Shown: piece by piece, positions 1-64,000 of the stretch
How the letters are laid out: each line of letters begins with the position of its first letter
How positions within the stretch are numbered: the first letter of the stretch is position 1
Assembly (NCBI RefSeq): GCF_022870865.1
Contig: NZ_CP091508.1
Span: 1,736,001-1,800,000 of the forward strand
Source of the DNA: Uruburuella testudinis
GTDB lineage: Bacteria; Pseudomonadota; Gammaproteobacteria; Burkholderiales; Neisseriaceae
Length of the DNA stretch: 64,000 bases
Direction of reading: 5' to 3'
Notes under the pieces: model-generated
What the model was told of the DNA's origin: nothing
Database searches by the model: none
Seen by the model: only the letters and a program-made list of their open reading frames with translations
Program-made: the position numbers and the translations under genes

Positions 1-121
1 CGCTATTGCCGAACAAGGGTTGGATAAAGCCTATGCCCACATCGTGTTCGACATTCACTTGCTGCCTGAAAGCGAGGGGGTGTTTGAAGCCGAAAACGAG
101 CGCCGCCGCGCCTCAGCCTAA
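1..121 (+). CDS. 3' end of a gene, probably catechol 1,2-dioxygenase (CatA)
   Basis: The frame is open from the window edge to a TAA stop at 119-121, giving the last 39 residues of a protein. The stretch HIVFDIHLLPES resembles the C-terminal strand of intradiol catechol 1,2-dioxygenases, where an FDF.L motif closes the protein. The position fits: catechol is the product of the benABCD genes that start 60 bases downstream, and cat and ben genes are commonly adjacent. The catalytic residues lie outside the window, so the assignment rests on a short match plus context. Confidence 0.5.
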   Translation, partial: AIAEQGLDKAYAHIVFDIHLLPESEGVFEAENERRRASA

Positions 122-123
122 AC

Positions 124-160
124 TTCAGACGGCCTTATCCGCCAACAGAGGCCGTCTGAA
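124..160. terminator. Inverted DUS pair after the upstream gene
   Basis: TTCAGACGGCCT at 124-135 and AGGCCGTCTGAA at 149-160 form a 12-bp stem with a 13-base loop. Inverted uptake sequences of this kind commonly act as Neisseria transcription terminators. No clear T-run follows, so read-through into benA remains possible. Only about 20 bases then separate it from the benA start, leaving little room for a separate promoter. Confidence 0.6.
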
Positions 161-180
161 AAACACTCAGGAGCACTGCC

Positions 181-1541
181 ATGATTCCGATTCATACCGA
201 AAAAAAACGTCTCGATGATTTTCTGATTGAAGACCACGCAACCGGCGATTACCGCCTGCACCGCAGCGCCTTCACCGATGAAGAGCTGTTTGAGCTGGAG
301 ATGAAACACATTTTCGAAGGCAACTGGATTTATCTGGCGCACGAAAGCCAGATTCCCAAGATCAACGATTACTACACCACCCACATCGGCCGTCAGCCGG
401 TTGTGATTGCCCGCAACCGCCAAGGCGAATTAAACGCCTTTATCAACGCCTGCACCCACCGTGGCGCCCAGCTGTGCCGTTTCAAAAAAGGCAACAAAGC
501 CACCTATACCTGCCCTTTTCACGGCTGGACGTTTAACAACAGCGGCAAACTTTTGAAAGTAAAAGACCCTGAAGACGCCGGCTACCCCGACTGCTTCAAC
601 AAAGAAGGCTCGCACGACTTGAAAAAAGTAGCGCGCTTTGAAAACTACCGCGGCTTTTTGTTCGGCAGCATCAACCCCGATGTTGCCCCCTTGAGCGAAT
701 TTTTAGGCGAAGCGGCCAAAATTATCGACATGATTGTCGACCAATCTGAAGACGGGCTGGAAGTATTGCGCGGCGCTTCAACTTACACCTTCAACGGCAA
801 CTGGAAGCTGCAAGCCGAAAACGGCGCCGACGGCTACCATGTTTCCGCCGTGCATTGGAATTACGCCGCCACCACCCAGCACCGTAAAGAAGTAAATGCC
901 GCCGACAATATCCGCGCCATGAGCGCCGGCAGCTGGGCCAAGCAGGGCGGCGGTTTCTACTCGTTTGAAAACGGCCACATGCTGTTGTGGACCAACTGGG
1001 CCAACCCCGAAGACCGCCCCAATTGGGACAGACGCGAAGAATTCGCCGAAAAATTCGGTCAGGCCACCGCCGATTGGATGGTGCAGCGCTCGCGCAACCT
1101 CTGCCTTTACCCGAATGTGTATCTGATGGATCAATTCGGCTCGCAAATCCGCCTGCTGCGCCCGCTGGCGGTCGATAAAACCGAAGTCACGATTTACTGC
1201 ATCGCACCCAAAAACGAATCGGCAGAAGCCCGCGCCCACCGTATCCGCCAATATGAAGATTTTTTCAACGTCAGCGGCATGGCCACGCCCGACGATTTGG
1301 AAGAATTCCGCTCCTGCCAAGAAGGCTACAACGGCATTGCGCTTGAGTGGAACGACATGTGCCGCGGTGCTGCCCACTGGATTGAAGGAGCCGACCAAGC
1401 CGCCGCCGATATCGGCCTCAAGCCGCTGCTCTCCGGCGTAAAAACCGAAGACGAAGGTTTGTATACCGTACAACACCGCTACTGGCTGCAAGAGATGAAA
1501 AAAGCCACCGCCGCGCAAACCGCACAAGAAGGAGACGGACA

Positions 1542-1545
<4 letters not shown>
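181..1545 (+). CDS. benA: Benzoate 1,2-dioxygenase, large (alpha) subunit
   Basis: This is the catalytic subunit of the cytoplasmic two-component benzoate 1,2-dioxygenase, which adds O2 to benzoate to give the cis-diol 1,6-dihydroxycyclohexa-2,4-diene-1-carboxylate. At 454 residues it has family length. The Rieske [2Fe-2S] ligands are visible as C91-x-H93 and C111-x-x-H114. The mononuclear iron site follows the usual pattern, with bridging D217 and ligands H220 and H225. The ATG at 181 is preceded by AGGAG. The stop overlaps the benB start as ATGA, so the two are translationally coupled. The order benABCD-benE matches aromatic-degrading proteobacteria. Confidence 0.96.
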
Positions 1546-3088
<1,543 letters not shown>

Positions 3089-3100
3089 TCAGGAGGCCGT

Positions 3101-3886
3101 ATGAACAAGCGTTTTGACCATAAAATCTGCGTGGTAACCGGCGCGGCACAAGGCATCGGCCAAGGCGTGGCGCTGGCTCTGGCAGCAGAAGGCGGTGCGG
3201 TGGTGCTGGCCGACCGCAGCGAATTCGTACATGAAACCGCCGCCGCCATCCGCACACAAGGCGGCCGCTGCCTGACGGTGTTGGCCGATTTGGAAACCTT
3301 TGCCGGTGCGCAAAGCGTGGTGGATGCAGCGGTGGCCGAATTCGGATGTGTTGATGTGGCCATCCACAACGTCGGCGGCACCATTTGGGCGAAGCCGTAT
3401 CAGGAGTATGCCGAAGCCGAAATCGAAGCCGAAGTGCGCCGCTCGCTGTTTCCCACTTTATGGAGCTGCCGCGCCGTATTGCCGCAGATGATTGCGCAAC
3501 AGGGCGGCAGCATCGTCAACATTTCTTCGATTGCCACCCGCAGCATCCACCGTATCCCTTATGCTGCTGCCAAAGGCGGAGTGAATGCAATGAGCATGAG
3601 CTTGGCAATGGAGCATGCTTCAGACGGCATCCGCGTCAACGCCGTTGCCACCGGCGGCACCGAAGCCCCGCCGCGCAAAGTACCGCGCAATCCCAAGCCG
3701 ATGAGCGAGGAGGAGCAGGTGTGGTATCAGGCCATTATCGACCAAACCGTGACATCCAGCCTGATGAAGCGCTACGGCAGCATTCAGGAGCAAGTAGGCG
3801 CGATTCTGTTTTTGGCCTCTGATGATGCCAGTTACATCACGGGAACGGTGTTGCCGGTGGGCGGCGGCGACGTAGGCATGGGTTGA
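3101..3886 (+). CDS. benD: Benzoate cis-diol dehydrogenase (short-chain dehydrogenase)
   Basis: It oxidises and decarboxylates 1,6-dihydroxycyclohexa-2,4-diene-1-carboxylate to catechol with NAD+. The 261-residue protein has the SDR cofactor loop GAAQGIGQG (residues 14-22), D38 for NAD preference, the catalytic serine in NISS (140-143) and Y154-x3-K158. AGGAGG precedes the ATG, and the gene starts 12 bases after benC. It ends the catabolic part of the operon; a DUS follows at 3887-3898 and a family A repeat separates it from benE. Confidence 0.95.
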   Translation: MNKRFDHKICVVTGAAQGIGQGVALALAAEGGAVVLADRSEFVHETAAAIRTQGGRCLTVLADLETFAGAQSVVDAAVAEFGCVDVAIHNVGGTIWAKPYQEYAEAEIEAEVRRSLFPTLWSCRAVLPQMIAQQGGSIVNISSIATRSIHRIPYAAAKGGVNAMSMSLAMEHASDGIRVNAVATGGTEAPPRKVPRNPKPMSEEEQVWYQAIIDQTVTSSLMKRYGSIQEQVGAILFLASDDASYITGTVLPVGGGDVGMG

Positions 3887-4009
3887 GGCCGTCTGAAAGA
3901 TGATTGTGGTTCCATCATTTGCTTTTGCTGAAGAGATACGGCAGCCATGTTTGAGGCCGTCTGAAACTGTTCGGGCTTCCGTAAATCTGCCCTTTCTTTT
4001 CACCGCACC

Positions 4010-4172
4010 AGGGTGTCATGATGTGTCGTTTATGAGTGGATTTTTGTTCCTGGGAATGCAGATGCCAGGCAAAAAAAACGCAGCAAGATTAAACATCTTG
4101 CGAGGCTTTTTAACGCAGCAGATGCGTTTTCAGGGCAAAATACACCCATAAATCAATACATCAGAATACCCT
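4010..4172 (+). repeat. Family A palindromic element, copy 1
   Basis: About 163 bases with inverted ends: AGGGTGTCATGATGTGTCG on the left and a matching TACATCAGAATACCCT on the right. The core holds GCAGCAAGAT...ATCTTGCGAGG and GCAGATGCG stem-loops. The same sequence recurs at 5343, 11489, 18923, 36692, 50639 and 51081, and in shortened form at 17309 and 58642. No transposase is present, so it looks like a non-autonomous, MITE-like element. It fills the benD-benE gap. Confidence 0.85.
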
Positions 4173-4183
4173 AAGGAAACATC

Positions 4184-5344
4184 ATGTTAAAAGATCTCTC
4201 CCTTTCCGCCGTTACCGCCGGATTTTTGGCGGTATTGATTTCCTATGCCGGGCCGATGGTGCTGATGTTTCAGGCGGCCTCGGCGGCGCAGGTTTCTACC
4301 GAGATGATGATTACTTGGGTGTGGGCGATTTCTGTCGGCGCAGCGGTGTCGGGCATTCTCTTGAGCTGGTGGCTGAAAGCGCCGGTGGTCACGGCCTGGT
4401 CGGCACCGGGCAGCGCCTTGCTGATTCCCCTGTTCCCCGCGTTGAGCCTGGGCGAAATGGCCGGCGCCTACCTGACCGCCGCCGCCATCATGCTCGCCAT
4501 CGGCCTTTCCGGCTATTTCGACAAACTGATGGCATCGATTCCCAAAGGCGTAGCCGCCGGCATGATGGCGGGAATTTTATTCCAGTTCGGCACCCATGCC
4601 TTTCATGCCGCAGGCGATGTGCCGCTGCTGCTGTTTGCCATGCTGTTGACGTATTTAATCAGTAAAAAATGGTTGCCGCGCTACACCGTAGTGCTGGTGT
4701 TTGCCGTCGGCCTGCTGTTGAGCAAATTAACCGGCAATCTGGATTTCAGCGGCGTGCAGTTTGCCATCACCCGTCCGGTGTGGATTACGCCTGAATGGAC
4801 GTTTTCCGCCACCCTCAGCCTTGCCCTGCCCTTGGTGATGGTGAGCCTGACCGGCCAGTTTCTGCCCGGCATGGCGGTATTGCGGCTGGCGGGGTACCGC
4901 ACGCAGGCCCGGCCGGTGATGGCCGTTACCGGCGCGGCTTCGCTGCTGACGGCCTGCTTCGGCGGCATCAGCATCGCGCTGGCCGCCATTACCGCCTCAT
5001 TGTGCACCGGCAAAGATGCCCACGCCGACCCCGGCAAACGCTATATCGCCGGCATCAGCAACGGCGTGTTTTACCTGATCGGCGGCTTGTTTGCCGGCGC
5101 CATTGTGACCCTGTTTGCCGTATTGCCCCAAGCGCTGGTTGCTATTTTGGCCGGATTGGCGCTGCTGGGTGCCATCGGCAGCAATATTGCCGCCGCCATC
5201 GAAGACACACAGCACCGCGAAGCCGCCGTTATCACCTTTCTGGCCACCGCCTCAGGCATGACGCTGTGGGGTTTGGGCTCCGCCTTTTGGGGCGTAATCA
5301 TCGGCATGCTCTCGGCATGGCTTTTAAAGCCTAAAACACCCTAG
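4184..5344 (+). CDS. benE: Benzoate/H+ symporter
   Basis: This 386-residue inner-membrane protein of the BenE family has about twelve hydrophobic segments and the family-like start LSLSAVTAGFLAVLISYAGP. It would import benzoate for the upstream dioxygenase. AAGGAAAC precedes the ATG at 4184. It starts 11 bases after a family A repeat, so it is either co-transcribed across the repeat or has lost its own promoter region. The TAG stop (5342-5344) is part of the next family A copy; the protein still has normal family length. Confidence 0.92.
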   Translation: MLKDLSLSAVTAGFLAVLISYAGPMVLMFQAASAAQVSTEMMITWVWAISVGAAVSGILLSWWLKAPVVTAWSAPGSALLIPLFPALSLGEMAGAYLTAAAIMLAIGLSGYFDKLMASIPKGVAAGMMAGILFQFGTHAFHAAGDVPLLLFAMLLTYLISKKWLPRYTVVLVFAVGLLLSKLTGNLDFSGVQFAITRPVWITPEWTFSATLSLALPLVMVSLTGQFLPGMAVLRLAGYRTQARPVMAVTGAASLLTACFGGISIALAAITASLCTGKDAHADPGKRYIAGISNGVFYLIGGLFAGAIVTLFAVLPQALVAILAGLALLGAIGSNIAAAIEDTQHREAAVITFLATASGMTLWGLGSAFWGVIIGMLSAWLLKPKTP

Positions 5345-5504
5345 GGTGTCCGGACAATTTGTTTATGAGGGGATTTTTGTTCCTGAAAACACAGATGCCA
5401 GGCAAAAAACGCAGCAAGATTAAACATCTTGCGAGGCTTTTTAACGCAGCAGATGCGTTTTCAGGGGCAACATACACCCGTAAATCGACACATCAGGAAA
5501 CCCT
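5343..5504 (+). repeat. Family A element, copy 2, with mismatched ends
   Basis: The element is flanked by TA on both sides (5342-5343 and 5504-5505). The core matches copy 1. The left end reads AGGGTGTCCGGACAATTTG, like the copy at 11489, while the right end reads CGACACATCAGGAAACCCT, like the copies at 4010 and 18923. The ends are therefore not complementary over their inner part, which suggests recombination between two sub-types. It overlaps the benE stop codon. Confidence 0.85.
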
Positions 5505-5621
5505 AAGGCCGTCTGAAAGCATCCGGCAATCCGATAGTGGCGTTCAAACATCTGAATAGGGTTTCAGACGGCCTGATGTCATCGGGCAAGGCTGCATGTT
5601 TCAAGCCAAAGGCCGTCTGAA

Positions 5622-6512
5622 TCAACAGGATTGATAAATATGATGAGCAATTTCACCGATACGGCAAATGGCCGGGCTGTTGTCCATGGCGCGGATATTC
5701 ATAACCACCGGCGCCGCAGCTTCCGGCTCGGCCAAAGGCAGATAGCTGATATCGGCGCGCTGCAATTGGGCGAAGCTGGCGGGCACGATACACACGCCCT
5801 CCCCGGCCGCCACCAGCCCCAGCGCCAGTTGCAGCTCACGCGTTTCCACACAATGTTTCGGAGCCAGCCCGACAGATTTGAACACATTGAGCACCACATC
5901 GGCAAAACTCGGGCGCGGTTCGGCCGGAAACAAAATCAGCCGTGCGGCGGCAATGTCCACCAAACGCACTGCACCCGGCTCGCTCAGCAGCGGCGGGCTG
6001 TTTTTGGGCACGGCCAACAGCAGGGGCTCTTGATACAAAACTTCACTGTGCACGCCCGGATCGTGCAGTTGCAAACGGCCGAAACCGATATCGATGGTGC
6101 CCGATTTCAAAGCGCCGATTTGCAGCATGGTGTTCATTTCCTGCAAGCGGATTTCAACATCTTGAAACTCCTGTTTGATGGTGCGGATCACCTCGGGCAG
6201 AGCTGTATACAGCGAAGAAGCCACAAAACCGATGGTAAACGTTTTTTGCAGCTTGCCGATTTTTTGCGTCATGGCGCGGGTTTCTTCCAGCACCGACAAA
6301 ATATAACGGCAGCGCTCCAGAAAAAACACCCCGGCATCGGTGAGTGCCAAAGGGCGGCTGTGCCGCACAAACAGCGGCGTATCCAACGCTTCTTCAAGTT
6401 CTTTAATATGTTTACTGAGTGCGGGCTGGGCAATACATAATTGTTCGGCAGCCCGCGTAAAGCTTTGCACTTCGGCCACCGCCACAAAATATTTCAGTTT
6501 TCTCAAATTCAT
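5622..6512 (-). CDS. LysR-type regulator, BenM/CatM type
   Basis: A 296-residue LysR-type regulator. The N-terminal helix-turn-helix (NLRKLKYFVAVAEVQSFTRAA) is followed by an effector domain carrying FGRL and ELQLALGLVAAGEG, both typical of the BenM/CatM/CatR group that senses cis,cis-muconate and, for BenM, benzoate. The ATG at 6512 matches the family start; the frame stays open upstream but that part has no family similarity. It is divergent from the transporter at 6633, so the 120-base gap is the likely control region. Which operons it controls is inferred from context. Confidence 0.88.
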   Translation of the reverse strand: MNLRKLKYFVAVAEVQSFTRAAEQLCIAQPALSKHIKELEEALDTPLFVRHSRPLALTDAGVFFLERCRYILSVLEETRAMTQKIGKLQKTFTIGFVASSLYTALPEVIRTIKQEFQDVEIRLQEMNTMLQIGALKSGTIDIGFGRLQLHDPGVHSEVLYQEPLLLAVPKNSPPLLSEPGAVRLVDIAAARLILFPAEPRPSFADVVLNVFKSVGLAPKHCVETRELQLALGLVAAGEGVCIVPASFAQLQRADISYLPLAEPEAAAPVVMNIRAMDNSPAICRIGEIAHHIYQSC

Positions 6513-6632
6513 GATTATATGTTTTTCGATATAGATGTGGGGAAAATCGGTATTGGACTTACGGTAATCGCTTGGAAATAATCGGATTTCAACAAAGTAT
6601 ATAACAAAAAACCGATAACAAAGGAGACTGAA
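6513..6632. promoter_or_regulatory. Divergent control region between the LysR gene and the transporter
   Basis: This 120-base AT-rich gap separates two divergent genes, the usual place for a LysR operator. It holds the repeated heptamers CGGTATT and CGGTAAT about 14 bases apart and a possible -35 TTGGAC (near 6553) with an AT-rich -10 about 17-18 bases on. No clean ATAC-N7-GTAT site, the BenM/CatM consensus, is obvious, so the exact operator is not defined. AAAGGAG precedes the transporter start. Confidence 0.4.
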
Positions 6633-7952
6633 ATGAATGCGGTTACCCACTTCACCGTGTGGCTGATGCAGCGCTATCTGCCCGATGCTTTTATCTTGGC
6701 GGTGCTGCTCACCGTCGTCATTATGCTGATGGGCACCACACTGGGCGGGCACACGCCTTTTGAAATGGTGGATTATTGGGGCAAAGGTTTTTCGGCATTG
6801 TTTAAATTCGCCATGCAGATGACCTTGGTTTTGGTTACCGGCTATGCGCTGGCGCTCACACCGCCGGTGCGCAAATTGCTCGACAGGCTGACCGATATCC
6901 CCAAAACGCCGCCGCAAGCGCTGGCAATGACGGCGTTGATTTCGTTTTTCGGCTGTTATCTGAACTGGGGTTTCGGTTTGGTAATCGGCGCGATTTTGGC
7001 CCGTGAGATGGGCAGAAAGGTGCAAGGGCTGCATTTTCCGCTGGTGGTGGCGGCAGCTTACAGCGCCGAAATCGTACGCGGCCCTTCTTCGTCTATTCCC
7101 TTGGTGGTGGCCACGCCCGGGCATTTTATGGAGCAGCTTACCGGCATTATTCCGGTAACCGAAACCTTGTATTCGGGCTGGAACCTGCTGCTGACCGGTT
7201 TGATTCTGGCTGCATTAATCGGCCTGTATCTTTCCATCCGCCCCAAACCCGAAAGTGTCATCAGCTATGAGGGCCATGCAGAAAGCCCTAACCGTGCGGC
7301 TGCCGCACTCCAGGAGCCTGAGACCTTTTCAGAAAAAATCGAGCACAGCCGAGTGATGAATTATGTGCTGGCCGTTATGCCCGCTTTATACCTGGCCGGC
7401 TATTTTATGAAAAAAGGTTTCGATTTGAATCTGGATGTGGTGATTTTGATTTTTTTGCTGCTCTCACTGCTGCTGCACAAACACCCGATGGCCTTGCTGG
7501 ATGCCGTTAAAGAAGCGGTGGTGTCGTCGCGCGGCATTATTCTGCAATTTCCGCTGTATGCAGGTATTGCAGGAATGATGACTGAATCGGGGCTGGTGAT
7601 GGTGGTGGCCGATTGGTTTATCGAAATCGCCACACCCGAAACCTTTCCCGTGCTCACTTTTTTGTCTGCCGGTTTGGTCAATATTTTCATCCCCTCCGGC
7701 GGCGGGCAATGGGCAATTCAAGGGCCGGTGATTATCGAAGCGGCCAAATCGCTGCATGCCGATATTCCCCAAACCGTGATGGCTTTTGCCTGGGGAGATG
7801 CTTGGACTAACCAAATCCAGCCGTTTTGGGCTTTGCCGCTGCTGGGTGTGGCCGGGCTGTCGGCCAAACACATTATGGGCTATTGCGTGGTTTGGCTGAT
7901 GTTGTCGGGCATGGTCATCGGCGGTGTGTTTTTAGTATTAACGTTCATCTAG
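6633..7952 (+). CDS. AtoE-type short-chain carboxylate transporter
   Basis: A 439-residue inner-membrane protein with about ten or more hydrophobic segments. The start (FTVWLMQRYLPDAFILAVLL), YLNWGFGLVIGAILAREMG and IPSGGGQWAIQGPV are typical of the short-chain fatty acid transporter family (AtoE, TIGR00366). Such genes usually sit beside acetate/acetoacetate CoA-transferase genes; here the neighbours are pcaIJ, 14 bases downstream. It may import a short keto- or dicarboxylic acid such as beta-ketoadipate, or a fatty acid. The substrate cannot be read from sequence. Confidence 0.85.
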   Translation: MNAVTHFTVWLMQRYLPDAFILAVLLTVVIMLMGTTLGGHTPFEMVDYWGKGFSALFKFAMQMTLVLVTGYALALTPPVRKLLDRLTDIPKTPPQALAMTALISFFGCYLNWGFGLVIGAILAREMGRKVQGLHFPLVVAAAYSAEIVRGPSSSIPLVVATPGHFMEQLTGIIPVTETLYSGWNLLLTGLILAALIGLYLSIRPKPESVISYEGHAESPNRAAAALQEPETFSEKIEHSRVMNYVLAVMPALYLAGYFMKKGFDLNLDVVILIFLLLSLLLHKHPMALLDAVKEAVVSSRGIILQFPLYAGIAGMMTESGLVMVVADWFIEIATPETFPVLTFLSAGLVNIFIPSGGGQWAIQGPVIIEAAKSLHADIPQTVMAFAWGDAWTNQIQPFWALPLLGVAGLSAKHIMGYCVVWLMLSGMVIGGVFLVLTFI

Positions 7953-7966
7953 CAAAGAGAGAAAAT

Positions 7967-8626
7967 ATGATAGACAAAACCACATTATCCATACACGAAG
8001 CCGTGGCCGGAATCCACGACGGCGCTACGGTGATGATCGGCGGTTTCGGCACTGCAGGCCAGCCGGCGGAGCTGATTGATGCGCTGATTGAGAGCGGCGC
8101 AAAAGGGCTGACGATTGTGAACAACAATGCCGGCAACGGCGACATCGGGCTGGCGGCGCTGCTCAAGGCCGGGCGGGTAGAAAAAATGATTTGCTCATTT
8201 CCGCGCCAGAGCGATTCTTATGTGTTTGACGAATTGTATCGTGCGGGCAAGGTGGCGCTGGAATTGGTGCCGCAGGGTAATCTGGCCTGCCGCATTCAGG
8301 CGGCGGGCGCTGGGCTGGGCGCGGTGTTTACGCCTACGGGTTACGGCACGCTGTTGACCGAGGGTAAGGAAACCCGTGAAATCGACGGCAAACAATATGT
8401 GCTCGAATATCCGATTTATGCCGATTTTTCGCTGATTAAGGCTTATCAAGGCGACCGTTGGGGCAATTTGGTTTACCGCAAAACAGCGCGTAATTTCGGC
8501 CCCATCATGGCTGCCGCAGCAAAAACCACTATTGCACAAGTGAAAGAAATTGTGGCATTGGGCGATTTAAACCCCGAACACATCATCACGCCCGGCATTT
8601 TCGTGCAGCATGTTGTGGCCGTCTGA
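7967..8626 (+). CDS. pcaI: 3-oxoadipate CoA-transferase, alpha subunit
   Basis: With PcaJ it moves CoA from succinyl-CoA to beta-ketoadipate. The 219-residue protein carries GGFGTAGQP, NNNAGNGDIGLAALL, CSFPRQSDSYVFDELYRAG and the end ITPGIFVQHVVAV, all close to Pseudomonas PcaI. The ATG at 7967 follows AGAGAG and sits 14 bases after the transporter stop; the frame is open further upstream but that part overlaps the transporter and lacks family similarity. The AtoD paralogue is the alternative, but the pcaF and pcaD neighbours favour PcaI. Confidence 0.92.
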   Translation: MIDKTTLSIHEAVAGIHDGATVMIGGFGTAGQPAELIDALIESGAKGLTIVNNNAGNGDIGLAALLKAGRVEKMICSFPRQSDSYVFDELYRAGKVALELVPQGNLACRIQAAGAGLGAVFTPTGYGTLLTEGKETREIDGKQYVLEYPIYADFSLIKAYQGDRWGNLVYRKTARNFGPIMAAAAKTTIAQVKEIVALGDLNPEHIITPGIFVQHVVAV

Positions 8627-8637
8627 AAGGAGTTGTT

Positions 8638-9294
8638 ATGAATTATCAAAGCAGAAGCCGCGCCGATATCGCCCGCCGTGTGGCACAAGATATCAGTGAG
8701 GGCATGTATGTGAATTTGGGCATCGGCCTGCCCACCAAAATTGCCGACTACCTGCCTGCGGATGCGGAAATTTTTCTGCACAGCGAAAACGGCCTGCTCG
8801 GGATGGGCCCTGCGCCGGATGAGCGTGAGCGTGACAGCGAATTGATTAATGCCGGCAAAGAATACGTTACCCTGATTAAGGGCGGTTGTTTTTTTCATCA
8901 TGGCGATTCGTTTGCGATGATGCGCGGCGGCCATATTGATTTGTGCGTGCTTGGCGCGTTTCAAGTGGCGGCCAACGGCGATTTGGCCAACTGGCACACC
9001 GGCGCGGCCGATGCGATTCCGGCGGTGGGCGGTGCGATGGATTTGGCTGTAGGGGCGAAAAAAGTGTTTGTCACCATGGAGCATGTAACCAAACACGGCG
9101 AACCGAAAATTGTCGAACGGTGCAGCTATCCGCTCACCGGCATCGGCTGCGTCAACCGCATCTACACCGATTTGGCGGTTATCGACATCACCCCGCAAGG
9201 CTTGCTGGTGCGCGAGATGGTGGCGAGGCTGGATTTGGCGGCACTGCAAAATCTCACGGAAGCCGAGTTGCACGATGGGCGGCAGGCCGTCTGA
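8638..9294 (+). CDS. pcaJ: 3-oxoadipate CoA-transferase, beta subunit
   Basis: This 218-residue subunit holds the catalytic glutamate, E50 in HSENGLLGMGP, which forms the enzyme-CoA thioester. GGAFQ-type family blocks are present as GGCFFHHGDSF, MMRGGHIDLCVLGAFQV and NWHTGAADAIPAVGGAMDLA. AAGGAG precedes the ATG, 11 bases after pcaI, and a DUS lies in that gap. The pair matches PcaIJ of proteobacteria better than the acetoacetate enzymes. Confidence 0.92.
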   Translation: MNYQSRSRADIARRVAQDISEGMYVNLGIGLPTKIADYLPADAEIFLHSENGLLGMGPAPDERERDSELINAGKEYVTLIKGGCFFHHGDSFAMMRGGHIDLCVLGAFQVAANGDLANWHTGAADAIPAVGGAMDLAVGAKKVFVTMEHVTKHGEPKIVERCSYPLTGIGCVNRIYTDLAVIDITPQGLLVREMVARLDLAALQNLTEAELHDGRQAV

Positions 9295-9355
9295 AAAGCA
9301 GAGCATAAGTTAAGCTGCCGATGATTGATATATTTTAAAAAACCGATTCCATTAA

Positions 9356-9390
9356 GCCGTCTGAAACGTGTTGGCTTTTTCAGACGGCCT
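9356..9390. terminator. Inverted DUS pair between pcaJ and pcaF
   Basis: GCCGTCTGAA at about 9356 and TTCAGACGGCCT ending at 9390 form a 10-bp stem with a short loop. It lies 60 bases after pcaJ and 35 bases before pcaF, so transcription from pcaIJ may be partly stopped here and pcaF-pcaD may have separate control. Confidence 0.55.
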
Positions 9391-9424
9391 GATAAGGATA
9401 CCCAATCGACACAAGGAGCATGTT

Positions 9425-10627
9425 ATGAGCCAAGCTTATATTATTGATGCGGTGCGCACGCCGTTCGGGCGTTACGGCGGCAGTTTGGCTGCCGTGCGCG
9501 CCGACGATTTGGCCGCCGTGCCGATAGCCGCTTTAATGGCGCGCCAGCCGCAAATCGACTGGCAGCGGTTAGACGATGTGGTGTACGGCTGTGCCAACCA
9601 GGCCGGTGAAGACAACCGCAATGTGGCGCGGATGGCGGCGCTGCTGGCCGGGCTGCCGGCAGACGTGGCCGGCGTTACCCTCAACCGCCTGTGCGGCTCC
9701 GGTCTCGATGCCGTTGCCACTGCTGCGCGCACCATCAAATGCGGCGAAGGCCATCTGCTGATTGCCGGCGGCGTGGAGAGCATGAGCCGCGCCCCGTTTG
9801 TGATGGGCAAAGCCGAAGGGGCGTTTGCCCGCAACCTCAAGCTGGAAGACACCACCATGGGTTGGCGCTTTATCAACCCGCAACTCAAGGCACAATACGG
9901 TGTCGACAGCATGCCCGAAACCGCTGAAAATCTGGCCGACGAACGCCACATCAGCCGCGCCGACCAAGACCGTTTCGCCCTCATCAGCCAACAGCGCGCT
10001 GCGGCCGCGCAACAAGGCGGCGTGTTTGCACGCGAAATCGTGCCGGTGGCCGTGCCGCAGCACAAAGGCGCGCCGCTGTTGTTTGAGCAAGACGAACATT
10101 TGCGCGCCACTTCCATCGAAGCGCTGACCAAACTCAAAGGCGTGGTGCGCCCCAACGGCAGTATCACCGCAGGCAATGCTTCAGGTATCAACGATGGTGC
10201 CTGTGCGCTGCTACTCGCATCTGAGCAGGCTGTGCAGCAATACGGCCTCAAGCCGCAAGCCCGGGTGGTGGCAGCCGCGGTAGCAGGCGTACCGCCGCGC
10301 ATTATGGGCATCGGCCCGGCACCCGCCATCCGCAAAGTGCTGGCGCAAACCGGGCTGACGCTGGCGCAGATGGATGTGATTGAATTAAACGAAGCCTTCG
10401 CCGCCCAAGCGCTGGCAGTATTGCGCGATTTGGGGCTGCCCGACGATGCAGAACATGTCAACCCCAACGGCGGCGCGATTGCCCTCGGCCACCCGCTGGG
10501 CGCATCCGGCGCGCGGCTCGCCACCACCGCGTTGTATGAACTCGAACGGCGCGGCGGCCGCTATGCCTTGTGCAGCATGTGTATCGGCGTCGGGCAAGGC
10601 ATCGCGCTGATTATCGAGCGCGTGTAG
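9425..10627 (+). CDS. pcaF: 3-oxoadipyl-CoA thiolase
   Basis: It cleaves beta-ketoadipyl-CoA with CoA to succinyl-CoA and acetyl-CoA, the last step of the pathway. The 400 residues fit PcaF exactly. The nucleophile C90 is in NRLCGSGLDA, the histidine is in GGAIALGHPLGASG and the second cysteine in SMCIGVGQG. GCANQAGEDNRNVARMA (55-71) is a marker of PcaF/PaaJ among thiolases. The ATG at 9425 follows AAGGAG; the frame extends upstream but without family similarity. Confidence 0.94.
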   Translation: MSQAYIIDAVRTPFGRYGGSLAAVRADDLAAVPIAALMARQPQIDWQRLDDVVYGCANQAGEDNRNVARMAALLAGLPADVAGVTLNRLCGSGLDAVATAARTIKCGEGHLLIAGGVESMSRAPFVMGKAEGAFARNLKLEDTTMGWRFINPQLKAQYGVDSMPETAENLADERHISRADQDRFALISQQRAAAAQQGGVFAREIVPVAVPQHKGAPLLFEQDEHLRATSIEALTKLKGVVRPNGSITAGNASGINDGACALLLASEQAVQQYGLKPQARVVAAAVAGVPPRIMGIGPAPAIRKVLAQTGLTLAQMDVIELNEAFAAQALAVLRDLGLPDDAEHVNPNGGAIALGHPLGASGARLATTALYELERRGGRYALCSMCIGVGQGIALIIERV

Positions 10628-10677
10628 CCATACCCAATTTGGCCGGCATACCGATTATCTGAAAGACATCAGCAACA

Positions 10678-10705
10678 GGCCGTCTGAAAAACATTCAGAC
10701 GGCCT
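10678..10705. terminator. Inverted DUS pair between pcaF and pcaD
   Basis: AGGCCGTCTGAA and TTCAGACGGCCT form a 12-bp stem with a 4-base loop. It lies 50 bases after pcaF and 17 bases before the pcaD start, so it may weaken read-through into pcaD. Confidence 0.6.
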
Positions 10706-10722
10706 CAACAAAGGAAGTTTTT

Positions 10723-11490
10723 ATGTGGATTCACACTCATGACGGCAACCGCCTGTATGCCCGTTCATTCGGCGATGAGCAGGCACCCGCGCTGATTTTC
10801 TGCAATTCGCTCGGCACCGATCACAGCATGTGGCAGCCGCAAATCGATGCACTCAGCACCGATTACCGCGTGATTGTCTACGATACCCGCGGCCACGGCC
10901 ATTCGAGCGCAAAAGGCGGCTCTTGGACACTGGCCGACTTGGGGCGCGATGTGATCAGCGTGCTCGACGGTTTCAACATCCCCACCGCTGGCTTTTGCGG
11001 CATTTCCATGGGCGGGCTTACCGGCTTGTGGCTGGCGCTGCACCATGCCGAACGTTTCAACCGCATCATCATCAGCAACACCGCCGCCAAAATCGGCAAC
11101 ACCGAAGCTTGGTCGGCACGTGCCCGAAGCGTGCGCAGCGAAGGCATGAACGCCATCGCCGACAGCGCCGCATCACGCTGGTTCAGTGATGATTTCTGCC
11201 GCCGAAATGCCGCCGCCGTCGCCCGCCTGACCGAAATCCTGCGCCATACGCCCGCCGAAGGTTATGCCAAATGTTGCGAAATCTTGGCCGCAGCCGACCT
11301 GCGGCCGCACATACACACGGCAAAAAGCGACATACTGGTCATCGGCGGCACCGCCGACCCCGTTACCACGCCGGATGATGCGCAATGGCTGGCTTCCACC
11401 CTACCGCATGCCACCCTTGCCGTATTGCCGGCTTCGCATATTGCCAACATCGAAGCGGCCGAAGAGTTCAACCGTCTGCTTCACCCCTAG
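10723..11490 (+). CDS. pcaD: 3-oxoadipate enol-lactonase
   Basis: An alpha/beta-hydrolase of 255 residues that opens beta-ketoadipate enol-lactone to beta-ketoadipate, the step before PcaIJ. The oxyanion region CNSLGTDHSMW, the VYDTRGHGHS block and the nucleophile S95 in GISMGG are clear; a C-terminal histidine in PASHIANIE fits the triad. AAGGAAG lies before the ATG. The TAG stop (11488-11490) is the first three bases of a family A element. The protein is of normal length, so the element did not truncate it much. Confidence 0.93.
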   Translation: MWIHTHDGNRLYARSFGDEQAPALIFCNSLGTDHSMWQPQIDALSTDYRVIVYDTRGHGHSSAKGGSWTLADLGRDVISVLDGFNIPTAGFCGISMGGLTGLWLALHHAERFNRIIISNTAAKIGNTEAWSARARSVRSEGMNAIADSAASRWFSDDFCRRNAAAVARLTEILRHTPAEGYAKCCEILAAADLRPHIHTAKSDILVIGGTADPVTTPDDAQWLASTLPHATLAVLPASHIANIEAAEEFNRLLHP

Positions 11491-11650
11491 GGTGTCCGGA
11501 CAATTCGATTTATGGGTGCTTTTTGCCCCTGAAAACGCATCTGCTGCGTTAAAAAGCCTCGCAAGATGCCCAATCTTGCTGCGTTTTTTGCCTGGCATCT
11601 GCATTTTCAGGAACAAAAACCCCCTCATAAACAAATTGTCCGGACACCCT
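11489..11650 (-). repeat. Family A element, copy 3, inverted
   Basis: The element lies in the opposite orientation to copies 1 and 2 and is flanked by TA on both sides. The ends AGGGTGTCCGGACAATTCG and CAAATTGTCCGGACACCCT are complementary over about 18 bases. The core is the same as the other copies. Its outer base triplet serves as the pcaD stop codon. Confidence 0.88.
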
Positions 11651-11811
11651 AGTGATCAAATCTCAAATTCAAGCAGGCGGCTGAATTTTCGAAATGCTTT
11701 TATTTTTGCAAATGGGCATGGTGTGTTTTTTCCGTGAGCGGAGTCTACGCTACCATACTGCTCACCATCATCGCCCGCAGCAACGCCAGTCAAGCATTTG
11801 CCGATAGATTA

Positions 11812-11851
11812 AGGCCGTCTGAAAACGGTAAAGTACAGTTTCAGACGGCCT
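11812..11851. terminator. Inverted DUS pair downstream of pcaD
   Basis: AGGCCGTCTGAA and TTCAGACGGCCT form a 12-bp stem with a 16-base loop, followed by TTGTTTT on the plus strand. It lies in the converging region between pcaD (plus strand) and the esterase gene (minus strand), and may terminate in both directions. Confidence 0.55.
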
Positions 11852-11952
11852 TGTTTTAAGGAGATTGCGGGGGGCGGTTGACCATGCAGACTTATGACCA
11901 TGCAGACTTAAGATATCATAGGGTTCCGCCTCGAGCTTTCTGCTGGAGTTAA

Positions 11953-12016
11953 ACCCATTCACAAAAGTAAGCTGACAAGGCGGGCCGGCGCCGTGAGGTT
12001 ATTTTTGTGAATAGGT
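11953..12016. repeat. Family B palindromic element, short copy
   Basis: ACCCATTCACAAAAGTAAGC on the left pairs with TTATTTTTGTGAATAGGT on the right across a GC-rich centre (GGCGGGCCGGCGCC). The same ends recur at 13097, 21907, 27455, 36866, 56351 and 58943 with centres of different size. No coding sequence is inside. It lies 20 bases from the esterase stop codon. Confidence 0.7.
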
Positions 12017-12035
12017 GGCATTAACCCCGCATGCG

Positions 12036-13052
12036 TCAATACTTCGCGCCCCTGAGCATGCCTTGAATAGCATTGCGGCGCAGCTCGCGGTATTGCGCGG
12101 TTTGCGGCGAATCGGGCACGATGATTTCAAATGCGTGAAACACGCCCGGAATCACATGCAGCTCGGTGGGCACGCCGGCTTGAATCAGGCGGTTGGCATA
12201 ATCGATGTCTTCGTTGACAAATAAATCCAAATCGCCGACCGCGATAAATGCAGGCGGCAAACCGCGCAGGTTTTTGGCGGCAGCGGGTGAAAAATACGGC
12301 ATTTGCGCATTGCTGATGCGCTGGTTGCCGCGCAATTTGTTCCAGCCGAAACGATTGGACGCCGCCGTCCACACAAATTCACCGGCATCAGGGTTGCGAT
12401 AAGGAGAACGGTCGGTGCCGGTGCGGTGGTCGAGCATCGGATAAATCAACACTTGCCCTGCCGGCGTGAATTCGCCCTGATCGCGCGTATACAAAGCCAA
12501 GCGTGCGGCCAGCCCGCCGCCGGCACTTTCGCCCATCAGAATCAGCCGCGAGGCATCCAAGCCCAATGCGGCCGCATGGCGGTAAATATGGCTCAAGCCG
12601 TGGTAGGCATCTTGCAGATCGGCGGGAAACGGCGCTTCGGTAGCCAACCGGTATTCCACACTCACCACGGCTGCCTGATTGCGTTCGGCCAAATCGGCCA
12701 GTGCGGCATTATTTTGACGGGCATTGCCCATGATGTAGCCGCCGCCGTGGATAAAGTAAATCACCGGCAGCACCGCCGCCGCTTTTTGCGGGCGGTATAC
12801 ATACAAATCTACCGCCGGTTGGCCGTCTGCCGCCGGCACAATGATTTTTTGACCGGGCTGTACGCCGCTTTCGGCAGCCGATTTGAAACCGGCATTGCGG
12901 CGTGCCACTTCGGCATCATCGCTGATGTCGGCTGTCCATTGCGGTGCGGTGCTTTGGTATTCGGGCGCCAAACGGTGCAGGGTTTTCAAGTCTTGTGCGG
13001 CAACGGAAAGGCTGAATGCCGCGCATATTGCAGAAAAAATCAATTTATTCAT
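12036..13052 (-). CDS. Exported alpha/beta-hydrolase esterase (HSL family)
   Basis: The 338-residue protein begins with a signal peptide (NKLIFSAICAAFSLSVAAQ) and then shows the hormone-sensitive lipase fold: H102-G-G-G in YFIHGGGYIMGN, nucleophile S176 in GESAGGG, an aspartate in VGDLDLF and a histidine in VFHAFEI. It should hydrolyse short-chain esters in the periplasm or outside the cell; the natural substrate is unknown. The ATG at 13052 follows AGGACATG and matches the signal-peptide start; the frame is open upstream through a DUS and a family B copy. It is transcribed alone on the minus strand. Confidence 0.85.
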   Translation of the reverse strand: MNKLIFSAICAAFSLSVAAQDLKTLHRLAPEYQSTAPQWTADISDDAEVARRNAGFKSAAESGVQPGQKIIVPAADGQPAVDLYVYRPQKAAAVLPVIYFIHGGGYIMGNARQNNAALADLAERNQAAVVSVEYRLATEAPFPADLQDAYHGLSHIYRHAAALGLDASRLILMGESAGGGLAARLALYTRDQGEFTPAGQVLIYPMLDHRTGTDRSPYRNPDAGEFVWTAASNRFGWNKLRGNQRISNAQMPYFSPAAAKNLRGLPPAFIAVGDLDLFVNEDIDYANRLIQAGVPTELHVIPGVFHAFEIIVPDSPQTAQYRELRRNAIQGMLRGAKY

Positions 13053-13096
13053 GACATGTCCTTTATGGTGGCTCATAAAATAAAGGCCGTCTGAAA

Positions 13097-13137
13097 CCCA
13101 TTCACACAAGCAGTTTGGATAACTTTGTGCGAATGGG
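13097..13137. repeat. Family B element, minimal palindrome
   Basis: ACCCATTCACACAAG and CTTTGTGCGAATGGG form an imperfect palindrome of about 40 bases with a 12-base centre. It lies between inverted DUS copies (13084-13095 and 13151-13162) in the gap upstream of the esterase gene, so it could affect expression of that gene. Confidence 0.6.
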
Positions 13138-13192
13138 AAAGCCGGATGATCTTCAGACGGCCTTATGTTGAAAAACTTTTCCAATCAGCCAT

Positions 13193-14257
13193 TTAGGCTG
13201 CGTTTTTCAGGCTTTTCATGTCAATCACAAACCGATATTTCACATCGCTTTTCAACAGCCGCTCGTAAGCCTGATTGATGGTTTGGATGTCAATCATTTC
13301 CACATCGGGCACGATATTGTGCTCGCCGCAGAAATCCAACATTTCCTGCGTTTCGGCAATGCCCCCGATCATCGAACCGGCCACGGTGCGGCGGCCCATA
13401 ATCAGCGGCACGGTGCTGATGGTGGATTCCAATTCGCCCACCAAGCCCACCAATACCAAGGCGCCGTCGAGGGTCAGCGTTTGGATATAGGGTTTCAAAT
13501 CATGGGTGTAGGGCACGGTGTCGATAATCACGTCGAAAGTGTTGGCCACCGCCAGCATTTGCTCATCATCAGTAGACAACACCACATTGTGTGCACCTAA
13601 AGCCAGCGCATCGGCTTCTTTGCCGCTTGAGCGGGTAAACAAGGTCACTTCGGCGCCCATGGCATTGGCCAGCTTCAACGCCATATGGCCGAGACCGCCC
13701 AAGCCCACCACCGCCACTTTGCTGCCTTTTTGCACATTCCAATGGCGCAGTGGCGAATAGGTGGTAATGCCGGCGCACAACAGCGGTGCCACAGCTTGGG
13801 TGTCGAGGTTTTCCGGCACGCCCACCACAAAGTTTTCAGTTACCACGATGGTGTCGCTGTAGCCGCCGTAGGTGCGCATGTGGTCGCCGAAGCGGTCGGT
13901 GTCGTTATAGGTTTGCACATTGCCGTTTTCGCAATATTGCTCCAAGCCCTGTTCGCACGGATGGCAGTGCCGGCAGGAATCAACCATACAGCCGACGCCG
14001 ACCAAATCGCCGACTTTGAATTTTTTCACATCGGCACCCACGCGGCGCACCCGGCCGACGATTTCATGACCGGGCACCAGCGGATATTGGCTCCAGCCCC
14101 AATCGTTTTTGGCCTGATGCAGATCAGAATGGCACACGCCGCAATATTCGATGTCGATTTCCACATCATTAGCGCGCACATCGCGGCGCTCGAATTCAAA
14201 CGGTGCCAGCGGTGCGGTGTCGGATTGTGCGGCATAGCCGCGTGCTTTGATAGTCAT
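13193..14257 (-). CDS. Zinc-dependent NAD(P) alcohol dehydrogenase
   Basis: A 354-residue medium-chain dehydrogenase. The catalytic zinc site is seen as C39 (CGVCHSDLH) and H64-E65 (PGHEIVGRV). The structural zinc cysteines are C95, C98, C101 and C109. A Rossmann loop GLGGLGHMA follows near residue 185. The pattern fits the cinnamyl-alcohol dehydrogenase/YahK group, which reduces a range of aldehydes with NADPH. Substrate is not known. It begins 11 bases after the stop of the gene at 14269 and may be co-transcribed with it. Confidence 0.88.
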   Translation of the reverse strand: MTIKARGYAAQSDTAPLAPFEFERRDVRANDVEIDIEYCGVCHSDLHQAKNDWGWSQYPLVPGHEIVGRVRRVGADVKKFKVGDLVGVGCMVDSCRHCHPCEQGLEQYCENGNVQTYNDTDRFGDHMRTYGGYSDTIVVTENFVVGVPENLDTQAVAPLLCAGITTYSPLRHWNVQKGSKVAVVGLGGLGHMALKLANAMGAEVTLFTRSSGKEADALALGAHNVVLSTDDEQMLAVANTFDVIIDTVPYTHDLKPYIQTLTLDGALVLVGLVGELESTISTVPLIMGRRTVAGSMIGGIAETQEMLDFCGEHNIVPDVEMIDIQTINQAYERLLKSDVKYRFVIDMKSLKNAA

Positions 14258-14268
14258 ATCAGCTTCCT

Positions 14269-14625
14269 TTACTTGCGGGTTAATAAATAACTGTCGTCAA
14301 TCAGATTATCGATGGTTTCATCGTTTGGGCCGCCCTCAAGCAGCAGGCTGACCCAATGTTCTTTATTCATATGCCAGGCCGGAAAAATGCCCGGCAGCTG
14401 CAACAGCGAGCCGACCATCTCCGGGGCGGCCTTGAGGTTGAGCACATCAACCGGCGCCGAATCGGGCAAACCCAATTTATTGGCGGGGATATTCATCAGC
14501 ACGGCAAACCATTTGCGCCCGCCGCCGTGGCGGAACACGGCATAATCCGGCCACCGCGCCCACAAATATTCGGGCGCCGCAGCATAATGCTCTTGCATAT
14601 GGCGGATTAAAACATCGCGGTTCAT
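14269..14625 (-). CDS. MmcQ/YjbR family protein
   Basis: A 118-residue protein with the features of the MmcQ/YjbR family: YAVFRHGGGRKWFAVLMNI near the N-terminus and MNKEHWVSLLLEG near residue 87. Members have a fold like the DNA-binding domain of CyaY-related proteins, but no function is firmly known. AAAGGAG precedes the ATG. It is upstream of, and close to, the alcohol dehydrogenase gene on the minus strand. Confidence 0.85.
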   Translation of the reverse strand: MNRDVLIRHMQEHYAAAPEYLWARWPDYAVFRHGGGRKWFAVLMNIPANKLGLPDSAPVDVLNLKAAPEMVGSLLQLPGIFPAWHMNKEHWVSLLLEGGPNDETIDNLIDDSYLLTRK

Positions 14626-14708
14626 ACAGTCTCCTTTTCAGACGGCCTGTTTACAGCAAAACAATTTGAATATGTATTTTCAAATGCTTCCTTCAAGCGG
14701 CCACCGCT

Positions 14709-15827
14709 TTATTTCACCCCTTCCCACCAATGCACTTGCGGCAGTTGGCGGATATTGAATACCTGGCCGATTTGCGGCGTGGCGGTTTGCAGCGGAGTGT
14801 CTTCAGCCGCCGCCATAAAGCGCTCGATCGGCTCGCGCCAAGTGTGGTAAGCCAAATCGAATTTCGCCCAATGCACCGGCATCACTGCCGCCGCGCGCAC
14901 ATCTTGCGCCGCCTGCACCGACTGCTCGGGCGTCATGTGGATGTTTGCCCAGTTTTCATTGTAAGCACCGTTTTCAATCATGGCAAAATCAAACGGGCCG
15001 TATTGTGCGCCGATGTCGGCAAAATGCCTGCCATAGCCGCTGTCGCCGTTGAAATACAGCGATAAATCGGGCGATTTCACCACCCACGAGCCCCACAATG
15101 TGGAAAAGCGGTTGTTGAAATTGCGGCCGCTGAAATGGCGGGCGGGGGCAAGGGTTAAATCGATATTGCCGAGTTTGGCGCTTTCGTGCCAATCTAACTC
15201 GATGATTTTGTTATCAGCAATGCCCCAGCGCTGCAAATGCGCTTTAACGCCCAGCGGCACATAAAACCGCTTGGTTTTGGGCGCGATTTCTTTGATGGCG
15301 CGGTAATCGAGATGGTCGTAATGGTCATGCGAAATCAGCACCGCATCCAATGGCGGCAAATCGGCTGTGATCGGTGTATGCGTAACCGCAAACGGGCTGC
15401 CGGCCAGCGCAATCGGCGAAGCACGGTAAAACACCGGGTCGGTAATCAGCGTTTGGTTGTCGGTTTTCAACAATACGGTAGAATGCCCCAGCCAAACAAA
15501 ATCACCGTTTTGCAACTGAGCGGCATCTAATTTCACACTCGGCAACGGCTCGCCCGGCTGTTTGCCTTCGGGCGGATTGAGCACCGATGAGAGCCAGTCG
15601 AGCAACGATGGCGAACCGCCCGCCGAGGTATCGATGCCGGTGGGCTCTGCATTATTGAATTTTTCACCGTCAAACTGCGGCGAAGCCTGTATTTTCGCCA
15701 TGCTCGCCGCATCCGGTTTGCCGCCGAAAGTCGGGTGCAGATACACAAAAGCCACCACCGCCGCAACCAGCAGCAAGGCCGCCGCCAGCAGCCATTTCAA
15801 CACCGTAAGCAATACTATTTTCATCAT
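14709..15827 (-). CDS. Membrane-anchored metallo-beta-lactamase-fold hydrolase
   Basis: This 372-residue protein has one N-terminal membrane segment (residues 4-28) followed by a metallo-hydrolase domain. The metal motif SHDHYDHLD is clear, as are LARHFSGR (downstream histidine) and FNGDSGYG (bridging aspartate). It resembles the NAPE-phospholipase-D-like group of UlaG/RomA-type hydrolases, but the substrate is unknown. Another ATG at 15824 is equally possible. The gene is a single unit on the minus strand. Confidence 0.8.
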   Translation of the reverse strand: MMKIVLLTVLKWLLAAALLLVAAVVAFVYLHPTFGGKPDAASMAKIQASPQFDGEKFNNAEPTGIDTSAGGSPSLLDWLSSVLNPPEGKQPGEPLPSVKLDAAQLQNGDFVWLGHSTVLLKTDNQTLITDPVFYRASPIALAGSPFAVTHTPITADLPPLDAVLISHDHYDHLDYRAIKEIAPKTKRFYVPLGVKAHLQRWGIADNKIIELDWHESAKLGNIDLTLAPARHFSGRNFNNRFSTLWGSWVVKSPDLSLYFNGDSGYGRHFADIGAQYGPFDFAMIENGAYNENWANIHMTPEQSVQAAQDVRAAAVMPVHWAKFDLAYHTWREPIERFMAAAEDTPLQTATPQIGQVFNIRQLPQVHWWEGVK

Positions 15828-16051
15828 CTGCCAATAAATTTATGAATTTGTGAATTTGTGAACGTATTTTTTCAGACGGCCTTTTCCTACCGCCTGATTT
15901 TGTGCTTGCCAAACCGCTGCCAAGCCGATGCAGCCGCAAAGCGCAAACAGTCAGCATTTATCATAATCCTACTTTAATGCCGGGTAAATTGATAAATGAG
16001 AATTTAATAATTTCCCAAACAGAAACAATCGCCCTGCCCCACTCATTGATT

Positions 16052-16080
16052 GAGGCCGTCTGAACATTTCAGACGGCCTC
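16052..16080. terminator. Inverted DUS pair upstream of the sulfurtransferase
   Basis: GAGGCCGTCTGAA and TTCAGACGGCCTC form a 13-bp stem with a 3-base loop. It lies between the divergent MBL-fold and sulfurtransferase genes. The rest of 15828-16175 holds only a DUS half near 15871 and AT-rich DNA; no gene is seen there. Confidence 0.55.
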
Positions 16081-16175
16081 AATCAATTACCCACAATGTT
16101 GCCATTGCATACACTTTGTTAACCATCATGCACACATCAAAACAACAACCCATTGAATCAATTGAAATTAAAATA

Positions 16176-16191
16176 TGGCACGATTCTTGCT
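16176..16191 (+). promoter_or_regulatory. Consensus sigma-54 (RpoN) promoter
   Basis: TGGCACGATTCTTGCT matches the sigma-54 consensus TGGCACG-N4-TTGCW at every fixed position, with the required GG and GC 10 bases apart. It lies 44 bases upstream of the sulfurtransferase ATG, so a start near 16202 would give a leader of about 33 bases containing GAGGAG. The activator site is not identified. Whether this strain has an intact rpoN gene cannot be seen here. Confidence 0.65.
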
Positions 16192-16234
16192 CAATCACTG
16201 ATGACCCCACCACTTAATCTTTGAGGAGCCCGCC

Positions 16235-17098
16235 ATGAACCTGCACAACATCTTAATCACGCCCGAATCACTGCAACAACTGCAAGCCGCCGCCCCGGTG
16301 GTGCTTATCGACACCCGCAATGCTGAAAGCTATGCCGCCGGCCACATTCCCGGCGCCGTCAATCTGCATGAAGTTTTCACCTTTTTAGCCACCTCTACAG
16401 CCGAAGGCCTGCGCGAGCTGCGCGACACCTTTGTGGCCGCATTGGGCGCAGCGGGCATCAGCGGCAGCGAAACCGTGGTGTTTTACGAAGACTCATTAAA
16501 CGGCGGCTACGGTCAATCTTGCCGCGGTTTTTTTCTGCTGCATTGGCTGGGCTACGCCGATGTCAAAGTGCTCAACGGCGGCTACAGCGCCTGGACGGCC
16601 GCAGGTCTGCCGGTGTCTGTTGAAGCGGCAACACCCGCGCCGGCGCGCTTTCCTGCCGACTTGCCCGCCAATGATGTGATGGTTGATGCAGACTATGTGC
16701 TCGCCGCGCTCGGCAGCGACACCGTATTACTGGATGTGCGCGACGTGGTGGAATGGATAGGCGAAAGCTCCAGCCCCTACGGCGTTGATTTCGCACCGCG
16801 CAAAGGGCGTATTCCCGGCGCACGCTGGATCGAATGGTATCGCTTTATGAAGCCCTCTGCCCAAGGCCCGGTGATGAAAACCCCCACCGAAGTCAAAGCG
16901 GAATGCGACAGCGTCGGCATCGGCTGCGATGATGAAATCATTCTCTATTGTTTCAAAGGCGCCCGAGCCGCCAACACTTTTCTGGCGCTGAAACAGGCGG
17001 GTTATGAAAATGTGAAAATGTATTTCGGCTCGTGGAACGAATGGTCGCGCAATCCCAATTTACCGATTGAAACCGGCACCGAAGAAAAAGCCGCCTGA
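16235..17098 (+). CDS. Thiosulfate/3-mercaptopyruvate sulfurtransferase
   Basis: A 287-residue protein with two rhodanese domains. The N-terminal one is the inactive type (VLIDTRNAESYAAGHIPGAVN); the C-terminal one holds the catalytic cysteine in ILYCFKGARAANT near residue 237. It would transfer a sulfane sulfur from thiosulfate or mercaptopyruvate to a thiophilic acceptor such as cyanide or thioredoxin. The loop after the cysteine, FKGARA, differs from the usual CGSGVTA of mercaptopyruvate enzymes, so thiosulfate may be the better donor. It is preceded by GAGGAG and a consensus sigma-54 promoter. Confidence 0.85.
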   Translation: MNLHNILITPESLQQLQAAAPVVLIDTRNAESYAAGHIPGAVNLHEVFTFLATSTAEGLRELRDTFVAALGAAGISGSETVVFYEDSLNGGYGQSCRGFFLLHWLGYADVKVLNGGYSAWTAAGLPVSVEAATPAPARFPADLPANDVMVDADYVLAALGSDTVLLDVRDVVEWIGESSSPYGVDFAPRKGRIPGARWIEWYRFMKPSAQGPVMKTPTEVKAECDSVGIGCDDEIILYCFKGARAANTFLALKQAGYENVKMYFGSWNEWSRNPNLPIETGTEEKAA

Positions 17099-17308
17099 AA
17101 CCTGCCGGCACAGGCAGCATCTACCCCCGTTGAGATGGGGGAGAAAACCACATGCCGCCACACCAATCGAATGCTGAAACACCAGCCGAATGAAGTTTCA
17201 GACGGCATTGCAAGACGCTTAGCTCTGGCAGTATCAACCGAATGCTGCCGGGCAAAATAAGGCCGTCTGAATATTCGGCAGGTTTGCCGAAGCCTTTTCA
17301 AACGGCCA

Positions 17309-17345
17309 AGGGTGTCCTGATCATTCAGAATGGTCAGGACACCCT
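17309..17345. repeat. Family A remnant: two ends joined
   Basis: AGGGTGTCCTGATCATTC is followed directly by GAATGGTCAGGACACCCT, with a single base between. These are the terminal repeats of family A without any core. The near-perfect 18-bp stem could also act as a terminator for the converging sulfurtransferase and ubiE genes. TA follows on the right side. Confidence 0.75.
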
Positions 17346-17384
17346 AATATAGTGAATCCTATAGTGAAATGAAAATACAGGATA

Positions 17385-18122
17385 TTAAAACTTCACGCCT
17401 TTATGCAAAGCCACCACCCCGGCAGTCATATTGTGATAATCGACACTGTCGAAGCCCGCATCCAACATCATTTGCCTTAAAGTTTCCTGATCCGGGTGCA
17501 TGCGGATGGATTCGGCCAGATATTGATAGCTGTCGGCATCTTTGGCAATCATTTTGCCCATCAGCGGCAGCAGTTTAAACGAATACACATCATAAGCCGG
17601 CGCCAAGGGCTTGAATACTTTTGAAAACTCCAGCACCAGCAGCGTGCCGCCGGGCTTGAGCACACGATACATTTCTTTCAGCGCCGCCTCTTTGTGCGTC
17701 ATATTGCGCAGGCCGAAAGCCACCGACACCAGATTGAAATAATTATCGGGAAACGGCAGTTTTTCGGCATCAGCCAGCGACACCGGCAACACCAGGCCTT
17801 CGTTGAGCAGGCGGTCGCGCCCCACGCCGAGCATAGAAGAATTGATATCGGTCAGCCACACTTCGCCCTCTTTACCCACGCGCTTGGCCCAACCGCGCGA
17901 CAAATCGCCGGTGCCGCCGGCAATATCGAGCACTTTGTCGCCTTTATTGAGGCGCGCGGTATTGATGGTGAAATGCTTCCACACGCGGTGCAGGCCGCCC
18001 GACATCACATCGTTCATAATGTCGTAGTTTTTGGCTACCGAATGAAACACCTCGGCCACTTTGCCGGCTTTTTCTTGTTCGTCAACGGTTTTGAAGCCGA
18101 AATGGGTTTTATTGTCGCTCAT
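17385..18122 (-). CDS. ubiE: Ubiquinone/menaquinone C-methyltransferase
   Basis: A 245-residue class I SAM methyltransferase that methylates demethylmenaquinone and 2-polyprenyl-6-methoxybenzoquinol during quinone synthesis. The family start ([28 protein letters not shown]), the SAM loop [11 protein letters not shown] and the segment [24 protein letters not shown] are typical of UbiE. The ATG at 18122 is chosen because it begins this conserved segment. It is followed upstream by the DUF971 gene with a 20-base gap, so the two are probably one operon. Confidence 0.95.
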
Positions 18123-18142
18123 GGTTTTTCCTGAAACTCTGT

Positions 18143-18556
18143 TTAATGTTTGCCGCAGCCGCCCGAACCGCAGCCGTGCCCCGCTTTGGGTGCGTCGGGC
18201 GATGCAATGCGCGATGCGCCGGCTGCTTCGATTCTGCGCAAATAATCTGCCCACATTGTATCGTATTCGTGCGCCAATTTATATAAATAATCCCAGTCGT
18301 AAAGGCCGCTGTCGTGGCCGTCTGAAAACGTGATTTTCAGCGCATACTGCCCCACCGGCTCCAACCCTGCAATCACCACCGCAGATTTGCCTGTTTGCAG
18401 CACCTCCTGCCCCGGCGCATGGCCGCGCACTTCGGCGCTGGGCGAATACACGCGTAAAAACTCGGCCGGCAGCGATTTGGCCCCGTCCTGATAAACCAGT
18501 GTGAGCGCTGCGCGGCTGTTTTGCAGGCGGATTTCTTCCGGCATATTGTGTTTCAT
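18143..18556 (-). CDS. DUF971 family protein with a Cys/His tail
   Basis: A 137-residue protein whose first 100 residues match the DUF971 (gamma-butyrobetaine hydroxylase N-terminal-like) domain: [33 protein letters not shown] and [18 protein letters not shown]. Members often neighbour ubiE, as here. The function is unknown; metal or Fe-S related roles have been proposed for the family. The C-terminal tail [12 protein letters not shown], with two cysteines and two histidines, looks like a metal-binding addition. Confidence 0.82.
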
Positions 18557-18616
18557 TGATGTGTTCCTGTTTGTTAAAAATACATTTAAAGCAGCGGCCG
18601 CCTATCCATCGGGCAT

Positions 18617-18877
18617 TTATTTTCCGCCCCGCTTGCGCAACCGTGCCACGCGCACGCTGAATGCTGCACCCGCCAGCGCCAGCGCCAGCAGCGTATACAG
18701 AATCATGCGCACCGCCCAAAGCTGCTGCACAGCATCCAAGCCCAAAGGCAGCACCATCACCAGCACAAACAATACAAACGCCAGCATCATCAGTGCGATA
18801 AAAATAAAAGCCAAGCGTGTGGCCCGGCGGATTTCAGCATTGGTATTCATCACGCGCAACAAGTCTGAAAAAACCAT
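18617..18877 (-). CDS. Small membrane protein of unknown function
   Basis: An 86-residue protein (77 if the ATG at 18850 is used) with two hydrophobic segments, roughly residues 22-45 and 56-76, and a basic C-terminus ending LRKRGGK. This topology fits a small inner-membrane protein. It is upstream of the DUF971 gene on the same strand, 60 bases away. Neither start has a strong ribosome site. I do not recognise the family. Confidence 0.55.
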   Translation of the reverse strand: MVFSDLLRVMNTNAEIRRATRLAFIFIALMMLAFVLFVLVMVLPLGLDAVQQLWAVRMILYTLLALALAGAAFSVRVARLRKRGGK

Positions 18878-18922
18878 ATTGTAGCAGAAGCGGCCGGTCG
18901 GTTTCAGACGGCCTCAAGGCTT

Positions 18923-19084
18923 AGGGTGTCCTGATGTGTCGTTTATGAGGGGATTTTTGTTCCTGGAAATGCAGATGCCAGGCAAAAAACGCAGCAAGAT
19001 TGGACATCTTGCGAGGCTTTTTAACGCAGCAGATGCGTTTTCAGGGGCAAAATACACCCTTAAATCGACACATCAGAACACCCT
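18923..19084 (+). repeat. Family A element, copy 4
   Basis: The ends AGGGTGTCCTGATGTGTCG and CGACACATCAGAACACCCT are complementary, and TA flanks both sides (18922-18923, 19084-19085). The core matches the other copies. The right end provides the stop codon (TAG, minus strand) of the AEC transporter gene. Confidence 0.88.
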
Positions 19085-20003
19085 AATGCCCCAGCATCAA
19101 CACCAGCGAAATCGAGAAAAACGACAGCAATGTGGTGACCAGCATCGCCGCTGCGGTTTGCCGTTCATAGCCGTATTGCAGGCCGAACAGCGGATACATG
19201 CTCGCCATCGGCACACTCGCCAGCAGGGCGCCGGCAAACATGGTGTCGGCATCTGCGCCAAACAGCCACAAACAAGACACCACCAGCACCGGAAACAGCA
19301 GCAGCTTGCCGCCGGTTATCACCACAATATCGGTCAGGTTGCCGCGCACTTTCAAACCATACAGGCCGCCGCCGATCACAAACAGCGCCAACGGCGACGA
19401 AGCGGAAGCCATCATCGCGGTAACTTTTTCCAACACCGCCGGCACCGGAATACCCAGCACGGCAAACACCAACGACACCGCCAGCGCAATGATAATCGGG
19501 TTTTTCGACAGATTTTTAGCAATGCGCCACAGCAATGCACCGATATTCGCCCCGCCCCGGGCCGCATCAATCAACACAAACATCAACGGCAGAATCAGCA
19601 TATTTTCCACCAAAACATTCATGGCAAAAAACACGCCCGCCGGCGCGCCCACCGCCATCGCCAACAGCGGATAACCGATAAAGCCCGTGTTCGACATGCC
19701 CGTGCCCAAGCCGTTGAGCGCCGCCAGCGCCGCATCCTGACCGCGCCATTTGCTGATGCCCCATCCGGCCGCAAACGACAGCAGCGAAGCCAGCGCATAG
19801 CCTGCCAGATAAGTGATATTGAGCACATCGGCAAGCGGCCGGGTGGCAATGGCGTGAAACACCAACATCGGCAGCCCCACCCGAATCACAAATTTGCCCA
19901 TACCGGCGAGCTGCTCGCGCGTAAAGAATTCAAAACGCACGGCAAAATAGCCCATGGCCATAATGATGAAAATCGGTGTGGTGATGGTGAGGATGGCAAG
20001 CAT
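19083..20003 (-). CDS. AEC-family membrane transporter
   Basis: A 306-residue inner-membrane protein with about ten hydrophobic segments in two halves, as in the auxin efflux carrier (AEC) family; GTGMSNTGFIGYPLLAMAVG and FVIGGGLYGLK are typical blocks. Bacterial members export or exchange small organic acids such as malate or malonate. The stop codon TAG is contributed by a family A element. It is a single gene on the minus strand, divergent from nadE. Confidence 0.82.
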   Translation of the reverse strand: MLAILTITTPIFIIMAMGYFAVRFEFFTREQLAGMGKFVIRVGLPMLVFHAIATRPLADVLNITYLAGYALASLLSFAAGWGISKWRGQDAALAALNGLGTGMSNTGFIGYPLLAMAVGAPAGVFFAMNVLVENMLILPLMFVLIDAARGGANIGALLWRIAKNLSKNPIIIALAVSLVFAVLGIPVPAVLEKVTAMMASASSPLALFVIGGGLYGLKVRGNLTDIVVITGGKLLLFPVLVVSCLWLFGADADTMFAGALLASVPMASMYPLFGLQYGYERQTAAAMLVTTLLSFFSISLVLMLGH

Positions 20004-20218
20004 AATCTACCTTGAGGCCGTCTGAAACCAAACGGCAATACCGCATCTGCCCGCAATTGCGGCAGCCAACGGTGTGAACGGAAATGCGCACATTTTAGCA
20101 GAAGGCCGCCCTGCCCCGCGCAGATTTCTAAAATTCGCCGCAAACGCTTTCAGACGGCCTCAAATCGCGCTATATTAAAAGCCTCATATTCCCGATTATC
20201 CGCCCGAAAGGAAACCCT

Positions 20219-21016
20219 ATGCAAACCCAAGCCGTGATTGACCACATTACCCACTGGTTGAAAAACTATGCCGCCACCGCCCGCGCCAACGGCTTTGTTG
20301 TCGGCGTTTCAGGCGGCATCGATTCGGCTGTGGTTTCCACCCTTGCCGCCAAAACCGGCCTGCCTACCCTGCTGCTGGAAATGCCCATCCGCCAAAAAGC
20401 CGACCAAATCGACCGCGCACAAGCGCATATCGACGATTTGAGCAGCCGCTTTGCCAATGTATCCGGCCGGCGGGTCGACCTTACCCCCGCATTCGACCGC
20501 TTTGCCGACACCGTCGACGTAGACGAAGCCGAATATCCGGCCAAACAACTGGCGCTGGCCAACGCCCGCTCGCGCCTGCGCATGCTGACTCTTTATTATT
20601 ACGGCCAGATCAACGGCCTGCTGGTTACCGGCACCGGCAATAAAGTGGAAGATTTCGGCGTAGGCTTTTTCACCAAATACGGCGATGGCGGTGTAGACAT
20701 CAGCCCGATTGCCGACTTGCTGAAAACTCAGGTATACGAGCTGGCCAAAGCCCTCAACGTCATCGAATCCATCCAACAGGCCACGCCCACCGACGGCCTG
20801 TGGGACAACGACCGCAGCGACGAACAGCAAATGGGCGCAAGCTATCCCGAGCTGGAATGGGCCATGAGCGTATACGGCAAGCAGCCACCCGAAGCCTTTG
20901 AAGGCCGCGAGCGCGAAGTGCTGGAAATCTACACCCGCCTGCACCGTGCCATGCAGCACAAAATCAACCCGATTCCGGTGTGTGAAATTCCGCCGGAATT
21001 ATTAATCAAGAGCTGA
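20219..21016 (+). CDS. nadE: Ammonia-dependent NAD+ synthetase
   Basis: The 265-residue enzyme amidates nicotinate adenine dinucleotide to NAD+ using ATP and ammonia. The PP-loop SGGIDS is at residues 31-36, and NARSRLRMLTLYYYGQ, TGTGNKVEDFGVGFFTKYGDGGVDISPIADL are conserved family blocks. There is no N-terminal glutaminase domain, so ammonia rather than glutamine should be the donor. AAAGGAAA precedes the ATG. It is followed by the 214-bp repeat array. Confidence 0.93.
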   Translation: MQTQAVIDHITHWLKNYAATARANGFVVGVSGGIDSAVVSTLAAKTGLPTLLLEMPIRQKADQIDRAQAHIDDLSSRFANVSGRRVDLTPAFDRFADTVDVDEAEYPAKQLALANARSRLRMLTLYYYGQINGLLVTGTGNKVEDFGVGFFTKYGDGGVDISPIADLLKTQVYELAKALNVIESIQQATPTDGLWDNDRSDEQQMGASYPELEWAMSVYGKQPPEAFEGREREVLEIYTRLHRAMQHKINPIPVCEIPPELLIKS

Positions 21017-21045
21017 CAGCGCCATTCGGGCAAGGCCGGCGGATA

Positions 21046-21905
21046 CAGAGAAAATCAGCAGCCAACGTGTGGCGGATACCGGTAGCCGACAAATGGTTTG
21101 ATATTCTTGTGATTCCCAATGATTTTAGCCGTCTGAAAAATGTCGGATTCGAGCATCCGATTACAAGGTATATAGCATGATGGGTTCTGCCCATGAAAGC
21201 TCTGCATATACAAAGGCCGTCTGAAAGAAAATGCTTTCAGACGGCCTTGCTTGTGTTCAGAATAATGCCCATTCATGAAAGCAAGCGTCGGATACCGGGA
21301 GCCGACAAATGGCTTGATACTTTTATGATTCCCAATAATTTTGGCCGTCTGAAAATATCGGATTCGAGCATCCTACCTATAGGATAGAGCATGAAGGGCT
21401 TTGCTCACGAAAGCCCTGTGTATACAAAGGCCGTCTGAAAAAAATGTTTTCAGACGGCCTTTGCTTGTGATCAGAATAATGCCCATTCATGAAAGCAAGC
21501 ATCGGATACCGGTAGCCGACAAATGGTTTGATATTCTTGTGATGCTAAATGATTTTGGCCGTCTGAAAAATACCGGATTCGAGCATCCTACCTACAGGAT
21601 AGAGCATGAAGGGCTTTGCTCACGAAAGCCCTGTATACAAAGGCCGTCTGAAAGAAAATGTTTTCAGACGGCCTTGCTTGTGTTCAGAATAACGCTCATT
21701 CATGAAAGCAAGCATCGGATACCGCTAGCCGACAAATGATTTGATATTCTTATGGCTCCCAATAATTTTGGCCGTCTGAAAAATACCGGATTCGAACATC
21801 CTACCCACAGGATAGAGCATGAAGGGCTTTGCTCACGAAAGCCCTGTGTATACAAAGGCCGTCTGAAAAAATGTTTTCAGACGGCCTTTGCTTGTGTTCA
21901 GAATA
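21046..21905. repeat. Tandem array of about 214-bp units with DUS
   Basis: Four copies of one unit start near 21085, 21301, 21515 and 21728 (spacings 216, 214 and 213), judged by the block GCCGACAAATG. Each unit holds one DUS inside, a GGGCTTTGCTCACGAAAGCCC stem-loop and an inverted DUS pair (for example 21212-21247, 21428-21461 and 21642-21674). The last copy runs into a family B element. Short reading frames inside share a repeated peptide and are not genes. Several inverted DUS pairs in a row would make strong terminators after nadE and slam. Confidence 0.85.
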
Positions 21906-21906
21906 A

Positions 21907-21960
21907 CGCTCATTGACAAAAGCAAGCCAGCGCCGCCAGCTTATTTTTGCGAATGGATAT
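21907..21960. repeat. Family B element at the end of the slam gene
   Basis: CTCATTGACAAAAGCAAGCC pairs with GCTTATTTTTGCGAATGGATAT across a short GC-rich centre (GCGCCGCC). The right end directly abuts the stop codon of the Slam-like gene at 21960-21962. Same family as 11953 and 27455. Confidence 0.65.
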
Positions 21961-23405
21961 TAAAAAAACCGCGACCATTTCAACAGGGCTTCGTTTTTGC
22001 GATAGGCTGCAAACCAGCCGGCATTGCTGCTGACCCGTGTGTGTTTCAAAGTCAGCGCGGGGGTGAAGCCGCCGAGCTGCCAGCGCGGCACGGTGAGTGT
22101 GGCGCTGTAAACCTGTTCGCGGTCGCGGCGTCTGACTTGCAGCCACGGGTTGAACGCGGCATATTGGCGCCGACGCACGGCTGCATTCAGATTGAGGGCG
22201 ACATTATCGCCCCATTGCCGCACCACGCCCGCCCGCAAGCCGTATTGGCGGTAATCATTGGCCGGCTCCTGCGTTTGCCGCCATTGCATATCCGCCCCGC
22301 CATAGAGCCACCAGCGCGGATTGGGCGCATACGATAATGTGGCGTATACGCTGCTATGTTTGCCGTTGTTGTGGCGGTAATCTTCGGCATACTGCATGTG
22401 TTTGCGTTCGGCCTCGATATTCACGCCCCAATCTGGCCGCGGGCTGTATTGCCATTCCGCCCGCGCACCTGCCGCCCGGTAAAGGCTGCGGTTGCCGGTT
22501 TGGTTCCATTCCCACAGCGGCGCCGCCGACCAGCTGTGCTGTGCCGAAGCCCATTGGTAACCGGCGGCCAGATTTAAAGTGTCCTCACTGCGCCCGGCAT
22601 GGTGGCGGTAGTGCGTGCCATACAGCAGGCCGCGCAGCCATAAGGCATGATGCCCGGCCAGCGGCCAGCGTTTGCTCAATGCGGCATCATAACCTATGCC
22701 GCGCGCGGGCTGCGGCGGCGGAGACGACTGCTCATATTCGAGCGGCACACCGGCCGGCGTGTGCAGAATAAAGGTTTCGCTTTTACCGGTGCCCTCCCCC
22801 ACATTACTGTTCCACACCGGCCCCGCCGACACCGACAAATGCCAACCGTTGCGCACATCCAGCGCATCCCGATAGCCTTGCACATTTTTGCGCACCGCCG
22901 GCGGCAGTTTTGCATCGGCTAATTGCGCAAACTGTGCCTGCGCCGCCTTGTCTTCACGGTTATCAAACAACAGGCGCGCCCAATCCAGGCGCGCGCGGGT
23001 AAATTCGGGCTGCGCCGCCAGCAAGGCCTGATACTGCCGCTGAGCCTGCGCCAAATCACCGCGCAAACGGCTCAGGGCTGCTTCGGCAAAATCGGCCGTG
23101 GCGGCATCATATTCGGGCAACGCACGGTAACGCTGCAACAAACGCGCCACATCATCCGCCTGACGGTGGTTAACCGCCACCATCAGTGCCACCGCCAGCT
23201 CCGCCGCATTGTTACCCACCGCAAAATCTTCGCCGTTTATGCGCAACACACCAGCTTCCGGCTCCGGCACCAATGCCGCCTGTTCGCGCTGCTGCAACAG
23301 CTGCTGTGTTTGAAAACGCAATTGCTGCGCCGTTTGCTCGCTGTCGGCATAAACCGGCAGCGAGCAAACGGCCAAACCCAACGCTGCCCAATATTTTTTT
23401 ATCAT
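21960..23405 (-). CDS. Slam-type outer-membrane secretion protein
   Basis: The 481-residue protein has a signal peptide (ending near VYADS), an N-terminal helical TPR-like part (about residues 80-190, with FAEAALSRLRGDLAQAQRQYQALLAAQPEFTRARLDWARLLFD) and a C-terminal beta-barrel (DUF560) of about 280 residues ending in F. This is the architecture of surface lipoprotein assembly modulators (Slam), which move TbpB-like and hemophilin-like proteins across the outer membrane. It follows the hemophilin-like gene by 115 bases on the same strand, so that protein is its likely client. Confidence 0.85.
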   Translation of the reverse strand: MIKKYWAALGLAVCSLPVYADSEQTAQQLRFQTQQLLQQREQAALVPEPEAGVLRINGEDFAVGNNAAELAVALMVAVNHRQADDVARLLQRYRALPEYDAATADFAEAALSRLRGDLAQAQRQYQALLAAQPEFTRARLDWARLLFDNREDKAAQAQFAQLADAKLPPAVRKNVQGYRDALDVRNGWHLSVSAGPVWNSNVGEGTGKSETFILHTPAGVPLEYEQSSPPPQPARGIGYDAALSKRWPLAGHHALWLRGLLYGTHYRHHAGRSEDTLNLAAGYQWASAQHSWSAAPLWEWNQTGNRSLYRAAGARAEWQYSPRPDWGVNIEAERKHMQYAEDYRHNNGKHSSVYATLSYAPNPRWWLYGGADMQWRQTQEPANDYRQYGLRAGVVRQWGDNVALNLNAAVRRRQYAAFNPWLQVRRRDREQVYSATLTVPRWQLGGFTPALTLKHTRVSSNAGWFAAYRKNEALLKWSRFF

Positions 23406-23520
23406 TCGCTTGTTGATATATGTGTGTATTTTTCAGACGGCCTCAAGCTGTTTTGCCGGGCACGGTAAATCAAAAAGCAAAAGGCACCGGCCGCCGCCGC
23501 ATGCCCCTTGATGTGTGAAT

Positions 23521-24273
23521 TTATTTTTTTACACCGCCGAATGCAGTGTCGAGTTTGCGGTCGTCAAACTTGGCAAAGCCCGCCAGGCTGCCGGCATTGT
23601 TGCCAAAGAAATGGCCTTGCGAAGTGCCGGTTTTGCCCGCCGCAGTTGCCGAGCCGTTAAAGCTGGCGGCAGCAGTGTTGATTTTTGCATCCACGCCTAC
23701 GTTTAAAGCATTGTTGGCCAGGCTGCCCTTAAGCGTGTTTTTGCCGAAATCGGCGGTAAACGTGCCGTTGAGCTGGTTGTTGCCGCTGTATTGGTTGATG
23801 CCTTTAACCGCATAAGTGGCCGTGCCGGAAGTGGGCATATTGGCGGTTTTGTCTTTACCGACATAGTAAACCGAGCGGGTGGCGCCGGCGGTGTCGTTAT
23901 GCGCCGTCCATTCACCGTAATAAACTTCGGCGTTGCTGTCGGCCAGTTGGGCGAAATTGAAATTGCCCATCGCCACTTTACCATGAGCCGGCGGCGTAAC
24001 CACGGTGACGTTGTTGCCGTCGGTTGCACCATAATCAGGATTCTGTTCGGTTAATTTCCGAACACTTCTCATTGAAATTTTACTCAATTGTCCAAGCGCA
24101 ACACCTTTAACACCAACACCGGGCAAGCCTGCAGAATCTGCATGCGGGCCAAAAGGTATCCACATACTGCCGCCCACCTCGATATTATCCTTATAGCTTT
24201 GGGAGCCTACCGTTGCGGCATGAGCCATTGAAGAAATCATGCCAACAGCCAACACGGCGAGAATCTTTTTCAT
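23521..24273 (-). CDS. Secreted hemophilin-like haem-binding protein (Slam client)
   Basis: The 250-residue protein has a clean signal peptide (KKILAVLAVGMISSMAHA) with no lipobox cysteine, so it should be secreted as a soluble protein. The C-terminal half (about 125-250) reads as an eight-stranded TbpB-like barrel: GTATYAVKGINQYSG, LNGTFTADFGKNTLKGSL, AASFNGSA and GHFFGNNAGSLAGFAKFDDRKLDTAFGGVKK, which is the usual Slam-recognised end. The N-terminal half would be the ligand-binding part. A neighbouring TonB receptor and Slam make a hemophilin (HphA-type) haemophore the best call. Haem binding is inferred. Confidence 0.75.
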   Translation of the reverse strand: MKKILAVLAVGMISSMAHAATVGSQSYKDNIEVGGSMWIPFGPHADSAGLPGVGVKGVALGQLSKISMRSVRKLTEQNPDYGATDGNNVTVVTPPAHGKVAMGNFNFAQLADSNAEVYYGEWTAHNDTAGATRSVYYVGKDKTANMPTSGTATYAVKGINQYSGNNQLNGTFTADFGKNTLKGSLANNALNVGVDAKINTAAASFNGSATAAGKTGTSQGHFFGNNAGSLAGFAKFDDRKLDTAFGGVKK

Positions 24274-24335
24274 TTTAATGCCTTTCTATCTGCGAACAGA
24301 TAATTATGTCAGAGAATATATACTGCATCTAAAAC

Positions 24336-24408
24336 TGCCTTCTTGATTGAGAAGGCAATCTCAGTATAAACACAAACATTATAAAAGTAAATAAAAATCA
24401 ATATTATT
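24336..24408 (-). promoter_or_regulatory. Promoter, possible Fur box and 5' hairpin of the hemophilin-like gene
   Basis: On the minus strand, TTTACT (24391-24386) and TATACT (24368-24363) are 17 bases apart, a good sigma-70 promoter. A 19-base stretch at 24390-24408, overlapping the -35 box, matches the Fur consensus at about 12 of 19 positions. Just after the predicted start, TGCCTTCT-TGATTG-AGAAGGCA (24336-24357) forms an 8-bp hairpin at the very 5' end of the transcript, which could stabilise the message. The hemophilin-like gene can therefore be transcribed separately from the receptor gene. Confidence 0.5.
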
Positions 24409-24491
24409 TATGAAAGCTTTTTAATATTTAGCTATACTCGGCTTAGGCCGTCTGAAATCATGGGCAAGTTTTTATGGCAGCGGTTACAGCA

Positions 24492-27323
24492 TCAGAATTT
24501 CCCGGAAAGGCTGAATTTCAACGTCCGCCCCGGTGCCGGCATCTCAGAACGGGTAAGCGGATCGAGGTAATAACGGTTGGTCAAGTTATTACCGCTGATT
24601 TCAGCAGTAATGTGCTTGTTGATGCGGTAGCGGGCATAAGCATCCCATACCGTTACAGAATGCCAGCGAATAGTGTCATTAAATGTATTTTGATAATAAG
24701 GCCATAATTCACCGAAATTTTTCGGGCCGTTATTGCGCCAGCCGGCATGGTGGGTCAGGCGGCTGCCCAATTCCAGCTTATCATTGAAAAAACGTCCGCC
24801 AACTCCCCAATTGAAGCTGTATTTGGGCGGTTGCATATTCTGGATGTAACCGCTGCGGAAGCCGTCTTCAACGCAATTCGGAATACGCCCCTGATAGGGA
24901 TCATATAAAGCTGCCTGATCTTCATCGCAGATTCTGTTTTTCAGGGTGTATGAAGCGCCTATATCAGTGAAAAAACGACCATTGTCGTAACGCGCCTGCA
25001 GTTCCAACCCGGAAGTTTCCCACTTATCGACTTGGATAAAAAACAAATTGACATCGCGATCTATCGGATTTTTGATGCTGTTGCGATACCAAGCCAGCTT
25101 GATATCGGCGGAAGCCGGCTGTTTGTCAAACAGGTTGCGGAAATCGTAAACATAGCCCACTTCCACGTTGGTGGCTTTTTCGGGTTTGATTTGCTGGGTA
25201 CCTAAAAAACCTGCTGAAAAGGCAACAGTAGATTCAAACAGGCTGGGCATACGGGTTGCCTGTGTCCAACGGCCATAAATGCGGTGATTGTCATTCAAAC
25301 GGTATGAAGCCGACAATACCGGCGACCAGCCGGAAGAGGCTTTGCGTTTGTCAACTTGGGTGTTGGCGCCGGAATAATCATAAATCGGCAGTGCTTGTAA
25401 TGCACCTTCAGGCCGGATCCAACCATTTTTTTGTGCTTCACCGTTCAAGAAAGGATTGTTGGCACGGCTGGCCTTTCCGTTTGCATTCATTTCCCAAACG
25501 ATACTGTGAAACAACTGACCATAATTGCTCGCATCAGTATTGATGCAACGGCTGGAATCGGAATCGCTTTGACAGCCTCCCGTGTAATAACCTAAATTTT
25601 CTAAGGCGCTACTGCGCCAATCTTTCTCATATTCCTTAAATGCAGCGATAACGGCCGGGTCGGTCAGCTCAGTGTAATAATTCAATTTATAGCCGGTTTT
25701 TCGAGCATTCATCATCATGACATAACCGTTATAATTCGGATCGTCTTTATCGTTGAGGATTTGTTGTAAACCTTTATCAAATGAAGAATAACCGTTCCAG
25801 CGTGCACCGGCACTAATGGCCAATTTTTCGGTGGGCTGCCAGTCGAAATTGAAATCGAATTTGTATTCTTTACGTGTGCCCTGCCGGGGGCGGGAGCGGA
25901 AGGAATCAGGCTGATCAGGGTCTTTCCACCAACGGTCTTTAGAATCTAAGTCTTCTTGCTGATAATTGCCTGCCAAGGTAAGCGCCAACGTGTCGGTAAG
26001 GCTGATTTTATTGGAAAGATTGACCCCCCAGCGGTTATTGTCGGCAGTATAGAGAGAGGAGTTGACAATGGGATTCTGCCCTTTGGCATCCAAGGGAAAG
26101 CCGCCGCTGTTTTGAGTGGTAGTTTTGGCACGTGTCGTCCAAATACCTGCCTTGACATCAAGCCAAGGGTTTTGCGGCTTCCAGCTATAATTCAGATAAT
26201 AGGCATCCAAGCCCACAGAGCTGAGCGGCCATTGCGGCAGCAACCGCTGGTCTTGATATTCGCGGTAAAAATCACCCAACCCCATGGTGCCTGATATGCG
26301 TGAAGGCATAATGTCGCCATAATCCGAGCGGATACGGCTGTAGCCCAGCTGCACAGCCTGATTTTCAGACGGCCTCCAAGTGCCTTTCAGTAAAATTGAT
26401 TGAGTTTTGTTAGATGTATTCGGAACCTCATAGCCCCCTTTAATCAGCTGGTCGCTTTCCTCTCCGATGTAGCGCTCAACCCCGCCTTTACCGGCAAAAT
26501 AATTACCGCGATCGCGGTGGGCAAACGCGGCCAGAAAATCAAACTTGTCTTGTTTTATCCCTGCCGCTATCCGATAAGCCTGATCGTGACCAAAGCTGTT
26601 GAAGCGCTGTTGTTTGGCTTCAACACTGGTCATACCTGCTATCCACTTCGAACCATATTTTTCCCGCGCCCAATCCGGCACGGATTTACCGATGTATTGA
26701 CTGTAGTCTGCTCTTTCTTTAACAGCATTATTGGAAGCCTCAAAACGGACATCCACGCCGTATGTTTTCCCTTTTTCCACAACATCATCAATAGACAAGG
26801 TGCGTATTTCTACACCACCACCAATCGAGTTTTGCAAACTGCGATTGAGCGAAGGGCCTTTTTCTACACGGATACTGCTGATTAACATTGGGTCAATATA
26901 GTTGCGGTTATTGGCACCGTTATAGCCACGCCAGACAGTAATCGCCTGCTCCGTGCCATCCACCGTTACCGGCACGCGCCCCTGCCCTTGAATACCGCGC
27001 ACATTAGGGTCTATCCCGCCGCTGTTGCGGGCATCACCCATTTGCACCCCCACCATGCCTTTAAACAGATCTGCCGGGCTGGTGCCGCGGTAGGTGTCGA
27101 TTTCCTGCAAGCCTTTATAAACGCTGGAAATATCCTCTTCGTAAACTTTGTCGTGCCCTGCTGCATCGCGCACATTGCGCATGCCTTCTACCACGATCGC
27201 ATTCAGCTCTGTTTTTGAAGCCGCTTCATCGCCGCCTGTTTCGGCTGTATTCGCCCACACATGCGGGGATGCCCACAAGATACTCAAACACAGCGCGATG
27301 GTTTTGAGCGGATAGTTTTTCAT
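24492..27323 (-). CDS. TonB-dependent outer-membrane receptor, HphR type
   Basis: The 943-residue receptor has a signal peptide (about residues 1-24, ending HVWA), a TonB-box-like segment ELNAIVVEG, a plug domain (about 50-165, with DLFKGMVGVQMGDARNSGGIDPNVRGIQGQGRVPVTVDG) and a long beta-barrel ending in a typical LKFSLSGKF. NPNVRG and GTEQAITVWRGYNGANNRNYIDPMLI resemble the haem/hemophore receptor group. It is the first gene of the receptor, hemophilin-like, slam series, which supports haem uptake. A disulfide-type pair CQSDSDSSRC lies in an extracellular loop. A DUS is embedded in the coding sequence near 26363. Confidence 0.85.
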   Translation of the reverse strand: MKNYPLKTIALCLSILWASPHVWANTAETGGDEAASKTELNAIVVEGMRNVRDAAGHDKVYEEDISSVYKGLQEIDTYRGTSPADLFKGMVGVQMGDARNSGGIDPNVRGIQGQGRVPVTVDGTEQAITVWRGYNGANNRNYIDPMLISSIRVEKGPSLNRSLQNSIGGGVEIRTLSIDDVVEKGKTYGVDVRFEASNNAVKERADYSQYIGKSVPDWAREKYGSKWIAGMTSVEAKQQRFNSFGHDQAYRIAAGIKQDKFDFLAAFAHRDRGNYFAGKGGVERYIGEESDQLIKGGYEVPNTSNKTQSILLKGTWRPSENQAVQLGYSRIRSDYGDIMPSRISGTMGLGDFYREYQDQRLLPQWPLSSVGLDAYYLNYSWKPQNPWLDVKAGIWTTRAKTTTQNSGGFPLDAKGQNPIVNSSLYTADNNRWGVNLSNKISLTDTLALTLAGNYQQEDLDSKDRWWKDPDQPDSFRSRPRQGTRKEYKFDFNFDWQPTEKLAISAGARWNGYSSFDKGLQQILNDKDDPNYNGYVMMMNARKTGYKLNYYTELTDPAVIAAFKEYEKDWRSSALENLGYYTGGCQSDSDSSRCINTDASNYGQLFHSIVWEMNANGKASRANNPFLNGEAQKNGWIRPEGALQALPIYDYSGANTQVDKRKASSGWSPVLSASYRLNDNHRIYGRWTQATRMPSLFESTVAFSAGFLGTQQIKPEKATNVEVGYVYDFRNLFDKQPASADIKLAWYRNSIKNPIDRDVNLFFIQVDKWETSGLELQARYDNGRFFTDIGASYTLKNRICDEDQAALYDPYQGRIPNCVEDGFRSGYIQNMQPPKYSFNWGVGGRFFNDKLELGSRLTHHAGWRNNGPKNFGELWPYYQNTFNDTIRWHSVTVWDAYARYRINKHITAEISGNNLTNRYYLDPLTRSEMPAPGRTLKFSLSGKF

Positions 27324-27778
27324 TCTGTTTCCCTTGTTTACATTTATCAGAGGTTGTCGGGCAGAGCCGGCACGGTATGCCGCTGTTTTGATGCCGGAAT
27401 CTGCTGTGTTTTATTGAAATGCCCGCAGGCTTTATGCCGCATGCGGGTTGCATTATATCCATTCGCAAAAGTAAGTCGGCGGCACCGCTTCAGCCTGCCG
27501 TTTTGTCGGCCGGCTTCTATGAATGGGCATCAGACAGGCTGAATCCCCCATTTTGGGAATACATTACAACCCGTTTCAACACAAAGGCAGATAATAGTAT
27601 TTTCATCTTTATACGTCAATAATAGTAATAGTTTTTATTATCTGATTAATTTCGTGTAAATATACTACTGCTTCTACTTCTATCGGCGTATGTGCCGTCT
27701 GAAAAATTATTCATATAATATGATTGTTATAAAAAAGGCCGTCTGAAAAGCCTGAACCCGATATAAGGAACCCAAACC
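27324..27778. other. Control region upstream of the haem receptor, with family B copy
   Basis: This divergent gap lies between the receptor (minus strand) and the hemerythrin gene (plus strand). A family B element fills 27455-27530. An AT-rich stretch at 27618-27642 (CAATAATAGTAATAG then TTTTTATTATC) resembles a Fur box but lies about 300 bases from the receptor start, beyond the element. A DUS occurs at 27692 and 27738. No gene is seen. Confidence 0.5.
27455..27530. repeat. Family B element upstream of the haem receptor
   Basis: ATATCCATTCGCAAAAGTAAG on the left pairs with CTTCTATGAATGGGCAT on the right over their outer bases, with a GC-rich centre of about 35 bases. The element is about 76 bases long and non-coding. 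It lies between the receptor start and the AT-rich candidate Fur box. Confidence 0.6.
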
Positions 27779-28252
27779 ATGACCGATTTGAATGTATGGC
27801 AACAAGCCCCGCTGAATGCCACCATCAACCACATTTTGCAGCGCTATCATGAAGTGCACCGCCGGCAGTTGGCCGATTTGATTGTGTTGGCGGAAAAAGT
27901 GTCTGCCGTGCACGCGGGGGTGTTTCCTGCTGAGGTGTTACCGCTGCTGCAAGGCATAGAGGCTGATTTGTCAAACCATATGATGAAAGAAGAGCGGGTG
28001 TTGTTTCCGATGATTAATCAGGGCGCCGGGCGTGGTGCGGCGATGCCGATTCAGATGATGATGCACGAGCATACCGAGCATGAGGCGGCTATCGGGCAAC
28101 TGCTGGCGCTAACAGACAATCTGACGCCACCAGAAGGGGCTTGCGGCAGCTGGCAGCGTTTGTATGCGCAGGCGCGGGAATTTGTGGATGATTTAAACGA
28201 CCACATCACGCTGGAAAATGAAATTCTGTTTGCGCGCGTGCTGGCTGCTTGA
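27779..28252 (+). CDS. Hemerythrin-domain protein
   Basis: A 157-residue four-helix protein with a hemerythrin (HHE) di-iron site. Likely ligands are H24, H67, E71, H98 or H101, H142 and E146, seen in RYHEVHR, NHMMKEERVLF, MHEHTEHE and DHITLENEILF. This layout fits the RIC/YtfE/DnrN group that repairs Fe-S clusters damaged by nitric oxide, but the N-terminal ScdA-type domain of full-length DnrN is missing. It sits alone, divergent from the haem receptor gene. AAGGAACC precedes the ATG. Confidence 0.8.
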   Translation: MTDLNVWQQAPLNATINHILQRYHEVHRRQLADLIVLAEKVSAVHAGVFPAEVLPLLQGIEADLSNHMMKEERVLFPMINQGAGRGAAMPIQMMMHEHTEHEAAIGQLLALTDNLTPPEGACGSWQRLYAQAREFVDDLNDHITLENEILFARVLAA

Positions 28253-28277
28253 TCGGCTGTTTGAATTTACATATCAA

Positions 28278-28306
28278 AGGCCGTCTGAAAATGTTTTCAG
28301 ACGGCC
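28278..28306. terminator. Inverted DUS pair after the hemerythrin gene
   Basis: AGGCCGTCTGAA and TTCAGACGGCCT form a 12-bp stem with a short loop 26 bases after the hemerythrin stop. It marks the left edge of the 263-bp repeat array. Confidence 0.65.
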
Positions 28307-28307
28307 T

Positions 28308-29762
28308 ACCATTATGCAAGCCTTGCGGCTTGTGCCCTCTCCCTAACCCTCTCCCACGGGAGAGGGAACTCGGTTGCTGTTGTTTTTGCCGTTACGCGTG
28401 TTTTTGCCATTGTGTGTTTTTACCGTTACGTATTTTGGTCGGCGTTATTTTCCCGCCAATCTTACCGCTTCAGCAACCTGGCTCCCTCCCCTGTGGGGGA
28501 GGGCTGGGGAGAGGGCGGCAAACCACAGGTTTGCTTTATTGCGTATTCCGCCATCATTTCAGACGGCCTGACCATTATGCAAGCCTTGCGGCTTGTGCCC
28601 TCTCCCTAACCCTCTCCCACGGGAGAGGGAACTCGGTTGCTGTTGTTTTTGCCGTTACGCGTTTTTTGCTGTTGTGTGTTTTTGCCGTTACGCGTTTTTT
28701 GCTGTTGTGTGTTTTTGCCGTTGCGCGTTTTTTGCTGTTGTGTGTTTTTGCCGTTGCGCGTTTTTTGCTGTTGTGTGTTTGGGTCGGCGTTTGTTTTTCC
28801 CACCAATCTTACCGCTTCAGCAACCTGGCTCCCTCCCCTGTGGGGGAGGGTTGGGGAGAGGGCGGCAAACCGCAGGTTTGCATCATTCCGCCTTCTTCCA
28901 TCATTTTCAGACGGCCTGACCATTATGCAAGCCTCACGGCTTGTGCCCTCTCCCTAACCCTCTCCCACGGGAGAGGGAACTCGGTTGCTGTTGTTTTTGC
29001 CGTTACGCGTTTTTTGCCATTGTGTGTTTTTACCGTTACGCATTTTGGCCGGCGTTATTTTCCCGCCAACCTTACCACTTCAGCCACCTGGCTCCCTCCC
29101 CTGTGGGGGAGGGCTGGGGAGAGGGCGGCAAACCGCAGGTTTGCATCATTCCGCCTTCTTCCATCATTTTCAGACGGCCTGACCATTATGCAAGCCTCAC
29201 GGCTTGTGCCCTCTCCCTAACCCTCTCCCACGGGAGAGGGAACTCGGTTGCTGTTGTGTTTGCCGTTACGCGTTTTTTGCCGTTGTGTGTTGTTACCGTT
29301 ACGTATTTTGGTCGGCGTTATTTTCCCGCCAATCTTACCGCTTCAGCAACCTGGCTCCCTCCCCTGCGGGGGAGGGCTGGGGAGAGGGCGGCAAACCGCA
29401 GGTTTGCATCATTCCGCCTTCTTCCATCATTTTCAGACGGCCTGACCATTATGCAAGCCTCACGGCTTGTGCCCTCTCCCTAACCCTCTCCCACGGGAGA
29501 GGGAACTCGGTTGCTGTTGTTTTTGCCGTTACGCGTTTTTTGCCGTTGTGTGTTTTCCGTTACGCGTTTTTTACCGTTGTGTGTTTTTGCCGTTGCGCGT
29601 TTTTTGCTGTTGTGTGTGTTTGGGTCGGCGTTTGTTTTTCCCACCAATCTTACCGCTTCAGCAACCTGGCTCCCTCCCCTGTGGGGGAGGGTTGGGGAGA
29701 GGGCGGCAAACCGCAGGTTTGCTTTATCGCACATCCCATCATCGCCATCATTTCAGACGACC
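28308..29762. repeat. Array of five REP-like 263-bp units
   Basis: Five copies of a unit beginning ACCATTATGCAAGCC start at 28308, 28571, 28919, 29182 and 29445 (spacings 263, 348, 263 and 263). Each holds a GC-rich palindrome CCCTCTCCC...GGGAGAGGG, a second palindrome (CCCTCCCC..GTGGGGGAGGG) and a DUS at its end. The second copy is expanded by a 33-bp repeat (TTTTTGCCGTTRCGCG...) present four times at 28651, 28684, 28717 and 28750; the last copy has a similar but shorter expansion. Reading frames across the array are repetitive (FLPLRVF, CCCVF) and are not genes. Confidence 0.85.
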
Positions 29763-30327
29763 TATTCCTGCGCCCACGGCGGCTTCCTCGCCAACACGTC
29801 GGCATACGCCGGGCAATCTTCGCTGTGCGCACCGCTCATACCTATTTACAACAACAATCTCACGGTGCGTCTTGTCGGTTTACTTTTGTGAATCGGCATG
29901 ATACGGATATGGCCGGTTTTTCGCCATTTTTCATACAAATTCTCTGCATTTTCACTTGTTGAAATGCCGTTTTCAAGCCGTTTTTGCGGTGTTTTCTGCA
30001 TTGATTGTCAACATTTTCCAGTGCTTTCACTCGAATTTTCATTTACATATTCACAAACATATAATTACATTACACTACATTGGTTTACCGTTAAATTTTC
30101 AACATTTTGTTTACATACTGTGATGGGCGGTATCTTGTTTTTTTATGGAATCCATCAGAATAATTCAATTTAAAATATTTTGAACTATGCTATTCTGCCC
30201 CTACGGTGCAGTATTTTAAGCATCTGAAAACTTTGCCGGTTCACCGGATTTTGCGGTCTGCACTGCATGATTCGGGCAAAATAAAACGGCAGATCTAATT
30301 ATAAAATTGTCAACAAAGGAGGAAGTC
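29763..30327. other. Non-coding spacer before the symporter genes
   Basis: A family B end (TTTACTTTTGTGAATCGGCAT) lies at about 29878-29898. The rest is AT-rich (30000-30180) and holds no clear gene. The AT-rich part probably carries the promoter for the DUF4212/symporter pair, but no single -35/-10 pair stands out. AAAGGAGG precedes the 30328 start. Confidence 0.5.
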
Positions 30328-30591
30328 ATGTCTGTTAACAAACATGATGCTGCAAGCTACTGGAAGGCAAACGTCCGACTTATCGTTATCTGCTTGGTTG
30401 TCTGGGCGCTGTGTTCTTATGGCTTTGCAATCGTTTTACGTCCTGCTTTATCAGGCATTCCGGTCGGCGGCTCCGATTTGGGTTTCTGGTTTGGTCAGCA
30501 AGGTTCGATTCTTACCTTCATCGCTATCATTTTCTTCTATTCGTGGAGAATGAATAAGCTGGATGAAGAATTCGGTGTGGATGAGGAGTGA
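30328..30591 (+). CDS. DUF4212 small subunit of a sodium/solute symporter
   Basis: An 87-residue membrane protein with two hydrophobic segments (about 18-38 and 55-72). The start YWKANVRLIVICLVVWALCSYGF and the end FYSWRMNKLDEEFGVDEE are typical of the DUF4212 family, the small partner that always precedes a VC_2705-type symporter. AAAGGAGG lies seven bases before the ATG. Only four bases separate it from the symporter start, so the two are an operon. Confidence 0.88.
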   Translation: MSVNKHDAASYWKANVRLIVICLVVWALCSYGFAIVLRPALSGIPVGGSDLGFWFGQQGSILTFIAIIFFYSWRMNKLDEEFGVDEE

Positions 30592-30595
30592 GACT

Positions 30596-32365
30596 ATGAG
30601 CCAATTTGTGATTAACTTGATTTTCGTCGGCGCTTCTTTTGCGCTGTATTTCGGCATTGCGATTTGGGCGCGTGCCGGCTCGACCAAAGAGTTTTATGTG
30701 GCCGGCGGCGGTGTGCATCCGGTATTAAACGGCATGGCCACGGGCGCCGACTGGATGAGCGCGGCTTCGTTTATTTCGATGGCCGGCCTGCTGGCCATGA
30801 ACGGCTACGGTGCGTCGGCTTATCTGATGGGCTGGACCGGCGGCTATGTGCTGCTGGCTCTGCTACTTGCCCCCTACTTGCGCAAGTTCGGCAAATTTAC
30901 TGTGCCCGACTTTATCGGCGACCGTTTCTACAGCCGCACCGCCCGCTTGGTGGCTGTGCTCTGCCTGATTATCGCTTCCACCACTTATGTAATCGGCCAG
31001 ATGACCGGTGCAGGTGTGGCTTTCTCGCGCTTTCTTGAAGTGAGCAGCACCACCGGCCTGATTATCGCTTCGATTGTGGTGTTATTTTATGCGGTATTGG
31101 GCGGTATGAAAGGCATCACCTACACTCAAGTGGCGCAATATGTGGTACTGATTATCGCCTATACCATTCCGGCAGTGTTTATTTCGCTCAACCTCACCGG
31201 CAACCCGATTCCGCCGCTGGGCTTTTTGAGCACGCACACCGAATCAGGCATGCCGCTGCTGCAAAAGCTCGACAGCATCATCACTGAGCTGGGCTTCACT
31301 GCCTACACGGCCGATGTGCCCAACAAGCTGAATATGTTTTTATTCACCATGTCGCTGATGATCGGCACTGCCGGCCTGCCGCACGTGATTATCCGCTTCT
31401 TTACCGTGCCTAAAGTATCTGATGCCCGCTCTTCGGCCGGTTGGGCACTGGTGTTTATCGCGCTGCTTTACACCACCGCACCGGCGGTAGGCTCGATGGC
31501 GCGGATTAACTTGGTCGACACCATCTACCCGCAAGGCACGGCGGCCGCACCGCTGGAATTTGAAGCACGCCCGCAATGGATGAAATCTTGGGAAACCACC
31601 GGTTTGCTGAAATTTGAAGACAAAAACGGCGACGGCAGAATCCAGTATTACAACGACAAATCCGCCGGCTTTGAAGCCACAGCTGCCGAGCGCGGCTGGG
31701 CAGGCAACGAGCTGACCGTTAACAACGATATTATGGTATTGGCCAACCCTGAAATCGCCAACCTGCCGTCTTGGGTAATCGGCCTGATTGCTGCCGGCGG
31801 TTTGGCTGCGGCACTCTCGACGGCGGCCGGTTTGCTGCTGGCAATTTCATCAGCCATCTCGCATGACTTGATTAAGAAAACGCTCAAACCCGATATCAGC
31901 GAAAAAGGCGAATTGCTGGCCGCGCGCATATCGATGACGGTTGCCATCATTATCGCCACCTGGTTGGGCATCAACCCGCCCGGCTTTGCAGCACAAGTGG
32001 TTGCACTGGCCTTCGGTATCGCCGCGGCTTCGATTTTCCCGGCTTTGATGATGGGTATTTTCTCAAAACGCATCAACAGCACCGGCGCAGTTGCAGGCAT
32101 GCTGGCAGGTTTGATTTCCACCTGTGTTTACATTTTCCTCTACTTGGGCTGGTTCTTTATTCCCGGCACCAACAGCTTTGAAAATGTAGAAGCCAACTGG
32201 TTGTTCGGCATTTCTCCGCTCTCGTTCGGCGCAGTCGGTGCCATCATCAACTTTGTAGTCGCCTTCATCGTATCGAGCGCAGGCAAAGCACCGCCGCAAG
32301 ATGTGCAAGATTTGGTGGAAAGCGTACGTTACCCGCGTGGTGCAGGTAAAGCAGTTGACCACTAA
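30596..32365 (+). CDS. Sodium:solute symporter, VC_2705 type (ActP-like)
   Basis: A 589-residue inner-membrane protein of the solute:sodium symporter (SSS) family, with about thirteen membrane segments. FYVAGGGVHPVLNGMATGADWMSAASFISMAG and GLAAALSTAAGLLLAISSAISHDL are the SSS hallmarks. It differs from classic ActP by an insert near residues 310-375 that carries EDKNGDGRIQ, an EF-hand-like loop. With the DUF4212 partner it probably carries acetate or another small carboxylate with Na+; the substrate is not proven. ATG at 30596 begins MSQFVINLIF. Confidence 0.88.
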   Translation: MSQFVINLIFVGASFALYFGIAIWARAGSTKEFYVAGGGVHPVLNGMATGADWMSAASFISMAGLLAMNGYGASAYLMGWTGGYVLLALLLAPYLRKFGKFTVPDFIGDRFYSRTARLVAVLCLIIASTTYVIGQMTGAGVAFSRFLEVSSTTGLIIASIVVLFYAVLGGMKGITYTQVAQYVVLIIAYTIPAVFISLNLTGNPIPPLGFLSTHTESGMPLLQKLDSIITELGFTAYTADVPNKLNMFLFTMSLMIGTAGLPHVIIRFFTVPKVSDARSSAGWALVFIALLYTTAPAVGSMARINLVDTIYPQGTAAAPLEFEARPQWMKSWETTGLLKFEDKNGDGRIQYYNDKSAGFEATAAERGWAGNELTVNNDIMVLANPEIANLPSWVIGLIAAGGLAAALSTAAGLLLAISSAISHDLIKKTLKPDISEKGELLAARISMTVAIIIATWLGINPPGFAAQVVALAFGIAAASIFPALMMGIFSKRINSTGAVAGMLAGLISTCVYIFLYLGWFFIPGTNSFENVEANWLFGISPLSFGAVGAIINFVVAFIVSSAGKAPPQDVQDLVESVRYPRGAGKAVDH

Positions 32366-32448
32366 ACCGTATTTTCATTAAACTCATTCGGGCTTCCTGT
32401 TACGGAAGCCCGAAATATTTAAAACAACTTAAAAATAAAAGGAATGCC

Positions 32449-32973
32449 ATGATTTGGGAATTTGTCGCCACAGTTTCAGCCGGCCTCGGTGCCGCCGGCA
32501 TTATGATGATTATCCGATTGCTGGTTAAAAAACTGCCCAAATGGCTGGTGCCTGCCGCTGCCGGTTTGGGCATGATCGGCTTTCAGGTTTACAACGAATA
32601 CAGCTGGTATGGGCACACCCGCTCACTGCTGCCGGCCAGCGCGGTAGTGGTGGCCGAAGTGCCGGAAAGCACGTTTTACAAACCGTGGTCGTATGTGAAA
32701 CCGCAAATATTGAAATTTGTTGCCATCGACACCGCCAAAACCGCGCCTGTCGGCAACAGCGGCCAAGTGCTGCAAACCAACCTTTACTTTTTCGAGCGCC
32801 GCATGAGCGCCCAAACCTGGCCGGTATTGATCAACTGCCAAACCGGCCTGCAAGCCAATGCGCCGCAAACCGCGCATACCAATCAAACGCAGAGTGTAGA
32901 TGCTTCCGCATGGAGCAAAACCGACTACAGCGAAAAAATCGCCCAAGCCATCTGCCCGGGCAAAGCTTCGTAA
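32449..32973 (+). CDS. Membrane-anchored protein of unknown function
   Basis: A 174-residue protein with two N-terminal hydrophobic segments (about 5-27 and 33-48) followed by a mainly soluble part with VVVAEVPESTFYKPWSYVKPQ and CQTGLQANAPQT. I do not recognise the family. AAAGGAAT precedes the ATG. It lies 83 bases after the symporter, and could be transcribed with it or separately. Confidence 0.6.
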   Translation: MIWEFVATVSAGLGAAGIMMIIRLLVKKLPKWLVPAAAGLGMIGFQVYNEYSWYGHTRSLLPASAVVVAEVPESTFYKPWSYVKPQILKFVAIDTAKTAPVGNSGQVLQTNLYFFERRMSAQTWPVLINCQTGLQANAPQTAHTNQTQSVDASAWSKTDYSEKIAQAICPGKAS

Positions 32974-33061
32974 TCGTAAACCCGGCTGTTGCGATTTCTG
33001 CGCATTATTTTTGTTTTATCTTCATGCCGCTCTATGCTATAAAGCAGCTGTTATCCACATC

Positions 33062-33092
33062 ATGCCGTCTGAAACCAACGTTCAGACGGCCT
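33062..33092. terminator. Inverted DUS pair before the ABC transporter gene
   Basis: ATGCCGTCTGAA and TTCAGACGGCCT form a 10-11-bp stem with a short loop about 90 bases after the preceding gene and 18 bases before the ABC exporter start. It is one of the few AT-type DUS copies in the window. Confidence 0.55.
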
Positions 33093-33109
33093 TAATATTT
33101 ATTTTACAT

Positions 33110-34759
33110 ATGAACATCATTGCTCTTGTTTTCAAACAGCACCGCCGGGCTTTTCTGGTGATGTTTGCGCTCACCCTGCTTTCCGGCCTGCTCGGTATCG
33201 GCGTATTGGCGTTTATCAACACCTATCTTTTGCGCAGCAGCGAAGGCACGGTGCAAAGCGTGATGTGGCAGTTTGCCGCCCTACTTGCCGTTTACCTGCT
33301 GGCGGCCACTTATGCCCAAATCAAGCTATCCAAGCTCGGCCACCAATTTGTGTTTGAATTGCGCACCCGCTTGCTCAAACGCATTATGGATTCACACGAT
33401 GCGCAAATCCAGCTGACCGGCAAGCCCAAGCTGCTGGCCAGCCTTTCCAACGATATCCGCAGCATCAGCATGGCCTTTGCCCGCCTGCCGGAGCTGGTGC
33501 AGGGCATCTTGTTTACACTCGGGTGCAGCGTTTATATGATTTGGCTTTCGCCCAAATTATTTATGGTAACCGCGTTAATTCTCAGCATTATGGTGCTCGG
33601 CAGCAATTATGTGGTCAAACGCGTGTATGCCAGCTTCCGTGCTATGCGCGGTTATGAAGACGAGCTTTACAGCCACTATGAAACCAGCCTCGACGGCCAC
33701 AAAGAGCTTACCCTCAACCGCTATCGGGCAGAACGCTTTTACCGTGAAGCATTCAGCACCACCGCGCAACACAACCGCAATGCCGCCATCCGTGCCGACA
33801 GCTACCATGCCTTTGCCATCAACTGGGGCAACACCCTGATGCTGGCGGCAGTGGGCATTATCTTTTACCTCTCACTCTACCACCACTGGGCCGGCCTGGC
33901 CGATGCCGCCACCATCACCATGACCGTATTATTTATGCGCTCACCGCTCTCACAAGCCATCAGCGCCTTTCCCATGCTGATGAGCAGCCAGGTAGCGCTC
34001 AATGCGCTCGACAACTTAGGGCTTGCCGACTACCGCCCCGATTTCCACAGCAGCCACAACCTGCCGGCCGGTTGGCAGAGCATCCGCCTTGAAAACATCA
34101 CCTATGCCTACCCCGCCCAAGGCGGCCAGCATTTTGCACTCGAGCCGGTCAACCTTACGCTCAAGCGCGGCGAAACCGTGTTTCTCATCGGCAGCAACGG
34201 CTCAGGAAAATCCACACTTTCTATGGTATTGGCCGGGCTTTACACGCCCACATCCGGCAAAATTTTTGTTGACGACGTCGAAATCACCGATGCCAACCGC
34301 GATGCCTACCGCCGGCTTTTTGCCAGCGTATTTACCGATTTTCATTTGTTTGAACAACTGGTAGACGGCCTCGGCCAAGACGTATCCGACGACATCACCG
34401 CCCAATGGCTCAACCATCTGCGCCTGAGCGATAAAGTGAAAATCGAGCAACAGCGCATTCTCAACAGCAAGCTTTCGCAAGGCCAGAAAAAACGCCTCGG
34501 CCTGCTCGCCGCCGCGCTGGAAAACCGCAGCATGCTGATACTCGACGAATGGGCGGCCGACCAAGACCCGCAGTTCCGCCGCGTGTTTTACGAAACCCTG
34601 CTGCCCTTGTTAAAACAACAGGGCTACACCGTATTCGCCATCAGCCACGATGATAAATATTTCCACCACGCCGAGCGCATTATCTCGATGAAACAAGGCA
34701 GATTGAGCGAACACAGCGCAGCCGAAGCGGTGCATGTGGCCGACGAACACAGCCGCTGA
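33110..34759 (+). CDS. Peptide-type ABC exporter (permease fused to ATPase)
   Basis: The 549-residue protein joins a six-segment membrane domain (about 1-300) to an ATPase domain. Walker A GSNGSGKS (near residue 364), the signature LSQGQKKRLGLLAA and Walker B LILDEWAAD are clear. The layout fits the cyclic-peptide exporter group (SyrD/PvdE/YojI). LSQGQ rather than LSGGQ is usual for this group. The cargo is unknown; no peptide or siderophore synthesis gene is nearby. The ATG at 33110 is chosen because it begins the first membrane segment. Confidence 0.85.
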   Translation: MNIIALVFKQHRRAFLVMFALTLLSGLLGIGVLAFINTYLLRSSEGTVQSVMWQFAALLAVYLLAATYAQIKLSKLGHQFVFELRTRLLKRIMDSHDAQIQLTGKPKLLASLSNDIRSISMAFARLPELVQGILFTLGCSVYMIWLSPKLFMVTALILSIMVLGSNYVVKRVYASFRAMRGYEDELYSHYETSLDGHKELTLNRYRAERFYREAFSTTAQHNRNAAIRADSYHAFAINWGNTLMLAAVGIIFYLSLYHHWAGLADAATITMTVLFMRSPLSQAISAFPMLMSSQVALNALDNLGLADYRPDFHSSHNLPAGWQSIRLENITYAYPAQGGQHFALEPVNLTLKRGETVFLIGSNGSGKSTLSMVLAGLYTPTSGKIFVDDVEITDANRDAYRRLFASVFTDFHLFEQLVDGLGQDVSDDITAQWLNHLRLSDKVKIEQQRILNSKLSQGQKKRLGLLAAALENRSMLILDEWAADQDPQFRRVFYETLLPLLKQQGYTVFAISHDDKYFHHAERIISMKQGRLSEHSAAEAVHVADEHSR

Positions 34760-34771
34760 AGCAGCCCGGCC

Positions 34772-35626
34772 TCAGCGGCTTAATGCCTGCTGCCAGCTGC
34801 CCGTTTTCGGCGCGGCTTTCAAGCTTTGCTCGAAATCTTCCAACATCTCCAGCTCAAAGCGGCTGAAGCCTGCACGCTCGCGCGCCTCGATATTCACATA
34901 GCCGCGGAAAATAAACAAATCATAGCGGGCAATCAGCGTTCGGAACAAAGCCACCGGCTCCAACCCACGGCGGGCGCACAGATAATGATACCAATGATTG
35001 CCGATTTGTACATGCCCCACTTCATCGCGGTAAATAATGTCGAGCACGGCGCAAGTTGCCTCATCACCGCGCTGCGCCACTTTGGCGCGAATGGCCGGGG
35101 TCACGTCCAACCCGCGCGCTTCCAGCACCCGCGGCACCAGCGCCATACGCAGCAGCGGATCAAACGCCGTTTTATAGGCCATGTCCCACAAATGGTTATG
35201 CGCCTCAAAATCACCATAATCAAAACCGTAGGCATTCAGACGGCCTCTCATCAGTGAAAAATGATATGCCTCTTCTTTTGCTACCCGAATCCAGTCGGCA
35301 GTAAATGCTTCCGGCAGATTGCGGAAACGGTAAGCCGCATCCAGCGCCAGATTGATGGCATTAAACTCAATATGGCAAATCGCATGCAGCATGGCCGCAT
35401 AGCCTTCGGTGGTGCTCATTTTGCGCTTTTGCACATCGGCAGGCGCCACCAAAATCGGTTTTTGCGGGCGGCCGGCAAAGCGGAAATCCAGCGCCGCAGC
35501 AGCCGGTTTGCCAACACCTCCGGCGGCGGCAAGTTTTTCAAACAACTCAGCAGCCGCACGGCATTTGGCATCGGGGTCACTTTCAAGCAAAGCGGATTCA
35601 AGCAGAGGATAAGGGTTGTAAAGCAT
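34772..35626 (-). CDS. DUF455 ferritin-like protein
   Basis: A 284-residue protein with the ferritin-like four-helix core of the DUF455 family: HAICHIEFNAINLALDAAYRFRNLP, VAKEEAYHFSLMRGRL and IYRDEVGHVQIGNHWYHYL provide E and H residues that could bind two irons. No function is firmly known. The ATG at 35626 is chosen over a TTG three codons upstream. It faces the ABC exporter gene tail-to-tail with only 12 bases between. Confidence 0.82.
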   Translation of the reverse strand: MLYNPYPLLESALLESDPDAKCRAAAELFEKLAAAGGVGKPAAAALDFRFAGRPQKPILVAPADVQKRKMSTTEGYAAMLHAICHIEFNAINLALDAAYRFRNLPEAFTADWIRVAKEEAYHFSLMRGRLNAYGFDYGDFEAHNHLWDMAYKTAFDPLLRMALVPRVLEARGLDVTPAIRAKVAQRGDEATCAVLDIIYRDEVGHVQIGNHWYHYLCARRGLEPVALFRTLIARYDLFIFRGYVNIEARERAGFSRFELEMLEDFEQSLKAAPKTGSWQQALSR

Positions 35627-36000
35627 GAGCGGCAATCATCCGAATATCGGCAGAGGCATTATTATATAGCCGTTAAACCGAATCATTCTACTATGCCGGC
35701 CTTACCCCGCGTGCATACCGTCTGTTATCAACGGGCATGGTCGCTATACCTGCATGATTTTTTGTTAAGATGCATGTAAAGCCCGACAAAAACATTCAAC
35801 AAGCGATTAAATAAATGTGAAAGCCGCCGCCTGCCTATGATACAAAATCCGATACAATTCAGAATACTAACCGGCAAGCCCGACCGTTTACACAAATTAT
35901 CGACTTGATTGGGGGCTTGCCTGATACACAATAACGCCTATACTGGCGCCAACGGTCGGAATACCGGCACCATCAACAACAAGAAAGGAAGGAATACTGC
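35627..36000 (+). promoter_or_regulatory. Intergenic region with probable lolA promoter
   Basis: TTGCCT at 35917-35922 and TATACT at 35939-35944, 16 bases apart, form a likely sigma-70 promoter with a start near 35951. GAAAGGAAGG lies just before the lolA ATG. The rest of this 374-base gap holds no gene. Confidence 0.5.
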
Positions 36001-36621
36001 ATGAAACAACGCACTTTGCTGAAAACCATCACTGCATTAGGCTTCTGCGCCGCCATCGGCGTTGCACAGGCCGGCGCCATTGACGCGCTGAAAAAATTCA
36101 ACAGCGACACCGACGGCATCAGCGGCAATTTCAGCCAAACCGTGAAAAGCAAAAAGAAAACCCAAACCACCAACGGCGCGTTCCAAATCCAGCGCCCCGG
36201 CCTGTTTAAATGGGAATACACCCGCCCCTATAAGCAAACCATCGTCGGCGACGGCAAAACCATTTGGCTTTATGACGTAGATTTGGCGCAGGTAACCAAA
36301 TCATCGCAAGACCAAACCATCGGCGACAGCCCGGCTGCCATTTTGTCGAACAAAACCGCGCTCGACAGCAGCTATTCGCTGAAAGAAGACGGCTCTTCAG
36401 GCGGCATCGATTATGTGTTGGCCAGCCCCAAGAAAAACAACGCCGGCTACCAATACATCCGCATCGGCTTTAAAGGCGACGCGCTGGCGGCCATGCAGTT
36501 GAAAGACAGCTTCGGCAACGAAACCACCATCAGTTTCAGCAATTTGAATATGAAGCCCAATCTTTCCCGCAACACCTTTAAATTTACCCCGCCCAAAGGC
36601 GTAGATGTGTTGAGCAACTGA
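36001..36621 (+). CDS. lolA: Outer-membrane lipoprotein carrier protein
   Basis: The 206-residue periplasmic chaperone carries lipoproteins from the LolCDE complex to LolB. The signal peptide (about 1-23, ending VAQAGA) is followed by the LolA pattern: GNFSQTVKSKKKTQTTNGAFQIQRPGLFKWEYTRPYKQTIVGDGKTIWLYDVDLAQVT. Length and order of strands are normal. AGGAAGG lies before the ATG, and an inverted DUS pair follows. Confidence 0.93.
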   Translation: MKQRTLLKTITALGFCAAIGVAQAGAIDALKKFNSDTDGISGNFSQTVKSKKKTQTTNGAFQIQRPGLFKWEYTRPYKQTIVGDGKTIWLYDVDLAQVTKSSQDQTIGDSPAAILSNKTALDSSYSLKEDGSSGGIDYVLASPKKNNAGYQYIRIGFKGDALAAMQLKDSFGNETTISFSNLNMKPNLSRNTFKFTPPKGVDVLSN

Positions 36622-36650
36622 TCGCCATTCATCATCAAGTGCTTAAAACA

Positions 36651-36682
36651 CAGGCCGTCTGAAATATTTTTTCAGACGGCCT
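36651..36682. terminator. Inverted DUS pair after lolA
   Basis: CAGGCCGTCTGAA and TTCAGACGGCCTG form a 13-bp stem with a 6-base loop, 30 bases after the lolA stop. A family A element follows directly. Confidence 0.65.
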
Positions 36683-36691
36683 GTGTTGTCT

Positions 36692-36853
36692 AGGGTGTCC
36701 TGACAATTCGTTTATGAGGGGATTTTTGTTCCTGGAAATGCAGATGCCAGGCAAAAAACGCAGCAAGATTGGACATCTTGCGAGGCTTTTTAACGCAGCA
36801 GATGCGTTTGCAGGGGCAAAAAGCACCCATAAATCGAATGGTCAGGATACCCT
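36692..36853 (+). repeat. Family A element, copy 5
   Basis: TA flanks both sides. The left end reads AGGGTGTCCTGACAATTCG and the right end CGAATGGTCAGGATACCCT; these agree only in the outer part. The core is as in other copies. An extra left-type end AGGGTGTCCTGACCATTC follows immediately at 36854-36871 and runs into a family B element, so two elements are nested or joined here. Confidence 0.85.
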
Positions 36854-36865
36854 AGGGTGTCCTGA

Positions 36866-37015
36866 CCATTCACAAAAGTAAACCAACAAGGCGGCGAACC
36901 GGAGACAGTACACATATATGAGGCCGGTTGGCTTGGTGTTTCAGCACCTTAGCGAAACCAGCCTCTTCTAGCTCAGGCAAACCAACGCCGTTAAGCTATT
37001 TTTGTGAAAGAATAT
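36866..37015. repeat. Family B element, long copy
   Basis: ATTCACAAAAGTAAACCAAC on the left pairs with AGCTATTTTTGTGAAAG on the right. The centre (about 110 bases) includes GGCGGCGAACCGGAGACAGTACAC and inverted blocks GGTTGGCTTGG / CAAACCAAC. The same long form occurs at 56351-56488; a shorter form at 11953. It ends 22 bases from the copper-chaperone stop codon. Confidence 0.7.
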
Positions 37016-37037
37016 GATTCAATTAATGTTGCTGGCA

Positions 37038-37499
37038 TCAATGTTGGTGGTGATGATGCGCAGGCGCTTGGCTTTGCGCCGGGGTTTTGGTTTCCACCGT
37101 CACCGTTTGGGCTTTGGCGTTTTTGAATTTCAACGTCAGCGGAAATTTCTGCCCTTCTTGCAGCGGTGCTTTCAAGCCCATCAGCATAATGTGGTAGCTG
37201 CCGGGTTTCAACACCACTTCCCGGCCTTTGGGCAGCGGCAAGCCGCCTTCCACTTCGCGCATCCGCATAACACCGTTGTCGTTGATGTGGGTGTGGATTT
37301 CCACACGTTCGGCCACAGGTGTGGAGCCGCCGAGCAAAACATCATCGGTTTTGCCGTCATTTTCAAGCGCCATAAACACGCCGCCCATATTCATGCCCTG
37401 CACCGTGGTGCGTGCCCAGGCATCGTCAACATCAATGCCTGCTGCAAAAGCAGCCTGGCAAGTGCCGGCAAGCAGCAAAGCTGCCATCAGTTTCTTCAT
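37038..37499 (-). CDS. Periplasmic copper chaperone, PCu(A)C family
   Basis: The 153-residue protein has a signal peptide (ending AAFAA) and the PCu(A)C copper site: HTHINDNGVMRMREV, followed about 22 residues later by SYHIMLM, together giving the H-x-M type ligands. Such proteins deliver Cu(I) to the CuA site of cytochrome oxidase. The C-terminus AHHHHQH is a histidine-rich tail that may add copper binding. AAAGGAAT precedes the ATG. Confidence 0.88.
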   Translation of the reverse strand: MKKLMAALLLAGTCQAAFAAGIDVDDAWARTTVQGMNMGGVFMALENDGKTDDVLLGGSTPVAERVEIHTHINDNGVMRMREVEGGLPLPKGREVVLKPGSYHIMLMGLKAPLQEGQKFPLTLKFKNAKAQTVTVETKTPAQSQAPAHHHHQH

Positions 37500-37574
37500 A
37501 ATTCATTCCTTTGAGATGATTGTTTGCTACACAGCCTTTATACGCTTAAAGGCCGTCTGAAAGCTTGACCTGCA

Positions 37575-37979
37575 TTAAAAAAGATTCAAACCGTATTCAC
37601 GCCACAGCGACATCAGCCACAGCAGTGCCAATAATACCAGCGCCAGCGTTTGCGCCGCCGAGCCGGCATCTTTGGCGCGTTTGGCCAACTCGTTTTTGGC
37701 TGTTGAAGTATGATCTACCGCCGCTTCGATGGCCGTATTGATTAATTCTACAATCAACGAAATAAACGATGCGCTGATCAGCATCATGCGTGAAGCCGGG
37801 CCGAAATCAAACACAAACGCCAGCACCATCAGCGTGCCGTTGAGCCACACCAGCTGGCGAAAAGCGCTTTCATAGCGGTAGGCGGCGCGAAAGCCGTCTT
37901 TGGAATATCCGGCCGCATTGATGATGCGGCGCAGCCCGCGCTTGCCTTTCACTTGATTTGCATAAGAATTGTCTGTCAC
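37575..37979 (-). CDS. dgkA: Diacylglycerol kinase, second tandem copy
   Basis: A 134-residue inner-membrane kinase that phosphorylates diacylglycerol to phosphatidate. Three hydrophobic segments and the active-site block VELINTAIEAAVDHTS are present; GLRRIINAAGYSKDGFRAAYRYESAFRQL is the DgkA N-terminus. It starts one base after the stop of a paralogous dgkA at 37981, on the same strand. Both copies keep the catalytic residues and look intact. Confidence 0.9.
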   Translation of the reverse strand: MTDNSYANQVKGKRGLRRIINAAGYSKDGFRAAYRYESAFRQLVWLNGTLMVLAFVFDFGPASRMMLISASFISLIVELINTAIEAAVDHTSTAKNELAKRAKDAGSAAQTLALVLLALLWLMSLWREYGLNLF

Positions 37980-37980
37980 G

Positions 37981-38370
37981 TTAATCCCCTGTAAAAGCCA
38001 TCAGCCATAACACCGCCAACATCGCCAGCGTGATGTATTGCGCGGCGGAGCCGACGTCTTTGGCTTTTTTGGCCAATTCGTGCTGGTCTTGCGAAGTGTG
38101 GTCCACCGCAGCTTCAATGCCGGTGTTGAGCAGCTCGATCACAATCGAGGCAAACGAGCCCAACACCAAAATCATTTTCACAGCCGTGGCAAAGCCGGCA
38201 AAACACAGCATCAGCATCAATGCACCGTGCAGCCACAATAATTGACGAAACCCCTGCTCTTCACAGGCAAAGCGCACACCGTCGGCGGAATAGCGCAAGG
38301 CATTGATAATCCGCCGCAAACCTTGCTGCCCCTTCATGCGGCGGGCGTAACTGTCGGGCTTGAGCACCAT
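37981..38370 (-). CDS. dgkA: Diacylglycerol kinase, first tandem copy
   Basis: The 129-residue paralogue of the gene at 37575, with GLRRIINALRYSADGVRFACEEQGFRQL, three membrane segments and IELLNTGIEAAVDHTS. The sequence is clearly related to the neighbour but diverged outside the active site, so the duplication is not recent. It lies 14 bases from gshB, and gshB-dgkA-dgkA may form one operon on the minus strand. Confidence 0.9.
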   Translation of the reverse strand: MVLKPDSYARRMKGQQGLRRIINALRYSADGVRFACEEQGFRQLLWLHGALMLMLCFAGFATAVKMILVLGSFASIVIELLNTGIEAAVDHTSQDQHELAKKAKDVGSAAQYITLAMLAVLWLMAFTGD

Positions 38371-38384
38371 CGTTCAGACGGCCT

Positions 38385-39341
38385 TTACGCTTTGGCCCAT
38401 GCAGCCGCGGCATCGGCAAACATGGCGGCCACATCGAAATCTTTTTGTTTCATGATTTCCTGAAAACCGGTGGGGCTGGTCACATTCACTTCAGTGAGGT
38501 AATCGCCGATGATGTCCAAACCGGCCAGCAAAATGCCGCGCCGTTTCAATTCGGGCGCCAGTGTTTCAGCGATTTCACGGTCGCGCGCACTTAATGCCTG
38601 CGCCACACCGCGCCCGCCCGCCGCCAGATTGCCGCGTGTTTCACCGTTTTGCGGAATACGTGCCAACGCAAACGGCACCACTTCGCCGCCAATCACCAAC
38701 ACACGCTTGTCACCCTCCACAATTTCGGGAATATAGCGCTGCGCCATGATGGTGCGCGTGTCGAGCTGCATCAGCGTTTCGAGAATGCTGCCGATATTAG
38801 GGTCTTGCGCGGTCAGGCGGAAAATGCCCATACCGCCCATGCCGTCGAGCGGTTTCACAATAATATCGCCGTGCTCGGCCAAAAAGGCGCGGACATCAGC
38901 GCTTTGGGTGCTTACCAACGTGGGCACGGTAAATTGACTGAAGTTTAAAATCGCCAGCTTTTCATTAAAATCGCGCATCGCCTGACCACTATTAAACACC
39001 TTCGCACCCTGCTGCGCCGCCAATGTCAGCAATTGGGTGGCGTAAAGATACTGCATGTCAAACGGCGGATCGGTGCGCATAATCACGGCATCAAAATCTT
39101 TCAAGGCCGTCTGAACGGCATCTTGAGCTTCAAACCAATGATGGTCGTCATCATGTTTGACACCGGCAAACGCAAACGCCGCCGCCTGCGCCACCACTTC
39201 GCCGCCGCGCACCGACAGGCCGCTGCTCAAAACATGATGCAGCCGCCAGCCGCGCGCAGCCATTTCGCGCATCATGGCATAAGTGGTGTCTTTATAGGTT
39301 TTAAACGTCGCCATCGGGTCGGCGATAAACAGCACGTTCAT
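38385..39341 (-). CDS. gshB: Glutathione synthetase
   Basis: The 318-residue ATP-grasp enzyme joins gamma-glutamylcysteine to glycine. NVLFIADPMATFKTYKDTTYAMMREMAARGW is the family start; IIVKPLDGMGGMGIFR and INVTSPTGFQEI-type blocks (here VNVTSPTGFQEIM) are the ATP and metal sites. The first enzyme of the pathway, GshA, lies at 49171-50532 on the same strand, ten kilobases away. AGGAAAAACC precedes the ATG. Confidence 0.95.
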   Translation of the reverse strand: MNVLFIADPMATFKTYKDTTYAMMREMAARGWRLHHVLSSGLSVRGGEVVAQAAAFAFAGVKHDDDHHWFEAQDAVQTALKDFDAVIMRTDPPFDMQYLYATQLLTLAAQQGAKVFNSGQAMRDFNEKLAILNFSQFTVPTLVSTQSADVRAFLAEHGDIIVKPLDGMGGMGIFRLTAQDPNIGSILETLMQLDTRTIMAQRYIPEIVEGDKRVLVIGGEVVPFALARIPQNGETRGNLAAGGRGVAQALSARDREIAETLAPELKRRGILLAGLDIIGDYLTEVNVTSPTGFQEIMKQKDFDVAAMFADAAAAWAKA

Positions 39342-39882
39342 GGTTTTTCCTCATTTGATAACGGCGTAATCATACCCTGCTTTAAGGCCGTCTGAAAGGC
39401 ATTCCTTCACAGCAGAATCATCATGGCACAGCAAGATTAAACAAAGCTCAAAAAAAGACGTAAGAGACAAAAAAGGTGCTGAAAATAGCTGAAAGCCTTA
39501 TCTTGCAAAGATTTCAAGGATTCAAAGGTTTTGAATACAAAAAATGCCCTTTTTGCCGCCCAGCTCAAACAAGGTCAAAAAAGACGGCAAACAAAATGGC
39601 CGACAACAGGCGTAAGGGACAAAAAAGGTGCTATTTTTGAGAGATATTGCTCTAAGGGACATTTTAGGTACTACTAAGGCTGTTTTTAGAGAAATAATCT
39701 TTAATAAACCTAATCTTATTATCCTTTTTCATGCCTTGATGGCAACGTAATTTTTGCTTCATATCCGGCGTAAGAGGCAAAACCGGCACTTCGATGCTTG
39801 GCAAAAATATATGCTTTAGATTCAAGTAAGTTTATGCAATTAAGTTATTTTTCGACTGCCGACACAAGCCAAAAGGCAATAA
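39342..39882. other. AT-rich spacer with iteron-like repeats
   Basis: No gene is seen. Four direct copies of a 20-mer with consensus TAAGRGRCAWWWHMGGYRCT start at 39461, 39613, 39653 and 39771. The first two are nearly identical (TAAGRGACAAAAAAGGTGCT). Related blocks AGCTCAAAAAAAGACG and GGTCAAAAAAGACGG also recur. A DUS is present at about 39384. The AT content is higher than the neighbours. The repeats resemble plasmid iterons, but there is no replication gene in the window. Confidence 0.55.
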
Positions 39883-39911
39883 AAAAACAGCTAGTGTAAG
39901 TAGCTGTTTTT
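39883..39911 (-). terminator. Intrinsic terminator of tRNA-Pro
   Basis: AAAAACAGCTA and TAGCTGTTTTT form an 11-bp stem with a 7-base loop just downstream of the tRNA on the minus strand, followed by a T-run on that strand. Confidence 0.8.
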
Positions 39912-39922
39912 AGTGTTATTTT

Positions 39923-39999
39923 TGGTCGGAGTGAAAGGATTCGAACCTTCGACCCCTTGCACCCCATGCAAGTGCGCTACCAGACTGCGCCACACTCCG
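39923..39999 (-). tRNA. tRNA-Pro (anticodon GGG)
   Basis: The minus strand folds into a normal cloverleaf: acceptor CGGAGTG/CACTCCG, D-arm with GGCGCAGTCTGGTAGCGC, anticodon stem CTTGC/GCAAG with loop ATGGGGT (GGG at 34-36), T-arm GGTTCGAATCC, discriminator A and an encoded CCA. It reads CCC and CCU proline codons. It lies at the end of the pheT-ihfA-merR unit on the same strand and has its own terminator. Confidence 0.95.
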
Positions 40000-40025
40000 A
40001 CTCAAAGAAAGACAGGATTATAGAT

Positions 40026-40361
40026 TCAGACGGCCTGATTAGCAAGCTTTTTTTCGATTTCCGCTAATATTTTTTGCAGTGCATCACGCACTTCATCTGC
40101 CTTTAAAGACGGATTGCCTTCTGAATCAACGGCATTGCCGTTAAACTCATCAACAAATGGCGCAAAGGTGTCTTTCAGCTTGCGCAGCTTGATGACATCG
40201 CGGCGGGTATAGCTGTTGCCGCCATAGCCTATTACCTCGGCATGCTCATGCTGCCAGCGGGCAAACTGGGTAGGATTAATCTGCACCAGCTCGCACAATT
40301 CTTCAAGGCTGAAATAGCGTTGAGCCGGAATCGGGGGCAACAGATCAACGTTGTTTGTCAT
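40026..40361 (-). CDS. MerR-like DNA-binding protein
   Basis: A 111-residue protein with a helix-turn-helix of the MerR type: [52 protein letters not shown]. The C-terminus is a short charged helix. It has no effector domain. The ATG at 40361 lies inside the 3' end of ihfA (17-base overlap), so the two genes are coupled; this ihfA-merR order is common in beta- and gammaproteobacteria. Its target is unknown. Confidence 0.8.
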
Positions 40362-40647
40362 AGTAATGCTCCACCATGCCTTTAAGCTTTTGGCTGGCAT
40401 GGAAAGTCACCACTCGGCGTGCGGTAATCGGCACTTCTTCTCCGGTTTTTGGATTTCGACCCGGGCGCTGCGGCTTATCGCGCAACTGAAAATTGCCGAA
40501 GCCGGAAATTTTAATTTCTTCACCGCGTTCTAAAGTGGTTCGGATTTCTTCGAAAAAGAGTTCGACGATTTCTTTGGCATCGTTTTTGGTTACGTTGCTT
40601 ACTTTATCTACCAGAATATCGGCCAGTTCGGCTTTAGTCAAAGTCAT
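40345..40647 (-). CDS. ihfA: Integration host factor, alpha subunit
   Basis: The 100-residue DNA-bending protein of the HU/IHF family. [87 protein letters not shown] is the IHF-alpha pattern, with the minor-groove [10 protein letters not shown] arm. It follows pheT by 76 bases, the classical pheT-ihfA arrangement. AGGTAATAACA precedes the ATG. Confidence 0.95.
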
Positions 40648-40723
40648 TGTTATTACCTTTTATTTTCAACAGGAGCTGATTATCACTAATTTACATTTAA
40701 AATTCAAGCAAATATCAGATTTT

Positions 40724-43087
40724 TTATTGGCGCAATTGCGCGCCTGCACTTTCGGCCGCTTTAATGAGTTTATCCATTAAAGCTTCGACCGTTTCATCGG
40801 TAAGCGTGGCTTCACTGTCTTGCAGAATCACTTTTACCGCCATACTTTTCGCACCTTCCGGCAGGCCGGCACCGCGATAAACATCAAATACGGAAATTTC
40901 CCGCACCAGTTTGCCTGACGCATGGCGTAATGATAAGAGCAATGCATCATGGCTCATTTCTTCCGGCATCACAAAAGCTAAATCGCGGCGCACAGGCTGG
41001 AACTTGGATACGGCATGATAAGTTGTTTTTTCCTTGCCGAGCACAGCAGCCATGTCGATTTCAAATACCAAAGCGGCTTGCGGCAAATCATATTTTTGCA
41101 GCCATTGCGGATGCAGCTCGCCAACAAAACCGATGGGGCGGCCTTCAAATATGATTTCGGCAGTACGCCCCGGATGCAGAGAAGGATGTAGGGCTTTGAC
41201 AAACTGCACCGCCTTACCCGCCAATAAAGATTCCACATCGGCTTTGATATCGTAAAAATCAACATTGCGGTTTTTTTCGCCCCATTGCTCCGGCAAAGCG
41301 GAGCCATACAGCAAACCGCCGATCCGCTCGTTTTGAATAAACAGGCCGTCTGAAGCTTTGCTGAAAACACGTGCAACTTCAAATATGCGTACTCGGTTTT
41401 GTTTGCGGTTGAGGTTGTTTTGTAAAATTTCTACCAAACCGCCAATCAAAGTGGAGCGCATCACGCTCAATTGCGCAGCCAATGGGTTTTGCAAGCGGAT
41501 GGGGTCAGCATTGTCGGCAAAATCTTTTTCCCACTGCTCGTCTACAAACGCATAGCTCACCACTTCTTGATAACCGCGCGCTGCCATTTGACGATATACA
41601 TCGATACGGAGCTGTCGGGTTTCGGGCAGGGGCAACATTTTCAGACGGCCTGAAGTTTGGTCGTCAGGAATATTCTCATAACCATACACGCGGCCGATTT
41701 CTTCGATCAAGTCGGCTTCGATGCCGATATCGAAACGGAAACTGGGCGAGACTGCTTTAAAGCCGCCTTCGATGGCTATGGGATTGAGGCCGAGATGCTG
41801 TAAAATGGTTTCCACTTGTTGGGCAGACACGGCCACGCCCAATATTTTTTCGACACGGCTCAAGCGCAGGTTGACGGTATTGGCGGCAGGCAGGTTACCC
41901 ACTGCTTCAACTTTTTCACCGGCCCGGCCGCCACAGATTTCCAATACCAATTGAGTGGCGCGCTCAATCGCATCTGCCTGCAAAGTCCAATCCACACCGC
42001 GCTCGAAGCGGAATGAAGAGTCTGAACCGAACCCGTATTGGCGTGATTTTCCGGCAATAATTTCGGGGGCGAACCAAGCGGCTTCCAACACAATATTTTG
42101 GGTGCCGTCTGAAACTGCGCTGCCTTCACCGCCCATCAAACCGGCCATGCTCAACACACCTTTTTCATCGGCAACCACCAACGTATTGTCAGCCAAGGTA
42201 ACGTTTTTTTCATTCAAACAAGCCAATGTTTCACCATTCACCGCACGGCGCACGATGATACGGCCATTGAGCTTGTCTGCATCAAATACGTGCATCGGCT
42301 GCCCCAGCTCCAGCATCACATAATTGCCGATATCGACCAATGCAGAAATCGAACGGACTCCGCTGCGTGCCAAACGCTGCTTCATCCAATCGGGTGTGGA
42401 GGCACGGGCATCAACGTCTTCAATCACGCGGCTGATAAAACGGCCGCAATCGGCAGCAGCATCAATCTGCACAGCCTGGGTTTTCGCACTTTTTACTGAG
42501 GCCGCCTGAAACACTGCCGGCGTATTTTCACATTGGGTCAGAGCAGCAACTTCACGAGCCAGCCCTTTGATGCTGAGACAGTCGGCACGGTTGGGCGTGA
42601 TTTTCAAAGTCATCACCGCGTCATCCAAATCCAGGTAATCACGGATATTTTGACCGATAGGCGCATCGGCGGGCAGAATATGCAAGCCGTCTACACCATC
42701 GTCCGGCAGGCCCAGCTCATCGGTCGAACACAGCATGCCGTTGGAAACCTGACCACGCATTTTGGTAGGTTTGATTTTGAAATTACCCGGCAACACCGCA
42801 CCCGGTAAAGCACACGGCACTTTAATGCCTGCTTTCACATTCGGCGCCCCGCAAACAATTTGAATCCACTCGCCTGTGCCCGCATCAACTTGGGTAATAT
42901 TCAAGCGGTCGGCATCCGGGTGTTTGTCTACCGATTTTACTTCGGCCACAACAACACCACTGAATGCAGGCGCTGCAGTTTCCACTTCTTCAACTTCCAA
43001 GCCCGCCATGGTAAGCAGGTGCGCGAAGTCATCGGCAGAAAGATTCGGATTGGCCTGGGTTTTCAGCCAATTGTAAGAAAATTGCAT
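40724..43087 (-). CDS. pheT: Phenylalanyl-tRNA synthetase, beta subunit
   Basis: The 787-residue beta chain of the alpha2-beta2 enzyme. It has the N-terminal B1/tRNA-binding (EMAP-like) part starting at MQFSYNWLKTQANPNLS, the B3/B4 editing domain, the B5 DNA-like fold (PVAVGNLPAANTVNL region), the catalytic-like core and the C-terminal ferredoxin-fold anticodon-binding domain (SKFQPVRRDLAFVMPEEMSHDAL). Length is normal. It lies 181 bases downstream of pheS with a DUS in the gap. Confidence 0.95.
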   Translation of the reverse strand: MQFSYNWLKTQANPNLSADDFAHLLTMAGLEVEEVETAAPAFSGVVVAEVKSVDKHPDADRLNITQVDAGTGEWIQIVCGAPNVKAGIKVPCALPGAVLPGNFKIKPTKMRGQVSNGMLCSTDELGLPDDGVDGLHILPADAPIGQNIRDYLDLDDAVMTLKITPNRADCLSIKGLAREVAALTQCENTPAVFQAASVKSAKTQAVQIDAAADCGRFISRVIEDVDARASTPDWMKQRLARSGVRSISALVDIGNYVMLELGQPMHVFDADKLNGRIIVRRAVNGETLACLNEKNVTLADNTLVVADEKGVLSMAGLMGGEGSAVSDGTQNIVLEAAWFAPEIIAGKSRQYGFGSDSSFRFERGVDWTLQADAIERATQLVLEICGGRAGEKVEAVGNLPAANTVNLRLSRVEKILGVAVSAQQVETILQHLGLNPIAIEGGFKAVSPSFRFDIGIEADLIEEIGRVYGYENIPDDQTSGRLKMLPLPETRQLRIDVYRQMAARGYQEVVSYAFVDEQWEKDFADNADPIRLQNPLAAQLSVMRSTLIGGLVEILQNNLNRKQNRVRIFEVARVFSKASDGLFIQNERIGGLLYGSALPEQWGEKNRNVDFYDIKADVESLLAGKAVQFVKALHPSLHPGRTAEIIFEGRPIGFVGELHPQWLQKYDLPQAALVFEIDMAAVLGKEKTTYHAVSKFQPVRRDLAFVMPEEMSHDALLLSLRHASGKLVREISVFDVYRGAGLPEGAKSMAVKVILQDSEATLTDETVEALMDKLIKAAESAGAQLRQ

Positions 43088-43268
43088 GATATTCTCTTTA
43101 TATTTTTCAGGCCGTCTGAAACGGCAGTCATAACATTAAAACAGATTCAAGCCGTCTGAATGACCAGACAGTTGTTATACGGCAGCAAGCATTCGACAGC
43201 CAAATCAATTGTTTTAAATGCAAAAGCATAAATTCGACCGCTAACCGCCTATTCAAATAGTCAGATTT

Positions 43269-44264
<996 letters not shown>

Positions 44265-44448
44265 TTACATTTCATTGCCAGTAATTTTATGATTGCAGAA
44301 AGCATCCAAACAACAAGGCCGTCTGAACCTGATCCAGACAGCCTGCGGCTTTCCGCTTCATTTGAAAGTTGGTTATTTTAACGCAACTAAGCCAAAAAAA
44401 ACAGCGATTTAAAGAAAAAAATACACGCAATCAAGGCAAATTGAAATA

Positions 44449-44477
44449 AAAAAAAGGAAACCGAAGTTTCCTTTTTT
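44449..44477 (-). terminator. Intrinsic terminator after rplT
   Basis: On the minus strand, AAAAAAGGAAAC and GTTTCCTTTTTT form a 12-bp stem with a 4-base loop (TTCG) and end in a T-run. It lies 22 bases after rplT and should separate the thrS-infC-rpmI-rplT unit from pheST. Confidence 0.88.
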
Positions 44478-44498
44478 AAATCTGTTTCAGCGTTAAGC

Positions 44499-44855
44499 TT
44501 AAGCCAAAGCAGTTTTTGCTTTTTCAACCAATTGGGCAAAGGCGGCTTTGTCAAACACTGCCAAATCAGCCAATACTTTACGGTCGATTTCAATCGCGGC
44601 TTTTTTCAGACCGTTCATGAATTTGCTGTAAGACAAACCGTTTTCACGGGCACCTGCATTGATACGCACGATCCACAATTGGCGGAATTGACGTTTGCGT
44701 TGACGACGGTCGCGATAAGCATACTGACCGGCTTTCATCACCGCCTGTTTGGCAACACGATAGACGTTTTTACGGCGACCACGATAGCCTTTGGCTAACG
44801 CTAATACTTTTTTGTGACGGGCACGTGCGGTTACACCGCGTTTTACGCGTGGCAT
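44499..44855 (-). CDS. rplT: 50S ribosomal protein L20
   Basis: The 118-residue ribosomal protein: [75 protein letters not shown]. This basic N-terminal arm binds 23S rRNA. It is 11 bases after rpmI on the minus strand; in many bacteria L20 also represses this operon by binding its mRNA. Confidence 0.97.
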
Positions 44856-44866
44856 AGTTTAACTCC

Positions 44867-45064
44867 TTAAGCGTAGGGTAACATTTTAGAAACAGAAGCC
44901 ATATCGCGCTCGTTCACCATAGAGGTGCCGCGCAATTGGCGTTTTTGCTTGGTGGTTTTTTTGGTCAAAATGTGACGCTTGAAGGCATGAGCGCGCTTCA
45001 CACCACCGTTACCCAGTACTTTAAAGCGCTTTTTAGCACCCGACTTGGTTTTCATTTTAGGCAT
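44867..45064 (-). CDS. rpmI: 50S ribosomal protein L35
   Basis: The 65-residue basic protein starts [20 protein letters not shown] and contains [25 protein letters not shown], the L35 pattern. The ATG at 45064 is the only start that fits the family; the longer frame upstream is not similar. GGAGT precedes it. It lies between infC and rplT in the standard order. Confidence 0.97.
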
Positions 45065-45212
45065 GGGATACTCCATATCATTTATTAGATAAGGTATAAG
45101 GGGGCTTAGCAAACCCATTCGCCAAACACTTGAAGCCCTAATACCACGGTTTTTTTGCCGCTTTCCAAAAGCTTGCCCCGCACGGCATCAAGGCAAGCTG
45201 CGCATTATATCT

Positions 45213-45737
45213 TTATTTTTTCTTTGGCGCAATCATCATCACCATTTGGCGCCCTTCCATTTTCGGAAACTGCTCCACGGTGCCGATTTCAGCCAACTCT
45301 TCTTTCACACGCTCCAAAAGCTGGGCACCCAACTGCTGGTGCGCCATTTCGCGGCCGCGGAAGCGCAAAGTTACCTTCACTTTGTCGCCATCTTCCAAAA
45401 AGCGGGTGATGTTACGCATTTTGATGTTGTAATCACCCTCATCGGTACCCGGGCGGAATTTGATTTCCTTAATTTGCACCTGCTTTTGCTTTTTCTTAGC
45501 TTCGTCGCGTTTTTTGGCCTGCTCGTATTTGTATTTGCCAAAATCCATGAGTTTGCACACAGGCGGCTTGGCAGTGGGGGAAATCTCTACCAAATCAACA
45601 TCCTGCTCTTCGGCCATAGCCAGAGCTTCACGGACTGATACCACACCAAGCTGTTCACCTGAACTACTGATTAAACGCACTTCTTTCACAGTGATTTCAC
45701 CGTTGATACGTGCTTCGCGTTCTTGAGCGATGACAAT
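45213..45737 (-). CDS. infC: Translation initiation factor IF-3
   Basis: The roughly 172-174-residue factor binds the 30S subunit and checks start codons. The protein reads from [20 protein letters not shown] through [25 protein letters not shown] to [13 protein letters not shown]. There is no ATG, GTG or TTG at the conserved N-terminus. Downstream of AAGGAGT the frame offers ATT (45737), GTC (45734) and ATC (45731); an ATT or ATC start would match the known use of a rare start codon in infC for self-regulation. By spacing, ATC at 45731 (7 bases from GGAG) is the best ribosome fit, so the exact start is open. Confidence 0.93.
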
Positions 45738-45751
45738 ACTCCTTATAAAAA

Positions 45752-47665
45752 TTAATGATTAACCAAGGCCAGGGCGATTTCCTGCTTTAATTGCGCAATA
45801 AAATCACCTAAATCCAGCGAGCCAAGGTCTTCTGCTTTGCGGCGCACGGCCACTTTGTTTTCTTGCTTTTCTTTATCACCGACCACTATTTGATAAGGGA
45901 AGCGGTATTGGCTGTTATCACGTATTTTGTAGCCTATTTTTTCATTACGCAAATCCAGCGTCACACGAAAGCCTTCCATGCGTAGTTTTTCAGCCACTTC
46001 ACGGCAATAATCTGCCTGATGCTCGGTGATGTTCATGATCACCAGCTGCACAGGTGCCAGCCACAACGGAAACGATCCGGCATGGTTTTCAATCAAGATG
46101 CCGATAAAGCGCTCAAGAGAGCCTAAAATCGCACGATGCAGCATCACGGGGCGGGCACGGTCGTTGTTTTCGGTTACATATTCGGCATCCAACCGCTCGG
46201 GCAGCACAAAATCCAGTTGCAGTGTGCCGCACTGCCAAGAGCGGCCAATCGCGTCTTTGACATGATACTCGATTTTCGGGCCGTAAAAAGCACCCTCTCC
46301 CGGCAATTCTTCCCATGTTACGCCGCAAGCGGTCAAAGCTTCACGCAAACCGTTTTCGGCTTTATCCCAAATTTCATCCGAACCGGCACGCAATTCAGGG
46401 CGTAACGATAATTTCACCGCCACATCATGAAAACCGAACTGTTTGTAAATACGCATCAACAATTCATTGAATGCACGGGATTCTTCCACAATTTGGTCTT
46501 CAGTGCAAAAAATATGCGCATCATCCTGCACAAAACCGCGCACGCGCATCAGACCGTGCAAGGCACCTGAAGGTTCGTTGCGGTGACAAGAACCGAATTC
46601 GGCCAAGCGCATCGGCAAATCTCGGTAAGAGCGCAAGCCATGATTGAAAATCTGCACATGCCCCGGGCAATTCATGGGTTTGACGGCATATTCGCGCTTT
46701 TCCGACAAGGTGATAAACATATTGTCTTTATAGTTTTGCCAATGCCCAGACTGCTCCCAGAAAGCTTTATCCATAATCTGCGGGGTTTTCACCTCCTGAT
46801 AGCCGGCTGCATCCAGCTCTTTGCGCATATGCTGCTCGATGGTTTGCCACAGAGCCCAGCCTTTGGGATGCCAAAACACCATACCCGGTGCTTCGTCTTG
46901 CAAATGAAACAAATCCAACTGCTTGCCAAGCTTGCGGTGGTCGCGTTTTTCAGCCTCTTCCATGCGCACGATGTAGGCTTGCAAATCTTCCTTGCTGGCC
47001 CAGGCTGTGCCGTAGATGCGTTGCAGCATTTCATTATTGCTGTCGCCGCGCCAATATGCACCCGCCAATTTGGTGAGCTTGAAATTTTTTAAAAAACGGG
47101 TGTTCGGCACATGCGGGCCGCGGCACATATCGACGTATTCCTGATGATGATACAAGCCCATAGATTCGACCTCGGGCATATCTTCAATCAGGCGCAGTTT
47201 GTATTCTTCGCCGCGCGCCTGAAATTCTTTGATGGTTTCCGCCCGCGGGGTCATCACTTTGACGACATCATAATTTTGGGCAATCAGCTCTTTCATGCGG
47301 CTTTCGATTTTGGCCACATCTTCAGGGGTAAACGGCTTTTCGGTAGCGATATCGTAATAAAACCCATCTTCGATGACCGGGCCGATCACCATTTTGGCAT
47401 CGGGGTAAAGTTGTTTGACCGCATGCCCCACCAAGTGGGCGCAGGAATGGCGGATGATTTCGACACCTTCCGGATCTTTCGGTGTGATAATCTGCAGGCT
47501 GGCATCTTCGCTGATTAAATCGGAAGCATCGGCCAATCGGCCGTTTACCTTGCCGGCCACCGTGGCTTTTGCCAAACCCGTGCCGATAGAAGCCGCCACA
47601 TCATACACCGACACAGGGGCTTCAAATTGACGGACAGAGCCGTCAGGCAAGGTAATATTAATCAT
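45752..47665 (-). CDS. thrS: Threonyl-tRNA synthetase
   Basis: The 637-residue class II enzyme has an N-terminal TGS domain ([19 protein letters not shown]), an editing domain with [34 protein letters not shown] and a catalytic core with the zinc ligands in CPGHVQIF (C), and H residues in [16 protein letters not shown] and [24 protein letters not shown]-terminal anticodon domain follows. The ATG at 47665 begins the TGS domain; the short extension upstream is not conserved. It heads the thrS-infC-rpmI-rplT operon. Confidence 0.96.
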
Positions 47666-47676
47666 TAAAAACTCCA

Positions 47677-47731
47677 AACCGGTAAACACAATAAACAACA
47701 AAAACCGCTTGCTTTACCGGCTTTTGTTGTT
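47677..47731 (-). promoter_or_regulatory. Possible regulatory leader of thrS
   Basis: In the thrS leader, AACAACAAAAGCCG and CGGTTTTTGTTGTT can form a 14-bp stem (one mismatch) with a 10-base loop (47694-47731). Downstream, TTTACCGG (47677-47688 region), next to the ribosome site, can instead pair with CCGGTAAA that lies in the loop of the first stem. The two pairings compete, as in translational switches. E. coli thrS is also controlled through its leader, but this leader has no obvious anticodon mimic. Confidence 0.35.
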
Positions 47732-47910
47732 CGCAAAAAATCAGATATTGCGGGTTATCATTGCGGCGGCTGCCCGACAAGCAAGGCAACTTAACCCGCA
47801 ACTTTTCAATAAGCTTGTGATTTTATCCGATTGCCAAGCCCATTGGCAAGCCGGATGCGCTATATTTCAGACGGCCTGCCGATAATTCCGTTATAATCAC
47901 GCCAATTTGA

Positions 47911-49044
<1,134 letters not shown>

Positions 49045-49080
49045 AGCTGATTCACATCCATAAAGAATAAAGCAAAAGAT

Positions 49081-49126
49081 AAGGCCGTCTGAAACTTGAA
49101 TAGCAACCAAGTTTTCAGACGGCCTT
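49081..49126. terminator. Inverted DUS pair between tgt and gshA
   Basis: AAGGCCGTCTGAA and TTCAGACGGCCTT form a 13-bp stem with a loop of about 20 bases between two converging genes. It can act on both transcripts. Confidence 0.6.
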
Positions 49127-49170
49127 AATCTAATCATTTGATTATTTGAGATTTAACAATCCACTCATGC

Positions 49171-50532
49171 CTAAACAGAGGCAGATGACTCCAACTCAAT
49201 CGATGCAGCCAGCAGCGACAAACGTGCCATCACACCATAAACATACAAACGATTACTGCTGCAATCGGGGTTGTCGCCGCACACATGATTGGGCACCCCC
49301 ATGGCATCCCAATGCTCAAACACGCGCTTGCTTTGGGCATCGGCAATTTCCTGCGCCGCTTCGCTGCTGCCGCTTACCGGAAAGCTTTGCTGCAACGGCA
49401 CAAACAGCATACCCGATGCATTCAAGTTTTCGTCTGCACCGCGGCCTTCGTGCACCCGGAAAAAGCCGCCGATCACAAAGCGATCCATCATATACACCAC
49501 CGGCTCCGATACTGCACCATGCAAGGTTTCATAAGTGTAGATGCCCTCTTGCACAATCACTTCCGTAACCTCCAAGCCCTCTTTTACTTTGGCCATTTTA
49601 TTACGGTTTTTGCGGTTCAATCCGCGCACTTCATCAGCCGATTTTACGCTCATCACCCCCATGCCGTAAGTGCCCGCATCAGCCTTGACAATCACAAACG
49701 GTTGGTCGGTAATGCCTTTTTCATCATACTTGGCCTGAATTTTTGCCAGCATACGCGCCACAGCGTCGGCAAGCACATCCTCACCTTCGCGTTCCTGAAA
49801 ATCCAGCCCGCTGATTTGCTCGAAATAAGGATTAATCTGCCACTCATCAATATCGATTAATTCGGCAAACTCGGCGGCCACCCGGTTATAAGCGGCGAAA
49901 TGTGCCGTTTTACGGCGAGTGGTCCAACCACCGTGCAGCGGCGGCACCACCGTTTGCTGCAAATCTTGCAAAATTTCCGGCACACCGCCCGACAAATCAT
50001 TGTTCAACAACACCACGCACGGCGAAAAGCCATCCGCCAAATGCACCCGCCCGCGCGTGCGCAGCAAAGGCTCAATCAGCAATGTATTGCCCAGAGCCGT
50101 TTCAAACTCTGTCGGCTCAGTGATTTCAGGATTCAGGCTGCCCAGGCGCACTTCAAAGCCTGCACTGCGCAAAATATGGCTCAACGCATACACATTTTGC
50201 AGATAAAAAGTATTGCGGGTATGGTTTTCCGGCACAATCAACATGGATTTAGCGGTTTCGCAAGCCCGCTCCACCGCATCTTGAGCCGCAATTGCCGCCA
50301 GCGAAATAAATTGCGGATTCAAATTATTAAAGCCGCCCGGAAACAGATTCATATCGATTGAAGCCATTTTATAGCCGGCATTGCGGATATCTACCGAACC
50401 ATAAAACGGCGGCGTGTGATTGCCCCACTGCGCGCGGAACCAGGCCTCGATTTTGGTTTGATTGGCCAAAATTTTGGCTTCAAACGCCTGCAACTGCGGC
50501 AGGTATTTCGGTAACAATACGGGTAACGACAT
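49171..50532 (-). CDS. gshA: Glutamate-cysteine ligase, TIGR02049 type
   Basis: The 453-residue enzyme makes gamma-glutamylcysteine, the first step to glutathione. It belongs to the GshA group found in betaproteobacteria and Acidithiobacillus (TIGR02049), not the E. coli type: LPVLLPKYLPQLQAFEAKILANQTKIEAWFRAQW, FYGSVDIRNAGYKMASIDMNLFPGGFNNLN and GTYGMGVMSVKS are its blocks. A normal start follows AAGGAAAC. It is a single gene; gshB is at 38385-39341. Confidence 0.93.
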   Translation of the reverse strand: MSLPVLLPKYLPQLQAFEAKILANQTKIEAWFRAQWGNHTPPFYGSVDIRNAGYKMASIDMNLFPGGFNNLNPQFISLAAIAAQDAVERACETAKSMLIVPENHTRNTFYLQNVYALSHILRSAGFEVRLGSLNPEITEPTEFETALGNTLLIEPLLRTRGRVHLADGFSPCVVLLNNDLSGGVPEILQDLQQTVVPPLHGGWTTRRKTAHFAAYNRVAAEFAELIDIDEWQINPYFEQISGLDFQEREGEDVLADAVARMLAKIQAKYDEKGITDQPFVIVKADAGTYGMGVMSVKSADEVRGLNRKNRNKMAKVKEGLEVTEVIVQEGIYTYETLHGAVSEPVVYMMDRFVIGGFFRVHEGRGADENLNASGMLFVPLQQSFPVSGSSEAAQEIADAQSKRVFEHWDAMGVPNHVCGDNPDCSSNRLYVYGVMARLSLLAASIELESSASV

Positions 50533-50638
50533 GATGTTTCCTTAATCAGCGGCCTGTTGAGACGGCCAGTAAACGATGGGGCTAATTATAGCAACTCCCA
50601 TTCAAACTGAAAGCGGATATTTTATTTTTATAGCCTAT

Positions 50639-50800
50639 AGGACATTCTGACCATTCATATCTCATCATCTTTTTTGCACTAAAGTGCATCTGCTGCGTTA
50701 AAAGTGCCTCGCAAGGTGCCCAATCTTGCTGCATTTTTTGCCTTGCATCTGTACTTTTATCACAAAAAATCTGATGAGATATGAATGGTCAGGATGCCCT
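50639..50800 (-). repeat. Family A element, diverged copy 7
   Basis: The ends AGGACATTCTGACCATTC and GAATGGTCAGGATGCCCT are complementary over about 16 bases. The core is a diverged form of family A (CATCTGCTGCGTTAAAAGTGCC and AATCTTGCTGCATTTTTTGCC). Distinct inner ends ATATCTCATCA / TGATGAGATAT make a longer palindrome than in other copies. Confidence 0.7.
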
Positions 50801-51080
50801 CTAACTGAGGCCGTCTGAAACCGGCAACACCAAACGCAAACAAGAATTCATATTAATTCCGTATCAATAAAGCAACAAAATAACATGCCGCCGCATCAAA
50901 CCGCCCTATTTCAGACGGCTTCAAAATACAAACGGCAGCCAATCCGCTATAATGCGCTCCGCAGTCAAGACCATTTCCGGTATTTTCTGACCAACACAAT
51001 CAACTCATCTCTGAACCGCTTCGACATCAGAACGACAGATACATATACGTTTCCGCCGTTTGAAAACCGCTACCGGTTCT

Positions 51081-51243
51081 AGGGTGCCCTGACCATTCGA
51101 TTTACGGGTGCTTTTTGCCCCTGAAAACGCATCTGCTGCGTTAAAAAGCCTCGCAAGATGCCCAATCTTGCTGCGTTTTTTGCCCGGCATCTGCATTTTC
51201 AGGAACAAAAAATTCTCTCATAAACAAATGGTCAGAAATGCCC
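51081..51243 (-). repeat. Family A element, copy 6, inverted
   Basis: AGGGTGCCCTGACCATTCG on the left and CAAATGGTCAGAAATGCCC on the right match except for a small change. The left side is flanked by TA; the right side is not. The core matches copy 3. It lies 80 bases before the TonB receptor start, so the receptor's promoter must lie in the short gap after the element or inside it. Confidence 0.85.
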
Positions 51244-51323
51244 AAATATTGATTAACACAACAACCGTCTCAAATACTGCTCCGCAATTTTCAGACGGCC
51301 TTATTATTCAAACAGAGAATAAC

Positions 51324-53408
51324 ATGAAACAACACACTATTTTCACCCGCAGCCTGCTTGCCGCCGCCGTGTTGGGTGCCTACACGCAAAGCTTCGCCGC
51401 TGATGAAGTCGCAAGCGCCGAATTGGAAACCGTCAGCGTGGTCGGCTCGATGAACAAACTCAATAGCGTGCCTTTCCGCCAGGCAAAATCAGCCGTCACC
51501 ATCAGTGCGGAAACGCTTTCCGAAGAAGGCGTAGAAAAAATGGATGAAATCGGCCGTTATCAAGCCGGTTTCACCAACCAGCCTTTCGGCAGCGATACCA
51601 ATACCAACTGGTTCCATATCCGCGGCACCGAGGCGAGCCAGGCAGTTGACGGCACCTTATCACCCGGCTACGGCTTTTTTACGCCTCGTGTTGAGCGCTA
51701 TGGCGTGGAAACTGTTGAAATCACCAAAGGTGCCGATTCGATGACTTTTGGTGCCGCCAATGCGGGCGGCTTGATTAACTACATCAGCAAACGCCCGCAT
51801 AAAGAGCAAGTCGGCAAAGGTGAAGTGAACGCTTCTGTCGGCAATAACGGCCAATACGGCATCGGTGCCGACTACACCGGCGCAATCAGTGCCGACCAAA
51901 ATCTGCGCTACCGTTTGGTCGGCTCGTTTCGCGCTGCCGACGGCGAATGGGACGGCACCGACAATAAAACCGTTTACCTTGCGCCCTCTTTGTCTTGGGA
52001 CATCAGCGATAAAACCCATCTGACCCTGCTGTCGAGCTACCAGCGCGACAAAGGCACGCCCAGCAGTAATTTTGTGCCGATGACCGGCTCATTGGTGGCC
52101 GTAGACGGCCAGACAGTCGGCCGCCATACCAACTTGGGCGACCCCGGTCTGGATAATGAAACCAACAAGCAATATTCGCTCGGCTATGAATTCAGCCACG
52201 ATTTTGACAACGGCATCACGTTCAGCTCCAACTACCGTTATAACAAAGCCGACAACAAACACATGGGCGTATATGTGTGGTCCGGTGTGAGCAACAACGA
52301 AGCCACCCGCGATTTGGTGTATAACGATGGCAGCAACAAAACCCACAGCATCGACAACCGCCTCACTTGGCGCTGGAAAAATGAAAATATCGATAATACT
52401 TTAGTGGGCGGTGTTGATTACCGTCATCAAAAAGTAAACGGCTTATACCAACTGCTTTCTTGGCCTACCATTGTCAGCCCGGGCACAGTGAATATTTTCA
52501 ACCCGACTTACGGCGTCACGGCCGATACTGCTGCGATTCCGCGAAATGATTTGAAAGCTACCCAATTGGGCTTCTACCTGCAAGACAGCGTGCGCCTGTT
52601 TAATAGAGTCGGCATTACCGCAGGCATCCGCCACGACCGTGCGAAAAGCGAAGAATACACCAACAACCAATCTGTGAAGAAAAACCATACTTCTTACTCA
52701 GGCTCGGTGATGTATTACGCCCCATACGGAATCAGCCCTTATTTTGCCTACAGCGAATCATTCCGCCTGCCGACAGGCCTGAGCAGCAATCAAACGCTGT
52801 ATGATCCGCAAACCACCGAGCAATACGAAGTGGGTGTGAAATACATACCGAGCTGGCTTGACGGCACCATCTCCGCAGCAGCCTTTAAAGCCAACGATAA
52901 AGGCGCATTGATTTCCGGCGCCAACGGTGTCGGCAGCACGGTCAGCGGTGATTCCTCCAAGCGTAAAGGCGTAGAAATTCAGGCACAAGCGCAAATCACC
53001 GATAATCTGAGCGGCCAATTTGCCTACACTTATCAATCGCGCACCGACAAAGGCACAGACAATATCGACTACCGCAACACGCTGTATGCCAAGCATTCCG
53101 CCAGCCTGCGTGGTGTATACAGCTTTGACCAAGGCGCATTAAACGGCCTGTCGTTGGGCGCCGGGGTTCGCTATGTCGGCACCAGCACCGTAGACGGGCA
53201 ATATGCAGATGCGGCTTACCGAGGCATGAAAGTTCCCTCTTCTACCGTATTTGATTTATTTGCCCGCTATGATTTCGCACGCAACTGGACGGCTCAAGTC
53301 AATGTAGACAATGTCGGTGACCGCAAATATATTGCAGCCTGCGATGCCTCATACTGCTATTACGGCCAAGGCCGCAGCATTTTAGGCTCTGTCAGCTATA
53401 AATTCTAA
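51324..53408 (+). CDS. TonB-dependent siderophore-type receptor
   Basis: The 694-residue receptor has a signal peptide (about 1-25, ending SFAAD), a TonB-box-like segment ELETVSVVG, a plug domain (about 40-160, with WFHIRGTEASQAVDGTLSPGYGFF and VETVEITKGADSMTFGAANAGGLINYISKRP) and a 22-strand-type barrel ending ILGSVSYKF. The plug fits the ferric-siderophore receptor group (TIGR01783). Its neighbours are a LacI regulator and a sugar transporter, so another ligand cannot be excluded. The ATG at 51324 begins the signal peptide. Confidence 0.88.
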   Translation: MKQHTIFTRSLLAAAVLGAYTQSFAADEVASAELETVSVVGSMNKLNSVPFRQAKSAVTISAETLSEEGVEKMDEIGRYQAGFTNQPFGSDTNTNWFHIRGTEASQAVDGTLSPGYGFFTPRVERYGVETVEITKGADSMTFGAANAGGLINYISKRPHKEQVGKGEVNASVGNNGQYGIGADYTGAISADQNLRYRLVGSFRAADGEWDGTDNKTVYLAPSLSWDISDKTHLTLLSSYQRDKGTPSSNFVPMTGSLVAVDGQTVGRHTNLGDPGLDNETNKQYSLGYEFSHDFDNGITFSSNYRYNKADNKHMGVYVWSGVSNNEATRDLVYNDGSNKTHSIDNRLTWRWKNENIDNTLVGGVDYRHQKVNGLYQLLSWPTIVSPGTVNIFNPTYGVTADTAAIPRNDLKATQLGFYLQDSVRLFNRVGITAGIRHDRAKSEEYTNNQSVKKNHTSYSGSVMYYAPYGISPYFAYSESFRLPTGLSSNQTLYDPQTTEQYEVGVKYIPSWLDGTISAAAFKANDKGALISGANGVGSTVSGDSSKRKGVEIQAQAQITDNLSGQFAYTYQSRTDKGTDNIDYRNTLYAKHSASLRGVYSFDQGALNGLSLGAGVRYVGTSTVDGQYADAAYRGMKVPSSTVFDLFARYDFARNWTAQVNVDNVGDRKYIAACDASYCYYGQGRSILGSVSYKF

Positions 53409-53429
53409 CCGCTCTTAAAAGCTTTGCTC

Positions 53430-53460
53430 AGGCCGTCTGAAACTGTTTTCAGACGGCCTT
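53430..53460. terminator. Inverted DUS pair after the TonB receptor
   Basis: AGGCCGTCTGAA and TTCAGACGGCCTTTTATTT form a 12-bp stem with a short loop followed by a T-rich run on the plus strand, about 25 bases after the receptor stop. A further single DUS lies at 53466. Confidence 0.7.
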
Positions 53461-53599
53461 TTATTTCAGACGGCCTTTTTACAACTTAAATATTAACTTT
53501 TAAAACAATAAGATATTTAACCACCCGTTAATCACGACAATTTCCGCACTGAAAACTTGACCCAACACAAATTTATGCATAAAAAAGTAAATCCGCATA

Positions 53600-53615
53600 A
53601 TGACACCGATGTCAT
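53600..53615. promoter_or_regulatory. Probable LacI-family operator
   Basis: ATGACACCGATGTCAT is a palindrome (TGACA-CCGA-TGTCA arms perfect) with a central CG, the shape of LacI/PurR-family operators. It lies 41 bases upstream of the LacI-type gene at 53656 and may serve self-regulation. No second copy was seen before the transporter at 54839. Confidence 0.5.
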
Positions 53616-53655
53616 TACATGGTAATCTGCCTGCAATACCCACAAGGAATCTGTC

Positions 53656-54717
53656 ATGACCACGATTTACGATGTTGCACGCCACGCCGGCGTATCTGCG
53701 AAAACAGTAAGCCGTGTGTTAAACAACGATGCGCCGGTCAAACCGGAAACGCGTGAAGCAGTACAAAAAGCAATTGGCGAATTGGGCTATATCCCCTCTT
53801 CCGCAGCACGCATGATGCGCTCCAACCGTTCGGGGCTGATCGGCTTGATTACCGGTGCCATTTCGCAATCTTCAGCCCGCACCGATACCGCACATCAACC
53901 GCGCGGTTTGAGCGATATGCTGCTGGTGCAAGGTGCGCTGCAAACGATTTCGGCCTCCGGGAAAACGCTGATGATTGCCGACACCGGCGGCGATGCCGAT
54001 AAAGTAGCGCCGCTGATCCGCACTTTTTTGCAACACCGCGTCGAAGGCATTTTATATGTGGCCGACCAGCATAAAGAAGTGGCGCTGCCGAAAGTGCCCG
54101 ATGACTGCCCAATTGTATTGTTGAACTGCTTCGACCGCCTTAACACGCCTTCGGTGCTGCCGGATGATGCCAACGGCCAAAAACAGCTTGTAGAAGCCCT
54201 TATCGGCCACGGCCACCGCCGTATTGCCTATCTAACGCTGCCGCCCGATGTGATTGCCACCCGTCTGCGCGCTGAAGGATACCGCGCGGCGCTGGCAGCA
54301 GCCGGCATCGGCTATGATGCTGATTTGCTGGTGGCGGGCTACCCGAACCAAAACAACGACAGCCGGGATTTATGGAACGCCATCGAACATCTGATGACAT
54401 TGGCTAAGCCGCCCAGCGTGATTTGCTGCGGCAACGATGAAATGGCTTTGCGCGTCTACGGCATCTTGCGCACCCGCGGCCTGCGTATTCCTGAAGAAAT
54501 TTCAGTAGTGGGCTACGATAACGATGTTTCGATTACCGAAACGCTGTTTCCACCGCTTTCAACGGCCGTTCTGCCTTATTATGAAATGGGCATGCAGGCA
54601 GGCAAAATTCTGCTGGAGCTTGCTTCCGGCAAACCTGCCAAAAAAACGGCACCCAATCCGCTCATTATCCCCTCGGAAGTGGCGTGGCGTTCATCGGTTA
54701 TCACGATAGACAGATAA
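53656..54717 (+). CDS. LacI-family transcription regulator
   Basis: The 353-residue regulator has an N-terminal LacI helix-turn-helix (TIYDVARHAGVSAKTVSRVLNN) and hinge helix (AARMMRSNRSGLIGLI), then a periplasmic-binding-protein-like sugar domain with DGILYVADQH-type and GNDEMALRVYGILRTRGLRIPEEISVVGYD blocks. It lies directly upstream of a sugar transporter gene on the same strand and probably controls it, with a sugar as effector. AAGGAATC precedes the ATG. Confidence 0.88.
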   Translation: MTTIYDVARHAGVSAKTVSRVLNNDAPVKPETREAVQKAIGELGYIPSSAARMMRSNRSGLIGLITGAISQSSARTDTAHQPRGLSDMLLVQGALQTISASGKTLMIADTGGDADKVAPLIRTFLQHRVEGILYVADQHKEVALPKVPDDCPIVLLNCFDRLNTPSVLPDDANGQKQLVEALIGHGHRRIAYLTLPPDVIATRLRAEGYRAALAAAGIGYDADLLVAGYPNQNNDSRDLWNAIEHLMTLAKPPSVICCGNDEMALRVYGILRTRGLRIPEEISVVGYDNDVSITETLFPPLSTAVLPYYEMGMQAGKILLELASGKPAKKTAPNPLIIPSEVAWRSSVITIDR

Positions 54718-54838
54718 ACAGACAGATAAGCCCGAAAGCAGCCCGACTTAATAATAAACACAACACCGGCCACACACATCACGAAATGGGCAACCCTTAT
54801 CCCCCCCTATTTTGTTCATTCTCAAAGGAGAATAGTGT

Positions 54839-56155
54839 ATGAAACTCGATCAGAAACTGGCCATGACCTTACGCCAGATTGTGCTGATGAACTTTGGTTT
54901 TTTCGGTATCCAATACAGCTTCGGCTTGCAGCAAACTGCGATTAACCCGGTATTCAGTTTTCTAAATGCCGACCCCGGATCGCTGCCCCTGCTCAATATG
55001 GCCGGCCCGGTAACCGGCCTTTTGGTACAGCCGCTTATCGGTGCGCTCAGCGACCGCACCTGGGTAAACGGCCTCGGCCGGCGGCGGCCTTATTTTTTAA
55101 TCGGTGCCATCGGTTGCAGCATCTGCCTGTTTTTTTACCCGCACGTGACCGCTTTATGGATGGCCGTATTGCTGCTGTGGCTGCTCGACATCAGCAACAA
55201 CACTGCCATGGAGCCGTATCGCGCCTTTATTGCCGACACCCTGCCCGAACACCAACAACCCACCGGTTTCCTGATGCAAAGCGTGTTCACCGGCCTGGGC
55301 ATCACACTGGCCAACGTGTCATTGTATTTTTTTCAGCAAATCATCACCGGTTCGTCTGAAAACGGTATTCCTTACTGGGTATACGGCTCGTTTTATATCG
55401 GCGCATTCTGCTCCATCGGCTCTGTATTGATTTCCGTATTTTCCACACCCGAAAAGCGCCCTTCCGACGAAGAGCTGGCCGTTATGCGCGCCAAACCCAG
55501 AGGCCTGCTTCCCGCCGTCACCGAAATCGGCATGGCCATCAAAGACATGCCCAAAGCCTTGTGGCAGTTGGCGCTGGTTTATCTTTTCCAATGGTATGCC
55601 ATGTTTATTTACTGGCAATACGTCACCCTCAGCATCGCCCAATCGGTGTGGGGCAGCACTTCGGCCGATAAAGAAATCTATGCGCAGGCCGTGGGCTGGG
55701 CCGGGCTGGTAAACGGCTTCTACAATATCGTAACCTTTATCTCTGCTTTCGGCCTGATGCTGCTGGCTAAAAAATATGCCGCCAAATACGTACACGCCTT
55801 CGCCGTATCGCTGGCCGCCGTTGCTTTATTGATTTTCCCCCACATCAGCAACAAATTTCTGCTGTTTGTGCCGATGATCGGCTTCGGTATCGCGTGGGCG
55901 AGCATGATGGGCGTGCCTTTCCTGATTGCAGTCAAAGAAATTCCGAAAGAGCGTTACGGTGTTTATATGGGCATCATCAATATGATGATTGTGATCCCGA
56001 TGCTGATTGAAACCGTAACCTTCGGCTGGATTTTCAACCATATCCTGGGCGCCAATCCGGGCAATGCCATCACCTTTGCCGGTATCTTGCTGGCACTGGC
56101 TTCCATTGCCACACTGTTGATTAAAACCCGGCAAACGCCGGCAGCAACAGAATAA
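54839..56155 (+). CDS. MFS sugar transporter, SLC45/GPH-like
   Basis: The 438-residue inner-membrane protein has twelve hydrophobic segments. [46 protein letters not shown] and [12 protein letters not shown] are the marks of SLC45/GPH-type sugar symporters, which in Neisseria include a maltose-type carrier. AAAGGAG lies before the ATG. No sugar-degrading gene (such as a phosphorylase) follows, so the substrate is open. An intrinsic terminator follows at 56165. Confidence 0.85.
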
Positions 56156-56164
56156 CGGCAAAAT

Positions 56165-56188
56165 AAAAACGGCAATTTTGCCGTTTTT
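56165..56188 (+). terminator. Intrinsic terminator after the sugar transporter
   Basis: AAAAACGGCAA and TTGCCGTTTTT form a perfect 11-bp stem with a 2-base loop, followed by ATTTTTTT. It starts 10 bases after the stop. Confidence 0.9.
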
Positions 56189-56280
56189 ATTTTTTTAGGG
56201 ATAACCACCGAAAGATAATTTCAACGCCGTTAAATTATCTTGTGAATGGGTATGCGTTTATCAGCAAGCCAATACAATGA

Positions 56281-56316
56281 AGGCCGTCTGAAAACACACA
56301 AGTTTTCAGACGGCCT
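56281..56316. terminator. Inverted DUS pair
   Basis: AGGCCGTCTGAA and TTCAGACGGCCT form a 12-bp stem with a loop of about 12 bases. It lies between the sugar transporter and a family B copy, in the converging gap with the YwqK-like gene. Confidence 0.55.
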
Positions 56317-56350
56317 AACCAATTAAATTAATCTAAACTCATTCAAATAT

Positions 56351-56488
56351 GATATCCATTCAAAAAAGTAAGCAAACAATGCGGCGAACCGAATACAGTA
56401 CACACATATGGGCTGGTTGACTTGGCGCTTCAGTCCTCTTCAAGCTCAGGCGAGCCAACGCCTTGAGACTATTTTTGTGGATGAGCAT
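56351..56488. repeat. Family B element, long copy, abutting a stop codon
   Basis: GATATCCATTCAAAAAAGTAAG pairs with ACTATTTTTGTGGATGAGCAT at the other end. The centre of about 95 bases is a diverged form of the copy at 36866 (GGCGGCGAACCGAATACAGTACAC). Its right end meets the stop codon of the YwqK-like gene. Confidence 0.7.
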
Positions 56489-57231
56489 TACGGCAATTCT
56501 TCCAACACATAACCTTCTTCATCCCACACGGTGCGCTTGATTAAATCGCCGTCACGGTATACCGTTTCTGATTTTTTGGCGCCGCTTTCATACCAATCAA
56601 GCACAATGCCGTTTTGTTTGCCGTGATCAATGCTTAATTCCGACAGCAGGCGGCCTTGTTCGTTCCAGCTGACAATGCTGGTCGGCTTGTCGTCAAGCAT
56701 GGTCATTTCGGTTTTCGGGCTGCCGTCGGCATACCATTGTTTCCAAACACCGTTGGCCTTGTCGTTTTTAAACTGAATTTCACTTTCTTTATTGCCGTTG
56801 CGGTAATAGCGTGCGCCGGTGCCCTCACTTTTTCCTTCTGCATAAGGCATAACGGCCGAACGCTTACCGTTGGGATACCAGTTGATCCACTCGCCGTTGG
56901 GCTTGCCGTTTTTATATTGACCGGTCATTTTTTTCTGGCCGTTGAAATACCATAAAGTCAGCACACCGTTGCTCAACACCGGCACAAACGTTTGAATCTG
57001 CCCGGCCGGCACCTGATAAGGATCAGAATATTTTTTCATCGACGGGTAATAAAAATCCTGCGAATGCGCCACGCCCTGCTGCACACGGTATTCACGCACG
57101 TATGCCACCGAAGACATGGCCGGCGTTACCCGGCCTTGCTGGTTGAAATACAGTTTCTGCGTTTGCGCCAGCGCCGGCAGCGACACGGCCATCATCGAAG
57201 TTGCCCAAACTGCTTGCCCTAATCTGTTCAT
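56488..57231 (-). CDS. Exported MORN/YwqK-like repeat protein
   Basis: The 247-residue protein has a signal peptide (about 1-22, ending PALAQ) and then at least six repeats of about 23 residues with the pattern YxNGKKxxExxYKNGKxNGxWxxWYxNG, as in GQYKNGKPNGEWINWYPNG. This is the MORN/YwqK repeat. YwqK is an antitoxin in Bacillus, but an exported protein is unlikely to act that way; a role at the cell surface is more likely but unknown. It is upstream-adjacent to the aldehyde dehydrogenase gene, five bases away, so one operon. Confidence 0.72.
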   Translation of the reverse strand: MNRLGQAVWATSMMAVSLPALAQTQKLYFNQQGRVTPAMSSVAYVREYRVQQGVAHSQDFYYPSMKKYSDPYQVPAGQIQTFVPVLSNGVLTLWYFNGQKKMTGQYKNGKPNGEWINWYPNGKRSAVMPYAEGKSEGTGARYYRNGNKESEIQFKNDKANGVWKQWYADGSPKTEMTMLDDKPTSIVSWNEQGRLLSELSIDHGKQNGIVLDWYESGAKKSETVYRDGDLIKRTVWDEEGYVLEELP

Positions 57232-57236
57232 TTTCT

Positions 57237-58592
57237 CTACTTTTGCCAGTAAGATTTCACATTAACAAACTCATACAACCCGAATTCAGACAGCTCCCGC
57301 CCATAACCGGAAGCCTTCACGCCGCCAAACGGCAAACGCAGATCGCTGCTGGTATGGCGGTTGATGAACACCGCACCCGTGGTGAGTTGGCGCGCATATT
57401 TCCATGCCTGCACTTCGTCGGCCGAATAAATGCTCGCCCCCAAGCCAAACGGATTATCATTGGCCAGCGCCACCGCATGCGCTGCATCACGTGCGCGTAA
57501 CAATACTGCCACCGGCCCAAACACTTCTTCGCGATACACACGGCAGGCCGGTGTCACATTATCCAATACCGTTGCCGGATAAAACCACCCCCTGCCCTCA
57601 GGCAAAACCCCGCCGCACAAGGCCGTTGCTCCATTAGCCAGCGCATCTTCCACCTGGGCGTGCACCCGCAGGCGCAAATCTTCACGGTGCAGCGGCGCCA
57701 GTGTGGTTGAGGCATCCAACGGATGACCGGTTTTCAATTTGGCGCATTCTGCCAAAAACAGCGGTAAAAACCGATCCGCCACCGCATCAGTGATGATAAT
57801 CCGCTTGGCCGCGTTACACGATTGCCCGGCATCACGAAAACGCGAATAACACGCATCGGTGGCGGCTTGTTGCAAATCCGCATCCGGCATCACAATAAAC
57901 GCATTACTGCCGCCCAGCTCCAGCACCGTTTTTTTCAGATGCGCTCCGGCATGAGCAGCGAGATGGCGGCCGGTATCGGTAGAGCCGGTAAAAGCCATCG
58001 CATCGCAATGCGCCACCGCTTGCAAAGTCGCTTCATGATCAAGCCATGCCGCCTGAAACGGCAGCTCAGTGCCTGCCAAATCAAACAATGCCGCAGTTAC
58101 CCGCGCCACACTCGGCGCAGGCTTGACCACACAGGCATTACCCGCACATAAAGCCGGCACGGCAAAACGCAACACCTGCCACACCGGATAATTCCAAGGC
58201 ATAACCGCCAATACCACACCCAAAGGCTCAAAACACACTTGGCTCAAACTTGCCTGCGTGGCAATGGTTTTATGCGCCAGCAATTCAGGCGCCAAACGTG
58301 CATAGTAGCGGATAAGCTCCACCGATTTATCCAGCTCGGCTTCACATTCACGCAGACAGCGCCCGACTTCTTCGCAAACCATATGCGCCAAACGGTTGCG
58401 CCCGGCCGCCAGCCGGTCGGCAAATGCCGACAACAAAGCCGTGCGCCCGGTTACCGGCAGGGCGGCAAAATGCTGCTGTTGCTCGCGCAAACCGGTCAAA
58501 TCACGGGCAAACAGCGGCCACGGCTGCGCCGCACGTTCATACAAAGTTTCTCCGCTGACAACATTAACACTGCGAAACACTGCTTTCTCCAT
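57237..58592 (-). CDS. NAD(P)-dependent aldehyde dehydrogenase (Sad type)
   Basis: The 451-residue enzyme has the ALDH core: E in VLELGGSNAFIV, the nucleophile C in DAGQSCNAAKRIII and MPWNYPVWQVLRFAVPALCAGNA near the N-terminus. The pattern fits the succinate-semialdehyde dehydrogenase group (Sad/YneI). The ATG at 58592 begins the family; the longer frame runs through a DUS and a family A copy and is not conserved. It is transcribed ahead of the YwqK-like gene. Confidence 0.85.
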   Translation of the reverse strand: MEKAVFRSVNVVSGETLYERAAQPWPLFARDLTGLREQQQHFAALPVTGRTALLSAFADRLAAGRNRLAHMVCEEVGRCLRECEAELDKSVELIRYYARLAPELLAHKTIATQASLSQVCFEPLGVVLAVMPWNYPVWQVLRFAVPALCAGNACVVKPAPSVARVTAALFDLAGTELPFQAAWLDHEATLQAVAHCDAMAFTGSTDTGRHLAAHAGAHLKKTVLELGGSNAFIVMPDADLQQAATDACYSRFRDAGQSCNAAKRIIITDAVADRFLPLFLAECAKLKTGHPLDASTTLAPLHREDLRLRVHAQVEDALANGATALCGGVLPEGRGWFYPATVLDNVTPACRVYREEVFGPVAVLLRARDAAHAVALANDNPFGLGASIYSADEVQAWKYARQLTTGAVFINRHTSSDLRLPFGGVKASGYGRELSEFGLYEFVNVKSYWQK

Positions 58593-58641
58593 AATTTCAG
58601 ACGGCCAAAAGCTTTGGCAAAATACTTTTTCCGCACGCAAA

Positions 58642-58736
58642 GATGCCCTGATGTGTCGTTTATGGGGGAGTTTTTGTTCCTGAAAATGCAGATGCCGGGC
58701 AAAAAGCACTCGAAAATCGACACATCAGGATACCCA
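58642..58736 (+). repeat. Family A element with internal deletion
   Basis: Ends GATGCCCTGATGTGTCG and CGACACATCAGGATACCCA flank only TTTTTGTTCCTGAAAATGCAG and ATGCCGGGCAAAAAGCAC; the CGCAGCAAGATT...GATGCG core is gone. The element is about 95 bases and non-coding. It sits just upstream of the aldehyde dehydrogenase gene. Confidence 0.75.
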
Positions 58737-59145
58737 AGCACTCAACCCACTCCGTCATTCCGGCGCAGGCCGGCAACCGGTGCCTTACCGAAAGTTTACT
58801 TTAAAACCATATACTTGAATCAAAAAAAAGATTTCAGCCCGCATCGAAATAACGTTAATCAAACAATTTCCATTGTTTCAACAAGAATTTTGCGAGGCTC
58901 TCGGTTTTTAAATGTTATGACAGATTCACAAGGTGCCGTCTGATACCCATTCACAAAATTAAGCCAGTAAGGCGGCGAACCAACGCAGTTAGGTTATTCT
59001 GGTAAATGAATATAAATGTTAAGAAAGACATTATGACAGCTTTGCCCGCCAATATATCAAGCCATTGCAAAACGATGGGGAATTATGCCGATCGGCATAG
59101 AAATTGTTGTAAAAAAGATACCGTATAATGACAGCAATATGAAAA
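58737..59145. other. Non-coding spacer with family B copy
   Basis: Between the aldehyde dehydrogenase gene and the tRNA genes. A family B copy (ATACCCATTCACAAAATTAAG to GGTTATTCTGGTAAATGAATAT) lies at 58943-59011, and a DUS-like GTGCCGTCTGA at 58933. No gene is seen. Confidence 0.6.
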
Positions 59146-59173
59146 CACCCTGTTCAAAACATTGAACAGGGTG
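59146..59173 (-). terminator. Intrinsic terminator of the tRNA-Arg/tRNA-Glu unit
   Basis: CACCCTGTTCA and TGAACAGGGTG form a perfect 11-bp stem with a 6-base loop; on the minus strand it is followed by TTTTCATATT. It lies eight bases downstream of tRNA-Glu. Confidence 0.88.
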
Positions 59174-59180
59174 CTGGAAT

Positions 59181-59255
59181 TGGCACGCCCACGGGGAATC
59201 GAACCCCGGTTACCGCCGTGAAAGGGCGATGTCCTAACCGCTAGACGATGGGCGC
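59181..59255 (-). tRNA. tRNA-Glu (anticodon TTC)
   Basis: The minus strand gives GCGCCCA/TGGGCGT acceptor (with a G-T pair), the anticodon arm CGCCCTTTCACGGCG with TTC, the T-arm GGGGTTCGATTCCCC and an encoded CCA. It reads both glutamate codons. It lies just after tRNA-Arg on the same strand. Confidence 0.95.
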
Positions 59256-59266
59256 GGATATCTTGA

Positions 59267-59343
59267 TGGCGCACCCGGAGCGATTCGAACGCCCGACCCT
59301 CTGGTTCGTAGCCAGATACTCTATCCAACTGAGCTACGGGTGC
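59267..59343 (-). tRNA. tRNA-Arg (anticodon ACG)
   Basis: The minus strand gives GCACCCG/CGGGTGC acceptor, D-arm GCTCAGTTGGATAGAGT, anticodon arm TCTGGCTACGAACCAGA with ACG (read as ICG), T-arm GGGCGTTCGAATCGCTC and an encoded CCA. It is 12 bases upstream of tRNA-Glu and co-transcribed with it. Confidence 0.95.
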
Positions 59344-59518
59344 GTGTATCACTGCGCTTCGTTAGTGCCGTGAATCAAGAGAACCGAATAATATAGAAAC
59401 TGCCAAAATCTGTCTACCCTTTTTTTCACATTTTCTCATCAAAATATTTACCCGATTGAATTTAATCTGAATTTAGGAAAGCTTTTTTCAGACGGCCTGA
59501 TGCCAAAGCCAGAACGCC

Positions 59519-60874
59519 CTAAACCATACCGATGCCGGAAACTTCACGTGCCATTTTCGCTGCCGCGTTATCAGTCATGCCGCCGACAAAATCCAGAATT
59601 TTCATATAAGCCTGATACAAACTGTCGGCTTGAGTGAGCGGATCATCATTGTTCAGCAATTCCAGCGCCAGCGATTGGCGTGTGCCCACCTGCCCTTCCG
59701 TAATCAGCGCATGCGCAGCCGGCACCAACAAATCCAGAATCGAGCCCACACAGGGAAAGGCGGCGATTTCGGTCATCAACTTACTTTGATGGCGGAAAAT
59801 CCGTGTGCGCGCCAATTCTTTGGCTTTTTCCAGCGTGTTTTGCACTTCAGGGCTGCACAAAGCCAGCAAGTCTTTACCTTGAAATTCGCCATGAAGCAAA
59901 TCTGATTGATGGGTCATAAAGGTTTGCGCCACATCATCAATCGCCCGACCGATGGCGATGCCGCGCAGCATGGCGCAGCGCTGGCGGCTGCTTTGCGCGT
60001 GCCAGGTGGTTTCGGTAAATGTGAGTTCGGCCAGAATGCTTTCCACTTCGCTATCGCCCAACAGGCCGATTTCCACGGCATCTTCCAAATCGAGCAAAGC
60101 ATAGCAAATATCATCGGCCGCCTCCATCAGATAAGAGAGCGGATGGCGCGCCCAACGGTCTTTTTCCAACTCCGGCAGCCCCAATTCGACTGCCACGCGG
60201 CGGATGTACGGCAGCTCGGTTTGATAGATATTAAACTTCTTGCGGCCGTTGGGCGACAGCGTGGTCCACGGGTATTTCAGCAGCGCACCGATGGTGGCAG
60301 CCGTCAGCCGCATGCCACCGCGGTTGCGGTACATCTCCAAGCTCGCCAGCAAGCGCAGGCTGTGGGCGTTGCCTTCATAAGTTTGCACATCATTGCGCTC
60401 GGCTTCACTCAAGCCTGCCAGATAGCGGCTGTGGGCGGGATTGCGGAACCAGTCGCGCAAAGCATCTTCACCGGTGTGACCAAACGGCGGATTACCCAAA
60501 TCGTGCGCCAGGCAGGCCACCTGCACCACCGCGCCGATATCGCTGGGGGTATTGCCCAGAGGCAGAAATTCGCCTGCCTGCATCATCATGCCGACACGGT
60601 TGCCCAAGCTGCGCCCCACACTGGCTACTTCCACGCTGTGGGTGAGGCGGTTGTGGGTGTGGTCGTGTTCGGCAAACGGATGCACTTGGGTTTTGCGCCC
60701 CAAGCGGCGGAACGCGCCGGAAAATACCACCCGGTCGTAGTCGATATGAAAATCGGTGCGCAAGGCATCGGCGCCCTCTTGTGTAGACGGCGTGCTGGTG
60801 GGCACGATTTCACCGTCTTTGGGGCGGAAACGTTGGGTGCTGAGCAATTGCTGCCAATTCATTTTGGTGGTCAT
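59519..60874 (-). CDS. dgt: dGTPase-like HD-domain phosphohydrolase
   Basis: The 451-residue protein is a deoxyguanosinetriphosphate triphosphohydrolase-like enzyme. It shows the HD metal site in VACLAHDLGNPPFGHTGEDALRDWF and NRLTHSVEVASVGRSLGN, and the N-terminal RTDFHIDYDRVVFSGAFRRLGRKTQVHPF typical of Dgt. It should cut dNTPs to nucleosides and triphosphate. The ATG at 60874 is chosen for family fit. It lies downstream of rho on the same strand, with two inverted repeats between. Confidence 0.92.
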   Translation of the reverse strand: MTTKMNWQQLLSTQRFRPKDGEIVPTSTPSTQEGADALRTDFHIDYDRVVFSGAFRRLGRKTQVHPFAEHDHTHNRLTHSVEVASVGRSLGNRVGMMMQAGEFLPLGNTPSDIGAVVQVACLAHDLGNPPFGHTGEDALRDWFRNPAHSRYLAGLSEAERNDVQTYEGNAHSLRLLASLEMYRNRGGMRLTAATIGALLKYPWTTLSPNGRKKFNIYQTELPYIRRVAVELGLPELEKDRWARHPLSYLMEAADDICYALLDLEDAVEIGLLGDSEVESILAELTFTETTWHAQSSRQRCAMLRGIAIGRAIDDVAQTFMTHQSDLLHGEFQGKDLLALCSPEVQNTLEKAKELARTRIFRHQSKLMTEIAAFPCVGSILDLLVPAAHALITEGQVGTRQSLALELLNNDDPLTQADSLYQAYMKILDFVGGMTDNAAAKMAREVSGIGMV

Positions 60875-61033
60875 CGTGGGGTTTCCTAGTATTGGCGTGA
60901 AATGAAAAGCGGTATCAGCAGCATGCCCGCCACACCCCGAAATCTGACGGCATGCGTTCAAAACGGTTGATACCAAAAGATTTTTCTATCATTGCCATAT
61001 GGTAATTAGGTTTACACAAAAACAGGCCGTCTG

Positions 61034-61065
61034 AAATATTTGATATTTCGATCAATCAAATATTT
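61034..61065. promoter_or_regulatory. Perfect inverted repeat between rho and dgt
   Basis: AAATATTTGAT (61034-61044) and ATCAAATATTT (61055-61065) are perfectly complementary with a 10-base centre. The position upstream of dgt and the AT-rich half-sites suggest an operator or a hairpin; it has no GC-rich stem and so is a poor terminator. A DUS abuts its left side. Confidence 0.4.
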
Positions 61066-61114
61066 GGGTTGTTTGCAGAGCTTTACACTGAAATAAGCTA
61101 TTCGGCTATAAAAC

Positions 61115-61142
61115 AGGCCGTCTGAAAACTTTCAGACGGCCT
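61115..61142. terminator. Inverted DUS pair after rho
   Basis: AGGCCGTCTGAA and TTCAGACGGCCT form a 12-bp stem with a 4-base loop, eight bases downstream of the rho stop on the minus strand. Confidence 0.65.
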
Positions 61143-61149
61143 CGGGCAT

Positions 61150-62409
61150 TTATTTGCCGCGCATCATTTCAAAAAAATCGTTATTGTCTTTGGAATCTTT
61201 CAGCTTGCCCACCAAAAATTCGGTGGCCTCGATGTCGTCCATCGGATGCAAAAATTTGCGCAGCAGCCACATGCGCTGCAATTGATCGTTGGATACCAGC
61301 AATTCTTCGCGGCGGGTGCCCGAACGGTTGATGTTGATGGCGGGGAACACGCGCTTCTCGGCCAAGCGGCGGTCGAGGTGCAGCTCCATATTACCGGTGC
61401 CTTTGAATTCCTCAAAAATCACATCGTCCATACGGCTGCCGGTTTCTACCAGCGCAGTGGCGATGATGGTCAGCGAGCCGCCCTCTTCGATATTCCGCGC
61501 CGCGCCGAAAAAGCGTTTCGGCCGGTGCAACGCATTGGCATCTACGCCGCCGGTGAGGATTTTGCCGGATGCCGGCACCACGGTGTTGTAAGCGCGTGCC
61601 AGGCGGGTAATCGAATCAAGCAAAATTACCACGTCTTTTTTATGCTCTACCATGCGTTTGGCTTTTTCAATCACCATTTCAGCCACTTGCACATGGCGCG
61701 CCGCCGGTTCGTCGAAAGTGGATGAAACCACCTCGCCGCGCACAGAACGAGTCATTTCGGTGACTTCTTCCGGGCGCTCGTCGATCAGGAGCACAATCAG
61801 CTCTACTTCGGGGTTGTTGGCGGTAATGGCATGGGCGATGTTTTGCAGCATCACAGTTTTACCGGTTTTCGGCGGTGCCACCAATAATGCGCGCTGCCCC
61901 ATGCCGATGGGCGACACCAAATCAATGGCGCGGCCGGTGAGGTTTTCTTCAGCCTTGATGTCGCGTTCGAGCTTGAGCGGGCGGGTGGGAAACAGCGGAG
62001 TCAGGTTTTCAAACAGAATTTTATGCTTGCACACTTCCGGCTTGTCGCCGTTGATGCTGTCGAGGCGCACCAAGGCAAAATAGCGTTCGTTGTCTTTGGG
62101 CACCCGCACGCTGCCTTCGATGGTGTCGCCGGTGTGCAGATTGAAGCGGCGGATTTGGTTGGGCGACACATAAATATCGTCGGGCCCGGCCAGATAGGAA
62201 GTGTCGGAGCTGCGCAAAAAGCCGAAGCCGTCGGGCAAAATTTCAAGCGTGCCGGAGCAGGTAAAATTTTCGCCCTGCTTCATCAGCTGGCGCACAATGG
62301 CAAATACCAAATCCTGTTTGCGCAGGCGGTTGGCATTTTCAATGCCGTGTTGTTCGGCCATTTCCAGAAGTTTGGAAATGTGCTGGGTTTGTAATTCGGA
62401 AACGTGCAT
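61150..62409 (-). CDS. rho: Transcription termination factor Rho
   Basis: The 419-residue hexameric RNA helicase. It has the N-terminal RNA-binding fold ([43 protein letters not shown]), Walker A in [11 protein letters not shown] near residue 180, Walker B in [16 protein letters not shown] and the Q and R loops in [34 protein letters not shown]. Length is the normal Rho length of beta- and gammaproteobacteria. The ATG at 62409 fits the family. It probably represses its own leader (62410-62613), as in other bacteria. Confidence 0.97.
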
Positions 62410-62613
62410 AGTATGAGATATCTTAAAATGTGAGAAATGGCGGCCTGAGGCCGTCTGAAAGTAAAGATGAGGATAGGGTTAAGCCGATGCGGCTTGATAT
62501 AGAACGACAAAGTGCTTGTCAGACTCGGATTGTATTCAGTCGCCCCTGTTGTGTCAAATTTAATTAAGAAGCTTGAATCTTATCTGCTGCCGAAAACACA
62601 AACAGCTCATGCT

Positions 62614-63807
62614 TTATTTTGCCACAATCCGACCCGTGGTTTGATCCACCCGATAACGATTAATCGTACCCTCTGCAATATAACCTGCCGCTTCTTCAAT
62701 GCTTGCCAGCGGCACATCAAACCACTCATGCGGGCGGTAGCTTTGCCCGTTTTTCGCCGTTAATGTGATGTTCAAGCGTTGGCCGTAGAAAAAAGTGTGC
62801 AACAATCTTTCAAAAGTATGCGGATTGATGTTGCGGCATTCAAACGCCAACACCGGCTTCACTTCACTTTCCAAAAAGGCAATATCATTTACCGATTCCG
62901 CCAAGCGGGCGGCTACCGTGGTAGTGGTAAAGCCGATTTTGTGCACATGGCGGCAGCCCGCCAATTCCGGTTTGGCGGCAGTCAAAGCCGCCACATACAA
63001 CCAGCCCGTTACCTCTTCACGGCATGGGTCGCCGGAAAGCAGATCACCGTTTTCAGACGGCTTCTGCATCATCACTTTGCGCCCGTTCGGATCTTTATAT
63101 ACCGCCCTGGCCAACGAGCGCATCAAAATATTCGATTCTGTGGCATTTTCATAAATCAAGCGCAGACGGAATTGGGCACGATTGCTTTTGCGCGCCTCTG
63201 CCTCCACCACATCGGCTATATAGCAAAGCTGGCCGCCCAATAAAAACAGCTCGCCTTTTTGCAGATTTTGCTCGGTTTTCAAGCGTTCCAAGTGCGCCCG
63301 CCCCGCTTTCAAAGCGGCATGGGTTTGTTGGAACAAAGCCTCAAAACGCCAAAAATCCACACATTCCCGCCGCTCTGCATTGCCTTCATCGGCATAAGCT
63401 TTGCCTTGTTGCTCGCTAATATGCGTAAAATCAAAAATCTCAATATTGCCCGCATCAAGCAAATCCAAATCATCATCGTCAAAAATATCAGCCAAACTGA
63501 TTACTGCTGCATCAATATTCAGCAAACCAAACTCATCATATGCCTTGAGCATTTCGGCACATTCCCCATCACGGCACAAAGACTGCAAAGTTTTCGCCAA
63601 CAATTCCTCTTGAAAATCGCCACTGCTTTCAGACGGCCTGCGCTGATGCCGTCTGAAAAAATCATTCACTTCTGCAAACTGTGCGATGCCGGTTTGGTGC
63701 CGCGCATCATGCTGTATTTTCGGTTTAACATCCGCCAACAGCCCCAAATCATCGTCCTCCCAAATATCATCCAACCCGCACCGGCTTTTTCTGCGCAGCA
63801 CCAGCAT
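62614..63807 (-). CDS. GIY-YIG/T5orf172-type nuclease protein
   Basis: The 397-residue protein has a C-terminal GIY-YIG-like nuclease domain of the T5orf172/MUG113 group (about 265-375): GWLYVAALTAAKPELAGCRHVHKIGFTTTTVAARLAESVNDIAFLESEVKPVLAFECRNINPHTFERLLHTFF with the downstream E in FERLLH and HEWFDV. The N-terminal half is acidic and helical with no recognised fold. The ATG at 63807 overlaps the upstream gene's TGA (TGATG); a GTG at 63810 is possible. Members often neighbour helicases or restriction genes, which fits a defence role, but none is proven. Confidence 0.78.
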   Translation of the reverse strand: MLVLRRKSRCGLDDIWEDDDLGLLADVKPKIQHDARHQTGIAQFAEVNDFFRRHQRRPSESSGDFQEELLAKTLQSLCRDGECAEMLKAYDEFGLLNIDAAVISLADIFDDDDLDLLDAGNIEIFDFTHISEQQGKAYADEGNAERRECVDFWRFEALFQQTHAALKAGRAHLERLKTEQNLQKGELFLLGGQLCYIADVVEAEARKSNRAQFRLRLIYENATESNILMRSLARAVYKDPNGRKVMMQKPSENGDLLSGDPCREEVTGWLYVAALTAAKPELAGCRHVHKIGFTTTTVAARLAESVNDIAFLESEVKPVLAFECRNINPHTFERLLHTFFYGQRLNITLTAKNGQSYRPHEWFDVPLASIEEAAGYIAEGTINRYRVDQTTGRIVAK

Positions 63808-64000
63808 CACACACCACCTTTCGACAAGCTTTCCGCTTTTTTATTGCGAATATAAATCAAGGCTTCAGCCATACGTTTTTCCATGATATCGGCAGCATTT
63901 TTTGAGGGTTCGCGGCCATTGGTCTGCACAAACGTCTTAATCCGCGGCCACAGCATTACCGCTTCATCCTCACTCATGCTGATTCTGCCTGCATCCACAT
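63807..64000 (-). CDS. 3' end of the partner gene of the GIY-YIG protein
   Basis: The frame is open from the window edge (64000) to a TGA at 63807-63809 and ends in NGREPSKNAADIMEKRMAEALIYIRNKKAESLSKGGV. The pattern NGREPS...EKRMAEAL resembles the C-terminal tail of helicases or enzymes found beside T5orf172-type nucleases. Its TGA overlaps the start of the nuclease gene, so the two are co-translated and probably act together. The rest lies outside the window and the function is not known. Confidence 0.6.
   Translation of the reverse strand, partial: VDAGRISMSEDEAVMLWPRIKTFVQTNGREPSKNAADIMEKRMAEALIYIRNKKAESLSKGGV

Follow-up and report, generated by a model that had tools for sequence, protein, structure and literature searches.

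The question raised by this locus is whether three adjoining genes in the window (the whole 64,000-nucleotide stretch of the Uruburuella testudinis genome analysed here) form a haem-acquisition system of the known hemophilin type or whether the secreted protein among them carries some other ligand, and how such a protein fits among the Slam clients of Neisseria. The initial annotation had read the three minus-strand genes as a TonB-dependent receptor, a TbpB-barrel client and a Slam protein, and both the open reading frames and Pfam searches agree with these calls and with their positions. The source genome is a single contig of 2.95 Mb, and the features are as follows.

24492..27323, minus strand: TonB-dependent receptor, HphR/HrpA-like, a probable haem/hemophilin receptor (943 aa; Pfam domains)
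23521..24273, minus strand: hemophilin client, a putative secreted haemophore (250 aa, cysteine-free; Pfam HphA_C, HphA_N and TbpB_B_D)
23911..24213, minus strand: N-terminal handle of the client, the predicted haem-binding part, residues 21-121, with H44 and H97 (HphA_N match at residues 17-133)
23524..23841, minus strand: C-terminal beta barrel of the client, residues 145-250, the presumed Slam-recognition part (HphA_C match at residues 145-249)
21960..23405, minus strand: Slam or type 11 secretion outer-membrane protein, HsmA/HrpB-like (481 aa; Pfam SlipAM and TPR_Slam)

The gene order in the window is receptor-client-Slam on one strand, with gaps of 218 bases between receptor and client and 115 bases between client and Slam, and each of the three frames is open over its full length. 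GC at third codon positions (GC3) was 0.52 in the receptor, 0.57 in the client and 0.68 in the Slam gene, the mean of 39 mechanically chosen ORFs being 0.62 (sd 0.06); base composition from three genes gives insufficient ground for claiming transfer. Four tandem copies of a 213-base unit, with DNA-uptake words, lie immediately downstream of the Slam gene (window 21073-21927). Upstream of the receptor (window 28381-29633), three 263-base tandem units with uptake words hold inner 33-base and 16-base repeats, and the mechanical ORFs there are probably not genes. A gene for a hemerythrin-domain protein (window 27779-28252) lies beside the receptor on the opposite strand. The uptake word GCCGTCTGAA occurs 88 times in the window, 71 of these in the AG form, which fits Neisseria.

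The client is a predicted hemophilin along its whole length. Its HphA_C match scored 80.8 bits against a cut-off of 31 (1.2e-22), the haem-binding domain HphA_N scored 63.8 bits against 22 (2.3e-17), and TbpB_B_D was matched at 1.3e-8. The NCBIfam model for the protein is slam_lipo (Slam-dependent surface lipoprotein). Despite this model the client cannot be a lipoprotein, because cysteine is absent from its 250 residues; the lack of a lipobox had been noted in the initial annotation, and the signal peptide, read by eye, is MKK...AHA/A. A single-sequence search of PDB sequences gave 8gm3, 8gmm, 8glo, 9us7, 7re4 and 6om5, followed by two HpuA-type entries. A profile built from 28 relatives matched 8gm3 best (1.6e-70), and 8gm3, 8gmm, 8glo, 6om5 and 7re4 were all found at E <=5.4e-49 and 9us7 at 7.8e-49; in 8gm3, 8gmm and 7re4 the match reaches the client handle too. 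The AlphaFold2 model of the client (pLDDT 90.4, pTM 0.87) shows the handle and then the barrel, with strands from residues 151 to 249. The closest proteins found were three metagenome sequences (P0002-P0004), 53-60% identical to the client. When compared with the 76 other complete loci, the handle was more divergent than the barrel, with a best identity of 42% vs 65%. The first half had previously been set apart from the Slam-recognised barrel, and it does stand apart in its divergence, but by its HphA_N score it is not unlike the known hemophilins.

In A. baumannii HphA, haem is reported to be coordinated by H43 and H106 (PMC8560813), and H44 and H97 of the client align by profile with the two haem-ligand histidines of HphA (7re4). 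Both are invariant in a chosen alignment of 10 close sequences. When 28 rows are aligned, H44 still counts as near-invariant but H97 does not, since gaps divide its column. A tally over 92 client loci, with L135-L139 left out, placed both histidines in strict columns in 72 of the 77 complete triples (the window and its near relatives counted) and in 2 of the 15 other client loci, where some frames are short or misaligned, so that the latter figure may be low. The complete triples without both histidines in strict columns are L078, L107, L109, L115 and L116; L115 and L116 show, by eye, a histidine close to the strict column.

The Slam protein has both an N-terminal TPR domain (TPR_Slam, 1.7e-21, 77 bits against a cut-off of 35.2) and the SlipAM barrel (1.4e-53, 182.7 bits against a cut-off of 22), and its comparison with PDB sequences found nothing at E 0.01. 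The protein at 24492-27323 is, as judged by its TonB_dep_Rec_b-barrel (1.4e-30) and Plug (1.9e-11) domains, a TonB-dependent receptor, and a haem-receptor function of this 943-aa protein is suggested by its partner and its best hits. The best NCBIfam model was TIGR01785 (TonB-hemin) at 8.8e-63, yet with 212.8 bits against a cut-off of 316.85; TIGR01786 gave 193.9 bits, under its cut-off of 323.75, and thus neither curated haem-receptor subfamily cut-off was reached. The PDB matches across the plug region were HasR and PhuR. Among the complete loci compared, the maximum identity was 48% for the receptor and 39% for the Slam protein. A receptor tree was made by a quick method from 54 rows, of which 5 pairs are the same sequence under two names (49 different sequences). 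The window receptor groups there with the hemophilin-adjacent receptors of L115 and L116; although the uniting branch has a support of 100, this placement seems unsure given the length of the window branch (0.82). The distance of handle, receptor and Slam from the characterised proteins, the receptor scores under the cut-offs and the lack of an outstanding Fur box lower the certainty on the haem source and on regulation rather than on the kind of system.

We looked for the same neighbourhood in named genomes, where the best 80 of 120 confirmed matches corresponded to 77 loci; the counts refer to that best set. A Slam match lies at most 1500 bases downstream of the client in 77 of the 77 loci, and a receptor match on the same strand lies at most 4000 bases from the client in 71. 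These 71 loci are ordered receptor-client-Slam, as in the window, in 34 cases and client-Slam-receptor in 37, and their taxa, according to record titles, include Xenorhabdus, Photorhabdus, Providencia, Pasteurellaceae, Pseudomonas, Halopseudomonas, Lysobacter, Sphingomonas and Acinetobacter. The co-occurrence of the three genes, which had been proposed as a check in other Neisseria, was found in 71 of the 77 loci of the best set and also in the family loci L111-L116. No receptor was found within the examined stretch in L072 (Neisseria sp. 83E34), L088-L091 (Xenorhabdus) and L092 (Psychrobacter); the contig of L092 starts 301 bases before the client and its receptor could be off the contig. L063 was counted with a receptor in the neighbourhood tally; the identity comparison, which looked for receptor frames of 700 aa, found none in it. 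In the Xenorhabdus loci L049-L052, L055, L061, L071, L079 and L102, a further client match with a Slam lies upstream of the first pair.

Possible module swaps were approached through partial rank correlations of identity matrices from 46 dereplicated loci of the 77 complete ones, given as bare coefficients without a significance test. The values were 0.44 for barrel-Slam, 0.40 for Slam-receptor, 0.23 for handle-Slam, 0.21 for handle-receptor and 0.13 for barrel-receptor. A pairing of barrel and Slam would fit these coefficients weakly, and a pairing of handle and receptor was not shown by the partial rank correlations over the 46 dereplicated loci.

The proteins are named hemophilin, Slam and TonB receptor because of the domain models, the PDB sequence matches, the confident predicted model, the aligned haem-ligand histidines and the conserved neighbourhood, and on these same grounds the assignment to the hemophilin type of system (HphA/HphR/HsmA), already made in the initial annotation, is upheld. 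We consider it very probable that the three genes are a hemophilin haem-acquisition locus, with the mechanism proposed below included.

The HphA/HsmA/HphR set of A. baumannii has the same three gene kinds as the window, with HphA_N and HphA_C and with the two axial histidines aligned (PMC8560813). That set is described as sitting in a hemO cluster with a tonB (PMC8560813), whereas the source genome of the window has its haem oxygenase (one match, Heme_oxygenase 6.1e-32) and TonB (two TonB_C matches, TonB_C 7.0e-17) elsewhere, far from the locus. A. baumannii HphA is also said to carry a lipobox-like motif (PMC8560813), unlike the cysteine-free client. The HrpABC system of X. nematophila (TXISS-1B) resembles the window in having a soluble single-barrel client, a Slam and a receptor, and the secretion of HrpC by HrpB was reportedly tested in E. 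coli (PMC8406197). In the 37 loci that were compared from Xenorhabdus, Photorhabdus and Providencia the order is client-Slam-receptor, in contrast to receptor-client-Slam in the window. The H. haemolyticus hemophilin (6om5) shares handle and barrel with the window client by sequence, but its haem coordination is described as single-histidine (PMC8560813) whereas the client has both histidines. In N. gonorrhoeae, NGO0554 and NGO0555 are likewise a Neisseria client and Slam, the client NGO0554 being called an hrpC homologue (PMC8406197), and NGO0554 is reported to be raised in a fur mutant (PMC12918729).

By analogy with these systems, the client would be made with a cleavable signal peptide and would cross the inner membrane by Sec, and the adjoining Slam would recognise its C-terminal barrel and export it across the outer membrane. 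Once in the medium, the N-terminal clamp could take haem from host haemoproteins, with the iron held between H44 and H97. The haem-loaded client would then go to the adjoining TonB-dependent receptor for TonB-energised import, and the haem oxygenase encoded elsewhere in the genome would release the iron. Secretion, haem binding, haem source, receptor pairing and uptake are all proposed for the window proteins from characterised homologues: for HphA, Slam-dependent secretion, haem bound by two histidines and a need for the receptor HphR have been reported (PMC8560813), and for HrpC likewise Slam-dependent secretion (PMC8406197).

The source genome has three Slam matches, each with an adjoining client. 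The other two Slam-adjacent clients, as well as an fHbp-like protein that has no Slam match beside it, start by eye with an apparent lipobox; four proteins in the genome match TbpB_B_D, two of them below the cut-off, and of these four it is the window client that is soluble. In a lipoprotein-like Slam client at L126:6864-8333 a stalk formed by a long AAAEK repeat is combined with a C-terminal barrel of the fHbp type, and its own Slam adjoins it. The fHbp-like lipoprotein of the source genome at L130:1495-2349 (FHBP_C 2.3e-22) is far from all three Slam matches.

A survey of 83 genomes of the family, in which a client-like match was counted at 1e-5 with barrel-alone matches included, found such a match in 34 of them. 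HphA_N was matched at 1e-3 in 18 of the 83 genomes, in 17 over the cut-off, and a receptor match at 1e-60 was present in 21. In the genus code of the window, 15 of 46 genomes had an HphA_N match, mostly weak and covering a partial domain. Matches better than 1e-15 were found in only 3 of the 46, namely the source genome, G014 and G038, all three with a receptor beside the client. Within the genus it is only the strong HphA-type match that appears to be rare.

The adjoining receptor bears on the idea that the client serves chiefly to keep haem from competitors and not to feed the cell that makes it. Such a role has a precedent in the H. haemolyticus hemophilin, which is reported to act against H. 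influenzae (PMC10964412), and withholding and uptake are compatible with each other; but the receptor found here and in the two other strong-HphA_N genus members points to uptake, and withholding as the main role seems unlikely. Less probable again is a client that the Slam secretes to scavenge a different ligand, such as another metalloporphyrin or a cobalt compound, and that the receptor imports this ligand. The cobalt receptor protein CrpC is listed among the known cargo (PMC12282271), the handle is the more divergent half (its best identity among complete loci being 42%) and the receptor scores under the haem-receptor cut-offs, yet HphA_N is over its cut-off, both haem-ligand histidines are present and the best receptor matches are haem receptors. 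The suggestion in the initial annotation that the ligand may be new was rejected as the main reading, since the haem-binding domain of HphA is matched over its cut-off in the first half, which also holds both H44 and H97. Control by Fur was looked for by scoring three upstream stretches with a 19-base Fur consensus. The best match upstream of receptor and client was 13/19, and matches as good as those of the three stretches were obtained in 51, 52 and 285 of 300 mononucleotide shuffles, the first two figures being those for receptor and client; the motif scan is no evidence either way. That the locus is unexpressed or decaying is very improbable: the lack of an outstanding Fur box would fit it, yet none of the three genes has an interrupted or shortened frame and the client is modelled with confidence.

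With the window locus read as a haem-acquiring hemophilin system, the other soluble clients of the genus and family can be placed beside it. The earlier view of soluble clients as unusual among Neisseria was not supported. Neisseria are described as exporting lipoproteins and soluble cargo by a Slam-type system, with gonococcal NGO0554 as an hrpC homologue (PMC8406197), the haemophilin-like group is given as mostly soluble (912 soluble, 96 lipoproteins; PMC12282271), and other Neisseria genomes have soluble clients, some with receptor and Slam. From the 55 non-window match places, the stretches around L111-L124 (14) and L135-L139 (5) were examined. Receptor, client and Slam of the HphA type occur together in L111-L114, which belong to another genus code (L111 and L112 being nearly alike), and also in L115 (G014) and L116 (G038), with the receptor on the opposite strand.

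A longer client type, of about 290-340 aa, mostly shows by eye an MPDHSHLGR-like motif at the second histidine, the first being unmatched, a pattern reminiscent of the single-histidine H. haemolyticus hemophilin. In L123, L135, L136, L137 and L138 they are found in the window's order, receptor-client-Slam. L120 and L139 have receptor and client, and tblastn with four Slam queries found no Slam in their stretches. Two consecutive clients lie between one receptor and one Slam in L135 and L136, the second client having NDYSNLGR and so no histidine in the DHSHLGR-like motif. The client open frame of L123 is short, and the HphA_N match in that genome has an internal stop. The statement that most other Neisseria soluble clients are without a receptor was dropped once these complete receptor-client-Slam sets of the longer type were found.

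Client and Slam without a receptor match within the stretch were found in L117, L118, L119, L121, L122 and L124. Five of these six orphan clients are without histidine at both strict columns and that of L119 is without the second. Their genomes have weak partial HphA_N matches at the client places, which counts against a non-haem reading. Orphan relatives are found in N. weaveri, N. animaloris and N. zoodegmatis, and another cluster comprises 1473 member sequences; we only suspect that the orphan type includes NGO0554 with its Slam NGO0555.

A wider reading, tentative and less likely than not, sorts the soluble Slam clients of Neisseria into three kinds. The first is the HphA type, which has two histidines and is accompanied by receptor and Slam, as in the window and in two other genus members. 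The second is the longer type, which has a receptor and mostly a Slam and of the two histidine motifs keeps the second only. The third is the orphan type, which has its own Slam, lacks a receptor match close by and is without histidine in one or both columns. On this reading the orphans would either carry something other than two-histidine-held haem or feed a distant receptor, and the window locus would be the haem-feeding reference.

In our literature search, which covered mainly openly available papers, no paper was recognised as being about this locus. Systems of this sort have been described before, along with their parts and mechanism, and the locus is ordinary in mechanism. Alone it changes little. 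It does give a Neisseria example of the full set, a two-histidine hemophilin with Slam and receptor, and its comparison with the other soluble clients of the genus could show the cargo of those that have no receptor.
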